Source of the DNA: Hyphococcus sp.
Lineage (GTDB): Bacteria > Pseudomonadota > Alphaproteobacteria > Caulobacterales > Parvularculaceae
Direction: 5' to 3'
NCBI GenBank assembly: GCA_021776345.1
Contig: JAJFGC010000286.1
Span: 1-51,908, forward strand
Length of the DNA stretch: 51,908 bases
Made by a program: the position numbers and the translations under genes. The notes under the pieces are model-generated. The model did no database searches. It saw nothing but the letters and a program-made list of their open reading frames with translations, and was not told the DNA's origin. Of the stretch, positions 1-51,908 are shown one piece after another; position 1 is the stretch's first letter, and every line of letters starts with the position of its first letter.

Positions 1-786
1 ATCATCGGCATAGATGAGCAATCCCGGCTGACCATTTAGCTGTGCTGACACGGCTTCAATGCTTGTGCTTTGCTCAACGCCTTTGCGCGCGATGCCAATA
101 TAAAAGCGTGCAATTTTTTCAGGCCCTACAATCGGGTTTAACGCGGCGATCCGCACGCCGCCGCCGTCGGAATAAGCAACTGCGTCTTCGGTCAAAAGCG
201 CCTGCAATCGATCTGCGTCGCCGCTTGCCGCCGCCTCCATAAACCGTTGGAGAAGTTCCTGATGCTGATCCGCCGCGGGCGGCGGTGCTTGTCGTTTCTT
301 GCGCACTGCCTTGCGCGCTCGCGCGGCAAGCTGCCGACAAGCCGCTTCGCTTTTACCAAGGACAACGGCAACGTCCGCAAAAGGCGTGTCGAAAACATCA
401 TGCAGGAGAAACGCTGCGCGCTCGGGACCGGACAGTCGTTCGAGCGTTAACAGCAGTGCAAAGGAAAGATCATCGGCCATTTCCAGCGCCGTTTCCGGCG
501 ACAGGGCATCGGCGTCCGGCGCTGGCTCTGGCAACCAGGGGCCAACATAGATTTCTCGCTTCGCGCGCGCCGATTTCATCCGGTCGAGACACAGACGCGT
601 CGCCATGGTCACCAGAAACGCCGCCTCGGACCGGATAGTTGAACGCTCTGAAGACATGTATTTAAGATAAACATCCTGCAACACGTCTTCAGCATCCGTC
701 ATCGAGCCGAGCATCCGGTAGGCAAGCCCCATCAGCCGCCCTCGGTAAGGAGCGATTGGATCCTCAGACTGGTGAGGTCGTGTCAT
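1..786 (-). CDS. ECF41-type RNA polymerase sigma factor (SigJ-like, SnoaL-like C-terminal extension), 3' end truncated by window start
   Basis: Manual translation of the minus strand from ATG at 786 is open for 262 codons to position 1 (MTRPHQSEDPIAPYRGRLMGLAYRMLGSMTDAEDVLQDVYLKY...PWLPEPAPDADALSPETALEMADDLSFALLLTLERLSGPERAAFLLHDVF...). It has sigma region 2 and 4 features, the WLPEP linker motif and a C-terminal DGGG motif typical of ECF41. It is absent from the ORF track because it runs off the edge. Confidence 0.92.
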   Translation of the reverse strand, partial: MTRPHQSEDPIAPYRGRLMGLAYRMLGSMTDAEDVLQDVYLKYMSSERSTIRSEAAFLVTMATRLCLDRMKSARAKREIYVGPWLPEPAPDADALSPETALEMADDLSFALLLTLERLSGPERAAFLLHDVFDTPFADVAVVLGKSEAACRQLAARARKAVRKKRQAPPPAADQHQELLQRFMEAAASGDADRLQALLTEDAVAYSDGGGVRIAALNPIVGPEKIARFYIGIARKGVEQSTSIEAVSAQLNGQPGLLIYADD

Positions 787-1328
787 GCCGCCTCTTTTAC
801 GACATTAATGGCGGCGTCGTCGATACTGACCCGCTGGCAAGTCCTGGCAAAGCCGAGCCCCGCTTTTACCATAGGAAAGACGCGTCCGATCTGTACGGCC
901 AGCGTCAGATCGATCACCGCAGCCTCGCCCCACTGCGTCTGCACTGCTTCGCGCACTTCATCGTCAGAAGAAGAGCGCCTGACCACTGAATCGGCGAATT
1001 GAAAACCCAAGACGGTCTCTTCACTCATGGCGGTGCGATCGCGTTCCAACACAGCAATAATCTGGTTGCGGGCCATGCCGGCTTCGCGCGCCATATTGAC
1101 GACAAGCTGAACGCAAGGGCCGCAATCCTCCGCCACAGCGCCAACAATTTTTGCCGCAAAGAGCGCGTCCTTCGGCGCCGCCTCGCAATGTTGCGAAAGC
1201 TCGGTGAGTTTTGCGAATTTAGAAAACGCCGCTGGCGAAACTTTCAGCATATGTCGCATGTAAGACACGTCATAATCATAACGCTCCGAAAATTCAGTTA
1301 GGCCACGCTCGACAAAAAATTTATGCAT
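783..1328 (-). CDS. Carboxymuconolactone decarboxylase (AhpD-like) family protein
   Basis: ORF 783..1385, with likely start at MHKFFVERG (1328). It carries a CGPC redox motif in EDCGPCVQLVVNMAREAG. Its stop overlaps the sigma factor start (ATGA). Confidence 0.8.
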   Translation of the reverse strand: MHKFFVERGLTEFSERYDYDVSYMRHMLKVSPAAFSKFAKLTELSQHCEAAPKDALFAAKIVGAVAEDCGPCVQLVVNMAREAGMARNQIIAVLERDRTAMSEETVLGFQFADSVVRRSSSDDEVREAVQTQWGEAAVIDLTLAVQIGRVFPMVKAGLGFARTCQRVSIDDAAINVVKEAA

Positions 1329-1701
1329 ATTGTTCTCCTCTTGAAGGCAAAGCCGCCCACAGCGAAAGTGCTGCAGGCAGAACAATGCCGGTCCATTCCA
1401 TCAACGGATAATGTGTGTGCCCGCCCAAAAGCCCCGCCACATGGATAAGCCCATGGCCGAACAAAAAGGCCGATCCAGTTAGCGCCGCCGGCCAATAGCG
1501 GGTGCGCCAGGCGCGTGCTGCAAGCCCTGCCCCGGCGACTATAAAGGCTACGCCAATGTCCCAGACAAAATGCGCGTTAAAGGGCCCGGTATCCGAGGCG
1601 CCCGGCGCTGTCAGATACCATTGATTGCCAGCAACCAGCATGAAAGCGCCATTGCCAAGCGCTAAAGCTGCAAGGCCGCCGGCGATCCATCTTTTGACCA
1701 T
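1321..1701 (-). CDS. Small integral membrane protein, about 4 TM
   Basis: 126 aa hydrophobic ORF overlapping the start of the downstream gene. First gene of the putative ECF41 operon. Confidence 0.7.
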   Translation of the reverse strand: MVKRWIAGGLAALALGNGAFMLVAGNQWYLTAPGASDTGPFNAHFVWDIGVAFIVAGAGLAARAWRTRYWPAALTGSAFLFGHGLIHVAGLLGGHTHYPLMEWTGIVLPAALSLWAALPSRGEQYA

Positions 1702-1723
1702 ATCGTTCTTCTGTCATGTGTAA

Positions 1724-1750
1724 GACGAGACAGGAGCGTGGAATGTGACA
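1724..1750 (-). promoter_or_regulatory. Putative ECF41 promoter TGTCACA-N16-CGTC
   Basis: Minus strand reads TGTCACA (1750-1744), 16 nt, CGTC (1727-1724), 23 nt upstream of the ATG at 1701. Confidence 0.75.
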
Positions 1751-1844
1751 GAGGTGGATTTATTTGGCTGAGGCGCCGGTATCGGCGATCCTTAAGTTAA
1801 GGACCTGTTCAAGAATAACCAGGCTCAAACACGCGCCTTCCCTC

Positions 1845-3605
1845 TCAAGCCTCACGTTCAGCCCATGCGGTTAAGGCGCGTACCGTCGATTGCTGCGCCT
1901 GATAAGGGTCAGTGTCATGGCCGCGCCCTTCATAGACCGTCACCGTCATATCAGGCCCGAGAACGCCAAGGCGTTCAAACTCGTCGCGAAGCGCGTTCGC
2001 ATTTGCAACGGGTACTGACCGGTCTTCGGCGCCGAAAAAGGCGTGTGTCTCGGGCAGGTCTTTCGCAAAGTACAATGCTGAAGATGCGATCATGCGGCGT
2101 CGTACATCGGCAAGTGTCTCGCCGTTACTCGGCACGCGGTCAAAAAAGTGATCGTATTTCTGACCGCCCTCCTCGTCGAGAGTCGCCGGCTTACCATCCG
2201 ACATTGCATCGGCGATCAGCTCCGCCCAACTCCATCCGATATAGGGCTGCATGGCCGCAAAATGATCGACCGGTCCGGCAACGCTAAGCACTAGACTGAT
2301 CCGATCATCACGCGCTCCCGCCAGCAACGCAACAGCGCCGCCGCGGCTGTGGCCGTAGATAGCAACGCGTTTCGGATCAGCTTGCGGCGTTACTTCAAGC
2401 GCCGCGCTTAACAGTGCTAATGTCGTGTCGGTGGCGCCGTCCCAGGCGTCGGACGGATCACCCTCAGAGACATATTCCTCTCCGTTCAAAATTAAAGTGT
2501 GCCCCTTCATCGCCGGGATCATGACAATGAAGCCCGATTGATACTCGCCAAGGCCATGAAGGAAGCTGGTGCCTTCAGAAATATCCAGCGGGGTAAAGCT
2601 TGGATTGACGCCGCGCGCCTCAATCACGACCGGCAGAGGACCAACGACGCCTTTTGGCGTAAGCACGGCGCCATAATGGGCGACGCCAGACACATCATGG
2701 CGAATAATCGCGCCGTCATAGGCCGTATGGTCGAGGGCGAGATCGAACCGATGCACGGTTTTTACATTCCGTGCCGAGAGGTCGCGCGATAACCACATTG
2801 AATGCACGTCGGCGATCTCAGACGCCGTCGGCGGCGCAAAAGCACTCGTCAACTTGAATGGCAACACCGCACGATAGCCCACGCCCGGCGCCGGCTCGGT
2901 CAACGCCAGCCGCCGCGCGCCCTCCTGCGCGATCGGGTCCTCAGGATTCAATTCAAGAGCGCGGCCCAACACTTTGCGCGCATCATCCCGACGATCGACA
3001 GGTACAAGCGCATAGCCATAAAGTGCTTCGAGCGCTGGATCGTCCGGATACTTTTCTCTCACTGCCTCCAGGAACAACACCAAGTCCGCCATTCGGGTCG
3101 GATGTCTGGTCAAGTGCTTAAATGCGAATGCGTAAAGATCTTCTGTCGTTAAACTTTCGTCCGCCAGCGCCAGCTCGGCGGCCTCCTGCGGGTGGCGCGC
3201 CATGAATATCTGCGCCGGTGTTAAGTCACCCTCGCCAAGCCGCCTAAACAATTTGCCATCATGAGACCTATCAACATTCGCCAATGTCAGCCCAGCAACA
3301 GCGCCGCTCGCGTCCCGCGTAAAGGTGATCGTGCGATCAGGCCGCCTGTTTGGGATGACAAAAGAAAAAACGTCCTTTTCCGTGCTTAAAAGATGAGGGC
3401 GGCTGCCCCAGAATGGCGGAACGACGGCGAGATATTCATCAACGACCGCGATTTCTGTCACTAGTAACGGGCCCACAGCATAGGCGCCCGCATATTCGTC
3501 AAGAGGCGAGGTTGCCTCGTCAACCAATGTATCATCTTTCGTTACGCATGCCGCCATAAGCACCGCGATCAGGCACACCACCCAATTTCTAAATACCGTT
3601 TTCAT
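1845..3605 (-). CDS. Alpha/beta hydrolase (dienelactone hydrolase / prolyl oligopeptidase type) lipoprotein with TPR-like segment
   Basis: 586 aa; lipobox-like LMAACVTKDD; nucleophile elbow GHSRGG; C-terminal GRGHD. Confidence 0.75.
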   Translation of the reverse strand: MKTVFRNWVVCLIAVLMAACVTKDDTLVDEATSPLDEYAGAYAVGPLLVTEIAVVDEYLAVVPPFWGSRPHLLSTEKDVFSFVIPNRRPDRTITFTRDASGAVAGLTLANVDRSHDGKLFRRLGEGDLTPAQIFMARHPQEAAELALADESLTTEDLYAFAFKHLTRHPTRMADLVLFLEAVREKYPDDPALEALYGYALVPVDRRDDARKVLGRALELNPEDPIAQEGARRLALTEPAPGVGYRAVLPFKLTSAFAPPTASEIADVHSMWLSRDLSARNVKTVHRFDLALDHTAYDGAIIRHDVSGVAHYGAVLTPKGVVGPLPVVIEARGVNPSFTPLDISEGTSFLHGLGEYQSGFIVMIPAMKGHTLILNGEEYVSEGDPSDAWDGATDTTLALLSAALEVTPQADPKRVAIYGHSRGGAVALLAGARDDRISLVLSVAGPVDHFAAMQPYIGWSWAELIADAMSDGKPATLDEEGGQKYDHFFDRVPSNGETLADVRRRMIASSALYFAKDLPETHAFFGAEDRSVPVANANALRDEFERLGVLGPDMTVTVYEGRGHDTDPYQAQQSTVRALTAWAEREA

Positions 3606-3651
3606 GTAATCCTAACCCCTCATTTAATCCCTGCGTGAACCAACGGCATTT

Positions 3652-4293
3652 CTAGGTATTTTTCTTGAGCCAGTTGATCACAGTAATTTCGCCCTCACGC
3701 CAATGGAGAAGCAACAGCTCTCCCGCACGAGCGAGATCACTCGCCTCAATAGCGGCAATAATCTTGGCATGTTGCGCGCAAGCGCCAGCGGGATTCGCGA
3801 TCCCGCGTGCGGCGGCGCCATCGAAACGCCGCGCAAGGGCGCACTGTGTTTCGAGCAGCTTCAACAGACGCGGATTTCCGCAATGCTCAACAAACCCATG
3901 ATGGATTGCCCGGTCTATTTCGTGTGACTTGGCTTTATTCTTCGCGTTCGCGAGACGGTTATTGAGGGCAGATAGCACCGGGGCAGAGGCGATTACCGCC
4001 TCTCCCGACATCCGCAACGCCTGCGCCTCCAATGCGCCGATAATGGGAAACAGCTCGCGCACCATCTCTTCGTTTGCGGTCGTGACGCTGAAGCCTTTAT
4101 GCGGGACCGAGCGCACAAACCCTTCGCCTTCCAGCGCGATCAAGGCTTCGCGCAACGGCGTGCGACTGATGCCCATCCGATGGCTGAGGCCCACTTCATC
4201 CAGACGTTCGTCGCTAGCAAGACTGCCATCACTGATCATGGCCTGAAGCATTGCTTTGGCTTGGTCACGGACACGCATTACCGATATTTGCAT
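3652..4293 (-). CDS. GntR family (FCD-type) transcriptional regulator
   Basis: wHTH MRVRDQAKAMLQAMISDGSLASDERLDEVGLSHRMGISRTPLREALIALEGEGFV followed by a helical FCD-like domain. Start at 4293 or 4278; the ORF-track start at 4416 is probably too long. Confidence 0.85.
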   Translation of the reverse strand: MQISVMRVRDQAKAMLQAMISDGSLASDERLDEVGLSHRMGISRTPLREALIALEGEGFVRSVPHKGFSVTTANEEMVRELFPIIGALEAQALRMSGEAVIASAPVLSALNNRLANAKNKAKSHEIDRAIHHGFVEHCGNPRLLKLLETQCALARRFDGAAARGIANPAGACAQHAKIIAAIEASDLARAGELLLLHWREGEITVINWLKKNT

Positions 4294-4311
4294 ATTGTAT
4301 ACAATATGCAA
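4288..4311. promoter_or_regulatory. 24-bp perfect palindrome TTGCATATTGTATACAATATGCAA, likely GntR operator
   Basis: Perfect inverted repeat with a TTGTATACAA core, overlapping or abutting the start of the GntR gene. Confidence 0.75.
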
Positions 4312-4473
4312 TACAAAAAGACTGTCAATAGCTTGCCCTGACAGTGGTTGTCTCTCAATTGCTGCCCCACCGAAACCTCGACAAGGCGCCCTGGCGGGAC
4401 AAAGCTGAGATTGCATACGCCTGAAAATCTCAAATTATTGGTGGCGCAGTATTCGCCCCATGCCGGCCAGCGC

Positions 4474-4998
4474 CTAGTCGCGATGCAGGATTAAGATTTC
4501 GTTGCCCTCATACTGCGTACGGGCGGTTTCGCTAAAGCCGCATTTTTCCGCGACGCGAATAGAAGCTATATGCGGCGGATCAATAATGCAGGACATGCGC
4601 GCGCCGTCGAAAAAATCGTCGCCCCACCGCACCGCCTCAAGCGCGGCTTCCGTTGCATAGCCCTTACCGTGCGATGCGGTTGCAAATACCCAGCCGATTT
4701 CCGGTTCACCCTGAAGCGACGGCGTGATGTCGCGTCTGAAATCGACAAAGCCAACCTCGCCTAATGGCGCGCCGCTGGCCTTTTCCTCTACCATCCAGTA
4801 GCCATAACCCATAATTTGCCAATGACCGACGATGCGCAGAAATGTCGTCCAAGCCTCTTCTTCGGCTTTCGGTTTTCCGCCGATGTAACGCGTAACTTCG
4901 GCATCGGCCCACATATCGCGGAGAAATGGCCAGTCGTTTGCGGTGATCGCACGCAACCGCAACCGCCCGGTTTCAAGCACTGGTACGATATCTGACAT
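4474..4998 (-). CDS. GNAT family N-acetyltransferase (RimJ/RimL type)
   Basis: MSDIVPVLETGRLRLRAITANDWPFLRDMWADAEVTRYIGGKP...GEPEIGWVFATASHGKGYATEAALEAVRWG; typical RimJ/L motifs. Confidence 0.88.
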   Translation of the reverse strand: MSDIVPVLETGRLRLRAITANDWPFLRDMWADAEVTRYIGGKPKAEEEAWTTFLRIVGHWQIMGYGYWMVEEKASGAPLGEVGFVDFRRDITPSLQGEPEIGWVFATASHGKGYATEAALEAVRWGDDFFDGARMSCIIDPPHIASIRVAEKCGFSETARTQYEGNEILILHRD

Positions 4999-4999
4999 C

Positions 5000-6757
5000 T
5001 TACTTTCTCTGTTCTTTGGTTTCAGTGATATATTCATCGATTTGTGCACGCAGTATCTCCAACGGCATGCCGCCATTCACCAAAATTGCATCATGGAATG
5101 CGCGAATGTCGAAATCATCGCCCAGCTCTGTTTCCGCCTTGGCGCGCAACTCCCAGATGGTGAGCTCGCCCATCTTGTAGGCGAGCGCCTGCGCCGGCCA
5201 GGCGATATAGCGATCAACTTCCGTGTTAACGTTATGAAGAGAAAGCGCCGTGTTCGAGGCGAGATAGTCAATCGCCTCTTCGCGCGTCCAGCCTTTTGCG
5301 TGCAGCCCGGTATCGATTACCAGGCGGCAGGCTCGCCACATCTCCCAGGTCAACCGGCCGAAATGATCATAAGGCGTTTGATAAATCCCCATTTCGACGC
5401 CGAGCTTTTCTGCATATAGCCCCCACCCCTCGCCAAAAGCGTGTGGGTAGAAATCCTTGCGGAAAGCCGGAGCATTTTCAATTTCGAGCGACAAGGCGCT
5501 TTGCAAGTGATGACCCGGCACCGCTTCATGCAGCGCCATCGCCGCAAGCTGATATAGCGGGCGCTGTTCATGATTATAGGTATTGACCCAGAACTGTCCG
5601 CCGCGATCTGAATCCGCCGAGGCGCCGATATAGCGCGCGGTCGTATAATTTGGCGCAATATTGTCGGGCACAGGCTCCACAGAATAGGGCTGACGCGGCA
5701 GCTTGCCGAAATAAGCCGGCAGTCGCCCATCAATATCTTTCGATATCCACGCAGCGCGGTCTAACAGTTCTTGCGGATTGTCCGCATAGAACTGTTTATC
5801 CGTCCGCAAATAATCAAGAAACTCTGCAAAACTGCCTGCAAATCCGGTTTCTTTGATAACCGTCGCCATTTCGGCGCGGATACGCGCGACTTCCTTCAGA
5901 CCAATGCCATGAATCTCTTCCGCCGTGATGTCATCAAGGCTGGTATAAAAGCGTACGCGCGCATTGTAATAAGCCTCTCCGTCGGGAAGATCATAGGCGC
6001 CCAGCGTCTCGCGCGCACCGACTAAATATTCATCCTGCATAAAAATCAGCAACCGCTCAAAGGCCGGAATAACTTGCTCGCCAACAATCTTGCGCCCTTG
6101 ACGTTGCAACGCCCTTTGTCTGCGTTTCGAGATCCGGTCCGGCATTGACTGGAACGGGCCAAAATAAGGGTGATCCTCCGCGCTCTTGGTAACCTGCGCT
6201 TCAAAGGACGGCAGAATTTTTGGCAAAATTTCCTTCGGCTGCGTGAACCCATCGCTAAGACCCTGACGCATATTGGCGATATGCTGATCAATGTAGCCCG
6301 GGAAAAGGCTGAGCCGTTTCAGATAGTCTTCGTAATCTTTCTCGCTTCGAAAGGGCGTCCCGCTGATCGTGTAACCGAAATTGGTGTGAAAGCCGGTATC
6401 GGCAAGAAAAGGGATGCGCCAGCCATCGTACTCGGCCTGCACCACATCATGCTTGAGAATAAACGCCAGCAAATCTGCATTGAGTTTTTCGTCAGCGGTG
6501 AGCTCAATCTTATCGATCCCTTCAAGGCGCGCCGCAAAGGCCGCCGCCTTCTGCGCCCGGCGCTGATGATCAGCCGGCGCCACATCAGGAACCTGATCAT
6601 TAAAATCATAAATCCCCGAGCCGGTCGCTGAAAACGGATTTTCCGTCATTTCGCTTGCCCAATAATCATCGATGAGGGCGGCCAGCTCTTCTGCCGGGGC
6701 GGCCTGAGCGCCTGCGCCACACAAAAGAAACAGCACGGTCAAAAAGATCTTTTTCAT
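5000..6757 (-). CDS. DUF885 family protein (M32-like zinc peptidase fold)
   Basis: Signal peptide MKKIFLTVLFLLCGAGAQA; HEAVPGHHLQ motif; EGWGLYAEKL. Confidence 0.88.
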   Translation of the reverse strand: MKKIFLTVLFLLCGAGAQAAPAEELAALIDDYWASEMTENPFSATGSGIYDFNDQVPDVAPADHQRRAQKAAAFAARLEGIDKIELTADEKLNADLLAFILKHDVVQAEYDGWRIPFLADTGFHTNFGYTISGTPFRSEKDYEDYLKRLSLFPGYIDQHIANMRQGLSDGFTQPKEILPKILPSFEAQVTKSAEDHPYFGPFQSMPDRISKRRQRALQRQGRKIVGEQVIPAFERLLIFMQDEYLVGARETLGAYDLPDGEAYYNARVRFYTSLDDITAEEIHGIGLKEVARIRAEMATVIKETGFAGSFAEFLDYLRTDKQFYADNPQELLDRAAWISKDIDGRLPAYFGKLPRQPYSVEPVPDNIAPNYTTARYIGASADSDRGGQFWVNTYNHEQRPLYQLAAMALHEAVPGHHLQSALSLEIENAPAFRKDFYPHAFGEGWGLYAEKLGVEMGIYQTPYDHFGRLTWEMWRACRLVIDTGLHAKGWTREEAIDYLASNTALSLHNVNTEVDRYIAWPAQALAYKMGELTIWELRAKAETELGDDFDIRAFHDAILVNGGMPLEILRAQIDEYITETKEQRK

Positions 6758-6929
6758 ATTAGTCAAATCCAGCAATCAGCGTCGGTTAAGTTGTGGGAAA
6801 CAATAAGCCATTTGCACACGATCTCAAATCATGCGGCCGTAATATCCTAGCCCCTGAATGACTTGATACTTTATCTCGGCGCCGTTCTGAGACATAGTAA
6901 AGACAAGCATAGAAAAACAAGGGGACGTC

Positions 6930-8456
6930 GTGAGTATTCAATTAGTAGCCGTCAGCGCTTATCTTGCCCTTCTTTCACCAAGCGACACCGCGAATCAAAT
7001 CAAGACTGCCGATCCCTTTGTCGAAGCGCTTAAGGTCGCCATCCAGCAGGCGCAAGACGAAAACTGTTCCGAGGCCATGGCGTCTCTGGTTCCGGCGACC
7101 GAAGATAACCGGTTTAAGAGACTTCCGGCAAATTCTCGAGCGGATATCTATAGCGCCCTTGCCGACTGCTCTTTAAACGAACAAAACTGGAGCGACGCTC
7201 TCCTCTACGTCAATAAGCTGATTGATTTGCGCGGCGAAACCGAAAATTTACTGTGGCATAAACTACATCTGGGCGACCTCGGCGGCAAACCGCTGGATAG
7301 TTTGGAAGCGGCAAAAAAACTGGCTCAACGCGCACAGCAAAGCCTTAACGAGATCGACATCAGAGTAGTATGGCGCATCGCCAACAGTCTTGAGGTTACA
7401 CTTCTCGGCGATAAAAGGCGCGAGTTTGTCGGTGTCTTGTTCGATGCAGGATACACCTCGCCGGATCCGACCGTCGATCTCGACGGACTTCGCATTTTCT
7501 ATGCACGGTTGATGCGCGATGAAGCGATGTCAGCCGGCGCCGCGATCGTGATTCGCGAGATCAAAAACCCTTTAATGCTTGCGCCAATATTTTACGATCG
7601 ACGCTATGACACAGCGCTCAAAAACTTCCGGAACATGCCCAAAGTCGAAGATATTCCATCGATGGTTGAGCAATATGTAAGCAACCGGCGGTCGATTATG
7701 GAAGAAAATCCGGATCGGCTCTCTGCGGCGCTGACATACATACAGGCGCTGAAAATGTCCGGTGACTTTGACGGCGCTTATCGGGCCGCGACTGATGTCG
7801 TCGACATGATGGGCGATGACGCGGTGTCATCACCTTACACCGACTATGCTGAATTTTCGAATTGGGTGTTGAATGAACTCAGTTACCTTTTATACGATGT
7901 CGGCCGGCCAACCGAAGCGCGCCAGACGCTGGAAGCCGCCGCTGCGCTGCAGGAAAATGGCGGCGATAATGTTAGCCAGATCATAAATCTTTCATTGTTA
8001 CTTGTTGGCGAAGGCAAGTTCGACGACGCCCTCCAAACGATCAGTAGTTTGAATTACGATAATGCAAGCTCCTACGGTGTCATGTGGGCCAAATCGACGG
8101 AGGTTTGTGCGCGGGCCCTGTCAATACCAGCTACCGAATTTTCCGAGCAATTGAACTATTTAAGAACTCACAGGGACAAAAATGCTTCTGCATTATCACG
8201 GGCGCTGTTATGCGTGAACAACATTGATGAGGCAGCGGAAGTGTATATAGAACGATTGAACGATCTTGACGAGCGCGACGACGCGCTGAGCGGCTTACAG
8301 ATTGTTATCGATACGCCGAACATGCTTCCCGTCAGCAAAATCCTGCAACAACGGTTCGACATCATTCGCCAACGCGCCGATGTGAAAGCAGCAGCAAATG
8401 ATGTCGGCCGAATACTTCAACTTCCAATATACCCGACAAATTGGGGGGATTTCTGA
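6930..8456 (+). CDS. Hypothetical TPR-like helical repeat protein
   Basis: 508 aa ORF with GTG start preceded by an AGGGG-type SD. Helical, TPR-like repeats. Confidence 0.65.
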   Translation: MSIQLVAVSAYLALLSPSDTANQIKTADPFVEALKVAIQQAQDENCSEAMASLVPATEDNRFKRLPANSRADIYSALADCSLNEQNWSDALLYVNKLIDLRGETENLLWHKLHLGDLGGKPLDSLEAAKKLAQRAQQSLNEIDIRVVWRIANSLEVTLLGDKRREFVGVLFDAGYTSPDPTVDLDGLRIFYARLMRDEAMSAGAAIVIREIKNPLMLAPIFYDRRYDTALKNFRNMPKVEDIPSMVEQYVSNRRSIMEENPDRLSAALTYIQALKMSGDFDGAYRAATDVVDMMGDDAVSSPYTDYAEFSNWVLNELSYLLYDVGRPTEARQTLEAAAALQENGGDNVSQIINLSLLLVGEGKFDDALQTISSLNYDNASSYGVMWAKSTEVCARALSIPATEFSEQLNYLRTHRDKNASALSRALLCVNNIDEAAEVYIERLNDLDERDDALSGLQIVIDTPNMLPVSKILQQRFDIIRQRADVKAAANDVGRILQLPIYPTNWGDF

Positions 8457-8539
8457 AGTTTCGCAAGAATATCCATCGGTGTACAGACTAACTTGGTGCA
8501 GAATTTGCAATATTCCTTGTGGTGCGATAATCATTCCCT

Positions 8540-9982
8540 ATGATAAAAACAAATCTGTTTGACGATTACGACCAAGGAAATGAGTTTTGCGAGATATTCG
8601 GCCCTGCAGCCGCGATAGATGATGCCAGCTTGCTGGCGAAACGTCTTTCTAAATACAAAATACGCACTCTCAATCAACGCAACAGAGCAGCTGAGCGCGA
8701 GCTTCACAATCTTGGCATTACGTTTACGATCTATTCCGACGCAGGCGCGATCGACCGTATCTTGCCGTTTGATCCTATCCCACGGCAGATTACAGCAACC
8801 GACTGGGAAAAGTTGGACGCCGGCTGCAAACAACGCGTTACCGCCCTCAATGCTTTTTTGACAGATATATACAGCAAACAGAAAATTCTGAAGGACGGTA
8901 TCGTCCCCAGCGATCTGGTCCTTAAAAATCAGCATTTCTGCAAGGAGATGATGGACGTCAGTCTCGTCCACAACACCTATACGCATATTAGCGGCGTCGA
9001 TCTCATTCGCGATGAAACTGGCGAATTTCTTGTGTTAGAAGACAATTGCCGGTCGCCCTCCGGCGTTTCCTATGTCATAGAAAACCGACATTTGATGATG
9101 CGGTCTTTTCCGGACTTGATGGAGGGGATGAAAATCCTCCCCGTCTCTGATTATGGAAAACGATTGCGCGGCAAGCTGATGGAAACAGCTCCGCCGGGCA
9201 TTCAAAACCCGCAGGTAGCCCTCCTGACACCAGGCGTTTTTAACGCCGCTTATTTTGAACACATCTTTCTCGCCCGGGAAATGGGCGTACCCCTCGTCGA
9301 AGGGCGCGATCTTATCGTTGATGATCAAGACCGCGTGTTTATGAAGACCATTTCAGGTCTTGTGCGGATCCATGTGCTCTATCGCCGGATCGATGATGAG
9401 TTCCTTGATCCGGAAGTCTTCCGCAAAGATTCCATGCTGGGCGTGCCGGGTGTCATGCGAGCCCTCAAAGGCGGTAAGGTTTCAATCGCCAATGCGGTCG
9501 GCGCCGGCGTCGCCGACGACAAAGCTGTCTACGCCTATATGCCACGCATTATCGACTATTATCTCGGCGAGGAAGCTATTCTCAATAATGTTAAAACCTA
9601 TATCTGCCGCGAAGAGGACGACCTCAATTATGTGCTCGACAATCTAAAGGATCTGGTTGTGAAGCCTGTCGGCGAGTCCGGCGGATACGGTATCGTTGTT
9701 GGGCCGAAGGCAACCAAGGAGGAACTCTCCGCAATCAAAAATGAGCTCAAGAAGAAACCGGACAACTACATTGCTCAGCCGATGATTAACTTATCTGTAT
9801 GCCCTACATTAACACCGAACGGCGTTCGCTCTCGTCATGTTGATTTGCGCCCTTTTGTGTTGACGGGCGAGGACTCCTGGGTCCTGCCAGGAGGCTTGAG
9901 CCGAGTCGCCATGCGCGAGGGCTCGATAATCGTCAACTCCTCTCAAGGGGGCGGCTCAAAAGACACCTGGGTCATGCGGTAA
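8540..9982 (+). CDS. Circularly permuted type 2 ATP-grasp protein (DUF404/DUF407)
   Basis: LDAGCKQRVTALNAFLTDIYSKQKILKDGIVP; VLEDNCRSPSGVSYVIENR; VVKPVGESGGYGIVVGP. Confidence 0.93.
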   Translation: MIKTNLFDDYDQGNEFCEIFGPAAAIDDASLLAKRLSKYKIRTLNQRNRAAERELHNLGITFTIYSDAGAIDRILPFDPIPRQITATDWEKLDAGCKQRVTALNAFLTDIYSKQKILKDGIVPSDLVLKNQHFCKEMMDVSLVHNTYTHISGVDLIRDETGEFLVLEDNCRSPSGVSYVIENRHLMMRSFPDLMEGMKILPVSDYGKRLRGKLMETAPPGIQNPQVALLTPGVFNAAYFEHIFLAREMGVPLVEGRDLIVDDQDRVFMKTISGLVRIHVLYRRIDDEFLDPEVFRKDSMLGVPGVMRALKGGKVSIANAVGAGVADDKAVYAYMPRIIDYYLGEEAILNNVKTYICREEDDLNYVLDNLKDLVVKPVGESGGYGIVVGPKATKEELSAIKNELKKKPDNYIAQPMINLSVCPTLTPNGVRSRHVDLRPFVLTGEDSWVLPGGLSRVAMREGSIIVNSSQGGGSKDTWVMR

Positions 9983-9991
9983 AGGGGCGAG

Positions 9992-10933
9992 ATGTTACTT
10001 TCACGATATGCGGAAAACGCCTTTTGGATGGGGCGTTACATGGAACGCGCGGACAGTCTGGCGCGCCTCCTGATGGTGACTGAGTCATTCGCTGCCGATC
10101 AAGAAAATGACGAAGCATGGGCGCCGATTTTGAGCGTCTTTTACGATACGGAAGCATTCAATGAACGTGGAAAACCATTGACAGCGCTAAATGTTGCGCG
10201 GTTTTATTTGAATGACCCAACCAATCCGAACTCGGTCGCAAGCGCTGCGCATATGGTCAAGGAAAACGCCCGCGCGCTACGGCATTTGATCAGCACAGAA
10301 AGCTGGCGTCAGATCTCTATCTTTCAAAAAGATATCATCGCGCTCCAAAAACGCCGCTTCGCCCTCTCTCAGCTGAGCGATATCTGTTACCAAATTCGCA
10401 ATGGTTACTTTAGCCATCGCGGGATCATTGAGGCGACCAGTTTCCGTGATGAGGTCTGGCGGTTCAATCGACTCGGCGCCGCGCTGGAACGCGCCGACCA
10501 GGTCACGCGCCTGATCGATATAAAATACTTCCGTTTTGATCGTGACGATGATCATCACGCAACACCCCCAGATGTGGCGTGGTGGAATACGCTTTTGCGC
10601 TCGGTCTCCGGCTATCACGCCTTTCAGCGTCGCCACTCATTCAATGCCGATCCGGCGGATGCGGCGAAGTTTATCCTTTGCGACAACCACCTGCCCCTAT
10701 CGGTCACCAGTGCCGCCAATGCGGCTTTCTATCAGATCGAGCGCCTTGAGCGAGACTTCAACGCGCAGCCAGGCCCGGACGTTTTAAAGGCGGCGGAGAC
10801 CTTGCAGGACCGGTTGAACTCACCGCCCGCTCGGCTTTCCGGCCGGCCCTTGCACAAATTTTTGGATCAAGTGCAGGTGGACATAATGGGGCTCGCCAAC
10901 GCTCTCAATGAACGCTATTTCTCTCCTGCATAA
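9992..10933 (+). CDS. Alpha-E domain-containing protein (DUF403)
   Basis: MLLSRYAENAFWMGRYMERADSLARLL is the canonical alpha-E N-terminus. Confidence 0.93.
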   Translation: MLLSRYAENAFWMGRYMERADSLARLLMVTESFAADQENDEAWAPILSVFYDTEAFNERGKPLTALNVARFYLNDPTNPNSVASAAHMVKENARALRHLISTESWRQISIFQKDIIALQKRRFALSQLSDICYQIRNGYFSHRGIIEATSFRDEVWRFNRLGAALERADQVTRLIDIKYFRFDRDDDHHATPPDVAWWNTLLRSVSGYHAFQRRHSFNADPADAAKFILCDNHLPLSVTSAANAAFYQIERLERDFNAQPGPDVLKAAETLQDRLNSPPARLSGRPLHKFLDQVQVDIMGLANALNERYFSPA

Positions 10934-10983
10934 AGGGTGTAGAACCGCACTCCACGCGATCCCTGTATCCACATCAGACCAAG

Positions 10984-11925
10984 TTGGGTTATGTCCAGAA
11001 AATGAACGCCTTAACGCCTTCTGTCAGCACGGCCCTCTTACAGGTGCGCCACATAACGCGATATCGTTATGCGCAACCGGTAAAGTTTGGCCCGCACAAA
11101 GCAATGTTTCGGCCTCATGAGAGTAACAATCTGAGATTGACCTCGTTCGACATTCAAACAGCACCCGTTGCGTCTCAGCAATGGGTGCATGATGTCTTTT
11201 CAAACTCCAAGACGGTGTTCGATTTTTCAACTGCGCCTATGGCGGAGACCCTAGAGATCACTTGCGTCTTTGATATCGTACGCTCGACAATCCACACCCC
11301 GAATTTTCCAATCGCAAATTCCGCGAAGCGTTATCCGTTTGTCTACCCGGAAGAGCAATGGACTGATCTTGTGGCGATGATCCGCCCCGAATATGACCAC
11401 CCCGGCGAAGTGGTAAAATCATGGGCGGAGAGCTTTCTCGACGACGCAGCTGGCGACACCTGGGCGATTTTAGACTCGATTAACAAGGCAATCCATCAAC
11501 GCTTCAACTATAAACGCCGGGAAGAACCGGGCATTCAGACGCCACGAGATACTATTAACCTCGGCCATGGTTCCTGCCGGGACTTTGCTGTGTTGATGAT
11601 GGAAGCCGTCCGCCAGCTTGGTTTTGCCGCACGGTTTGTTACTGGCTATCTTTATGATCCGCTATCGGACAATCCTGGCAACGCGTTGCAGGGCGCGGGC
11701 GCGACCCATGCCTGGGTGCAAGTTTTTCTGCCCGGCGCTGGCTGGATCGAGTTTGATCCGACAAATGGATTAATCGCCAGCGGCAATCTGATCCGCACCG
11801 GTGTTGCACGCATCCCGGCCCAGGCCGTGCCGGTTGAGGGATCGTTTGAAGGCGCCGCAGAGGACTTTCTCGGCCTCGATGTTGACGTGCAGGTAACAGC
11901 ACTGGCGCCGACGATTAGCGGGTAA
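10984..11925 (+). CDS. Transglutaminase-like cysteine protease family protein
   Basis: VRHITRYRYAQPVKFGPHKAMFRP N-terminal domain; GHGSCRDFAVLMMEAVRQLGFAARFVTGYL; THAWVQVFLPGAGWIEFDPTNG. Confidence 0.93.
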   Translation: MGYVQKMNALTPSVSTALLQVRHITRYRYAQPVKFGPHKAMFRPHESNNLRLTSFDIQTAPVASQQWVHDVFSNSKTVFDFSTAPMAETLEITCVFDIVRSTIHTPNFPIANSAKRYPFVYPEEQWTDLVAMIRPEYDHPGEVVKSWAESFLDDAAGDTWAILDSINKAIHQRFNYKRREEPGIQTPRDTINLGHGSCRDFAVLMMEAVRQLGFAARFVTGYLYDPLSDNPGNALQGAGATHAWVQVFLPGAGWIEFDPTNGLIASGNLIRTGVARIPAQAVPVEGSFEGAAEDFLGLDVDVQVTALAPTISG

Positions 11926-11940
11926 AGAAACAGCCGCCGA

Positions 11941-12552
11941 TCACCCAGCTTTGCGCGACTGTCTTTTTGGGGGACGAGCATCGAGCACCTGCGCCCAATG
12001 GCTTGCCCAGCCCTGCACCATTGCCTCGTCGCTGAGGCCCGGCAAGGAAATGCCTTGGAGCCTTTTTGTCGTATAAAACAATAGGCCGCCAAATACTGTC
12101 ATCACATAAGCCGCCAGCTTTTCGCCTTTCAGGTTTTTGCCGGCCGGCTTTGATGCAACCCAATCCGCCAATAAGCTGAAAATCTCGACATTCGCAGCCT
12201 GCTCAAATTCAGCCAACGCCGGAACGGCGCGCATTTCCTGAATCAACGGGTAGTATTTTTTCTGCCGCTCATTGGCCTTAAGATAGCCGCGCCCAATCAG
12301 CAATAATTCAGCACGCGTGTCGCCAAGTGGAAAGAAGTCCGTAAAACCAAGCTCGCCCTCCTGTTCGATAATATCCTCGCGGGCGATGGCGACGAGCAAA
12401 GCCTCCTTACTCTCAAAATGCCGGTAAAATCCGCCCGCCCGCGGCGCCAGCCCTGCTGCCTTTTCAATCGCGCCGATGGTGGTTTTGCCGTAACCGCGCG
12501 CCAAAAAGAGCGACAACGCCGCCTCTTTTAATCGGGTTCTTGTATCTGTCAT
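11941..12552 (-). CDS. TetR/AcrR family transcriptional regulator
   Basis: MTDTRTRLKEAALSLFLARGYGKTTIGAIEKAAGLAPRAGGFYRHFESKEALL is a TetR HTH. Confidence 0.92.
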   Translation of the reverse strand: MTDTRTRLKEAALSLFLARGYGKTTIGAIEKAAGLAPRAGGFYRHFESKEALLVAIAREDIIEQEGELGFTDFFPLGDTRAELLLIGRGYLKANERQKKYYPLIQEMRAVPALAEFEQAANVEIFSLLADWVASKPAGKNLKGEKLAAYVMTVFGGLLFYTTKRLQGISLPGLSDEAMVQGWASHWAQVLDARPPKRQSRKAG

Positions 12553-12576
12553 ATTCCGATAACGTCTCTTCTATTT

Positions 12577-12595
12577 ACAATAACATAGTTATTGT
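12577..12595. promoter_or_regulatory. Putative TetR operator ACAATAAC-ATA-GTTATTGT
   Basis: Perfect 8-bp arms with a 3-nt spacer in the short divergent intergenic region between the TetR gene and the CPBP gene. Confidence 0.7.
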
Positions 12596-12632
12596 TTACC
12601 GTCCATGAATATTGGGGAATTGGGAGAAGAAA

Positions 12633-13352
12633 ATGAACGAGAGAACAACCGGCGAAGCTTCGCTGAAGGCCTCGACAGCCTTAATCGACATCTTAATTAT
12701 CGTGGCGGTCTCCGCCGTCGGTTATTTCACTGAAACATGGGCGCGCGAGGCTGGCCTGATTACGCTTGGCGAGGACAGCCGTGGCTTTATTGCGGTGCTC
12801 GCCGGCGCCGCCGCTGCACTTTTAATGGTAATGGCGCGCGGACAACGCTTTTCGGAAATCGGATTTCGCCGCCCCAAGCGGTGGTGGACGGTGCCGTTTT
12901 GGGTTGTCGGCATTGTCTTTGCTTCTATCTCCATACAGTTGCTGGTCTCGACAATGCTGGCGCCATTTTTTGACCAGCCCGAAGTTGATCTGTCGCGTTA
13001 CGCGCACATTTATCAAAACCTTCCGGCGGCATTGTTCATGGCGATGATCTTGCCGCTCACCGCATCAATCCCCGAGGAAATTATCTATCGCGGATTTTTG
13101 ATAAACCGCCTCACCCATATTTTTGGCGCGGGTTTTATCGGCGTCGTGCTGACCGTTGTTGTTCAGAGCCTGATCTTTGGCGCCGTGCATTTTGAATGGG
13201 GATTGGGCGGCATGATCATGACGTCGATCATGGGACTGGTGTGGGCGAGCGCTTATTTGTTATGCGGGCGCAATCTGTGGATCGTGATCATTGCGCACTC
13301 AACCGCGCATATTTTGCTGGTGGTGCAACTCTATACGACACCGCTCCCGTAA
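12633..13352 (+). CDS. CPBP family intramembrane metalloprotease
   Basis: EEIIYRGFLINRL, FGAVHFEWG and HSTAH CPBP motifs. ATG at 12633 follows a GGAGAA SD. Confidence 0.85.
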   Translation: MNERTTGEASLKASTALIDILIIVAVSAVGYFTETWAREAGLITLGEDSRGFIAVLAGAAAALLMVMARGQRFSEIGFRRPKRWWTVPFWVVGIVFASISIQLLVSTMLAPFFDQPEVDLSRYAHIYQNLPAALFMAMILPLTASIPEEIIYRGFLINRLTHIFGAGFIGVVLTVVVQSLIFGAVHFEWGLGGMIMTSIMGLVWASAYLLCGRNLWIVIIAHSTAHILLVVQLYTTPLP

Positions 13353-13403
13353 TACCCGAACGATCGTCAGATTTTTGCCCCACGCGCGCTTCCATTTCGC
13401 GGC

Positions 13404-13418
13404 GTTCGCACTATGTTC
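13404..13418 (+). promoter_or_regulatory. Putative LexA (SOS) box GTTCGCACTATGTTC (GTTC-N7-GTTC)
   Basis: Exact match to the alphaproteobacterial LexA box consensus, just upstream of the likely uvrB start at 13425. It overlaps the ORF-track ATG at 13413. Confidence 0.75.
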
Positions 13419-13424
13419 ACGGGC

Positions 13425-15830
13425 ATGAGCGCGTCATCAAAACACAGACCCGGATATGACCCCAAGGCCAAACGGCCGACCTCTCAGCCGGTAACCGCGA
13501 AGGAAGATGTAACGCCCGGCGGCTTTTCCGAGGCCGTCGCGCTTTATCATGACCGGCTGGCGACGCCGCTAGACGATTGGGTGCCGCATCGGCCGCAGCG
13601 TCCAGAAAAGTCGGGCCTGTCGCGCCCGTTCCGCGTCGTCTCGGACTATGAGGCTGCAGGCGATCAGGTCACCGCGATCCCGGAGCTGACTGCGGGCGTC
13701 CGCAATGGCGAGTTCGATCAGGTTCTTTTAGGCGCCACCGGCACCGGCAAGACGTTTACGATGGCCAAGGTGATCGAGGCGGCCCAGCGCCCGGCGCTGA
13801 TCCTCGCGCCGAACAAGACGCTCGCCGCCCAGCTCTATGGCGAGTTCAAGGCGTTCTTCCCGGACAATGCGGTTGAGTATTTCGTTTCCTATTATGATTA
13901 TTACCAGCCGGAAGCCTATGTTCCGCGTACGGACACTTATATCGAAAAAGAAAGCTCGATCAACGAACAGATCGACCGCATGCGCCATGCAGCGACGCGG
14001 GCCCTCCTTGAGCGCGATGATGTCATCATCGTCGCCTCGGTCAGTTGCATTTACGGCATCGGCTCGGTCGAGACCTATACGGCGATGACATTTTCGCTGA
14101 ACGTAGGTGAGACTATTGAGCGCAAGAAATTGCTGGCTGATCTTGTCGCCTTGCAGTATCGCCGCAATGACAATGCCTTTGCCCGTGGTTGTTTTCGTGT
14201 GCGCGGCGACACGATTGAGGTTTTCCCGGCGCACTATGAGGACCGGGCCTGGCGCGTCTCGCTGTTCGGCGATGAGATCGAGACCATCACCGAGTTCGAT
14301 CCCCTTACCGGCCAGAAAACCGGCAATCTGGAAGCGGTCTCGCTCTACGCCAACTCGCATTATGTGACGCCGCGCCCGACGCTTAACCAGGCGATCACCA
14401 GCATCAAAAAAGAGCTCAACGAAACGCTGCCGATCATGCGCGAGGAAGGCCGCCTATTGGAAGCCCAGCGCCTCGACCAGCGCGTTCAGTTCGACCTTGA
14501 GATGATGGCGGCGACCGGCGCCTGCGCGGGCATCGAGAACTATTCGCGATACCTGACGGGGCGCAAGCCCGGCGAACCGCCGCCAACGCTGTTTGAATAT
14601 CTGCCGGAAAACGCACTCATCTTTTGCGACGAGAGCCACGTTACCGTGCCACAGATCGGCGCGATGTTTCGCGGCGACTTTAACCGCAAGCGCACGCTGG
14701 CGGAATATGGCTTCCGCCTGCCCTCCTGCATGGACAACCGCCCCTTGAAATTCGAGGAGTGGGAGAAGATGCGCCCGCAGACGGTTCACGTCTCGGCGAC
14801 GCCGGGCTCGTGGGAGCTGGATCGCACCAGCGGCGTCTTCACTGAACAGGTGATCCGTCCGACCGGGCTGGTTGATCCTGAGATCGAGGTGCGCCCGGTC
14901 ACCGGAGACAAGACCAATCAAGTCGATGATGTGATCGCCGAGTGCAAACAGATCGCGAAAGATGGCGGGCGTGTGCTCGTGACGACGCTGACAAAACGCA
15001 TGGCCGAGGACCTCACCGAATATATGCATGAGCTGGGCGTCAAGGTGCGCTACATGCATTCGGATATCGACACGCTGGAGCGGATCGAGATCATCCGCGA
15101 TCTGCGTCTTGGCGCATTCGACGTACTGGTGGGGATCAACCTGTTGCGCGAGGGCCTCGATATTCCCGAATGCCGGCTGGTCGCCATTCTCGACGCCGAC
15201 AAGGAGGGCTTCCTGCGCTCGGAAACCTCCCTCATCCAGACCATCGGCCGCGCTGCGCGCAATATCGACGGCCGAGTTATTCTCTATGCGGATCGTATTA
15301 CCGGATCGATGGAGCGCGCCATGGGCGAGACCGACCGGCGCCGCGACAAACAGATCGCCCATAACAAGGCTCACGGCATCACGCCGGAAAGCACCAAGGC
15401 CGCCATCGCCGATATCGCAAATTCCGACGACGAGGGCAAAAAAGCCGCCGCCGGGCAGACATTCGTGGGGCACCGGGGCGTGCGCGCGGCGAAACCGGGC
15501 TCAGGCTTCGGCGAAGACGGCGAAGATTTCCTCTCCCCCGGCCACAACCTCAAAAAACACCTCGACCACCTCGAAAAACAAATGCGCGAAGCCGCCGCCA
15601 ACCTCGAATTCGAAGAAGCGGGCCGCATCCGCGACGAAATCAGAAGACTGCAGGAAGTGGAGCTGGCGGTCGCCGACGATCCGTTGAGCCGCCAAAGCGA
15701 CATCGAGCGCCGCGTGGAAGACGCATCGGATGGTCGGATTAGCAAGTCAGAGGGAACCGTTTCCAATATCCGTTCGAAACCAAAAGGCGCTGGCTACCGG
15801 CGTGGCAAGCATGGATCTAAAGGTGTCTAA
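13425..15830 (+). CDS. uvrB: Excinuclease ABC subunit B
   Basis: [29 protein letters not shown], helicase motifs, C-terminal UVR domain [28 protein letters not shown]. The ORF begins at 13413, but ATG 13425 fits better with the LexA box. Confidence 0.97.
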
Positions 15831-16540
15831 TGTCGCGCAAAAAGCAATCTGTATTCTTTTCCGCCCAGCTACTTGAGGAATACCAGTCAGCAGCCATTCG
15901 AAATGCCCACTCACTCTATCAAGAGGCAAACACGCTGCTCTCATATCAGTACAATGCACGCGCATACTTTTTGGCGGTGGCTTCTTTCGAAGAGACTGGT
16001 AAGGCAGCCCTCGCATTCAATGCGCGTGGACGCAAACTACAAGATTCAGCCTTGCAATCGCGATTGAACGCAGAATTCCTAGATCATCTTACTAAAATTT
16101 CGGCTGCTTTCATAGCATTGCTAAGGGGGTTGAAAGAGGCAGATCGCAAGAGCATTCAATATATTATTGGCTTGCAAGTGTCACTTGTAAGCGGCCGAGA
16201 GCCATCAATGTATGTAGGGATTAACGAAGCTGGCTCTGTTTATATTCCGAATAATGTCATTCCACGCAAGTCCGCGTCAGACTGCGTACGGCTGGCAAAG
16301 GACTGCTTGGCGCAAACCGAAACGATGCTAAAAAATGATAAGCCTTTTGCCTTTACCTTTTATCAAGACCAACTTTTCTCGCTTGGCAAAAAAGCAAAGA
16401 AAGTTTGTGAAGAAAGTAATTTTCACGAATATCTTCTATATGTTATTGAAAATGAAGAGCTTAATTCAGACACAATACCAAAGTCCGTATGCATGTACTA
16501 CAATGACTACTTGAGCAAAGGCAAAAAGTTTATTCAATAG
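15830..16540 (+). CDS. AbiV family abortive infection protein
   Basis: SAAIRNAHSLYQEANTLLSYQYNARAYFLAVASFEETGKAAL matches the AbiV N-terminal pattern. The start overlaps the uvrB stop (TAATG). Confidence 0.85.
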   Translation: MSRKKQSVFFSAQLLEEYQSAAIRNAHSLYQEANTLLSYQYNARAYFLAVASFEETGKAALAFNARGRKLQDSALQSRLNAEFLDHLTKISAAFIALLRGLKEADRKSIQYIIGLQVSLVSGREPSMYVGINEAGSVYIPNNVIPRKSASDCVRLAKDCLAQTETMLKNDKPFAFTFYQDQLFSLGKKAKKVCEESNFHEYLLYVIENEELNSDTIPKSVCMYYNDYLSKGKKFIQ

Positions 16541-16549
16541 CAATCGTAG

Positions 16550-16566
16550 GGCGGATGCAATCCGCC
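16550..16566. repeat. Short hairpin GGCGGAT-GCA-ATCCGCC downstream of the AbiV gene
   Basis: Perfect 7-bp inverted repeat, REP-like or attenuator-like. Confidence 0.55.
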
Positions 16567-16603
16567 AGATGGAGCGCGCGGTAGGCGCCGCGCCGACTCG
16601 CAC

Positions 16604-17065
16604 TCAAGGCGTAAAGAAGCTGCAATTGGCCTTGAAAGCGCTCACTTTACGAACGAGTGGTCCATACCGATTGACCGTCCACATAACCTCAGCTTTGCCG
16701 TCGGCGTTGACAATAAACGCATAGCTCTCAATTTGCCCAGTATCAGGATACGCCACTAAAACGCCCAGAGAGTCACCTACCGAGCCTAATGTCGTGACCA
16801 TGGCTCCGTCGTTTTTTGCAGAACCGGCCGCGCCTGTAGCGTTGGCGTAAAAAATATCATGCTCGCCTTTTGACGTCTCAGTGAGCGTGATCCGCCCACC
16901 CGTAATACGATCTGGAATCCATCTGTCTTCATTCGCAGATGACAAGCCTAGCTTTGGATAGAAAGAATGCCCTTCGCTTTCGCCACAGACCGCAATTTCG
17001 CGAGCATTGGCCACTTCTGGAATCCAAGCGCTTAAAGCGATCAATGCCGCTAGCTTAAACATCAT
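16604..17065 (-). CDS. Hypothetical secreted protein
   Basis: 153 aa with signal peptide (MMFKLAALIALSAWIPEVANA). Confidence 0.65.
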   Translation of the reverse strand: MMFKLAALIALSAWIPEVANAREIAVCGESEGHSFYPKLGLSSANEDRWIPDRITGGRITLTETSKGEHDIFYANATGAAGSAKNDGAMVTTLGSVGDSLGVLVAYPDTGQIESYAFIVNADGKAEVMWTVNRYGPLVRKVSAFKANCSFFTP

Positions 17066-17482
17066 TCAGCCTCCCCTTCGGACATAATATCATTATCTAT
17101 ATTTATGACCTTCAACATTTTACAGTCATGTTAATAATCTGATTCAAAATTTATCACGTAGCAACTGTATCGGCGGAACAGCAAACATAGGGCGTATTAG
17201 CGCGTGCACGGACCCGCCATTCTGGACCCCGGCTTTCGCCGGGGAGATCGGGTTGAGGAGCAGGCGGAAATCCATCCTCCCGTTCTTTCCGGCGCCCTTC
17301 GAGACGCCGCCTGACGGCGTCGATAGGGCCCCCACCCCCAATCGACCCTCAGGATGATGAGCCGGAATCCGGAGATGTGTGATGTCTTATGATATTTGGG
17401 GCGTTGGATTGGGACTCCAGCAAAATCAACCGCAGCCCTGGATTGCCGGAACAAGTCCGGCAATGACAGATAGAAAGCAACT

Positions 17483-17513
17483 ATAGTGCATTAAGCGAAG
17501 CGCAATGCACTAT
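17483..17513. repeat. Palindrome ATAGTGCATT-N11-AATGCACTAT
   Basis: Perfect 10-bp arms in a non-coding interval. Confidence 0.7.
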
Positions 17514-17549
17514 CTGGTCCAAACTCTATTACCTTTTCCCACCGAGAGA

Positions 17550-17671
17550 GCCCCCTCCGTCGCCGTTGGCGACACTTCCCCCGCAAGCGGGGGAGGAATT
17601 GATCGAGGTTGCAGCATGCTCCTCCTTCCCCCGTTTACGGGGGAAGTGTCAGTGAAGCTGACGAAGGGGGC
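17550..17671. repeat. Composite inverted-repeat element GCCCCCTCCGTC...GACGAAGGGGGC
   Basis: Near-complementary termini (17550-17561 and 17660-17671) and two internal hairpins, CCCCCGCAAGCGGGGG and CCCCCGTTTACGGGGG. Confidence 0.8.
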
Positions 17672-18048
17672 TATTGCTGTGACGCTTCGACCTGCTTTGC
17701 CCTCACCGAGTTCAATGCAGCATCAAGAATGACTTCGAGCACGCTGTTGATCTCATCATAGACTTCATTGTTCCAAAACCGCAAAACTTCGAAACCTTGT
17801 TCCCTTAAATAAGCGTCACGGTTCGCATCTCTTTCCGGCGCATCACCGAGAGCATGCTGATCGCCGTCAAGTTCAATAACTAGCTTTGCTTCAAGACAGG
17901 CGAAGTCAACGATGTAAGGCCCTATTGTATGCTGCCGGCGAAAGCGAAAGCCGCCGAGCGCTTTACGGCGGATGAAATACCACAGACGTTGTTCCGCTGG
18001 CGGCATGGATTTGCGTAGCTTGCGCGCAATGGGATGAGGTTTTCTCAG
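17671..18048 (-). CDS. DUF559 domain protein (Vsr/REase-like endonuclease fold)
   Basis: HPIARKLRKSMPPAEQRLWYFIRRKALGGFRFRRQHTIGPYIVDFACLEAKLVIELDGDQHA...GFEVLRFWNNEV. The ATG at 18006 lies inside the conserved N-terminus. The frame stays open upstream with no ATG; the real start is uncertain (CTG at 18048 is one possibility). Confidence 0.85.
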   Translation of the reverse strand: MRKPHPIARKLRKSMPPAEQRLWYFIRRKALGGFRFRRQHTIGPYIVDFACLEAKLVIELDGDQHALGDAPERDANRDAYLREQGFEVLRFWNNEVYDEINSVLEVILDAALNSVRAKQVEASQQ

Positions 18049-18060
18049 TGCGGGAGTGTA

Positions 18061-18110
18061 GCCCCCACCGGCGCCTACGGCGACACCTCCCCCGTAAACG
18101 GGGGAGGAAA
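18061..18110. repeat. Half-copy of the same repeat (GCCCCCACCGGCGCCTACGGCGACACCTCCCCCGTAAACGGGGGAGG)
   Basis: Same orientation and hairpin core as 17550-17598. Confidence 0.75.
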
Positions 18111-18185
18111 ACGTCCAACTTTACCCGTGACACCACCCCTGCCCTTGGCCCACAATACTCCCACCAAAACGAAAGGACCATCCCC

Positions 18186-18539
18186 ATGTCTTACATCGAT
18201 GGATTTGTCATCGCCGTGCCGACGGCGAACAAGCAAAAATTTATCGACCATGCCGAAGCCTTCGATCCGCTGTTCAAGGAATATGGCGCGATCCGCATTG
18301 TCGAATGCTGGGCTGACGACGTCCCCGATGGCGAGGTCACCGATTTCCGCAAAGCCGTTCAGGCGAAGGACGACGAGACGGTGGTGTTTTCCTGGGTCGA
18401 GTGGCCCGACAAAGCGACGCGCGACACGTGCATGGAAAAGATGACATCGGACCCGCGCATGGACCCGGCCGTGAATCCCATGCCATTCGACGGCAAGCGG
18501 ATGATCTATGGCGGTTTTTCGCCGGTCGTTGAAATGTAG
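18186..18539 (+). CDS. DUF1428 domain-containing protein
   Basis: MSYIDGFVIAVPTANKQKFIDHAEAFDPLFKEYGAIRIVECWADDVPDGEVTDF; typical DUF1428. Confidence 0.9.
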   Translation: MSYIDGFVIAVPTANKQKFIDHAEAFDPLFKEYGAIRIVECWADDVPDGEVTDFRKAVQAKDDETVVFSWVEWPDKATRDTCMEKMTSDPRMDPAVNPMPFDGKRMIYGGFSPVVEM

Positions 18540-18573
18540 CGCCGCCGCCGCGATGACGGGTAAGGGTCCATTC

Positions 18574-18620
18574 CCATTCCCTTTTAGCCATCACCGGGTT
18601 GATCGACTTCGATCAATGGT
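18574..18620. repeat. Dispersed repeat copy 1 (CCATTCCCTTTTAGCCATCACCGGGTTGATCGACTTCGATCAATGG)
   Basis: Similar to the segment at 19422-19470. Confidence 0.65.
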
Positions 18621-18770
18621 TTCCACCCAGAACGCCCTGTGATCCAGAGCGGCAAGCATGTTTACCGGCAATAACAGGGAGTATTGAGTCGCGGAAGGTA
18701 AGACCCACTGCCCTAAGTTTATAATAATACCAGATGGCGGATGATTGGAGAGGCTGCCTGATGCGGGCGC

Positions 18771-19001
18771 TCAGGACGCCTCTGCCGATGCGTGCTTTGC
18801 CGCTGCGGCGAGCACCATATCTTTGCGCTCTTTGGCGAGGCGCAATTTTCGCAGCTTTTGCGATTGCGCCCCTGCGGCGCGGCGGTCAACGGCGAGCGCC
18901 GCAAGCGCGGCGGCCTGCGCCAATTCGCGGTTCACGCGCATGCGCGCAGGCGATGTCGCTGCTGGCCGGTTTTTCCGGGATATCACCTTGGGCGTATTCA
19001 C
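18771..19001 (-). CDS. Small basic/Ala-rich protein with QKLRKLRL motif
   Basis: 76 aa; GTG start overlaps the stop of the upstream small gene (GTGA). Shares its C-terminal motif with 21949..22155. Confidence 0.55.
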   Translation of the reverse strand: MNTPKVISRKNRPAATSPARMRVNRELAQAAALAALAVDRRAAGAQSQKLRKLRLAKERKDMVLAAAAKHASAEAS

Positions 19002-19129
19002 GACTTTCCGGGCGCGGGCTTTTTGTGCAACGCCTGGATCACTTTTGAATCCGCCGTAGCAAGCTTTTTGGGCTTGTCCTGTTTCGGCTTCTTTTTTTCT
19101 TTGTTGCTACGCTGTTGACCTTTGGCCAT
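18998..19129 (-). CDS. Small Lys-rich conserved hypothetical protein (43 aa)
   Basis: MAKGQQRSNKEKKKPKQDKPKKLATADSKVIQALHKKPAPGKS, starting at ATG 19129 with an AAGGAGAATGAC-type SD upstream. Confidence 0.7.
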   Translation of the reverse strand: MAKGQQRSNKEKKKPKQDKPKKLATADSKVIQALHKKPAPGKS

Positions 19130-19319
19130 GTCATTCTCCTTTATGTCCGTACAGACTTTCCGCACGGCGCCTAATTTCGGTTTTGTAAAAGGCCCGTGAA
19201 ATTCCGAGTCAAATTGTGAACCGGACAGACGCCGCTTTATTATTACATGAAACCCCAGGCAAGAGATAGCCATGCGCGCCTTCGATATCGCAGCCCAATA
19301 GAAGATAGTGCGATCAACC

Positions 19320-19407
19320 CGCCCCCTCCGGCCCTGCGGGCCGTCAAAGCCGTGCTTTTGAGCCCCGCTAGCGGGGGGAGTGTCAGCCAAGCTGACGAAG
19401 GGGGCCG
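19320..19407. repeat. Further composite copy of the GCCCCCT...AGGGGGC repeat
   Basis: GCCCCCTCCGGCCC...GAGCCCCGCTAGCGGGGGGAGTGTCAGCCAAGCTGACGAAGGGGGCC. Confidence 0.75.
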
Positions 19408-19421
19408 TTGATACATTATCT

Positions 19422-19470
19422 CCATTCCCTTTTTTGTCATCACCGGGATTGATCGAATTCGTTCAACGGA
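19422..19470. repeat. Dispersed repeat copy 2 (CCATTCCCTTTTTTGTCATCACCGGGATTGATCGAATTCGTTCAACGG)
   Basis: Similar to 18574-18620. Confidence 0.65.
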
Positions 19471-19531
19471 ACCATCGACAAGCCCGGCAATGACACTTTG
19501 AGGTGGTTGGCGCACAGCAGCTATCAATCCC

Positions 19532-19933
19532 TCATACCAATGGCCCGGCCTCTGTGAAGTAGGCGCGCAGCGTGTCCAGGGTCAGCCAATCAACAACAAC
19601 CAGCGCAACAATCCCGAGCGCGCCGCCGAGGACGAACTGGAGGCGGTAGGTTTTTTCGTCCGGTTCGCGAAAGGCGCTAAACGCGATGGTGATGAGGACA
19701 ATGGCGCCGACGATCAGTCCGCCGATTGCGCCGATGCGCGCGGCGTCGAACAATATCAACGCCTCGACGCCGCCATAACCGGCGGTTTGAAACAGCATGA
19801 ACACCGCACCGAAAACGGCGCACATCATTAGGGCGAATATTCCGGTAAAAATCGGATTTGAAAACAGGAACCCCGGCAACGGCCCCAGCCGCTCAACGGC
19901 GATGATCAGCGGTTTTTCTTTGATAGACATCAC
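19532..19933 (-). CDS. Hypothetical integral membrane protein
   Basis: 133 aa, multiple hydrophobic segments. Confidence 0.65.
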   Translation of the reverse strand: MMSIKEKPLIIAVERLGPLPGFLFSNPIFTGIFALMMCAVFGAVFMLFQTAGYGGVEALILFDAARIGAIGGLIVGAIVLITIAFSAFREPDEKTYRLQFVLGGALGIVALVVVDWLTLDTLRAYFTEAGPLV

Positions 19934-20123
19934 GCCTTCCTTTCACATGCCGGATCCCGGCTTCCGCCTGGATGAGCGGGCGACGCGTTTCACCTCGGCG
20001 CCGTCACTTAACGATAGATCAGCCAGCGCAGGTGCGCAAAGATAAGTGGATCTGATTGCCGCCCTCCCTTTGGCCGCATCGATCGGCCATGCTATGCAAT
20101 CACGGGACGCGAAGGGGAAATAG

Positions 20124-20934
20124 ATGAACCGCATTGTAGCGGCGACACTTGTTGTAGCCGGCCTGGCTTTCAACGGTTGCGCGCAAGAAGAACCGGCGAC
20201 AGAAACGCGCCCTGTTGACCTTGCCGGATACGATCTCATCGATCTCACCCATGCCTATGGACCTGAAACGGTCTACTGGCCGAACACGCCCTTGCGGTTT
20301 GAAAAAACAACCATCTTCGAGGGCGCACGCGAGGACGGTAAGTTTTACGCCGCGTTTTTCCTTAGCGATGCCTGAACATGGCGGCACGCATATGGATGCG
20401 CCTTATCATTTCGATGCAGAGGGCGACAAAGCGGATGCGGTGCCGCTTGCAAAATTAATCGCGCCGGCGATTGTGATTGACGTATCGCAAAAGGCGGCTG
20501 TCGATCCGCTTTACCGTCTGGCGCCGGAAGATATTCTCGCCTTCGAGGAACAACATGGGACGATCCCGCCTGGCGCGATCGTTCTTCTCCGCACCGATTG
20601 GTCGACGCGCTGGCCCAATGCGGAGAGCTATCTCGGGGGAACCGATCCGGCAGCTCTCGCCTTTCCCAGCTTTGGCGACGACGCCGCGTCGCTTCTTATT
20701 AGGGAGCGCGGCGCGGCGGCGCTTGGCGTTGATACGGCGTCCACTGATTATGGTCCGTCAGCGGACTTTCCTGTGCATCGCATGATGGGCGAGGCCAATG
20801 CACCCGGCTTCGAAAACCTCGCCAATCTCGACCAACTGCCGGCGACGGGCGCCTACCTTGTCGCCCTGCCAATGAAAATCAAAGGCGGATCCGGCGGGCC
20901 ATTGCGTGCGGTCGCGCTTGTTCCCAAGAAATAA
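20124..20934 (+). pseudogene. Putative cyclase family protein (kynurenine formamidase-like), frame broken at a T5 run
   Basis: ORF 20124..20375 (lipoprotein N-terminus, ...YDLIDLTHAYGPETVYWPNTP...) continues in another frame as FSLAMPEHGGTHMDAPYHFDAEGDKADAVPLAKL... to 20934. Removing one T from 20355-20359 restores one ORF. Confidence 0.85.
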
Positions 20935-21046
20935 ACCGCGCCGCTCGGTGTTTTGACGCCATTGTTGCCCGAGCGCATACTGAGATACAGCGCACAATTG
21001 TTGCGTATTGGAACCGGCACTGCGCTGGGGGCGGAGAGGAAAACCC

Positions 21047-21355
21047 ATGAAAACCATCATGACACTGACAGCAAGCGCATTTGCGCTGAGCGCAACGCTC
21101 GCCCTTGCCGGCGACGGCAGCAAGGGAGACGAAGTGAAAGAGTTACAGGCGGCGCAAAATCAAACGAGTGAATGCGCAGCGGCTTCCGATGACGCATCCG
21201 CAACGCTAAAGACGGCCACACGGGAACGCAAAGAGTCTGGAGAGAAAGGCGGCACCGAAGACATCAATATCGGTGTCGGCGAGTTGCAGGAATGCACGAT
21301 CTCAGAAATGGAAGAAACTGAAAAGCCGAATACGGAAGCTGTACGGAAGAAATAA
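21047..21355 (+). CDS. Small secreted hypothetical protein
   Basis: MKTIMTLTASAFALSATLALAGDG signal peptide followed by a charged region. Confidence 0.65.
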   Translation: MKTIMTLTASAFALSATLALAGDGSKGDEVKELQAAQNQTSECAAASDDASATLKTATRERKESGEKGGTEDINIGVGELQECTISEMEETEKPNTEAVRKK

Positions 21356-21361
21356 GAAATC

Positions 21362-21390
21362 GAAGCGGCCCGATATGGGCCGCTTCTTTT
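21362..21390 (+). terminator. Rho-independent terminator
   Basis: GAAGCGGCCC-GATAT-GGGCCGCTTC followed by TTTT, 6 nt after the stop of the preceding gene. Confidence 0.9.
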
Positions 21391-21826
21391 AGGCCGTCTC
21401 GATTACCTGTACAGTACTGGGGCCCTCGCCGCCGAACAGCGTGGCGAGGCCGCCAATCAGAAGGCCGACCAACGCGCCTTCCACAACGCCCCACCAGGGA
21501 GACGTCATTCCCCAGAACTCACCGCCGGCCATCAGCGGCGCAACGACGTCCCAGGCGATCAAGATAAGGATGAGGTTCATCCAGGCGCCAATCAATGGCC
21601 CCATGAACCACCAAGGCATTTTCAGTTTTAGCATCGGGTGCCATGTGAAGACGCCGGCCATGCCGATAAAGGCGCCGATGGCCGCATACCAGAATAAAAT
21701 CCCGATACGGAGTTTGATGTCATCAATGCCAAATGAAGGCGCCGCGACAAACCCTACAATGCCGAGCAACAAGCCAACGAGTTTGCCGACGGCGATACGA
21801 GTCATAATGGATGGTTTGGAAAACAT
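21389..21826 (-). CDS. Hypothetical integral membrane protein
   Basis: 145 aa, about 4 TM. Confidence 0.7.
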   Translation of the reverse strand: MFSKPSIMTRIAVGKLVGLLLGIVGFVAAPSFGIDDIKLRIGILFWYAAIGAFIGMAGVFTWHPMLKLKMPWWFMGPLIGAWMNLILILIAWDVVAPLMAGGEFWGMTSPWWGVVEGALVGLLIGGLATLFGGEGPSTVQVIETA

Positions 21827-21948
21827 CAGATACGTCTCCTCTCACTATACACTTAATGTAAGAGCGCACGGCTCGCACAGCCATAGGCCGCGACAATTGA
21901 TGCGCTAATGCGAGTGAGACTTTGTATCAGATGCGGCGCTTGTCCGCT

Positions 21949-22155
21949 TTACGCCTTGGCTTCTTGCTCGAGGCGCAGCTTGCGAAGCTTTTCAGACTGT
22001 CGGCGGCGTGCGTCTAGCTCAGCATCGACTTCCGCCAAGGCGGCGGCTTCGGCTTCTTCACGGATCGCCTGACGAGAGGCAGGTGAGTATCCACGGACAG
22101 GCTTTTGAAGGGCATCAGCGCGGTTAGCTGCGAGTTGTGATAATTTTGACATCAA
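21949..22155 (-). CDS. Small charged protein with SEKLRKLRL motif
   Basis: 68 aa; MMSKLSQLAANRADALQKPVRGYSPASRQ...RRQSEKLRKLRLEQEAKA. Related to 18771..19001. Confidence 0.6.
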   Translation of the reverse strand: MMSKLSQLAANRADALQKPVRGYSPASRQAIREEAEAAALAEVDAELDARRRQSEKLRKLRLEQEAKA

Positions 22156-22208
22156 TGATCTCCTTCATTTTTTACGCGGTTACAAAAATCAGCTCCAATT
22201 TCGGCGCA

Positions 22209-22238
22209 TAAAAAGAGCGCCTGTCGAAACAGGCGCTC
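22209..22238 (-). terminator. Rho-independent terminator of the cold-shock gene
   Basis: GAGCGCCTGT-tetraloop-ACAGGCGCTC with T5 on the minus strand. Confidence 0.85.
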
Positions 22239-22259
22239 CCCTTAAGACCTTATTTAGGC

Positions 22260-22463
22260 TCAGCCGACTTTAAGGTTCGTCGCAGATGTCTTGCCGCGAT
22301 CTTCGGTCAGGTCGTAGCTGACTTGCTGACCATCATCGAGCGAACGGATGCCCGCTGTTTCAAGCGCAGTGGCGTGAACGAATACGTCCTTGCCGCCTTC
22401 TTCCGGCGCGATGAAGCCATAACCTTTTTGTGGGTTGTACCATTTAACGGTTCCAGTAGCCAT
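22260..22463 (-). CDS. Cold-shock protein (CspA family)
   Basis: MATGTVKWYNPQKGYGFIAPEEGGKDVFVHATAL; RNP1/RNP2 motifs. Confidence 0.97.
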   Translation of the reverse strand: MATGTVKWYNPQKGYGFIAPEEGGKDVFVHATALETAGIRSLDDGQQVSYDLTEDRGKTSATNLKVG

Positions 22464-22726
22464 TTCAGTCTCCTTTAGACATGGCGTTAAAGGACAAGAT
22501 AAAAACCTGTCCCGGGGAAGCTGCCGATGTAGAGAGGAGTGTAGAAAGCTTGGAATACAGGCCTAATAGACGGCCCTCAATCATTGGAGCAACCGCTATG
22601 TGGGGCTTTTGGCGCGAATTTGCAAGATTTATCTCGAGCCCCTCATAAAACACGGGGTCTGGCAGTCTTGCGCGCGGCCTAAACCACATCATAACCTTCA
22701 GATAATAGACAAAAAGCAGGCTATAT

Positions 22727-23626
22727 ATGGGCTTGGGCGCGCGTGATATGATCAATCTTCTATTCTTGGTTGCGATTGCAGCGGCCTTGATTTTCGCCGG
22801 TTTGATTTTGATGCGGAGCCCGCGCGACGACCGGGTCTGGTCGCCGCCGCTGGCAGAGGTCGCCACCTTCGACGAGACCGGACCTGATCGCTATCGACTG
22901 AACAATGTCCGTGCATTTGAATACGGGCCCGAAGGCGCCCTGCGCAAAGAATGGGAGACGGCCGAGATCAATACCGAGCATTTGCGGGAGATCTGGTTCT
23001 TCGTCGAACCTTTCACCGGCAATCCCCTTTTCGCGCACAGCTTTGTCTCCTTTGTTTTCGAGGACAAGGCCGGCGAGCGCCAGACCTATTCGGTCTCGAT
23101 CGAGGCGCGCAAAGAAGCGGGCGAACCTTACTCGGCAATACACGGGATTATGCGCGCCTATGAGCTGCTTTACGTCTGGTCGACTGAAAAGGACGTCTTA
23201 ACCCGGATCTCGGTCAAGCTCGATCACAAACTATATGCATATAAGATGGACGTCGCGCCGGAACGCGCCGTCGTTCTTTTTGATTATTTTGTGAAGCGGA
23301 CGAATGAACTCGCAGACACCCCACGGTTTTATAATACGCTGCATTCCAACTGCACCAACGAACTCGCCAAAGCCGTGAATGACGCCTACCCCGGCGCCCT
23401 GCCCTGGCATCGGTCCTGGGTGATGACCGGGCGCTCGGCGAAATGGCTGCACAAGCTTGGGTTTGTCGGTGCCGAAGATGAAGCATTCGCCGACATCACC
23501 GCCCGTTCGGATATTCGGCCGCTAGTGAGGGCGCATGCGCTGGTTGAGGCCGGTGACTTTGCCGATTTCTGGCGGCGGGATCTGGATCAGACTGGCGTCG
23601 CCCCAAAGGCCGCGGCGGCGGAATAA
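22727..23626 (+). CDS. DUF4105 (Lnb N-terminal periplasmic domain) protein
   Basis: REIWFFVEPF...FAHSFVSFVFEDK...YNTLHSNCTNELAKAV. Confidence 0.8.
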   Translation: MGLGARDMINLLFLVAIAAALIFAGLILMRSPRDDRVWSPPLAEVATFDETGPDRYRLNNVRAFEYGPEGALRKEWETAEINTEHLREIWFFVEPFTGNPLFAHSFVSFVFEDKAGERQTYSVSIEARKEAGEPYSAIHGIMRAYELLYVWSTEKDVLTRISVKLDHKLYAYKMDVAPERAVVLFDYFVKRTNELADTPRFYNTLHSNCTNELAKAVNDAYPGALPWHRSWVMTGRSAKWLHKLGFVGAEDEAFADITARSDIRPLVRAHALVEAGDFADFWRRDLDQTGVAPKAAAAE

Positions 23627-23703
23627 TTTACCCGAGATGATATCTGCGGCTTATGATATAGTCTCCCTGTTGCGTCTGGCTCATTCCAACAAGGGGGTTT
23701 CCC

Positions 23704-24165
23704 ATGAATAAATTTTTATTGCCGCTGATCGTCGCTGCTTTCGTCGCCTCACCCGCAATCGCACAAGACAGCCCGCAAGCGCTGCTCGATGATTTTGCTG
23801 CGAGCATCGTTGCAGAAGACGCAGACGCCGTCGCCGCGCTCTATACCGACGACGCATTCAGCTACGATCCCGGCGGCTCAGTCTCACAAGGCCCTGACGC
23901 CATTGCCGCCAATTGGGGCGTCTTTTTTGACGGCTTTGACGGGTTTTCCATTACGTTCGACCAACAAGGCGAAATGCATGAAGGCGATGTCGCCGCCGCA
24001 TGGGGCCTATGGACGATGTCTGCAACACCAGTCGGCGGCGGCGAGCTGGTCGTCTGGAAAGGCCGATTTACCGACGTCTCCAAAAAGACCAGGGATGGCT
24101 GGCGGTACCTTGCCGATCACGCCTCGATGCTGGTGACGCAAGCAGCGCCCGAAGCTCACGAATAG
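23704..24165 (+). CDS. NTF2/SnoaL-like (DUF4440-type) secreted protein
   Basis: Signal peptide, then DDFAASIVAEDADAVAALYTDDAFSYDPGGSVSQGPDAI. Confidence 0.8.
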   Translation: MNKFLLPLIVAAFVASPAIAQDSPQALLDDFAASIVAEDADAVAALYTDDAFSYDPGGSVSQGPDAIAANWGVFFDGFDGFSITFDQQGEMHEGDVAAAWGLWTMSATPVGGGELVVWKGRFTDVSKKTRDGWRYLADHASMLVTQAAPEAHE

Positions 24166-24171
24166 CCGGCT

Positions 24172-26037
24172 TTATTTCTCAGCTTCTTCGCGATGGCGGA
24201 AGAAGCTGAGATTGCGCCGCTCGAGGAAGTCGAGATCGTCATCGAGGCTTTGATGCGGGCTGGCGTAAACCAACAACGCTTCCCTATCGACGCCCGGCCT
24301 CGCCTCCAGTAATGCGTCCAGCGCTTCAATGCGCATGCCTTCTTGCTCGGCAAACTTTTTTCCAATGCTGACGGTGTTGCCGGTCTTCAAAATCAATAAG
24401 ACAATAATAATGACAAGCGGCGTCGACATCGGAAATTTGGCGCTCAGCCTGCCGGCTTTTGCAGTCGCCATCAGGACCATCATCATCAAGCCGATCCAAA
24501 AAAAGTTCCCAAAACTGATATAACGGCTTGAGGCGCCTTGCGACGCGCCGAACTCAACGGCGCGGCCAAGCCCGGTCAATATTGCGGCGCCAACGCCATA
24601 GGCCATGATCGCCAGTAATGCGAGCGTCGTCGGGCGGATACGAAACGCTCTCACATTGATGTCCGACCGGCGGATCGCCCAAACAAAAAGAAAGCCGCCC
24701 AGAAAAAAGACAGGCATCGCCAGATCGGTGGTAAATTTTGCAATCGGGCTTGCGATAAATTTTACAAAAAACAACGCATAGATGGGGAGAACAGATCCCG
24801 CGTCAGGCGCGGCGACAATGTCACTGCCATAAGCGCCGTCAGCTGCAAAATTTAATCGCCAATAGGCGACAACGACAGCGATGGAAAAGATCAACCACAC
24901 CGCAATGAAAAGTTTTAACAAGCCGGCATTTCGCCCGTCGCCATTGCGCAGCTGTAACGCCAACAGCAAGGCGCCAAGCGGCAACAAGGTGAGCCCCGTG
25001 GCAAAAGACAGAATGGACGCGGTGGTCGCCATCAACGCCCCAACAAACCGAAGCGTATTAAGGCTGGCGCCAGTCAGAAAATAGATGCTCCAGACGGCGC
25101 CGGCGGTGTTGACGAAAATCGCTACCTGCCATGTCCAAAGAAAATTGATAGCCTGGTCCAGTGAGAACCACATCGCCGCTGCGAGAGCCAATAAAAGCGG
25201 CCTCGTCGATCCTAGATTTTCTCCCGCCGTTCCGCGGATGATAATTTTGGCAAGGCCAATAAAGCCCAGCCCAGCAAACGCAACACTAACCATTCCCTCA
25301 TAGAAATGGTTCATCCCGGTCAATTCGGTCAGGCCATATAAAATAGCATAGGCAGTCGCATGCCAATGAGCGCCATGTAACTCAAACATGCGTTCAAAAC
25401 CGTCAGCACCCTCTTTGATGTCCCCATATAAAAAAACGAAGCTCCACTGATCAAAGAACGGCGCCTTAAAATGAAATAAAGCGACATAAATTGCCGTGAA
25501 CAAGAAAAAGAATATGGGGACGCCATAGGTCAACCCCATCGAACGCACGTCGATTTTGGCTTCAGCCAATGCTCGCCGGTCGCCTTCAGTAGTAAAAACA
25601 AACTTTTTTGAAATCAAAAACATGATCGGCGGCAGGATGACGATAGCTGCGGCGAACGCGATCATATAATGCAGGTTCATCCAGTTGACGATCACCGCAA
25701 AGATCAAGGTGTTGATAGAAAGACCAACCAACGCAGCGATAAAATATTTCGACGCCGTTTCGACATGCGTATTATTTGATCGGAAAGAAAAGTAATAATG
25801 CCCAAGATAAGAAACGCCGAACGCGGTTAAAAACGCGCCGACATTGGCAAGCGTTGGATGAATGCCGACGCCCAGAACCAGGACATTCAGCACCACCCCG
25901 TGGGTAACGGTCGACAAAAACCCGATAGAGGCAAAGCGAAGGAAAGCGCTTGTCGTGGTAGAATCGGAAAACCGGCGCAACAACGATTGATAGCCGCGAG
26001 CGCGCCCATGCACCGGTTCTTGGTTAGTCCCGGTCAT
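24172..26037 (-). CDS. GtrA-family domain fused to a large polytopic membrane domain (putative GT-C-like)
   Basis: N-terminal FLRFASIGFLSTVTHGVVLNVLVL...VSYLGHYYFSFRSN...KKFVF is GtrA; the remaining ~450 aa are multi-TM. Confidence 0.8.
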   Translation of the reverse strand: MTGTNQEPVHGRARGYQSLLRRFSDSTTTSAFLRFASIGFLSTVTHGVVLNVLVLGVGIHPTLANVGAFLTAFGVSYLGHYYFSFRSNNTHVETASKYFIAALVGLSINTLIFAVIVNWMNLHYMIAFAAAIVILPPIMFLISKKFVFTTEGDRRALAEAKIDVRSMGLTYGVPIFFFLFTAIYVALFHFKAPFFDQWSFVFLYGDIKEGADGFERMFELHGAHWHATAYAILYGLTELTGMNHFYEGMVSVAFAGLGFIGLAKIIIRGTAGENLGSTRPLLLALAAAMWFSLDQAINFLWTWQVAIFVNTAGAVWSIYFLTGASLNTLRFVGALMATTASILSFATGLTLLPLGALLLALQLRNGDGRNAGLLKLFIAVWLIFSIAVVVAYWRLNFAADGAYGSDIVAAPDAGSVLPIYALFFVKFIASPIAKFTTDLAMPVFFLGGFLFVWAIRRSDINVRAFRIRPTTLALLAIMAYGVGAAILTGLGRAVEFGASQGASSRYISFGNFFWIGLMMMVLMATAKAGRLSAKFPMSTPLVIIIVLLILKTGNTVSIGKKFAEQEGMRIEALDALLEARPGVDREALLVYASPHQSLDDDLDFLERRNLSFFRHREEAEK

Positions 26038-26956
26038 TTTGGTGGCTTTCGCTGATCAAATAGACAGGCCGTTTTTTAACCTCGTCAAACAAGCTCGCCA
26101 TATACTCGCCCAAAATGCCGATACTGAACAATTGCACACCGCCGAGAAAGAAAATCGCCGTTACGATTGTTGCATAACCGGGAACAACCCGGCCAAAAAT
26201 TGCTGTCTCGGCAATGACATAAAGCGCGTAAAGTATAGACGCGGCTGATATAAAAGCGCCGATGCCGGTCCATAGACGCAGCGGCAAAGAGCTAAACGAA
26301 ATGAACGCCGATCGACCATAACGAAAGAGATTGCGAATCGACCACGAGCTAGCGCCACTGTTGCGTTCTTTTTCCTGATACTGAATTTCTGTTTGATCGA
26401 AACCAATCCAGGAATAAAGTCCTTTCATAAAACGGTTGCGCTCCGGCATGGCGCGAAGCGCATCTAGTGCTTTTGCGCTGAGAATTCGAAAGTCACCGGC
26501 ATTACGCGGGATCTTTGTGTCGGCCAGATGATCCCACAGCCAGTAGTAAAGATTGCTAAGCGCCGACCGCAAACCCGGCCCCTGATTACGGCGATCACGC
26601 ACCGCATAAACCATGTCAAACCCATCATTGAGGCGCGCGACCAATTGCGGGATCAGTTCTGGCGGATGCTGGAGATCGCCATCCATGATAATCGCTGCAT
26701 CGCCGGCAGCTTTATCGATGCCTGCTGTAAGCGCCGCTTCTTTACCAAAATTTCGACTGAACTTGATCGCGAAAATATTTTGATCACGCGAACGGCAGGC
26801 CATAATCTCCCGCCAGGTCCCGTCTTTGCTGCCGTCGTCGATAAAAATCAGTTGATAAGATAGGTCGAGCTGCGAGAGCTGCTGATGCACCGCCTTATAA
26901 AGACGCGCCACATTCGCCTCTTCATTATAAAACGGAACAATGAGCGAAAGCAGCAT
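26024..26956 (-). CDS. Glycosyltransferase family 2, GtrB/DPM1-like
   Basis: LSLIVPFYNEEANVARL, FIDDGSKDGTW, MDGDLQHPPE, C-terminal TM pair. The stop overlaps the next gene's start. Confidence 0.92.
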   Translation of the reverse strand: MLLSLIVPFYNEEANVARLYKAVHQQLSQLDLSYQLIFIDDGSKDGTWREIMACRSRDQNIFAIKFSRNFGKEAALTAGIDKAAGDAAIIMDGDLQHPPELIPQLVARLNDGFDMVYAVRDRRNQGPGLRSALSNLYYWLWDHLADTKIPRNAGDFRILSAKALDALRAMPERNRFMKGLYSWIGFDQTEIQYQEKERNSGASSWSIRNLFRYGRSAFISFSSLPLRLWTGIGAFISAASILYALYVIAETAIFGRVVPGYATIVTAIFFLGGVQLFSIGILGEYMASLFDEVKKRPVYLISESHQNDRD

Positions 26957-27300
26957 AGAAAACTCGTGTCAATTCGGCCGGGCCATCCGCCGAAGGCTGA
27001 TTTTTAGAGTCTATTCTTATTGGGGTGATGCGTTTGTGGGTCAAGCGCCAACCGGTCTCGAAAAACCAACAGTTTGATATAGAGGCTCCACGATTGCATC
27101 TGACAGAATGCTCTCGCCCCACGGCTTTGTCCGATCGACCCGAAAACACAGCGAATCGCCCCTGGCTGATTACTTTTCTAGCAGGAATGTGAATTTTCCA
27201 AGTATCAATTTTGCGTTTCGGCGCCACTTCGGCCTTGCAGGAACGCGCCAATAGCGCGACACTGAACATCCACAAAAATCTTTATGAAGAGGATGCGCCC

Positions 27301-28137
27301 ATGGTCAACCATATGGAACCGCATCACGCTGCAGCGAACGACGCCAGGCCAGCGACGACAAGTATTGTTCCTGACGCCAGCAACATCGTGGTGCGAAAGC
27401 TTACTGTCGATGATATCAAGGAAGCGCTAAGACTCGGTTTTGAAGACTTCAAGGCAAAGCCCAGCCACCTCTTTGTACTCGGCCTTGTCTATCCGTTCGG
27501 CGCTGCATTAGCAGCGGGCGTTGCGCTCGGGCAGGATGTCTTACCTCTCGTCTTTCCGATTGCCGCGGGGCTTGCGTTAATGGGGCCGTTCGCCGCGATC
27601 ATTCTATACGAAATTAGCCGACGCCGAGAGCAAGGACGGGAATTTAGCTGGGGCGATATTGGACAAGTCTTTGAACGCGCATCGAACTGGAATATTACCA
27701 TTTTAATGATTGCATTGACAGCCGCCTTCGGCGTTTGGTTGGTTCTTGCACAGACAATATTTAATGCCACACTCGGCTATGCAGGCTATGTCGAACCGGT
27801 TGAATTTGTTCAGCGCGTACTAACAACACCCGAAGGCTGGACATTAATTGTGATCGGCAACGGCGTTGGTTTTCTGATTGCCGCTGTCGTGCTGGCGACT
27901 AATGTCGTCTCTTTCCCGATGCTGCTTGACCGCAATGTCGGCGCGCCTGCAGCGGTCGCCACGTCTCTACGTGTTACCGCAAAAAATCCGGTGATAGTCG
28001 CCTTATGGGGCCTGACGATCGTGGTTTTGATGGTCGTTGGCGCCCTCTTTTTCCTCGTCGGGCTTGGCGTTGTGGTGCCGGTTCTGGGTCACGCCACATG
28101 GCACCTTTACCGAAAAGCGGTCGACCACTTAGACTAA
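27301..28137 (+). CDS. DUF2189 domain-containing membrane protein
   Basis: VRKLTVDDIKEALRLGFEDFKAKPSHLFVLGLVYPFGA...LMGPFAAIILYEISRRREQG. Confidence 0.92.
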   Translation: MVNHMEPHHAAANDARPATTSIVPDASNIVVRKLTVDDIKEALRLGFEDFKAKPSHLFVLGLVYPFGAALAAGVALGQDVLPLVFPIAAGLALMGPFAAIILYEISRRREQGREFSWGDIGQVFERASNWNITILMIALTAAFGVWLVLAQTIFNATLGYAGYVEPVEFVQRVLTTPEGWTLIVIGNGVGFLIAAVVLATNVVSFPMLLDRNVGAPAAVATSLRVTAKNPVIVALWGLTIVVLMVVGALFFLVGLGVVVPVLGHATWHLYRKAVDHLD

Positions 28138-28511
28138 TGATTAGCGGCAATGGCGGCCAGGCCGCCTTGCAGGAGACCCCAACCAACGCCCCGCACCGCG
28201 ACATCATAAACTGCCGGCGCGGAACCGTTTGGCGCGATAAAGAACCACCAGAACGCCGCATAGCCAGCGACACAAAAGATGAGCCCGACCGCGAGGCCTA
28301 CAATACTTGCAGGAAGCCTCTTCAGTTTTACGGCTTTTAACAATGCATAAGCCACAACAAAGGGCGTAACGCCAGTCATCAGCACAAGTATTATAACTGA
28401 CTGAACATACCCAACGGAAAATTCCGGCGGCGCGGCGACGGAATATTTGTACCATGTGTAAAAGGCGAGGAAAACGCCATAACCCATCAGCGCAACGCGG
28501 CTCAAAGTCAT
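28134..28511 (-). CDS. Hypothetical 4-TM membrane protein (paralog of 35330..35734)
   Basis: 125 aa; YTWYKYSVAAPPEF and VLMTGVTPFVVAYALLKA motifs resemble the second copy. Confidence 0.7.
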   Translation of the reverse strand: MTLSRVALMGYGVFLAFYTWYKYSVAAPPEFSVGYVQSVIILVLMTGVTPFVVAYALLKAVKLKRLPASIVGLAVGLIFCVAGYAAFWWFFIAPNGSAPAVYDVAVRGVGWGLLQGGLAAIAANH

Positions 28512-28616
28512 ATCTCTATCCCTTTATGTCGTCACACAGATTAAACGAAAGAAAGCGTCGTGCAAAATTGGCGCTTTCGGTTCGTCTATGAGCCGGGTCG
28601 GCCCACCGCATAGATG

Positions 28617-29039
28617 TCAGGAATTATTCAAATCCACGTTCACCATCCAGTGAACACCGAACTTGTCTTTGCACATGCCAAAATAGGAGCCCCAGAACGT
28701 GTCCTGTAATTCCATGGCAACGCCGCCGCCCTCCGCAAGCTTTGGAAAAACAGCGTCGGCCTCGGCCTTGGTCTCTGGCCGGTAGGAAATGGCAAAACTG
28801 TTTCCAGGCTTTGCCGGTTCGCCAAATATCGAAACCGTGTCTGAACCCATCAGGACAGCATCGCCTACAGGCAAGGAGACATGCATGATTTTGCCTTTTT
28901 CCCCGTCGGGCACGCCCATTTCGGGCGGCCCGTCAGCAAATGTCTGCATGACAATAAAGTCGCCGCCGAAAATGGACTGATAAAACTCAAAAGCGTCGCG
29001 GCAATGGCCATCAAAATATAGGTAAGGTGAAAGGCTCAT
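28617..29039 (-). CDS. VOC family protein (PhnB-like)
   Basis: MSLSPYLYFDGHCRDAFEFYQSIFGGDFIVMQTFADGPPEMG...DKFGVHWMVN. Confidence 0.93.
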   Translation of the reverse strand: MSLSPYLYFDGHCRDAFEFYQSIFGGDFIVMQTFADGPPEMGVPDGEKGKIMHVSLPVGDAVLMGSDTVSIFGEPAKPGNSFAISYRPETKAEADAVFPKLAEGGGVAMELQDTFWGSYFGMCKDKFGVHWMVNVDLNNS

Positions 29040-29126
29040 GGGGTCGTTCTCCTGCTAAAATTATTGAGATACGCGCCTACGGAATTCACCTTACCATAAC
29101 AGAAAAAAACGACGAACGCGAGAAAT

Positions 29127-30677
29127 CTACGCCTCATGCAACTTGCGCAACTCCGTCTTTAAAATCTTGCCGGAAGGGTTACGCGGCAACATTGGGATAA
29201 ATTCAACATGGCGCGGCAGTTTAAAGCTCGCAATCTTGTCGCGCAGAAAATCAACGACACCAGTTTCATCAAGGTCGACGGCTATTCTCTTCACAGCAAT
29301 AACTTTTACGGACTCGCCCCATTTCTCGTCCGGCACGCCAATAACGGCAACATCGGCGATGTCCGGGTGCCCGGATAAAATATTTTCAAGCTCGGCAGGA
29401 TAAATATTTTCGCCGCCGGAAATGATCATATCCTTGATCCGGTCAACAATATAAAGATAGCCGTTCTCATCGAGATAGCCGGCGTCGCCTGACCAGTACC
29501 AGCCGTCGCGGATCGCCTTATCCGTTGCGTCCGGGCGATTCCAATAACCGTTCATGACAAAGCCTGATTTGATGACAACCTCTCCGGTCTCGCCCTGGGC
29601 AACTTCTTCGCCAGTTACCGCGTCGCAGATTTTCACCTCGCAACCAGGCAAGGGCAAACCAGCAGAAGTGCGCTGCTTTTTGCCTTTTGCATGATCGGCG
29701 TGAGAGAGCGTTGTGACGCCGCCAGTGGTTTCGGTCATGCCATAAAACTGGGTGAACTCTGCGTCGGGCATTACTTCCATAGCTGCGTCAAGAAGCGCTT
29801 CGGGCATCGGCGCGGCGCCGTAGCTGACGGTCGCGAATTTATCCAGCGACATTTCCATCGCTTTCGCAGTCTCCATCACCATCATGATCATCGCCGGCAC
29901 CATGAAGGTATTCAGCGGCGCATCGCCCTGTGCATCCTTGACAATCGCGACGGGATCAAACTGGCGATGTTGAATAAACATCATTGAGCGCTGGATCGCC
30001 ATCAGCCCGAAATTGACGCCGGCAATATGGAAATGCGGGAGGACGTGCAGCATGACTTCATCGTCACTTCGGGGCTGCGCAACCCCCGCCTTTTCGCCCG
30101 CCACACCGACCTCATAATAGCATCGGTTCGGCAACAGGACGCCCTTTGGCAGGCCCGTCGTCCCGCTCGTGTAAAGCTGCAGAACCACGTCGTCCATTTG
30201 CGGCTTGAAGTCCGGCGCTTCCGCCTCCTGGCGGTCGATCAGCGCATCGAAACAATCATCCCCACCGGATTCGAGAATGAAGGTCTTCGGCGGCGCGTAG
30301 TCGTCAATTGCTTTCAACGGCTCGACAAACATCGCCTCGCCAACAAAAACCGATGCTTGCGCATCGTTCAATATCTGAACGACTTCAGCGGGCGCCAGCC
30401 GCCAGTTGATCGAGGACATGACAATGCCAGTCTTTGCCGCGCCAAAAAACGCGTCCCAGAACGTCGCCACATTACGCGCGAGCCAGGCGACATGGTCGCC
30501 GGGTTTCAGCCCGAGGTCGAGAAAGGCTTGCGCCGCTTTGTTAGAGCGCGCATCCATCTCAGCATAGGTGAAGGATTTTCCCTCAAACACCATCCCGACC
30601 TTGTCGGGCTGGGCCTGCGCCTGCAAGCGGATGAGATCGGCGACGATATGTGGATTGACGATGTCTCTGTCTGTCAT
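29127..30677 (-). CDS. AMP-binding fatty-acid--CoA ligase
   Basis: [70 protein letters not shown]. Confidence 0.95.
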
Positions 30678-30805
30678 TGTAGCTCCCTGTAAGCTTGAAA
30701 AACTAAGCCGGTATTCGCCGGAAAAGCAATTGCCGGCTGCACTGGCTGCTTGCCTTTTTGGTCAACGGCCCGATAGCTTGCGAGCTACGACTCAAGGAGG
30801 CTACG

Positions 30806-31768
30806 ATGCCGACCATTCAAGAGATCAAGGCGCGAATGCGATTGCCCGTTATCGGCGCGCCCTTGTTCATCGTGTCCAACCCGAAATTAGTGATCGCCCA
30901 GTGCAAAGCCGGCATTGTCGGTTCCTTTCCAGCGCTGAATGCACGCCCCGCTGAAGAGCTTGAGAGGTGGATTATCGAGATCAAGGAGGCCCTGGCCCGC
31001 CATGATGACGAGAACCCGGACCAGCCCTCCGCGCCCTTCGCGGTCAATCAGATCGTCCACCGCTCCAATGACCGGCTGATGCACGACTTGGAAGTCTGCG
31101 TGAAGCAGGAAGTGCCGATCACGATCTGCTCCCTCGGCGCCCGCGAGGAGATTTATCAGGCGGTTCATTCCTATGGCGGCGTCGCGTTTCATGACGTGAT
31201 CAACAACACCTTCGCAAAGAAGGCGATCTCGAAAGGCGCCGATGGGCTGATCCCGGTCGCCGTGGGCGCCGGGGGTCATGCGGGCGTAATCTCGCCTTTT
31301 GCGCTCATTCAGGAAATTCGCGAATGGTTCGATGGCCCGATCGCGCTTTCAGGCTCGATCGCCACCGGTGGGGCCGTATTGGCGGCGCAAGCGATGGGCG
31401 CCGATTTCGGCTATATCGGCTCGGCCTTTATCGCCACCGACGAAGCAAACGCATCGCAGAACTACAAAAAAGCGATTGTCGATTATAGCGCCGATGATAT
31501 TACGTATACGAACCTTTTTACCGGCGTCCACGGCAACTATCTGCGCCCGTCAATCGAGGCCGCCGGCCTTGACCCGGACAATCTCCCGCAAAGCGATCCG
31601 TCGGCCATGAATTTCGGCTCCGGCGGCAATTCGGACGCAAAAGCCTGGAAAGACATCTGGGGCTGCGGCCAGGGCATCGGCGCGATCAAAAGCGCCGGCC
31701 CGGCATCAGCGTATGTTGATAAGCTCGTTGCGGAGTATGAGACAGCGAAGGCGCGGGTTTGCGGCTAG
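30806..31768 (+). CDS. Nitronate monooxygenase family protein
   Basis: MRLPVIGAPLFIVSNPKLVIAQCKAGIVGSFPALNARP; GAGGHAGVISPFALIQEIR. Confidence 0.93.
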   Translation: MPTIQEIKARMRLPVIGAPLFIVSNPKLVIAQCKAGIVGSFPALNARPAEELERWIIEIKEALARHDDENPDQPSAPFAVNQIVHRSNDRLMHDLEVCVKQEVPITICSLGAREEIYQAVHSYGGVAFHDVINNTFAKKAISKGADGLIPVAVGAGGHAGVISPFALIQEIREWFDGPIALSGSIATGGAVLAAQAMGADFGYIGSAFIATDEANASQNYKKAIVDYSADDITYTNLFTGVHGNYLRPSIEAAGLDPDNLPQSDPSAMNFGSGGNSDAKAWKDIWGCGQGIGAIKSAGPASAYVDKLVAEYETAKARVCG

Positions 31769-31844
31769 CAATAATGGAATCGCCTCATTCGCCTTGTGCA
31801 ATCGAAAAACCCACCTATATCAGCCTCTTGCATATGGGGATTTC

Positions 31845-32339
31845 ATGCGCCTAACGATCACAGCCATTTTAGCAACCGCCCCCCTTCTCTTCCTCGCCGC
31901 CTGCGGCGGCAGCAAAGAAAACGAGGTCGGCGAGTTCAAGAACGATTTCGTTGGCAATGAGATCAAGGTTCAGGCGCTCGCCGATCCGGAAGTGAGCGGC
32001 GTGACCTGCCATCTCTCTCATTTTGATCGCGGCTTCTGGGACCGGGTCTCCAAGGGCAATTGGTTTGAAGACCCCTCCAACGCCTCCATCGCCTGCCGCC
32101 AGACGGGGCCGATCAGTATCGGCGATATCGATCTCGACAAAAACGGTGAGGAAGTCTTCTCCCAGCGCATGAGCCTTGTTTTCAAGTCAATCGCGGTCCG
32201 ACGCATCTATGATGCGGAAAACAACACGCTGGTCTACGTGGTCTATTCGCGCCGGCCCGTCGAAGGATCGGCCAAAATGGCGATCTCGACGATCTCGCTT
32301 TATGGCCAGGACGCGGCGCCGGTCCAGCCTGCCCAATAG
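31845..32339 (+). CDS. CreA family lipoprotein
   Basis: Lipobox LAACGG; VQALADPEVSGVTCHLSHFDRGFWDRVSKGNWFEDPSNASIACRQTGPI. Confidence 0.88.
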   Translation: MRLTITAILATAPLLFLAACGGSKENEVGEFKNDFVGNEIKVQALADPEVSGVTCHLSHFDRGFWDRVSKGNWFEDPSNASIACRQTGPISIGDIDLDKNGEEVFSQRMSLVFKSIAVRRIYDAENNTLVYVVYSRRPVEGSAKMAISTISLYGQDAAPVQPAQ

Positions 32340-32412
32340 CTTTAGCGCGCGCCGCTTCTCACTAGCCCCAAATCCGCGTAGCGTAGGTTGATAACAACCG
32401 TGCGAGCATCTT

Positions 32413-33831
32413 ATGAGAAACCGCCTAGCCAAAATTGTCGCCACGATCGGCCCGGCGAGTTCGTCGCCGTCAATGCTGCGTCTTATCTACAATGCCGGTG
32501 TCGACATTTTCCGCCTCAATATGAGCCACGGCCAGCACGCCAAGCTGGAAGGCGTCGCCAAGGCGATCCGCGAACTGGAAGCTGACGTCGAAACGCCGCT
32601 GGCGATTTTCGCCGATTTGCAGGGACCGAAAATCCGCACCGGCGCCTTCGCCGGCGGGTCAATCAAGCTGAGATATGGCTCAGAATACACGCTGGCGCTG
32701 GCGAAAGAAACAGATGCGGATGATGTGATTCCGATCCCGCATAAAGAACTTTTGAATATTCTTGAGCCAGGCGACGTTTTAAAACTCGACGACGGCAAGC
32801 TACAGATTACGGTCAGCAGGCGCGACGGCGATACCATCATGGCGAAGGCTGACACGCCCGGCGAGCTCAAAGACCGCAAGGGTATCAACGTACCCGGCCG
32901 CACCTTGCCGATTTCTGCACTTACAGAAAAGGACCGGGAAGACCTCGACTTCGCGCTTGGTCTCGGTGTTGACTATATCGCGCTCTCCTTCGTGCAGCAG
33001 CCAAGCGACGTCGAAGAGGCAAAAGCGCTGATCAAAGGTCGCGCCAAAATCATCGCCAAGATCGAAAAGCCCTCCGCCGTGGAATTCCTGGATGAGATCA
33101 TCGAACTATCCGACGCGATCATGGTCGCCCGCGGCGATCTTGGCGTTGAGTGCGCACCGGAAGACGTTCCGCTTCTGCAGCGCCGGATCATCCGTACCTG
33201 CCGGCGCGCCGGCAAACCGGTTATCGTCGCAACGCACATGCTGGAATCCATGGTCGAGTCGATCGCGCCAACGCGGGCGGAAGCCTCGGACGTTTCAACC
33301 GCGATCTATCAAGGCGCCGACGCTGTGATGCTGTCAGCGGAAACAGCCGTCGGCCGCCATCCGCCCACCGCCGTTGCAATCATGGACCGGATCATCGCTG
33401 CAACCGAGGGCGACAATGATAGCGGCGGGTTTGCCAGCAATCGGCATGACGATGACGATTACACCACCGCCGACGCGATCACGCTCTCCGCCCGGCGCAT
33501 TGCCGAGGTACTCGATTGCAAATTCGCCGTCGCTTATACGAAAACAGGATCAACTGCCCGACGTCTTTCCCGCGATCGCCCGCACAGCCCCGTAATCGCC
33601 GCGACGCCGGACGAAACCGTCGCACGCCAATTGGCGCTCTATTGGGGCGTAAGGCCGGTCGTTACCGAAGACATCTCACACTTTCATGAAATGATCGAAA
33701 AAGCCGACGCCCTCGCCAAGGCTCATGGCGGCAAGGATGGCGACCGCATCATTATCCTCGCCGGTTATCCATTTGGCCGCCCCGGCAAAACCAACACGCT
33801 GAAGATCAGCCGCATCGGCGGCATTGAGTAA
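32413..33831 (+). CDS. pyk: Pyruvate kinase
   Basis: KIVATIGPASSS, DIFRLNMSHG, MVARGDLGVE, VIVATHMLESM. Confidence 0.97.
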   Translation: MRNRLAKIVATIGPASSSPSMLRLIYNAGVDIFRLNMSHGQHAKLEGVAKAIRELEADVETPLAIFADLQGPKIRTGAFAGGSIKLRYGSEYTLALAKETDADDVIPIPHKELLNILEPGDVLKLDDGKLQITVSRRDGDTIMAKADTPGELKDRKGINVPGRTLPISALTEKDREDLDFALGLGVDYIALSFVQQPSDVEEAKALIKGRAKIIAKIEKPSAVEFLDEIIELSDAIMVARGDLGVECAPEDVPLLQRRIIRTCRRAGKPVIVATHMLESMVESIAPTRAEASDVSTAIYQGADAVMLSAETAVGRHPPTAVAIMDRIIAATEGDNDSGGFASNRHDDDDYTTADAITLSARRIAEVLDCKFAVAYTKTGSTARRLSRDRPHSPVIAATPDETVARQLALYWGVRPVVTEDISHFHEMIEKADALAKAHGGKDGDRIIILAGYPFGRPGKTNTLKISRIGGIE

Positions 33832-33843
33832 CCAGGAATTCCT

Positions 33844-33868
33844 GGAACGAAATTGCTCCCGAGTTGTT
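33844..33868 (+). promoter_or_regulatory. Possible EcfG-type general stress promoter GGAAC-N16-TGTT
   Basis: GGAAC at 33844-33848 and TGTT at 33865-33868; one mismatch to GGAAC-N16-CGTT; upstream of the Pmp3-like gene. Confidence 0.4.
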
Positions 33869-33903
33869 CGTTTTATTGAACGCGACGTAACAGGAGCACT
33901 TTC

Positions 33904-34086
33904 ATGGCTACTAACGATTCAGCTGGCGGCGACATTCTTCGCCTGATCCTTTCAATTTTGCTGCCGCCCGTAGGCGTTGCCATGCAGGTTGGTTTTTCCG
34001 CACAATTCTGGATCAATGTCATTCTAACACTGCTCGGTTACGTCCCCGGCATTATTCACGCTGTGTGGATTATTCTCCGCCGATAG
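33904..34086 (+). CDS. YqaE/Pmp3 family membrane protein (UPF0057)
   Basis: DILRLILSILLPPVGVAMQVGFSAQFWINVILTLLGYVPGIIHAVWII. Confidence 0.95.
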   Translation: MATNDSAGGDILRLILSILLPPVGVAMQVGFSAQFWINVILTLLGYVPGIIHAVWIILRR

Positions 34087-34139
34087 CCGCAAGACAGAAT
34101 AAAAATATTATGCGATCGGTTTCATTCGAGGTGACAATT

Positions 34140-34310
34140 ATGAACATTTCAGACCATGAATACCCCAAAGACAGTTCTTTGCAGCGCTTACGCCGTTTTG
34201 TGACGGACGCCTTCCAAAACAACAAAGACAAGGGCAAAGAAACCCCACAATCGGGGACGGAGTCAAAAGCCGAAGAAAAAGCCAAGCAGCACAAACCCAC
34301 GGCTGAGTAG
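34140..34310 (+). CDS. Small hydrophilic hypothetical protein
   Basis: 56 aa MNISDHEYPKDSSLQRLRRFVTDAFQNNKDKGKE... directly downstream of the Pmp3-like gene. Confidence 0.5.
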   Translation: MNISDHEYPKDSSLQRLRRFVTDAFQNNKDKGKETPQSGTESKAEEKAKQHKPTAE

Positions 34311-34357
34311 AATTTTTCTATATCTCCCGCTAAAATAATAGAAAACGGAGATATCCC

Positions 34358-35068
34358 ATGGCTGCCAATACTCGACGCTTTACCTATTCAATCGATGACA
34401 AAGATTTTGAAGGGCACCTCTCTTCTGATGGAACAAGCGCCAAGCCGGGCGTTATTATCTGCCACGCCTGGGCCGGTCGATCTGATTTTGAAAACGACAA
34501 GGCGGAAAAACTGGCTGCCTTAGGATATACCGGCGTTGCAATTGACCTCTTCGGCAAAGGCGTTCTCGGAACGTCAAAGGAAGAAAACCAAAAACTGATT
34601 GAACCCTTCGTGACGGACCGCGCGCTGCTGCAGGATCGTCTCGCCAAGATAATCGCTGTGATAAAAGACCTACCTGAAGTCGACGCATCAAACGTCGCCG
34701 CCATCGGCTTTTGTTTTGGCGGGCTTTGCGTTCTCGATATTGCGCGCGCTGGCGGCGACGTAAAAGGCGTTGTCAGCTTCCATGGCCTTCTCGGCGCACC
34801 CGGCAATACCAAAGACAAGATTAACGCGAAAATCCTCGCGCTCCATGGCTGGGATGATCCTATGGCCCCGCCGAGCGATGTCACAGCGCTTGGCGAAGAA
34901 CTCACCAAGGCCGGCGCCGACTGGCAACTGCACGGCTATGGCGGCGTCATGCACGCCTTCACCAATCCGGCGGCAAACGATCCGGGTCTCGGCACTGTGT
35001 ATAATGAAAATGCTGATCGTCGGTCATGGACGGCGATGAAAAACTTTTTAAGTGAAGTATTTTCATAA
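34358..35068 (+). CDS. Dienelactone hydrolase family protein
   Basis: PGVIICHAWAGRSDF; AAIGFCFGGLCVLDIAR; HAFTNPAAN. Confidence 0.93.
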   Translation: MAANTRRFTYSIDDKDFEGHLSSDGTSAKPGVIICHAWAGRSDFENDKAEKLAALGYTGVAIDLFGKGVLGTSKEENQKLIEPFVTDRALLQDRLAKIIAVIKDLPEVDASNVAAIGFCFGGLCVLDIARAGGDVKGVVSFHGLLGAPGNTKDKINAKILALHGWDDPMAPPSDVTALGEELTKAGADWQLHGYGGVMHAFTNPAANDPGLGTVYNENADRRSWTAMKNFLSEVFS

Positions 35069-35329
35069 CCCATGCACCCATTATAATGACATCATGACAG
35101 CGGACATACCATCCATCAGGCTCTTGATCACTAAAGGTAATCCGTTGGCTAAGTTAATGGTAACCAGCCAACCCGAGCAGAGCGCATAATATAACGCTTA
35201 CTGACTGCTTCACGTTCTTGTTACCGCTGATTAAGCGTTTGATTCGCGCGACGAACCGCATTGCCCGAATACGTGACCCGTGGTTTTGTCGCCACGCAAT
35301 GAAACTATGAAACGGGTTTGGAAAATACT

Positions 35330-35734
35330 ATGGCGAGCTCATTAAGATCGGCGAATCTTCTCTGGTGGGGATTTTTCATCTACTATAGCATATACAAATA
35401 TCTGGCGAGCTTACAGGTCTGGGAGCCGGAGTTTGCTGTACAGGTCGCCATTCTCGCCCTTATGACAGCTTTTGTACCCTACTATTTGACACGGCTTGCC
35501 ATTTACAAAGCATCCGGCACGATGAGATTGATTGCCATTTTATTTTTGCCGCTCGCTTTTTGCGCCATTGGCTATGTTGTTTTTTATTATACGAGGATCG
35601 TCCCGTTTTTTGATGGCGTGTCCCTTCAAAATGATGTCATGCTGCGGAGCATATTTCCGGGCGTCATGATCACGGGCATTTTACTATTCGAAGATTTTCT
35701 GATTAAACGCCAGACAAATCAAGTTTCAACTTAA
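35330..35734 (+). CDS. Hypothetical 4-TM membrane protein (paralog of 28134..28511)
   Basis: YYSIYKYLASLQVWEPEFAVQVAILALMTAFVPYYLTRLAIYKASGTMRLIA...CAIGYVVFYYTRIVPF. Start at 35318 or 35330. Confidence 0.7.
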   Translation: MASSLRSANLLWWGFFIYYSIYKYLASLQVWEPEFAVQVAILALMTAFVPYYLTRLAIYKASGTMRLIAILFLPLAFCAIGYVVFYYTRIVPFFDGVSLQNDVMLRSIFPGVMITGILLFEDFLIKRQTNQVST

Positions 35735-35742
35735 GATGACCC

Positions 35743-36207
35743 TCACCGGCCTGTCTCTATTCTGTCTAACAGGATATCTCTCGCCTCATTGATCTTTGCA
35801 GCGAGGTAGTCGGTGCCGCCCTTATCGGGATGAATCTGTGAGATCAATTTTTTATGCGCAGCTTTGATTTTTTCCGCATCGGTCGCTTGAGACAGCCCCA
35901 ACACCGCGAGCGCCTCGTCCTCAGTCATCGTCTTTTGCGGCGCAACTGGTGTTGAATTTGCGCGTTTGTCTTCGGCGATGGTTTTGTTTTTCCACGCCTC
36001 GATCGCCATGACGCCACCTGCCGCAACCAACACCATAAAGGCAAGCGGCCAAAGCCGCGCGGCAAAGAGCGCCGCCGCAAGGCCTAACCAAACAACAAGC
36101 TTCAAGAGGGTGACGTTTTTCGTTTCTTCGCCTCCTCGCGCGAGACGCAACAGCAGCCACCCAGCGCCAAGGCCCGCCAGCAAAAGTGCTATAATTCCAA
36201 ATGACAT
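35743..36207 (-). CDS. Membrane-anchored J-domain protein
   Basis: N-terminal TM segments; C-terminal DALAVLG...KIKAAHKKLISQIHPDKGGTDYLAAKINEARDILL with HPD motif. Confidence 0.88.
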   Translation of the reverse strand: MSFGIIALLLAGLGAGWLLLRLARGGEETKNVTLLKLVVWLGLAAALFAARLWPLAFMVLVAAGGVMAIEAWKNKTIAEDKRANSTPVAPQKTMTEDEALAVLGLSQATDAEKIKAAHKKLISQIHPDKGGTDYLAAKINEARDILLDRIETGR

Positions 36208-36269
36208 AATGCTCGCCGCGGTCGCCTTTGACTTTTCAATAGCACAGAGCCGCCCTGCGGACGAAACGC

Positions 36270-37094
36270 TTAGGCGGCTTCTTCGTGAAATTCCGTCTGC
36301 GGCAGATTAAGCGACGCGACCAGCGAGCGACTTTCAAGACGAGCCGTCACGTGACTCATGGTCGATAACCGCACCGGCGCATCGCGGCCGCCGAGATCTA
36401 ACAACGTCAAGCCCATCGGAAAGAGCTCACGATAGATCACGCGATCGCCAAAGCCCCGCGCCATACGAAAGCCAATCCGCGACGCCAGATCATCGAGCTT
36501 GTCTCCGACATTCTTTTTGTTGCGCGCCCTCGTTGCAGAAAGCCGATTTCGGATCACAACCCAGTCGATGCCGCCGGGCACGCCCGTCATGGCGCGTTCT
36601 TTCCGAGCCTGCCAGACCATCTCGCTGTAAAGGCTTGGCCCGGTGATTTTGCCGGTTTCTGGATCGAGCCGCGCCAACAAATCAAAATCGACAAAACTGT
36701 CGTTCAACGGCGTCACAATCGTATCGGCATGTTTGTGGGCGATTCTTGAGAGATGCGTATTTGCGCCGGGGCAGTCGATCACCGCGAAATCACATCCCTC
36801 AAGCCGGGATAATGCCGCTTGCAGGGTCTCTGTCTCGCACGACTTCGATGCTTCCCGGCTGTCCAGCGATGAGGCATGGACCTCAGATACCACAGGAAAG
36901 GAGAGGTCTTTGCCATTGAGTTCAGAGAAGTTTTTGCGATTTTCAAGGTATCGCGTGAGGCTCTGCTGGCGCAGATCGAGATCAATCGCCCCGACTTTGT
37001 GACCGCTTTTCAAAAGCGCCACAATCAGGTGCATGGCGGTTGTGGATTTCCCGGATCCGCCTTTTTCATTACCTAAAACAATAACATGGGTCAT
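36270..37094 (-). CDS. mipZ: Division plane positioning ATPase MipZ
   Basis: MTHVIVLGNEKGGSGKSTTAMHLIVALLKSGHKVGAIDLDLRQQSLTRYLENR. Confidence 0.95.
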   Translation of the reverse strand: MTHVIVLGNEKGGSGKSTTAMHLIVALLKSGHKVGAIDLDLRQQSLTRYLENRKNFSELNGKDLSFPVVSEVHASSLDSREASKSCETETLQAALSRLEGCDFAVIDCPGANTHLSRIAHKHADTIVTPLNDSFVDFDLLARLDPETGKITGPSLYSEMVWQARKERAMTGVPGGIDWVVIRNRLSATRARNKKNVGDKLDDLASRIGFRMARGFGDRVIYRELFPMGLTLLDLGGRDAPVRLSTMSHVTARLESRSLVASLNLPQTEFHEEAA

Positions 37095-37214
37095 ATGACC
37101 AACCTGCATTCTCGCCCAGACCGTAGAGTTTCACGGATTTTGCTTACTTTGGAGAAAGCAACCCGCGCATAGGATAGCCAAATTGCGCCGATTCTAAGCG
37201 CCAAAGCGAGAATA

Positions 37215-38015
37215 ATGATGAAGATGCTGATCATTGCCGTTTTCGGGTTCCTGACCACGAGCCCGGCCCTGGCCGATATCGAGCTAAGCCCGCTACGCCA
37301 AGTGCTTAGCGCCGAGACCCGCGAAGCGACATTTTCGCTTTCAAATCCCTCGGGCCGCATTCTTGACGGCCGCGTCACCTGGGTTGACCTCAGCGCCACG
37401 CAAACCGGTTATGAGACAGCGACGGCGGAAGTTCGGTCCGGCTTGAGCGCGGCGCCCTACCTCACCGTTTCGCCAGCGCAATTCCGGCTAGAACCCGGCG
37501 CGCGCATCGATATTACCATCAACCTCAAAGTCGGCGCTGTCCCGCCGCGCGGCGAACGACGCTCACATCTGCTGATTGAAACCAGCGCCGCGCGAACCTT
37601 AATCCGGAAGGCGTCGAACAAGGGCCTGCAGGCGGACATAGGCGTCGGACTTTCCGCCCCTGTGATCCTGCGTGGCAAGGGCGCCAGCTCTGCAGATATT
37701 ACCAACACAAGATTATTGCGCGACAAGGACGGTCTATTGCTGATCTCCGCCACCATCAAACCCACTGGCAGTCATTCGACTTTTGGAAAGCTAGTCGCTT
37801 CCTTTGAACCAGATGGTGCAAAGGATGCGAGCGAGATGTTGGGCGTGCGCGACAATGTTGCCGGTTATCTCGATGTGGAGGAGAGATTGATTGAAATGCC
37901 GCTTGGGTTTTATTCCCTTGGCGCGGGCGAACTGACCCTGCGCTATGAAGGCGGTGATGAATTTCAGGGACGCCTCTTTGACGAACGCAGTTTTACGATC
38001 GCTCCGCCAAAGTAA
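37215..38015 (+). CDS. Pilus-assembly (PapD-like) periplasmic chaperone homolog
   Basis: Signal peptide; ELSPLRQVLSAETREATFSLSNPSGRILDGRVTWVD...YLTVSPAQFRLEPGARIDITI. Confidence 0.75.
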   Translation: MMKMLIIAVFGFLTTSPALADIELSPLRQVLSAETREATFSLSNPSGRILDGRVTWVDLSATQTGYETATAEVRSGLSAAPYLTVSPAQFRLEPGARIDITINLKVGAVPPRGERRSHLLIETSAARTLIRKASNKGLQADIGVGLSAPVILRGKGASSADITNTRLLRDKDGLLLISATIKPTGSHSTFGKLVASFEPDGAKDASEMLGVRDNVAGYLDVEERLIEMPLGFYSLGAGELTLRYEGGDEFQGRLFDERSFTIAPPK

Positions 38016-38018
38016 GCG

Positions 38019-38777
38019 TTAGCCGGTTTCAGATAAGGGCAAGCGTTGCCCTTCAAATCCAGACACCGAACAAAAGAGACCTTTTTGCTTAAGACTTGCA
38101 CAGAGCGATGCAGCCTTTTCCTCAGATGAAAAGCCACCGCCAATCAATCTCAGAAAAACGCCCTTGTCCGGCAGGCTAACAGTTTCGACACGCGGCTCGA
38201 GTAGCCCTAACTCATCCGGATTTTCTCGTTGCAGCTTACGCCAGCCTTCACGCGCTTCGGCTGTTTTGCGATAGGAAGCGAGGTGAACGCCGAACAGGAC
38301 GCTTGCCGTTTCGATATCGCCTTCGGCCTCATTTTCAAAAACCGAATCGGTTGAGGCAAATGTCGGTTGCACCATGCGCGGCGCGAGGGACACGGGCACG
38401 TCATCGTCTTCCAGTTCTGTCGCTTCGGCTGTCTCGACGACAACGGAGCCGCTGTTTTGTGACTCTCGGAGTTTGACCACCGGCGTTTCGGGAAGTTTGA
38501 CCTCGCTCGTGCGCAAATTCTCATCAGCGGCGCCGTCATCCACCGCAGCGAGTTTTTCGTTCGACCGCCGCAGATCTAAGACCTGGTTTGCAAGGCGGGC
38601 ATTGTCAGCCTTGAGACGGGCGACTTCCACTTCAAGTTCGGCAGTGCGCATTTCAGCGACCTGAACCACATCGGTCAAATCGGCAGTAGCCTCTTTGCCG
38701 CCGCCGGTAAACGTCGAGCAACTCGAGAGAAACGCCAGGGCGCCAAAAATACGCAACACTTTCAACGGTAGCGACAA
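38019..38777 (-). CDS. SPOR-domain-like lipoprotein with coiled coil
   Basis: Lipobox LSSCST; coiled coil VARLKADNARLANQVLDLRRSNEKL; C-terminal FGVHLASYRKTAEAREGWRKL...RLIGGGFSSEEKAASLCASLKQKGLFCSV. Confidence 0.85.
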   Translation of the reverse strand: MSLPLKVLRIFGALAFLSSCSTFTGGGKEATADLTDVVQVAEMRTAELEVEVARLKADNARLANQVLDLRRSNEKLAAVDDGAADENLRTSEVKLPETPVVKLRESQNSGSVVVETAEATELEDDDVPVSLAPRMVQPTFASTDSVFENEAEGDIETASVLFGVHLASYRKTAEAREGWRKLQRENPDELGLLEPRVETVSLPDKGVFLRLIGGGFSSEEKAASLCASLKQKGLFCSVSGFEGQRLPLSETG

Positions 38778-38907
38778 AACACACTCCTTTTCGAGCTTCG
38801 CATCTCTGCGTCTCGGCCGCCCCCCTTACCCGTCTGTAATCATAAGGCGCCATGATGTCGAGGCAATCCTCGGCGACAATCAAATTGACCGAATGTCCCA
38901 AATAGGC

Positions 38908-39768
38908 TCACCGCGCCCCGCCGGTTCCCTGGCTCTCTGGCGCAAATGATTGCGGGGTCAAAACGGCCGCCACATCTGCGCCATCCTTTTCCAGCAAGGC
39001 GACGGTCGAAACCGAGGCCGTCGCGTCATCTGGCCCGGCGACAAGAAAAGTCAAAATCTCTGCAATGCCATCGCCGTCAAAATCCGCTGTGGCGATGCGC
39101 TCAAGCCGGGTTTCCTGCCCCGCTGTTGAAAGACGCCAGCCAAGCTCTTGCGCATTTTCCTGTTCAACGGCTTGTGAGTCCGTTCGAGCCCCCGCCTCAC
39201 CGGAATACTCTTCGACAACAAGATCGCCCGCCTTAGTGGCCGGATCGTCGCCGACGCGCAAGATCCGCTCTGCGCCAATCGCCGCCATGTCGCTTGGTGA
39301 AACCGCGCCGTCTTCAAAATAATTCTCTGACGCCGGCTGCGCTTTCATCAACATATCCAGAACGCCGCAGGCGCGAACAAAATATGCCTCGCGCCTGATG
39401 TCGCGAGACGACATCGCAAACCAGCCCTGCCAGCGCAGCTCAACGAAGGAACGGCATGTCGTACATTGCTCAACGTTGACGGAGTAGTCGCTGGGATGGG
39501 TCATCATCACCATGACAGCCTCATCACTGCGATCAACGACTTCCAAATCTCGCCAGGCGGCAACTTCAGTGCGCGAGTAACACCCCGTTTCGACCCCTTC
39601 AAAAAAAGCAATTTTATTTTCAAGGCAGATTTCAAACCCGTCATCACTCGCCGCAATTACTTCAACGGGCACGTCAGAAGACGGCGCCGTCATGCCGACA
39701 TAGGTCGCTATCCCCGCAACGCCGACGGCGCCTGCAGCCATCGCAATCGTTCGTATGCTTCCTATCAT
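38908..39768 (-). CDS. Hypothetical membrane-anchored protein
   Basis: MIGSIRTIAMAAGAVGVAGIATYVGMTAPSS TM, then a Cys-containing globular region. The ORF-track start at 39879 overlaps the next gene. Confidence 0.65.
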   Translation of the reverse strand: MIGSIRTIAMAAGAVGVAGIATYVGMTAPSSDVPVEVIAASDDGFEICLENKIAFFEGVETGCYSRTEVAAWRDLEVVDRSDEAVMVMMTHPSDYSVNVEQCTTCRSFVELRWQGWFAMSSRDIRREAYFVRACGVLDMLMKAQPASENYFEDGAVSPSDMAAIGAERILRVGDDPATKAGDLVVEEYSGEAGARTDSQAVEQENAQELGWRLSTAGQETRLERIATADFDGDGIAEILTFLVAGPDDATASVSTVALLEKDGADVAAVLTPQSFAPESQGTGGAR

Positions 39769-39770
39769 CA

Positions 39771-40202
39771 CTACAAGAGCCCTAATTCCGCGAGTTCTGC
39801 GCTCAACTCCGGCGGCGGCGCTCTGCCCTTTTGCCGTCGTAAATCTTTTGGCGCGTCCGTCGCTTCCAAATACCGCCATCCCTGAAATGCTCGCCGCGAC
39901 GCTGCTTCGGTCAAAATCAACGCCGGCGCCAGCATGATAGCAGTTCGTTCTATCCCGTCTGTCCCCGTCCTCGGCTCAAGACCGAGAATTGCCTGCCGAG
40001 CCAGTATAACCCCTTTGATCACCCAATAAAGGGAGCCATTATCGAGGATTTCCGCCATGCGTCGCGGCCGCATGCGGGTCACATGATCGTGGATGCGTCC
40101 CAGACCCGCCTTTTCATTTTGCGCAGCCCGTCTTGCAATCCATGCTTGTTGATCAGCAAGGCTATCGGCGCCAACACACAGTTTAACGAGATGAACCGTC
40201 AT
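39771..40202 (-). CDS. Hypothetical protein
   Basis: 143 aa ORF between two same-strand genes. Confidence 0.6.
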   Translation of the reverse strand: MTVHLVKLCVGADSLADQQAWIARRAAQNEKAGLGRIHDHVTRMRPRRMAEILDNGSLYWVIKGVILARQAILGLEPRTGTDGIERTAIMLAPALILTEAASRRAFQGWRYLEATDAPKDLRRQKGRAPPPELSAELAELGLL

Positions 40203-40238
40203 GGACGCGCAAATTGTTTGCCGGAATAAAGAATGTGT

Positions 40239-41210
40239 CTATTCCGCGATGCGCAACCGAGCGACGTCCTGCGCACGCTGGCGTTTGAGATCATGACGTA
40301 CGGACCGCTTCACCAGAATATAGAGGATGAAATAGCACATTGCAGCGCCGATGGCGGAAAGCCACATCGGCAAGTTTTCAAAGATCGCTGAGAAGCGATC
40401 ATAGCTGAGCCCAATCGCCTCGGCGACGCCCGGCGCTTCCTGGCCGAGCAACAAGATGGCGCCAATCGCCGTCAGTCCAAAGGCGAGAAAACCAGCAAGC
40501 ACCGCGCCGATCGTAATGCCCATATCGGCGTGCTCTTCCGCTTTTGAAATAATCATCTTTGAAGGATCGCCGGACAAGGATTGCGTCGCCGCAAACAAAG
40601 CACGCGTACGCGCCGCCTTTTCTTCCGGCGTCAGAGATTTTTTGCGCTCAGCTTTGACTTCGTCAAAATTAACCAGCGGTTTGGCGCCAAGCACCCTATC
40701 AGATACAAATTCCGGTTCGCATTCTTGCGCCGGGTAAACGTCAGACGTCGGCACCACAAGAGACGCGTCTGTCGGCATCAGGAACAGTGACTTCTCCGCC
40801 GCACGACGGCGCACCAATCCGTCAAGCGTGACGAGCTCGTTGTTCACGTAAGCTTTGGTCCAGAGTTCAAACGCATTCGCGGCGCCGATCTTGTCGCCAG
40901 CGTTGAGCTTGCGCACCACGGTCGAATTTTTCCAATTGTCTTCACCGATATTAAAGATCAGCGAGACCAACGCATCATGCTCATTCTGATTAAGCGGCGC
41001 ACGGACAGTATCGCTAAGGAGTTGTTCAATCGGCTGGACATCGTCGCGCAACAGTCGCTCAGCGTCACCTTCGGTGACGCTCATGCCGTGCCGGGCTGAA
41101 GAAACGTGGCCATAGCCAACGGTCCACTGCTCACTAGGCGCATAATGCGCTGTCATTCGCAGGCCTTCATACCCTTTGATCAGATTTAGACCGGTCTCTC
41201 CCGTCCGCAT
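40239..41210 (-). CDS. Glycoside hydrolase family 24 phage-type lysozyme with C-terminal TM segments
   Basis: GLNLIKGYEGLRMTAHYAPSEQWTVGYGH...LNQNEHDALVSLIFNIG...GLVRRRAAEKSLF plus two C-terminal TM stretches. Confidence 0.9.
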   Translation of the reverse strand: MRTGETGLNLIKGYEGLRMTAHYAPSEQWTVGYGHVSSARHGMSVTEGDAERLLRDDVQPIEQLLSDTVRAPLNQNEHDALVSLIFNIGEDNWKNSTVVRKLNAGDKIGAANAFELWTKAYVNNELVTLDGLVRRRAAEKSLFLMPTDASLVVPTSDVYPAQECEPEFVSDRVLGAKPLVNFDEVKAERKKSLTPEEKAARTRALFAATQSLSGDPSKMIISKAEEHADMGITIGAVLAGFLAFGLTAIGAILLLGQEAPGVAEAIGLSYDRFSAIFENLPMWLSAIGAAMCYFILYILVKRSVRHDLKRQRAQDVARLRIAE

Positions 41211-41535
41211 CAGACCCTCAACCCCTCTACCTCAAACCCGTTACTCGCCGCCAAATACGGCTTTTGCGCCCCCAATGACGCAAATCATTAACTAATAAAT
41301 AGCACGGGCGAGCAGGGTTGGGTAGACGGCTGGTCAGCCTCAGCCCCTTCAAACCCTATCTCCAACAAAATTGTGTCAAATCTGCACATTCTTGGAATAT
41401 AGGGCTGATTCTGGGTAGAATTGAGACAAATCTGGCAGGCCCGTGAGGAGCTTTTACCACTGAGATTGAGCTCCAGCCCAATCGCAACCGCTTGAATTGA
41501 CTATTATTTTACGGGCGGGGAAAAGCGTCGAAGAA

Positions 41536-41550
41536 TGGCACGAGACTTGG
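41536..41550 (+). promoter_or_regulatory. Possible sigma-54 promoter TGGCACG-AGAC-TTGG
   Basis: Matches TGGCACG-N4-TTGC except for the last base; about 100 nt upstream of the PEP-CTERM-like gene. Confidence 0.45.
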
Positions 41551-41648
41551 GAGGTTTGCCCCGCATGGAATGCCCGCTCCGCATCCATGCGTCTCGATAG
41601 TCGAGATTCCTGACGTTTCGGGGGGGACTGGAGCGATAGAGGTTTGTT

Positions 41649-42250
41649 ATGATGGGCAACGGCTTAGCTAATATCGTAGCGGCGCTAATAGTTGCGATTG
41701 CGATCGTCTGGACCGGGGGCTTCGGCGACCGGTCTACGAGCGGCCCTGCGGATGATGATTTCTCCGAATGGTATGCGCGGGCGGTCGGCGATATTCGCAA
41801 CGATATAGTCGTCAATTGCGGATGCTGCGGCGAAGAAGAAGGCCAACGGAGGGCCGCCGCCAAGTCTTTTTAGCACCCCGCCCCGTTCCACTGAAAATCG
41901 CCGGTTATAATCCGGCGCCCCCAGTGGAGCCAGGGCGGGTTCCGACAATCCCGACCACCGCGACACCAACGTCGCCGGCGGTTCCGACGCCCAGCTTTCC
42001 GCCACGCAATCCGGTGTTTATCCCACCGATTTTTGGCCCGCCGCCGGTGATTGTGCCGCCATTGATTATCCCGCCGGGCGACCCCATCTGCGATGACGAT
42101 CCAGAAACCGATATTCCCGATTGCGACGATCCGGAAGAACCCCCAACCGACGTACCGGAACCGGGTCTCTTGATTCTTCTCATCACCGGCGGCCTCGCGC
42201 TTTGGCTATTCCGTCGCCGCCAGCCTGGAATGATCAGGATAAAGAAGTAA
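41649..42250 (+). CDS. Proline-rich PEP-CTERM-like protein, reading frame interrupted at a T5 run
   Basis: Frame 1 (41649..41873): MMGNGLANIVAALIVAIAIVWTGGFG... secretion signal. The other frame ends DVPEPGLLILLITGGLALWLFRRRQPG, a PEP-CTERM anchor. One extra T at 41867-41871 joins them. Confidence 0.7.
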
Positions 42251-42304
42251 ACAATAGCGGCGAGACAAAATCAGTCTCGTCGTTTATTCGTACGCCGCCA
42301 CTCC

Positions 42305-43765
42305 TCAGAGTAAAATCGCTGCGGCCAGCCCCAGAAATACAAAAAAGCCAACAATGTCTGTCACTGTCGTCACGAAGACCGCAGATGAAACTGCGGGGTC
42401 GGCGCCGGCGCGCTGTAACCCAATCGGGACAAGAATACCAGCAATCCCAGCGCAGAAGAGATTGATGACCATCGCAATGCCGACAACGAGGCCTAGTTGC
42501 ATTGCCTCGGTCTGGTCGCCCCAGCCAGCGGCGTAGTACCAGACACCCGCAAGCGCGCCCATGATAACCGCGAAGATCACGCCATTGGTGAAACCGACCA
42601 GCGCTTCACGATAGATAATCCGCGCGGCGTTCGAGGCGGTGAGGTCTTTGGTCGCGAGTGAGCGCACCGCGACGGTCAGCGTTTGCGTCCCGGCATTGCC
42701 GCCCATGGACGCCACAATCGGCATCAACACCGCAAGCGCCACAATTTGTCCGATCGCCCCGTCAAAAAGCGCAATCACCAATGACGCCATGATCGCGGTC
42801 AGGAGGTTCACGGCAAGCCAGGAAAAGCGCGAACGCACCGTCTGCACGACCGTGTCAGACAGACCAGTGTCTGCCTCAACGCCGCCCAGCGCCAGCATGT
42901 CTTCCTGGGACTCCTCGCGCACCATCTCGACAACATCGTCAACCGTGATCATGCCGACCAGCCGTTCGGAGGCATCAACAACCGGCGCCGAAATCAGATT
43001 ATATTGTTCAAAGAGATAGGCGACTTCTTCCTGGTCCATCGTCACCGGGATATGCCGCATCATCTGACCCGACATGATATCTTCGATTTTTGTCTCTCGC
43101 GAGCATTTCAACAGAGTTGAAAGCGGCACTTCGCCGATCGGTTTGAACGCTGGATCAACCACGAAGACTTCAAAAAACCGGTCCGGCAAATCCTCCGCGC
43201 TGCGCAGTCGGTCGATGATCTGACCGACCGTCCAATAGCCCGGCGCGGCAAAGAATTCGCGCTGCATCAGGCGGCCGGCAGAATCCTCCTCATAATCAAG
43301 GGCGGCGCGGAGCGCGAGGCGATCTTCAAGCGGTACTTCCGCCAGAATCTCGGCGCGTCTCGCCTCATCGAGATCTTCAAGAACAGAGGCTGCGTCGTCG
43401 GTGTCGAGTTCGGCGACCGCCTCGGCGACCTTTTCCGGCCCCATCGCGGCGACGACGCTTTCGCGCAGATCGTCATCCAGCTCGGCAAGCACATCCGGCG
43501 CGATATCCCCACTCAGCAGCTCAATCAAGACATCGCGTTCTTCAAGACGCAACAACCCAATCAAGTCGGCAACATCGGCTGGGTGGAGGTCCTTGGTTAG
43601 GAATTCAAAACCAAGCGCGTCTCGCTTATCAATGATGTCGGAAATCGACTTGACGAATTCCGGCGTGAGCGTCTGGTCATCGGCGAACTGCGTATCATCG
43701 CTTTCCTCATGCAGCTCGTCCGCATCAGGATGTTCGGGGGTGTTCGGGGGTGACGTTTCGCTCAT
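42305..43765 (-). CDS. mgtE: Magnesium transporter MgtE
   Basis: MgtE N domain, CBS pair, and PIVASMGGNAGTQTLTVAVRSLA. Confidence 0.96.
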   Translation of the reverse strand: MSETSPPNTPEHPDADELHEESDDTQFADDQTLTPEFVKSISDIIDKRDALGFEFLTKDLHPADVADLIGLLRLEERDVLIELLSGDIAPDVLAELDDDLRESVVAAMGPEKVAEAVAELDTDDAASVLEDLDEARRAEILAEVPLEDRLALRAALDYEEDSAGRLMQREFFAAPGYWTVGQIIDRLRSAEDLPDRFFEVFVVDPAFKPIGEVPLSTLLKCSRETKIEDIMSGQMMRHIPVTMDQEEVAYLFEQYNLISAPVVDASERLVGMITVDDVVEMVREESQEDMLALGGVEADTGLSDTVVQTVRSRFSWLAVNLLTAIMASLVIALFDGAIGQIVALAVLMPIVASMGGNAGTQTLTVAVRSLATKDLTASNAARIIYREALVGFTNGVIFAVIMGALAGVWYYAAGWGDQTEAMQLGLVVGIAMVINLFCAGIAGILVPIGLQRAGADPAVSSAVFVTTVTDIVGFFVFLGLAAAILL

Positions 43766-43857
43766 AAAACACGCCCTCGCCTCAAATGCTGCATAAAGTT
43801 CTGGATGGATTAGTTGCTAGGCGAGCCCGGTGATCAATGCAAGCAGAAGGAGCGAAT

Positions 43858-44106
43858 TTAATCTCGGAAATTGAACACGCCGCTGGTGATAATCGCGACG
43901 GTGATCGCCCAAAGAACAAAGGTGATCTTAGTTGCAAGCCATGCCTTGGCTTTTAGATCAGGGGTCACCGGCGCGCCAGGATCGGCGCCTTTGACGCCAT
44001 CGTCTTCGTCGGCTTCCCATCGCCCTTCAACGCCCTTCGGCAGGACTGCCAGAAAAACAACCCACCACCAGATCAGGAAGATGACGATGGCGCCGGCGAC
44101 ATTCAT
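43858..44106 (-). CDS. DUF1467 family protein
   Basis: AIVIFLIWWWVVFLAVLPKGVEGRWEADEDDGVKGADPGAPVTPDLKAKAW. Confidence 0.95.
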   Translation of the reverse strand: MNVAGAIVIFLIWWWVVFLAVLPKGVEGRWEADEDDGVKGADPGAPVTPDLKAKAWLATKITFVLWAITVAIITSGVFNFRD

Positions 44107-45749
44107 TTCGCCACCCGATGAACATGGGTTTGTATGACCGGGCGCTTGCCCCAGTTACGGTCAAAGTACACCCGCGCAGCGCGCTTAACCGCCAGTTCCA
44201 CTGCCTCATCGTCCTCGCGTTTACCTGGCGCGAGATCGAGGATCGCATCTTCGAGTTCTTCGCGGAGATCGCCGTCATCTTTGAGCGCCACGCCAATGGC
44301 GGTGACCACCGTGTCGCTGGCGATGTCAAGGCGCTTATCGAGCGTCACGGAAACCACAAGCACACCCGCGTAGGAAAGCTTTTTGCGCTCGCGCATCGGG
44401 GCAGCGCCTTCCGCCATCAAGATGTCGCCATCAAGATAGATGCGGCCAGCCGGCACTTCCTCGATCACTTCCGGGCCTTCCGGCGCCAGGCGAATGAGAT
44501 CGCCGTTGCGCGGCGCCAGCGTTTCCTCGGCGCCAAGCTCGTAAGCAAATTCCGCATGCTCTTCGAGATGACGGGCTTCGCCATGGACCGGGATCGAAAT
44601 CTTGGGCCGCGCCCATTCATACATCACCCTCAGCTCTTCGCGGCAGGGATGCCCCGAAACATGAATGAACTCATCTTTTTCCGTGATGATGTGAACGCCC
44701 AGATCCACAAGATCATTTTGCAGCGTGTAAATCTCGCGCTCATTGCCGGGAATAATTTTCGAGGAGAAAATCACCGTGTCGCCGTCACCGAGAACAAGAT
44801 CGCGATGATCGCCGCGGGCAATACGCGCCAACGCGGCGCGCGGCTCACCCTGACTGCCGGTGCATAGATAAAGTACATGCTGTCGCGGTAAATGGCCTGC
44901 CTCTTTCGGCTCAACAAACGACATATGGTCGGGAAGCAGCCCGGTTTCACGCGCGGCCTCAACGATGCGCAGCATCGACCGGCCAAGAAGAAAGACGCTT
45001 CTATCCGCCGCCACCGCCGCCTCGCAAATGGAAACCACACGTGACAGGTTGGACGCGAACGTCGTGACCGCAACGCGGCCTTCTTGTTTCCCAATCAATT
45101 TTGTTAGGGATTTGCGGACGGCGCCTTCCGACCCGGACTCACCGGAAGATAAGACATTGGTCGAATCACACACCATGGCGAGGAGACCGTCATCGCCAAG
45201 CTTTTTGATCGTGCCAGAATCTGTCACCGGTCCCACCGTTGGTGATGCGTCTAGCTTCCAGTCTCCAGTGTGAAGCACGGTCCCAAACTCAGTGCGCAAG
45301 ACAACGCCGCTCGGCTCAGGGATCGAATGCGTGAGCGTTACATACTCGATGTCAAACGGCCCCAGCGAGAAGCGCGCATTCATCTCGATGACATTAAGCT
45401 CGACCTTGGCGCCAGCTTCTTCAAGCTTGCGCCGAACCAAGGCCGCCGTAAACGGCGTTGCGAAAACCGGACAGCCAAGTTTTGGCGCGAGCAGCGCCAC
45501 GGCGCCAATATGATCCTCATGCCCATGGGTCAGGAGAAGGCCGTTGAGCGCTTCTTTTTCCTCGAGAATATATGACGGGTCCGGACAAATCACATCAACG
45601 CCGGGTGTTGAAAGATTGCCGAACATCACACCGCAATCGATCATGATCCACTGCCGATTTGCGGGCGAGCCGACCCCGTAAAGGTTCATGTTCATGCCGA
45701 TTTCCCCGGACCCGCCGAGGGGCAAAAAAACTAGTTCTTTGCGCGGCAT
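44103..45749 (-). CDS. rnj: Ribonuclease J
   Basis: [73 protein letters not shown]. Confidence 0.97.
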   Translation of the reverse strand: MPRKELVFLPLGGSGEIGMNMNLYGVGSPANRQWIMIDCGVMFGNLSTPGVDVICPDPSYILEEKEALNGLLLTHGHEDHIGAVALLAPKLGCPVFATPFTAALVRRKLEEAGAKVELNVIEMNARFSLGPFDIEYVTLTHSIPEPSGVVLRTEFGTVLHTGDWKLDASPTVGPVTDSGTIKKLGDDGLLAMVCDSTNVLSSGESGSEGAVRKSLTKLIGKQEGRVAVTTFASNLSRVVSICEAAVAADRSVFLLGRSMLRIVEAARETGLLPDHMSFVEPKEAGHLPRQHVLYLCTGSQGEPRAALARIARGDHRDLVLGDGDTVIFSSKIIPGNEREIYTLQNDLVDLGVHIITEKDEFIHVSGHPCREELRVMYEWARPKISIPVHGEARHLEEHAEFAYELGAEETLAPRNGDLIRLAPEGPEVIEEVPAGRIYLDGDILMAEGAAPMRERKKLSYAGVLVVSVTLDKRLDIASDTVVTAIGVALKDDGDLREELEDAILDLAPGKREDDEAVELAVKRAARVYFDRNWGKRPVIQTHVHRVAK

Positions 45750-46531
45750 TACGTATTGGCCCCGCTCGCCTTCACGCGGCGGTAAATCTCCGCAAGGCCG
45801 CGAATGGTGAGATCGGGATCGAAGATGTCGATCGCTTCTGTTGCACCTTCAAAGAGTGACGCAACACCACCCGTCGCGACCACCTTAATCGGCGTCGGGT
45901 ACTCGGATTTGATGCGATCAATCAGCCCTTCAATCAGACTGACATAGCCCCAGAAGACCCCGGTCTGCATCGCGCCAACCGTATCGGTGCCAATGACTTT
46001 TGGCGGTCTCTGGATCGCAACGCGGGGCAATCGCGCCGCTGCATCATGCAACGCCTGCATCGACAAGTTGATGCCCGGCGCAATGACGCCGCCTTCAAAC
46101 CCGCCATCCTCGCCGACAATATCAAAATTTGTCGCCGTACCAGAATCAACGACGATCAACGGCCCGCCATGGGCGGTAAAAGCCCCTACCGCATTAACGA
46201 GTCGGTCGGCGCCCGCTTCCGATGGTTTCGGAATGCGCACTTCAACACCCGGTATATTGTTTGGCCCGACGACAAAGGGCTCCCGGTTAAAATACCGGCG
46301 GGAGAGATTGCGAAAATGGAAAAGCGATTGCGGCACAACATTGGAGATAACGCAGTCGGTCACATCCTCCAGTTTGTAATTCGCCATCGCCATCAACTGC
46401 GACAGCCACACAGCATATTCGTCGGCTGTCCGATTCGACGAGGTGGAAGTGCGCCAAACGGCGGCTGGTTTATCGCCCTCATAAAGGGCGATCACCGAAT
46501 TCGTATTGCCAACATCGATCGCTAGAAGCAT
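45749..46531 (-). CDS. coaX: Type III pantothenate kinase
   Basis: [44 protein letters not shown]. Confidence 0.97.
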
Positions 46532-46550
46532 TTTCTTTTCCGAATAAAAG

Positions 46551-47288
46551 TCAGACCATGCCAAAATAGACATCGCCGGCGCTGATGATCCGCTTTTCTT
46601 CGCCGGATCGCAAGATAAGCGCGCCGTTTTCGTCGAGCCCGTCAAAGACGCCTGCATGCTCGCCATCGGGCAGCCGAACCGTAATCTTATCGCCAATGCC
46701 CCGCGCCCGCGATAACCATAATTCCCGGATATTGGCAAAACCGTTCGTCCGCCAATCTTTCAAATAGACCCAGAAATGATGATCGATCCGAGCACCCAAA
46801 TCCGTCGGCGACGGCGTTGTCGCCGAATGATTGACGAGCCGCGTCGCCTCATATGGAACATCAGTTGGCGCAGAGACAACATTAACGCCAATACCAATCG
46901 CCAGTACCGGTGAGCGTTGTGGTCCGAGATGCTCAAGCAGAATGCCTGCCGCCTTGGCGCCATCGATCAACACATCGTTGGGCCATTTAAAGGAGATTTT
47001 TTCCGGCTTTATTAATTCATCCAGCGCCGAGGCAACGGCGAGCGCGACAACAAAGGAAATTTGCCCGAGATCGCGCGTCGTCTCCGGATTAAGCAGGAGC
47101 GATCCGGAAAAGTCGCCGGTCGCCTGCGTCCACGCGCGCGCGCGTCGCCCGTAACCGGCGGTTTGATTTTCGGCGATAAACCAGCGCGGTCCTTTTTCGC
47201 CGGCGGCGGCGCGGCGTTTTGCTTCGAGGCTTGTCGAATCAAGCGTTTCGAAAAAATCGACAGCGACGCCGGAGGAGAATTTTTTCAC
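46551..47288 (-). CDS. birA: Biotin--[acetyl-CoA-carboxylase] ligase
   Basis: [49 protein letters not shown]. Confidence 0.95.
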
Positions 47289-47291
47289 GCG

Positions 47292-48734
47292 CTAAAAGAG
47301 CGCTGCGGCTGCGCGTCTGGCGACCTGCGCTAAAGGTCCGATAAAGACGGTCAACAGCGGGAACATTAAGAGCGCCGCCCCCCAAGCCGCAAACCGTAAC
47401 ACCGGCCCGCTATCGCGCTCAAAGGCTTCCGCCGCCTCGTCAAACCACATGAACCAGACAATGCGGAGATAATAGAACGCAGAGACCGCACTCGCCAAAA
47501 CACCGGCAATCGCAAGCCAGACAAGATCAGCGTCAACGGCGGCAAAGAACACGAACCATTTGCCGAAAAAGCCCGCCATGGGCGGCACGCCCGCCAGCGA
47601 GAACAGGAGGATCGTAAAGATGATCGCGAGCGGCATATTAGTCTTGGTGAGGCCGGAAAGGTCGGCAATATTTTCCGTCATGCCGCCGCGGCGACGCATC
47701 ATCAAAATGCAGGCAAAGGCGCCGATCGTCATCGCCACATAAATTGCCATATAAATCAGAACGGAAGAAATCCCTTGCGCTGTTCCCGCCGCAAGGCCCA
47801 TCAGCGCATAGCCCATATGGCCAATCGACGAATAGGCCATCAGGCGTTTGATATTTGTCTGTGCGATCGCAGAGAAAGCGCCGACCGCCATCGAGGCAAC
47901 AGCGATGAGCGCGATCACCGGCTGCCAGTCTTCCAGAACGCTCGGGAAAGACGAGACCAGCGTGCGCGCAAACAGCGCCATGCCGGCGAGTTTCGGCGCG
48001 GCTGCAAAAAACGCTGTTACCGGTGTTGGCGCGCCTTCATAGACATCCGGTGTCCACATATGGAACGGAGCGGCGGAGACCTTGAAGGCGAGACCTGAAA
48101 TCAGGAACACAAGGCCGATGATGAGACCGGTGTTTGATTCTGCTTCGGAGGCCACTCGCGCAATTTCTTCAAACGACGTTGATCCACTAAAGCCGTAGAT
48201 CAGCGAAGCGCCGTAAAGCAAAAGACAAGACGACAAGGCGCCGAGGACAAAATATTTAAGGCCCGCTTCCGTCGAGCGATTACTGTCACGGTTAAACGCG
48301 GCGAGAATATAAAGCGCGAGGCTCTGGGTTTCGACACCCATATAGAGCGAAATCAAGTCTGTTGCCGACACCATCAGCGACATGCCGAAGACCGCGAGCA
48401 CGATCAGCACCGGATATTCAAACCGGCCGACCTTTTCGTCGGCAAGGAAACGCTCAGACATCAAAATTGCAAGCGCCGCCGAAATATAGATGATCACTTT
48501 GCAGAAGGTCGAGAAAGCATCAATGCGGAAGGCGCCGTCAAAAATCGATTCTGTCGGCGGCGCTGGCCCAAAAATGGCGAGCGCGGCGGCAACAGACAAC
48601 AACGTGACAGACGCGTATGAAATCTCGCGAAAATATTTGTCGCCGGCAAATACGCCAGTGATCAAGAGCGCCATCGCGCCAATCACGAGAACAAGTTCAG
48701 GAAGAGCGTGAAAAAGGGTTTCAAAAATGCCCAT
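47292..48734 (-). CDS. nuoN: NADH-quinone oxidoreductase subunit N
   Basis: Multi-TM; KVSAAPFHMWTPDVYEGAPTPVTAFFAAAPK; LAGVPPMAGFFGKW. Confidence 0.97.
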   Translation of the reverse strand: MGIFETLFHALPELVLVIGAMALLITGVFAGDKYFREISYASVTLLSVAAALAIFGPAPPTESIFDGAFRIDAFSTFCKVIIYISAALAILMSERFLADEKVGRFEYPVLIVLAVFGMSLMVSATDLISLYMGVETQSLALYILAAFNRDSNRSTEAGLKYFVLGALSSCLLLYGASLIYGFSGSTSFEEIARVASEAESNTGLIIGLVFLISGLAFKVSAAPFHMWTPDVYEGAPTPVTAFFAAAPKLAGMALFARTLVSSFPSVLEDWQPVIALIAVASMAVGAFSAIAQTNIKRLMAYSSIGHMGYALMGLAAGTAQGISSVLIYMAIYVAMTIGAFACILMMRRRGGMTENIADLSGLTKTNMPLAIIFTILLFSLAGVPPMAGFFGKWFVFFAAVDADLVWLAIAGVLASAVSAFYYLRIVWFMWFDEAAEAFERDSGPVLRFAAWGAALLMFPLLTVFIGPLAQVARRAAAALF

Positions 48735-50314
48735 TACTGAACGCCTCCCGCGGCAAGCGAAGCGTTAAAATTCTCAAGCAACAAATCGACCGAAGGTGAG
48801 AAGACATTAAGCGCTGGCCCCGGATTGAACCCAAGATAAAGCGCAAATGCCATCAACGCCCCGAGCATGACAAGTTCGCGGGTGTTGACATCGGGGATCG
48901 CCATCAACGCTTCTTTTGTCAGATCGCCATACATCACCTGCCGGAACAACCGTAAGGCATAAGCCGCCGACAGGATGACGCCAAAGGCCGCAAAGAAGGC
49001 AATCCAGCTATTGACTTGAAAGGCGCCGACCATCGCCAGGATCTCGCCGACAAAACCACTTGTCCCCGGCAGCCCGACATTGCCGAGCGTAAAGAAAAGA
49101 AACAGGAATGCATAAAGCGGCATCCGGTGGACAAGCCCGCCATAGGCCGCGATCTCACGCGTATGCATGCGGTCGTAAACAACGCCGACACAAAGAAAGA
49201 GCGCGCCGGAGATAAACCCGTGAGAGAGCATCTGGAAGAGACCGCCTTCGATCCCCTGCTTCGTAATCGTGAAGATGCCCATGGTGACAAAGCCCATATG
49301 AGCGACGGAGGAATAGGCGATCAGTTTTTTCATATCCTCCTGTGCGAGTGCAACCAGCGATGTGTAGATGATTGCAATGATCGACAGCGCATAGATGAGC
49401 GGCGCGAAGTCGATACTGGCAATCGGGAACATCGGCAGCGAGAAGCGCAAAAACCCGTAGCCGCCCATTTTCAGGAGGATAGCCGCCAGCACCACTGACC
49501 CGGCCGTTGGCGCCTGAACATGCGCGTCTGGCAGCCAGGTGTGCACCGGCCACATCGGCATTTTGACGGCAAAGGACGCAAAGAAGGCAAGCCACAGCCA
49601 TTTCTGCGCGCCCGCAGGAAAATCAAACTGCTGCAAGGCCACAATATCCGTTGTGCCGGCCTTCGAGTACATCCACGCCATCGCGACCAGCAACAAAAGC
49701 GAGCCGATCAAGGTGTAGAGGAAAAACTTCAGCGCCGCGTAGACCCGGCTCGGCATTGTTATGCCGGCAAACTCTTTGACGCCTTTCGATCCCCAAACGC
49801 CGATGATCAGGAACATCGGGATCAAACTGCCTTCGAAAAAGATATAAAAGAGGAACAGGTCGAGCGCACAGAAAACGCCGATCATCAATGTTTCCAAAAC
49901 CAGAAACGCAATCATGTAGTCGCCCACGCGCGATTTGATTGAGTCCCAGCTCGCCAGAATGCAGATCGGCATGATAAAAGTTGTGAGCAACACAAACAGG
50001 ATCGAAATGCCGTCAACGCCCATTTTGTAAGAGATACCGCCGCCGAGCCATTCGACTTCTTCAACCAACTGAAAATCTGCGAGGGAAGCATCGTAAAGCA
50101 CGAAGACGCCCAGAGAAATCAGGAAGGCGCCGCTCGTGAAAATGAGCGCAATAATGCGGGCATTACGATCAGTCTGTTCCAACTCAGGGCCTTCAATAAT
50201 GCCGTCGTCATTTTTTTTCGCCATCATCCGCGAAATGACGATAAAGATCGCGCCGATAAGCGGCGCGAAGGTCATCAGGCTGAGCCATGGCTGGGTGGCG
50301 GAGCTTTCAATCAC
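48734..50314 (-). CDS. nuoM: NADH-quinone oxidoreductase subunit M
   Basis: [42 protein letters not shown]. Confidence 0.97.
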
Positions 50315-51908
50315 TGGCCGCCTCCTGCCCGAAGAAGGGTGTAGGTAATGAAGACGGCAATGCCGATCAGCATCGCAAAGGCGTAATGGTAGAGATAGCC
50401 GGATTGCAACTTGACGATACGCCGCGCGCCAGCGGCGACGGTTGATGCAATGCCATCAGGCCCAACTGCATCGATCGTCTTGCCGTCGCCATCAATCCAC
50501 AGCCAACGACCGATGCGCAGCGCTGGCTTGACGATCAGATAGTCGTAAATCTCGTCGAAATACCATTTGTTTTTAAGGAATGCGTAGATCATCCCGCCTT
50601 CGCGCAAAACGCCAGGGCGCAACGGATCACCACGCAAATAATGATTGGCCGCAAGGAGCGTGCCCATCAGCATGGCGATAAAGGGCGACCAAATCACCCA
50701 CGTCGGAAGGTCGCCGTGACCGCCGCCATGGTCCTCAGCTGCGCTCCGATCATCCGCCGCCGCGCCGTGAGCCGCGTCGTCGCCATGAGTCTCATCAACT
50801 GTATGCGCAGCGTCCGCGCCATGGTCGTCGCTACGCACTTCAGCCAATTCTTCCGCATTCAGGTGGTCGGCGACGGTTGAGCCTTCATGATGTTCCGCGG
50901 CTTTGAAATATAAAGACCCGTTCCAGAACTCTTCTTTCTTGTCGCCGACGAACTGGCCGTAAAACGCCATGCCGGCGACAAGGGCGCCAAGCGCCAGCGG
51001 CACCAGCGGCGCCATCATCGTATCAGGCACCGCATGAGGATGCTTTCTGACTTCTTCCGGCGCGCGGGATTTTCCCCAGAAGGTGAGGAAGATCAGACGC
51101 CAGGAATAAAACGCCGTCATCACCGCCGCGAGCAGCCCCATGACGAAAGCGAAATAACCGAACGCCCGCCCGACCTCGCCGGCGGCGAAGGCGCCTTCGA
51201 TGATCATGTCTTTGGAGACAAAGCCAGCCGTCCCGAATGGCGCGCCAAAGAGATAGAAACCCGGAATACCAACGCCGGTAATCGCGATCGTGCCGATCAC
51301 CATCAACAGGTGCGTAAACGGCATTAGTTCTCGGACGCCGCCCATCTTCTTGATGTCCTGCTCGTGATGCATCGCGATGATCACTGCACCCGACCCAAGA
51401 AAGAGGAGCGCTTTAAAGAAAGCGTGCGTGAAAAGATGAAACATCGCTGCGTCATAGGCGCCCGAACCGGCAGCGAAGAACATGTAGCCAAGCTGCGAAC
51501 AGGTCGAATACGCAACGACCTTTTTGATGTCGTCCTGAAGAAGACCAACCGTCGCCGCAAAGAACGCCGTAACCGCGCCAACCAAGGTTACCATCGCGGC
51601 GGCGCCCGGCGCATATTCGAAAATCACCGAGCAACGGCAAACAAGAAAGACGCCGGCGGTAACCATGGTCGCCGCATGAATGAGTGCGGAGACCGGTGTC
51701 GGGCCCTCCATTGCATCCGGCAACCAGGTGTGCAGGAGGAATTGCGCCGACTTGCCCATTGCCCCGATAAAAAGCAGGACGCCGATAACGGTCAGCGCAT
51801 GCCACTCATTGCCGATAAAGGTAATCGTCAGATCGCGGATTGGCCCCGCGGCTGCGGCCCCGAGTGGGTCAACCGTTGCGTTCGCCGCGACAGCGCCAAA
51901 CACTGTGT
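50311..51908 (-). CDS. nuoL: NADH-quinone oxidoreductase subunit L, 5' end beyond window
   Basis: [41 protein letters not shown]; frame open to the window end. Confidence 0.96.

Follow-up and report, generated by a model that had tools for sequence, protein, structure and literature searches.

The window analysed here, a stretch of 51,908 nucleotides from a Hyphococcus sp. assembly (GCA_021776345.1, contig JAJFGC010000286.1), contains a gene for a DUF559 nuclease bracketed by related palindromic repeats, and raises the question of whether the nuclease and the repeats belong together as one unit and, if so, what kind of unit it is. A sequence-only reading had proposed a repeat-associated endonuclease unit, a nuclease analogue of a RAYT/REPIN system. 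The features concerned are the following.

17550 to 17671, no strand assigned: composite repeat of about 120 bp, with terminal pyrimidine/purine blocks and two C5G-N4-CG5 hairpins
17578 to 17593 and 17628 to 17643: the two hairpins of the composite, with about 30 nt between them
17660 to 17673, no strand assigned: gene-facing terminus GACGAAGGGGGCTA 3′ of the DUF559 gene, overlapping the stop codon
17671 to 18006, minus strand: DUF559 (PF04480) nuclease gene, 111 amino acids from the first ATG (profile E = 9e-40)
18060 to 18109, no strand assigned: half copy of the repeat, with a hairpin at 18089 to 18104, in inverted orientation to the end of the downstream composite that faces the gene
19320 to 19407, no strand assigned: gene-less repeat copy, partly decayed, with a variant hairpin at 19362 to 19377 (83% identity)

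The layout first read from the letters is confirmed. The composite is built as had been described (GCCCCCTCCGTC ... CCCCCGCAAGCGGGGG ... CCCCCGTTTACGGGGG ... GACGAAGGGGGC), and it ends on base 17671, with which the minus-strand stop codon (CTA/TAG, 17671–17673) begins. The half copy reported upstream of the gene is indeed present, is placed at 18060–18109 and is 84% identical to 17549–17598, and the DUF559 frame does run open through it, as an open frame of 149 amino acids with zero stops. The further copy without a gene exists as well, 1.3 kb from the DUF559 gene, with its left part altered. The purine/pyrimidine block of the half copy faces the gene, and the gene-facing ends of both repeats form a 47-nt inverted repeat (GGGGGCTA ... 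TAGCCCCC) whose arms are 79% complementary. As a single strand, the composite folds well above chance (z = -7.6 and -8.2 against shuffled sequences). Palindromes of another repeat family, of the ATTGCCGGACTTGTTCCGGCAAT type and CTGGACCCCGGCTTTCGCCGGGGAG, lie at 17440–17465 and 17220–17245 in the same intergenic region.

The window protein scores 135 bits against the PF04480 profile (curated cut-off, 20.6) and is a sequence relative of a Neisseria protein of solved structure (PDB 3hrl; E = 1.7e-23). Homology reaches to about 18060, beyond the first ATG. At 18046–18048 on the minus strand the window has CTG (...GCACTGAGAAAACC) where the close homologues L044 and L045 start with ATG (...GTATGAGAAAACC), and with a start at the next ATG, at 18006, 14 residues ahead of the first conserved glutamate are lost; the window copy may therefore be weakly expressed or in incipient decay. 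The source genome (G000), a MAG of 3.64 Mb with Marinicaulis MAGs as its closest named relatives, carries a single DUF559 gene and seven perfect CCCCCGNNNNCGGGGG hairpins (CCCCCG-N4-CGGGGG), three of them beside that gene; these counts come from pattern searches of a fragmented MAG in which some repeats lie at contig ends, so that the copy number is a lower bound. The other repeat copies in G000 are built to the same plan, and one composite (L008) includes a GTCATCCCGGACCTGATCCGGGATGAC hairpin. No match to PF01797, the Y1/RAYT transposase family, occurs in this genome, which rules out a RAYT as the driver there.

C-rich hairpins could be common intergenic terminators of GC-rich genomes, short GC-rich hairpins being frequent near gene ends in general, and the arrangement in the window would then be coincidental. 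This was examined in a first sample of 80 DUF559 loci, all in named genomes, from alpha-, beta- and gammaproteobacteria, Nitrospirales, Binatia and other groups. Perfect hairpins (stem ≥ 9) have a density of 3.8 per kb within 150 bp of the gene against 0.10–0.26 per kb beyond 500 bp, and CCCC...GGGG hairpins one of 2.1 per kb near the gene, falling to 0.003–0.08 per kb far off. Of the 80 DUF559 genes, 60 have a C-rich hairpin no farther than 150 bp away; of the 757 other ORFs in these loci, 32 do. In a second sample of 399 genomes spread evenly over the Pseudomonadota, 109 genomes, about a quarter, have DUF559; at 88 loci from this sample, mostly one per genome and taken from the strong-scoring DUF559 matches listed, a hairpin with a pyrimidine arm is found within 150 bp of the gene in 81 and within 350 bp in 83, and the hairpin density is 5.6 per kb within 150 bp against 0.03–0.2 per kb beyond 500 bp. 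Because these 88 were strong matches, 20 low-scoring DUF559 genes were added, and 18 of them have a hairpin within 350 bp (background, one hairpin in 35 kb). The flanking hairpins often stand on both sides of the gene in inverted register. In smaller genomes (L219, L262, L267 and L293), DUF559 is flanked by AT-richer hairpins (CCCCTCTTTGCTAAAGAGGGG and TCCCCCTTTGCAAAAGGGGGA), which indicates that the motif is the pyrimidine arm, not G+C richness as such. The coincidental reading is refuted by these controls, namely the 19-fold excess at DUF559 compared with the remaining ORFs of these loci, the steep drop of hairpin density with distance and the AT-richer flanking hairpins such as CCCCTCTTTGCTAAAGAGGGG, and we give it practically no weight. 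The association is general, not specific to the window, and the expectation that DUF559 genes lie among such repeats above chance was strongly borne out in several independent samples.

Many of the flanking repeats appear from their sequence to be PIT/TM motifs, which had not been recognized in the sequence-only reading. A PIT/TM motif consists of a hairpin and a mirror block that can form an intrastrand triplex (Holder et al. 2015, PMC4666352); such repeats occur in more than 260 bacterial genomes, with 23 copies in E. coli K-12, and are tied to genome rearrangement, and triplex formation by TM-ECO in vitro has been reported (PMC4666352). The authors report no mobility genes near the motifs, and DUF559 goes unmentioned (PMC4666352). 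Of 264 hairpins at DUF559 loci, 164 have the block that mirrors the arm toward the gene and 63 have it on the outer side, and a mirror match of at least 7/8 on the gene side is seen for 62% of hairpins against 7% after shuffling. The DUF559 units and PIT/TM have in common the CCCTCACCCTAACCCTCTCCC-type motif, inverted pairs and unstable loci; the window differs in that a small extra hairpin sets the block off, standing between the hairpin and the third strand. The DUF559 gene of E. coli K-12, reached through the K-12 annotation, is ycjD, and the exact CCCTCACCCTAACCCTCTCCC motif is present in the adjoining intergenic region; an Enterobacter DUF559 query gave no DNA-level match in E. coli. Of 5,426 complete E. 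coli genomes, about 3,400 have this gene, which in K-12 lies in the sapF-fabI region (L307). In the strains without ycjD that were read, an efflux-gene island occupies the same place, an alternative island and no clean vacancy.

The type of hairpin follows the clade of the nuclease. A DUF559 tree of 155 loci with 17 hairpin types calls for 58 changes of type, and none of 200 shuffles came below 107. For the 22 loci of the window's own family, with five types, four changes suffice, which is the minimum possible (shuffled minimum, seven in 1000), so that in one bacterial family each of several DUF559 clades has its own hairpin (CCTCCCCCG, that of the window, ACCTCCCC... and ACCTCTCCCC...). Members from Nitrospirota and Binatota have in common both a DUF559 clade and a hairpin, ACTCCCCCCTTGAGGGGGAGT. 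The same relation is seen between genomes. The hairpin CCCTCTCCC (CCCTCTCCCN3-6GGGAGAGGG) is present in 78 of 109 genomes with DUF559 and in 29 of 290 without (odds ratio 22.6, p = 4e-33); in genera holding both states the counts are 19 of 29 with and 12 of 74 without (12.0 of 29 expected; p = 1e-5), and the window's hairpin type is present in 34 of 41 relatives with DUF559 and in 5 of 18 without. With flanking and this covariation of hairpin type and subclade, there is good support for describing the arrangement as a repeat-associated endonuclease unit and a nuclease analogue of RAYT/REPIN.

The reading that we consider probable is that the DUF559 gene and its palindromes make up a full-length mobile element, in which the cognate nuclease spreads its own repeats, the solo copies being moved in trans. 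If instead the repeats spread by replication slippage or through another transposase, DUF559 would be cargo, or would preferentially land and survive beside them. The TM sites are known hot spots of rearrangement (PMC4666352), transposition is deduced here rather than observed, and some genomes have the repeats without DUF559. Abundant repeats in genomes lacking DUF559, which had been named beforehand as a finding that would refute the original proposal, are found only as exceptions (e.g. G021, G006, G375 and G221). The complete genomes G375, G137 and G021 have 128, 57 and 11 repeats, respectively, with DUF559 undetected. Four genomes, G375, G241, G221 and G137, have 57–128 CCCTCTCCC hairpins and no DUF559 at E <= 1e-15, and two of these are incomplete MAGs; the four are candidates for recent gene loss or for another driver. 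Repeat-rich genomes of this kind could hold relics of a lost gene or be incomplete MAGs, whereas the complete ones require gene loss or help in trans, which is a point against the element. The passive role for DUF559 nevertheless leaves unexplained why hairpins flank about 90% of DUF559 genes, in many cases at both ends and in inverted register, while other genes lack them (32/757), and why hairpin type and nuclease clade match inside one family; in G000, moreover, there is no Y1 transposase to do the work. We regard such a role as unlikely.

The complete unit in the Marinicaulis relatives is composite-gene-composite with the composites in direct orientation, in comparison with which the upstream copy of the window is truncated. 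In the genus of G047, solo composites have a clear 120-bp consensus and number roughly 10 to 20 copies (two genomes read). The sequence-only reading had called for empty sites, and orthologous sites of solo copies are indeed vacant in sister species, although a perfectly matched one was not obtained. At nine solo sites of this genus, the site in the sister species is vacant or holds a different repeat family, and no target-site duplication was found at these nine or at the other insertions compared. On the uvrB side, synteny in 15 relatives gave repeat-free sites too diverged for alignment, and no clean empty site. L213 and L217, which are orthologous to L172, are without the DUF559-type repeat, and the site holds GTCCTTCGACAGGCTCAGGATGA / TCATCCTGAGCTTGTCGAAGGA; judging from such sites, it is as if repeat families replaced one another at the same intergenic positions.

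One locus in the genus of G047 is found in several states, with gene and repeats in G047 and G043, a solo composite in G059, a solo remnant in G061 and nothing in G069. The left gene is common to G043 and G061, which also have in common one repeat remnant, and this indicates that the gene in G043 sits at the end of an older solo copy. Solo copies could also arise by gene loss through recombination between the direct repeats. In pairs of Mesorhizobium loci, the unit can be the only DNA in common within 2.5 kb, beginning at or near the flanking hairpin.

Conserved genes, too, contain the unit as a discrete in-frame insertion, which the earlier proposal had not noted. Within hsdS of Nitrospirota and Binatota, the frame runs open through it (710–790 amino acids), and plasmid HsdS homologues are without the insert. 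The asnB, hsdM, hsdR and hsdS ORFs with DUF559 units in frame (L324, L325, L334 and L062) are open over hundreds of codons, and in the asparagine synthase (asnB), HsdM and HsdR ORFs the Pfam matches are split around DUF559 or resume on both sides of it. Type I restriction genes recur among the hosts of such in-frame units. In one genome, this hsdS site carries both ends of the unit, but between them 43 bp stand where the gene would be. Of the indications that forms with and without the gene belong to one element, this gene-less copy is the clearest. A single event that spread with the restriction-modification genes may account for the hsdS insertion.

The enzyme is predicted to have a PD-(D/E)XK nuclease fold of the Vsr/homing type. 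The AlphaFold model of DUF559 (pLDDT 87), built on an alignment from which the annotated E. coli row and 21 others were left out, resembles most closely 3hrl, then the catalytic domain of I-Bth0305I (PDB 3r3p; E = 3e-5, TMt 0.82) and then Vsr (PDB 1cw0 and 1vsr; TM 0.43–0.51). Across 57 aligned sequences, YcjD among them, E23, Q43, E63, D65, H69, D78 and R94 do not vary, and conservation of D52 is 90% or more; the window protein has the candidate active-site residues E23, D52, E63, D65, H69 and D78. A defence role was considered and rejected, the matches to PADLOC DpdF and PHROG HNH being only weak. In Caulobacter, lack of a cytosine methyltransferase brings on a DNA-damage response that depends on the DUF559 protein VsrA (PMC12907096), as would suit an enzyme that cuts DNA; this link of a Vsr-type homologue to methylation-related damage also counts against the mobile element.

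The predicted similarity to Vsr, the functional tie of VsrA to a cytosine methyltransferase (PMC12907096) and the position of the repeats within 150 bp of the gene would also suit a structure- or mismatch-specific, Vsr-like nuclease that acts on hairpins or triplexes in repair or maintenance; the flanking copies would regulate their own gene, as terminator, attenuator or in autoregulation, and movement would be a by-product. The window gene shares the broad fold of Vsr but stands in a repeat unit, not next to a methyltransferase, and regulation does not account for gene-less sites, for the matching of hairpins to clades or for in-frame insertion of whole units; we therefore think this account improbable. 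Transposition of the RAYT kind, in which DUF559 would work on the hairpins in single-stranded form, on the lagging strand, with excision and insertion free of double-strand breaks in place of homing-like repair of a break, agrees with the paired inverted hairpins, which are REP-like, with their strong single-strand folding and with insertion sites lacking visible duplication. The modeled fold is, however, of the homing/Vsr type rather than HUH, and the invariant columns of the 57 sequences contain no catalytic-tyrosine signature, so that such a route is very unlikely for this enzyme.

For the mobile element, the ends would be the pyrimidine-arm hairpins, often with a mirror-symmetric "third strand" block toward the gene, and DUF559 would recognize the ends of its own subfamily. 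Solo composites would be gene-less derivatives, moved in trans much as RAYTs move REPINs. As mechanism, break-and-copy is the likeliest: DUF559 would nick or cut a cognate hairpin or target, or the DNA close by, and repair with a donor copy as template would then bring in the unit or a solo repeat. We infer the binding, the cleavage, the mobilization in trans and the copying from the comparisons above; the more general suggestion, made from the letters, that DUF559 may process, mobilise or stabilise the repeats is of the same conditional kind.

With REP/RAYT (TnpA-REP, "REPtrons"; PMC3733652, PMC8266576, PMC8049555) the unit shares a single gene between palindromic repeats, gene-less doublets across the genome and a repeat type tied to the enzyme lineage, and its repeats, like those of a REPtron, stand both at the gene and elsewhere without it. 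In contrast, the enzyme is a Vsr-like nuclease of the PD-(D/E)XK type where REPtrons have an HUH Y1 transposase, the ends often carry a triplex third strand, and insertion is found in frame inside genes too. No GTAG tag was seen at the feet of the hairpins by inspection of the window and its relatives, and by enzyme class and tag the unit is not a RAYT. Its catalytic domain has a fold in common with that of I-Bth0305I, a nuclease whose gene is itself mobile; DUF559, unlike I-Bth0305I, stands alone with palindromic ends, outside any intron or intein and with no known lone target site, and homing-like copying is seen as comparative traces only (G043 versus G061, and the hsdS site). Palindromes of a further kind, the CGTC-tagged REPs, are said to have no dedicated transposase (PMC3733652); some G000 copies have CCGTC, one of them containing a GTCATCCCGG... 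hairpin, but the core hairpins and the consensus of the G047 genus are without the CGTC tag. The unit has sequence features in common with PIT/TM and a fold in common with a homing endonuclease, though not every defining feature of either, and most likely works like RAYT/REPIN with an unrelated enzyme.

No earlier report of a link between DUF559 and these repeats was found in the open-access literature, subscription papers lying outside the search. DUF559 is a protein of unknown function and PIT/TM repeats were published without a mobilizer, and the link gives each of them a testable function. It also explains repeat-encoded peptides (e.g. ...PSPPTPLPAGEG...) within annotated proteins. We propose tentatively, at a little under an even chance, that these units are a bacterial transposable element of a class not recognized before, a lone single-domain Vsr/homing-type PD-(D/E)XK nuclease with cognate palindromic ends that can form triplexes; that it spreads itself and its gene-less derivatives in Pseudomonadota, Nitrospirota, Binatota and probably other phyla and goes in frame into genes; and that PIT/TM repeats originate from it. 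If true, DUF559 would be the missing enzyme for a long-known class of orphan repeats, and a second, unrelated enzyme solution to the REP/RAYT way of life.
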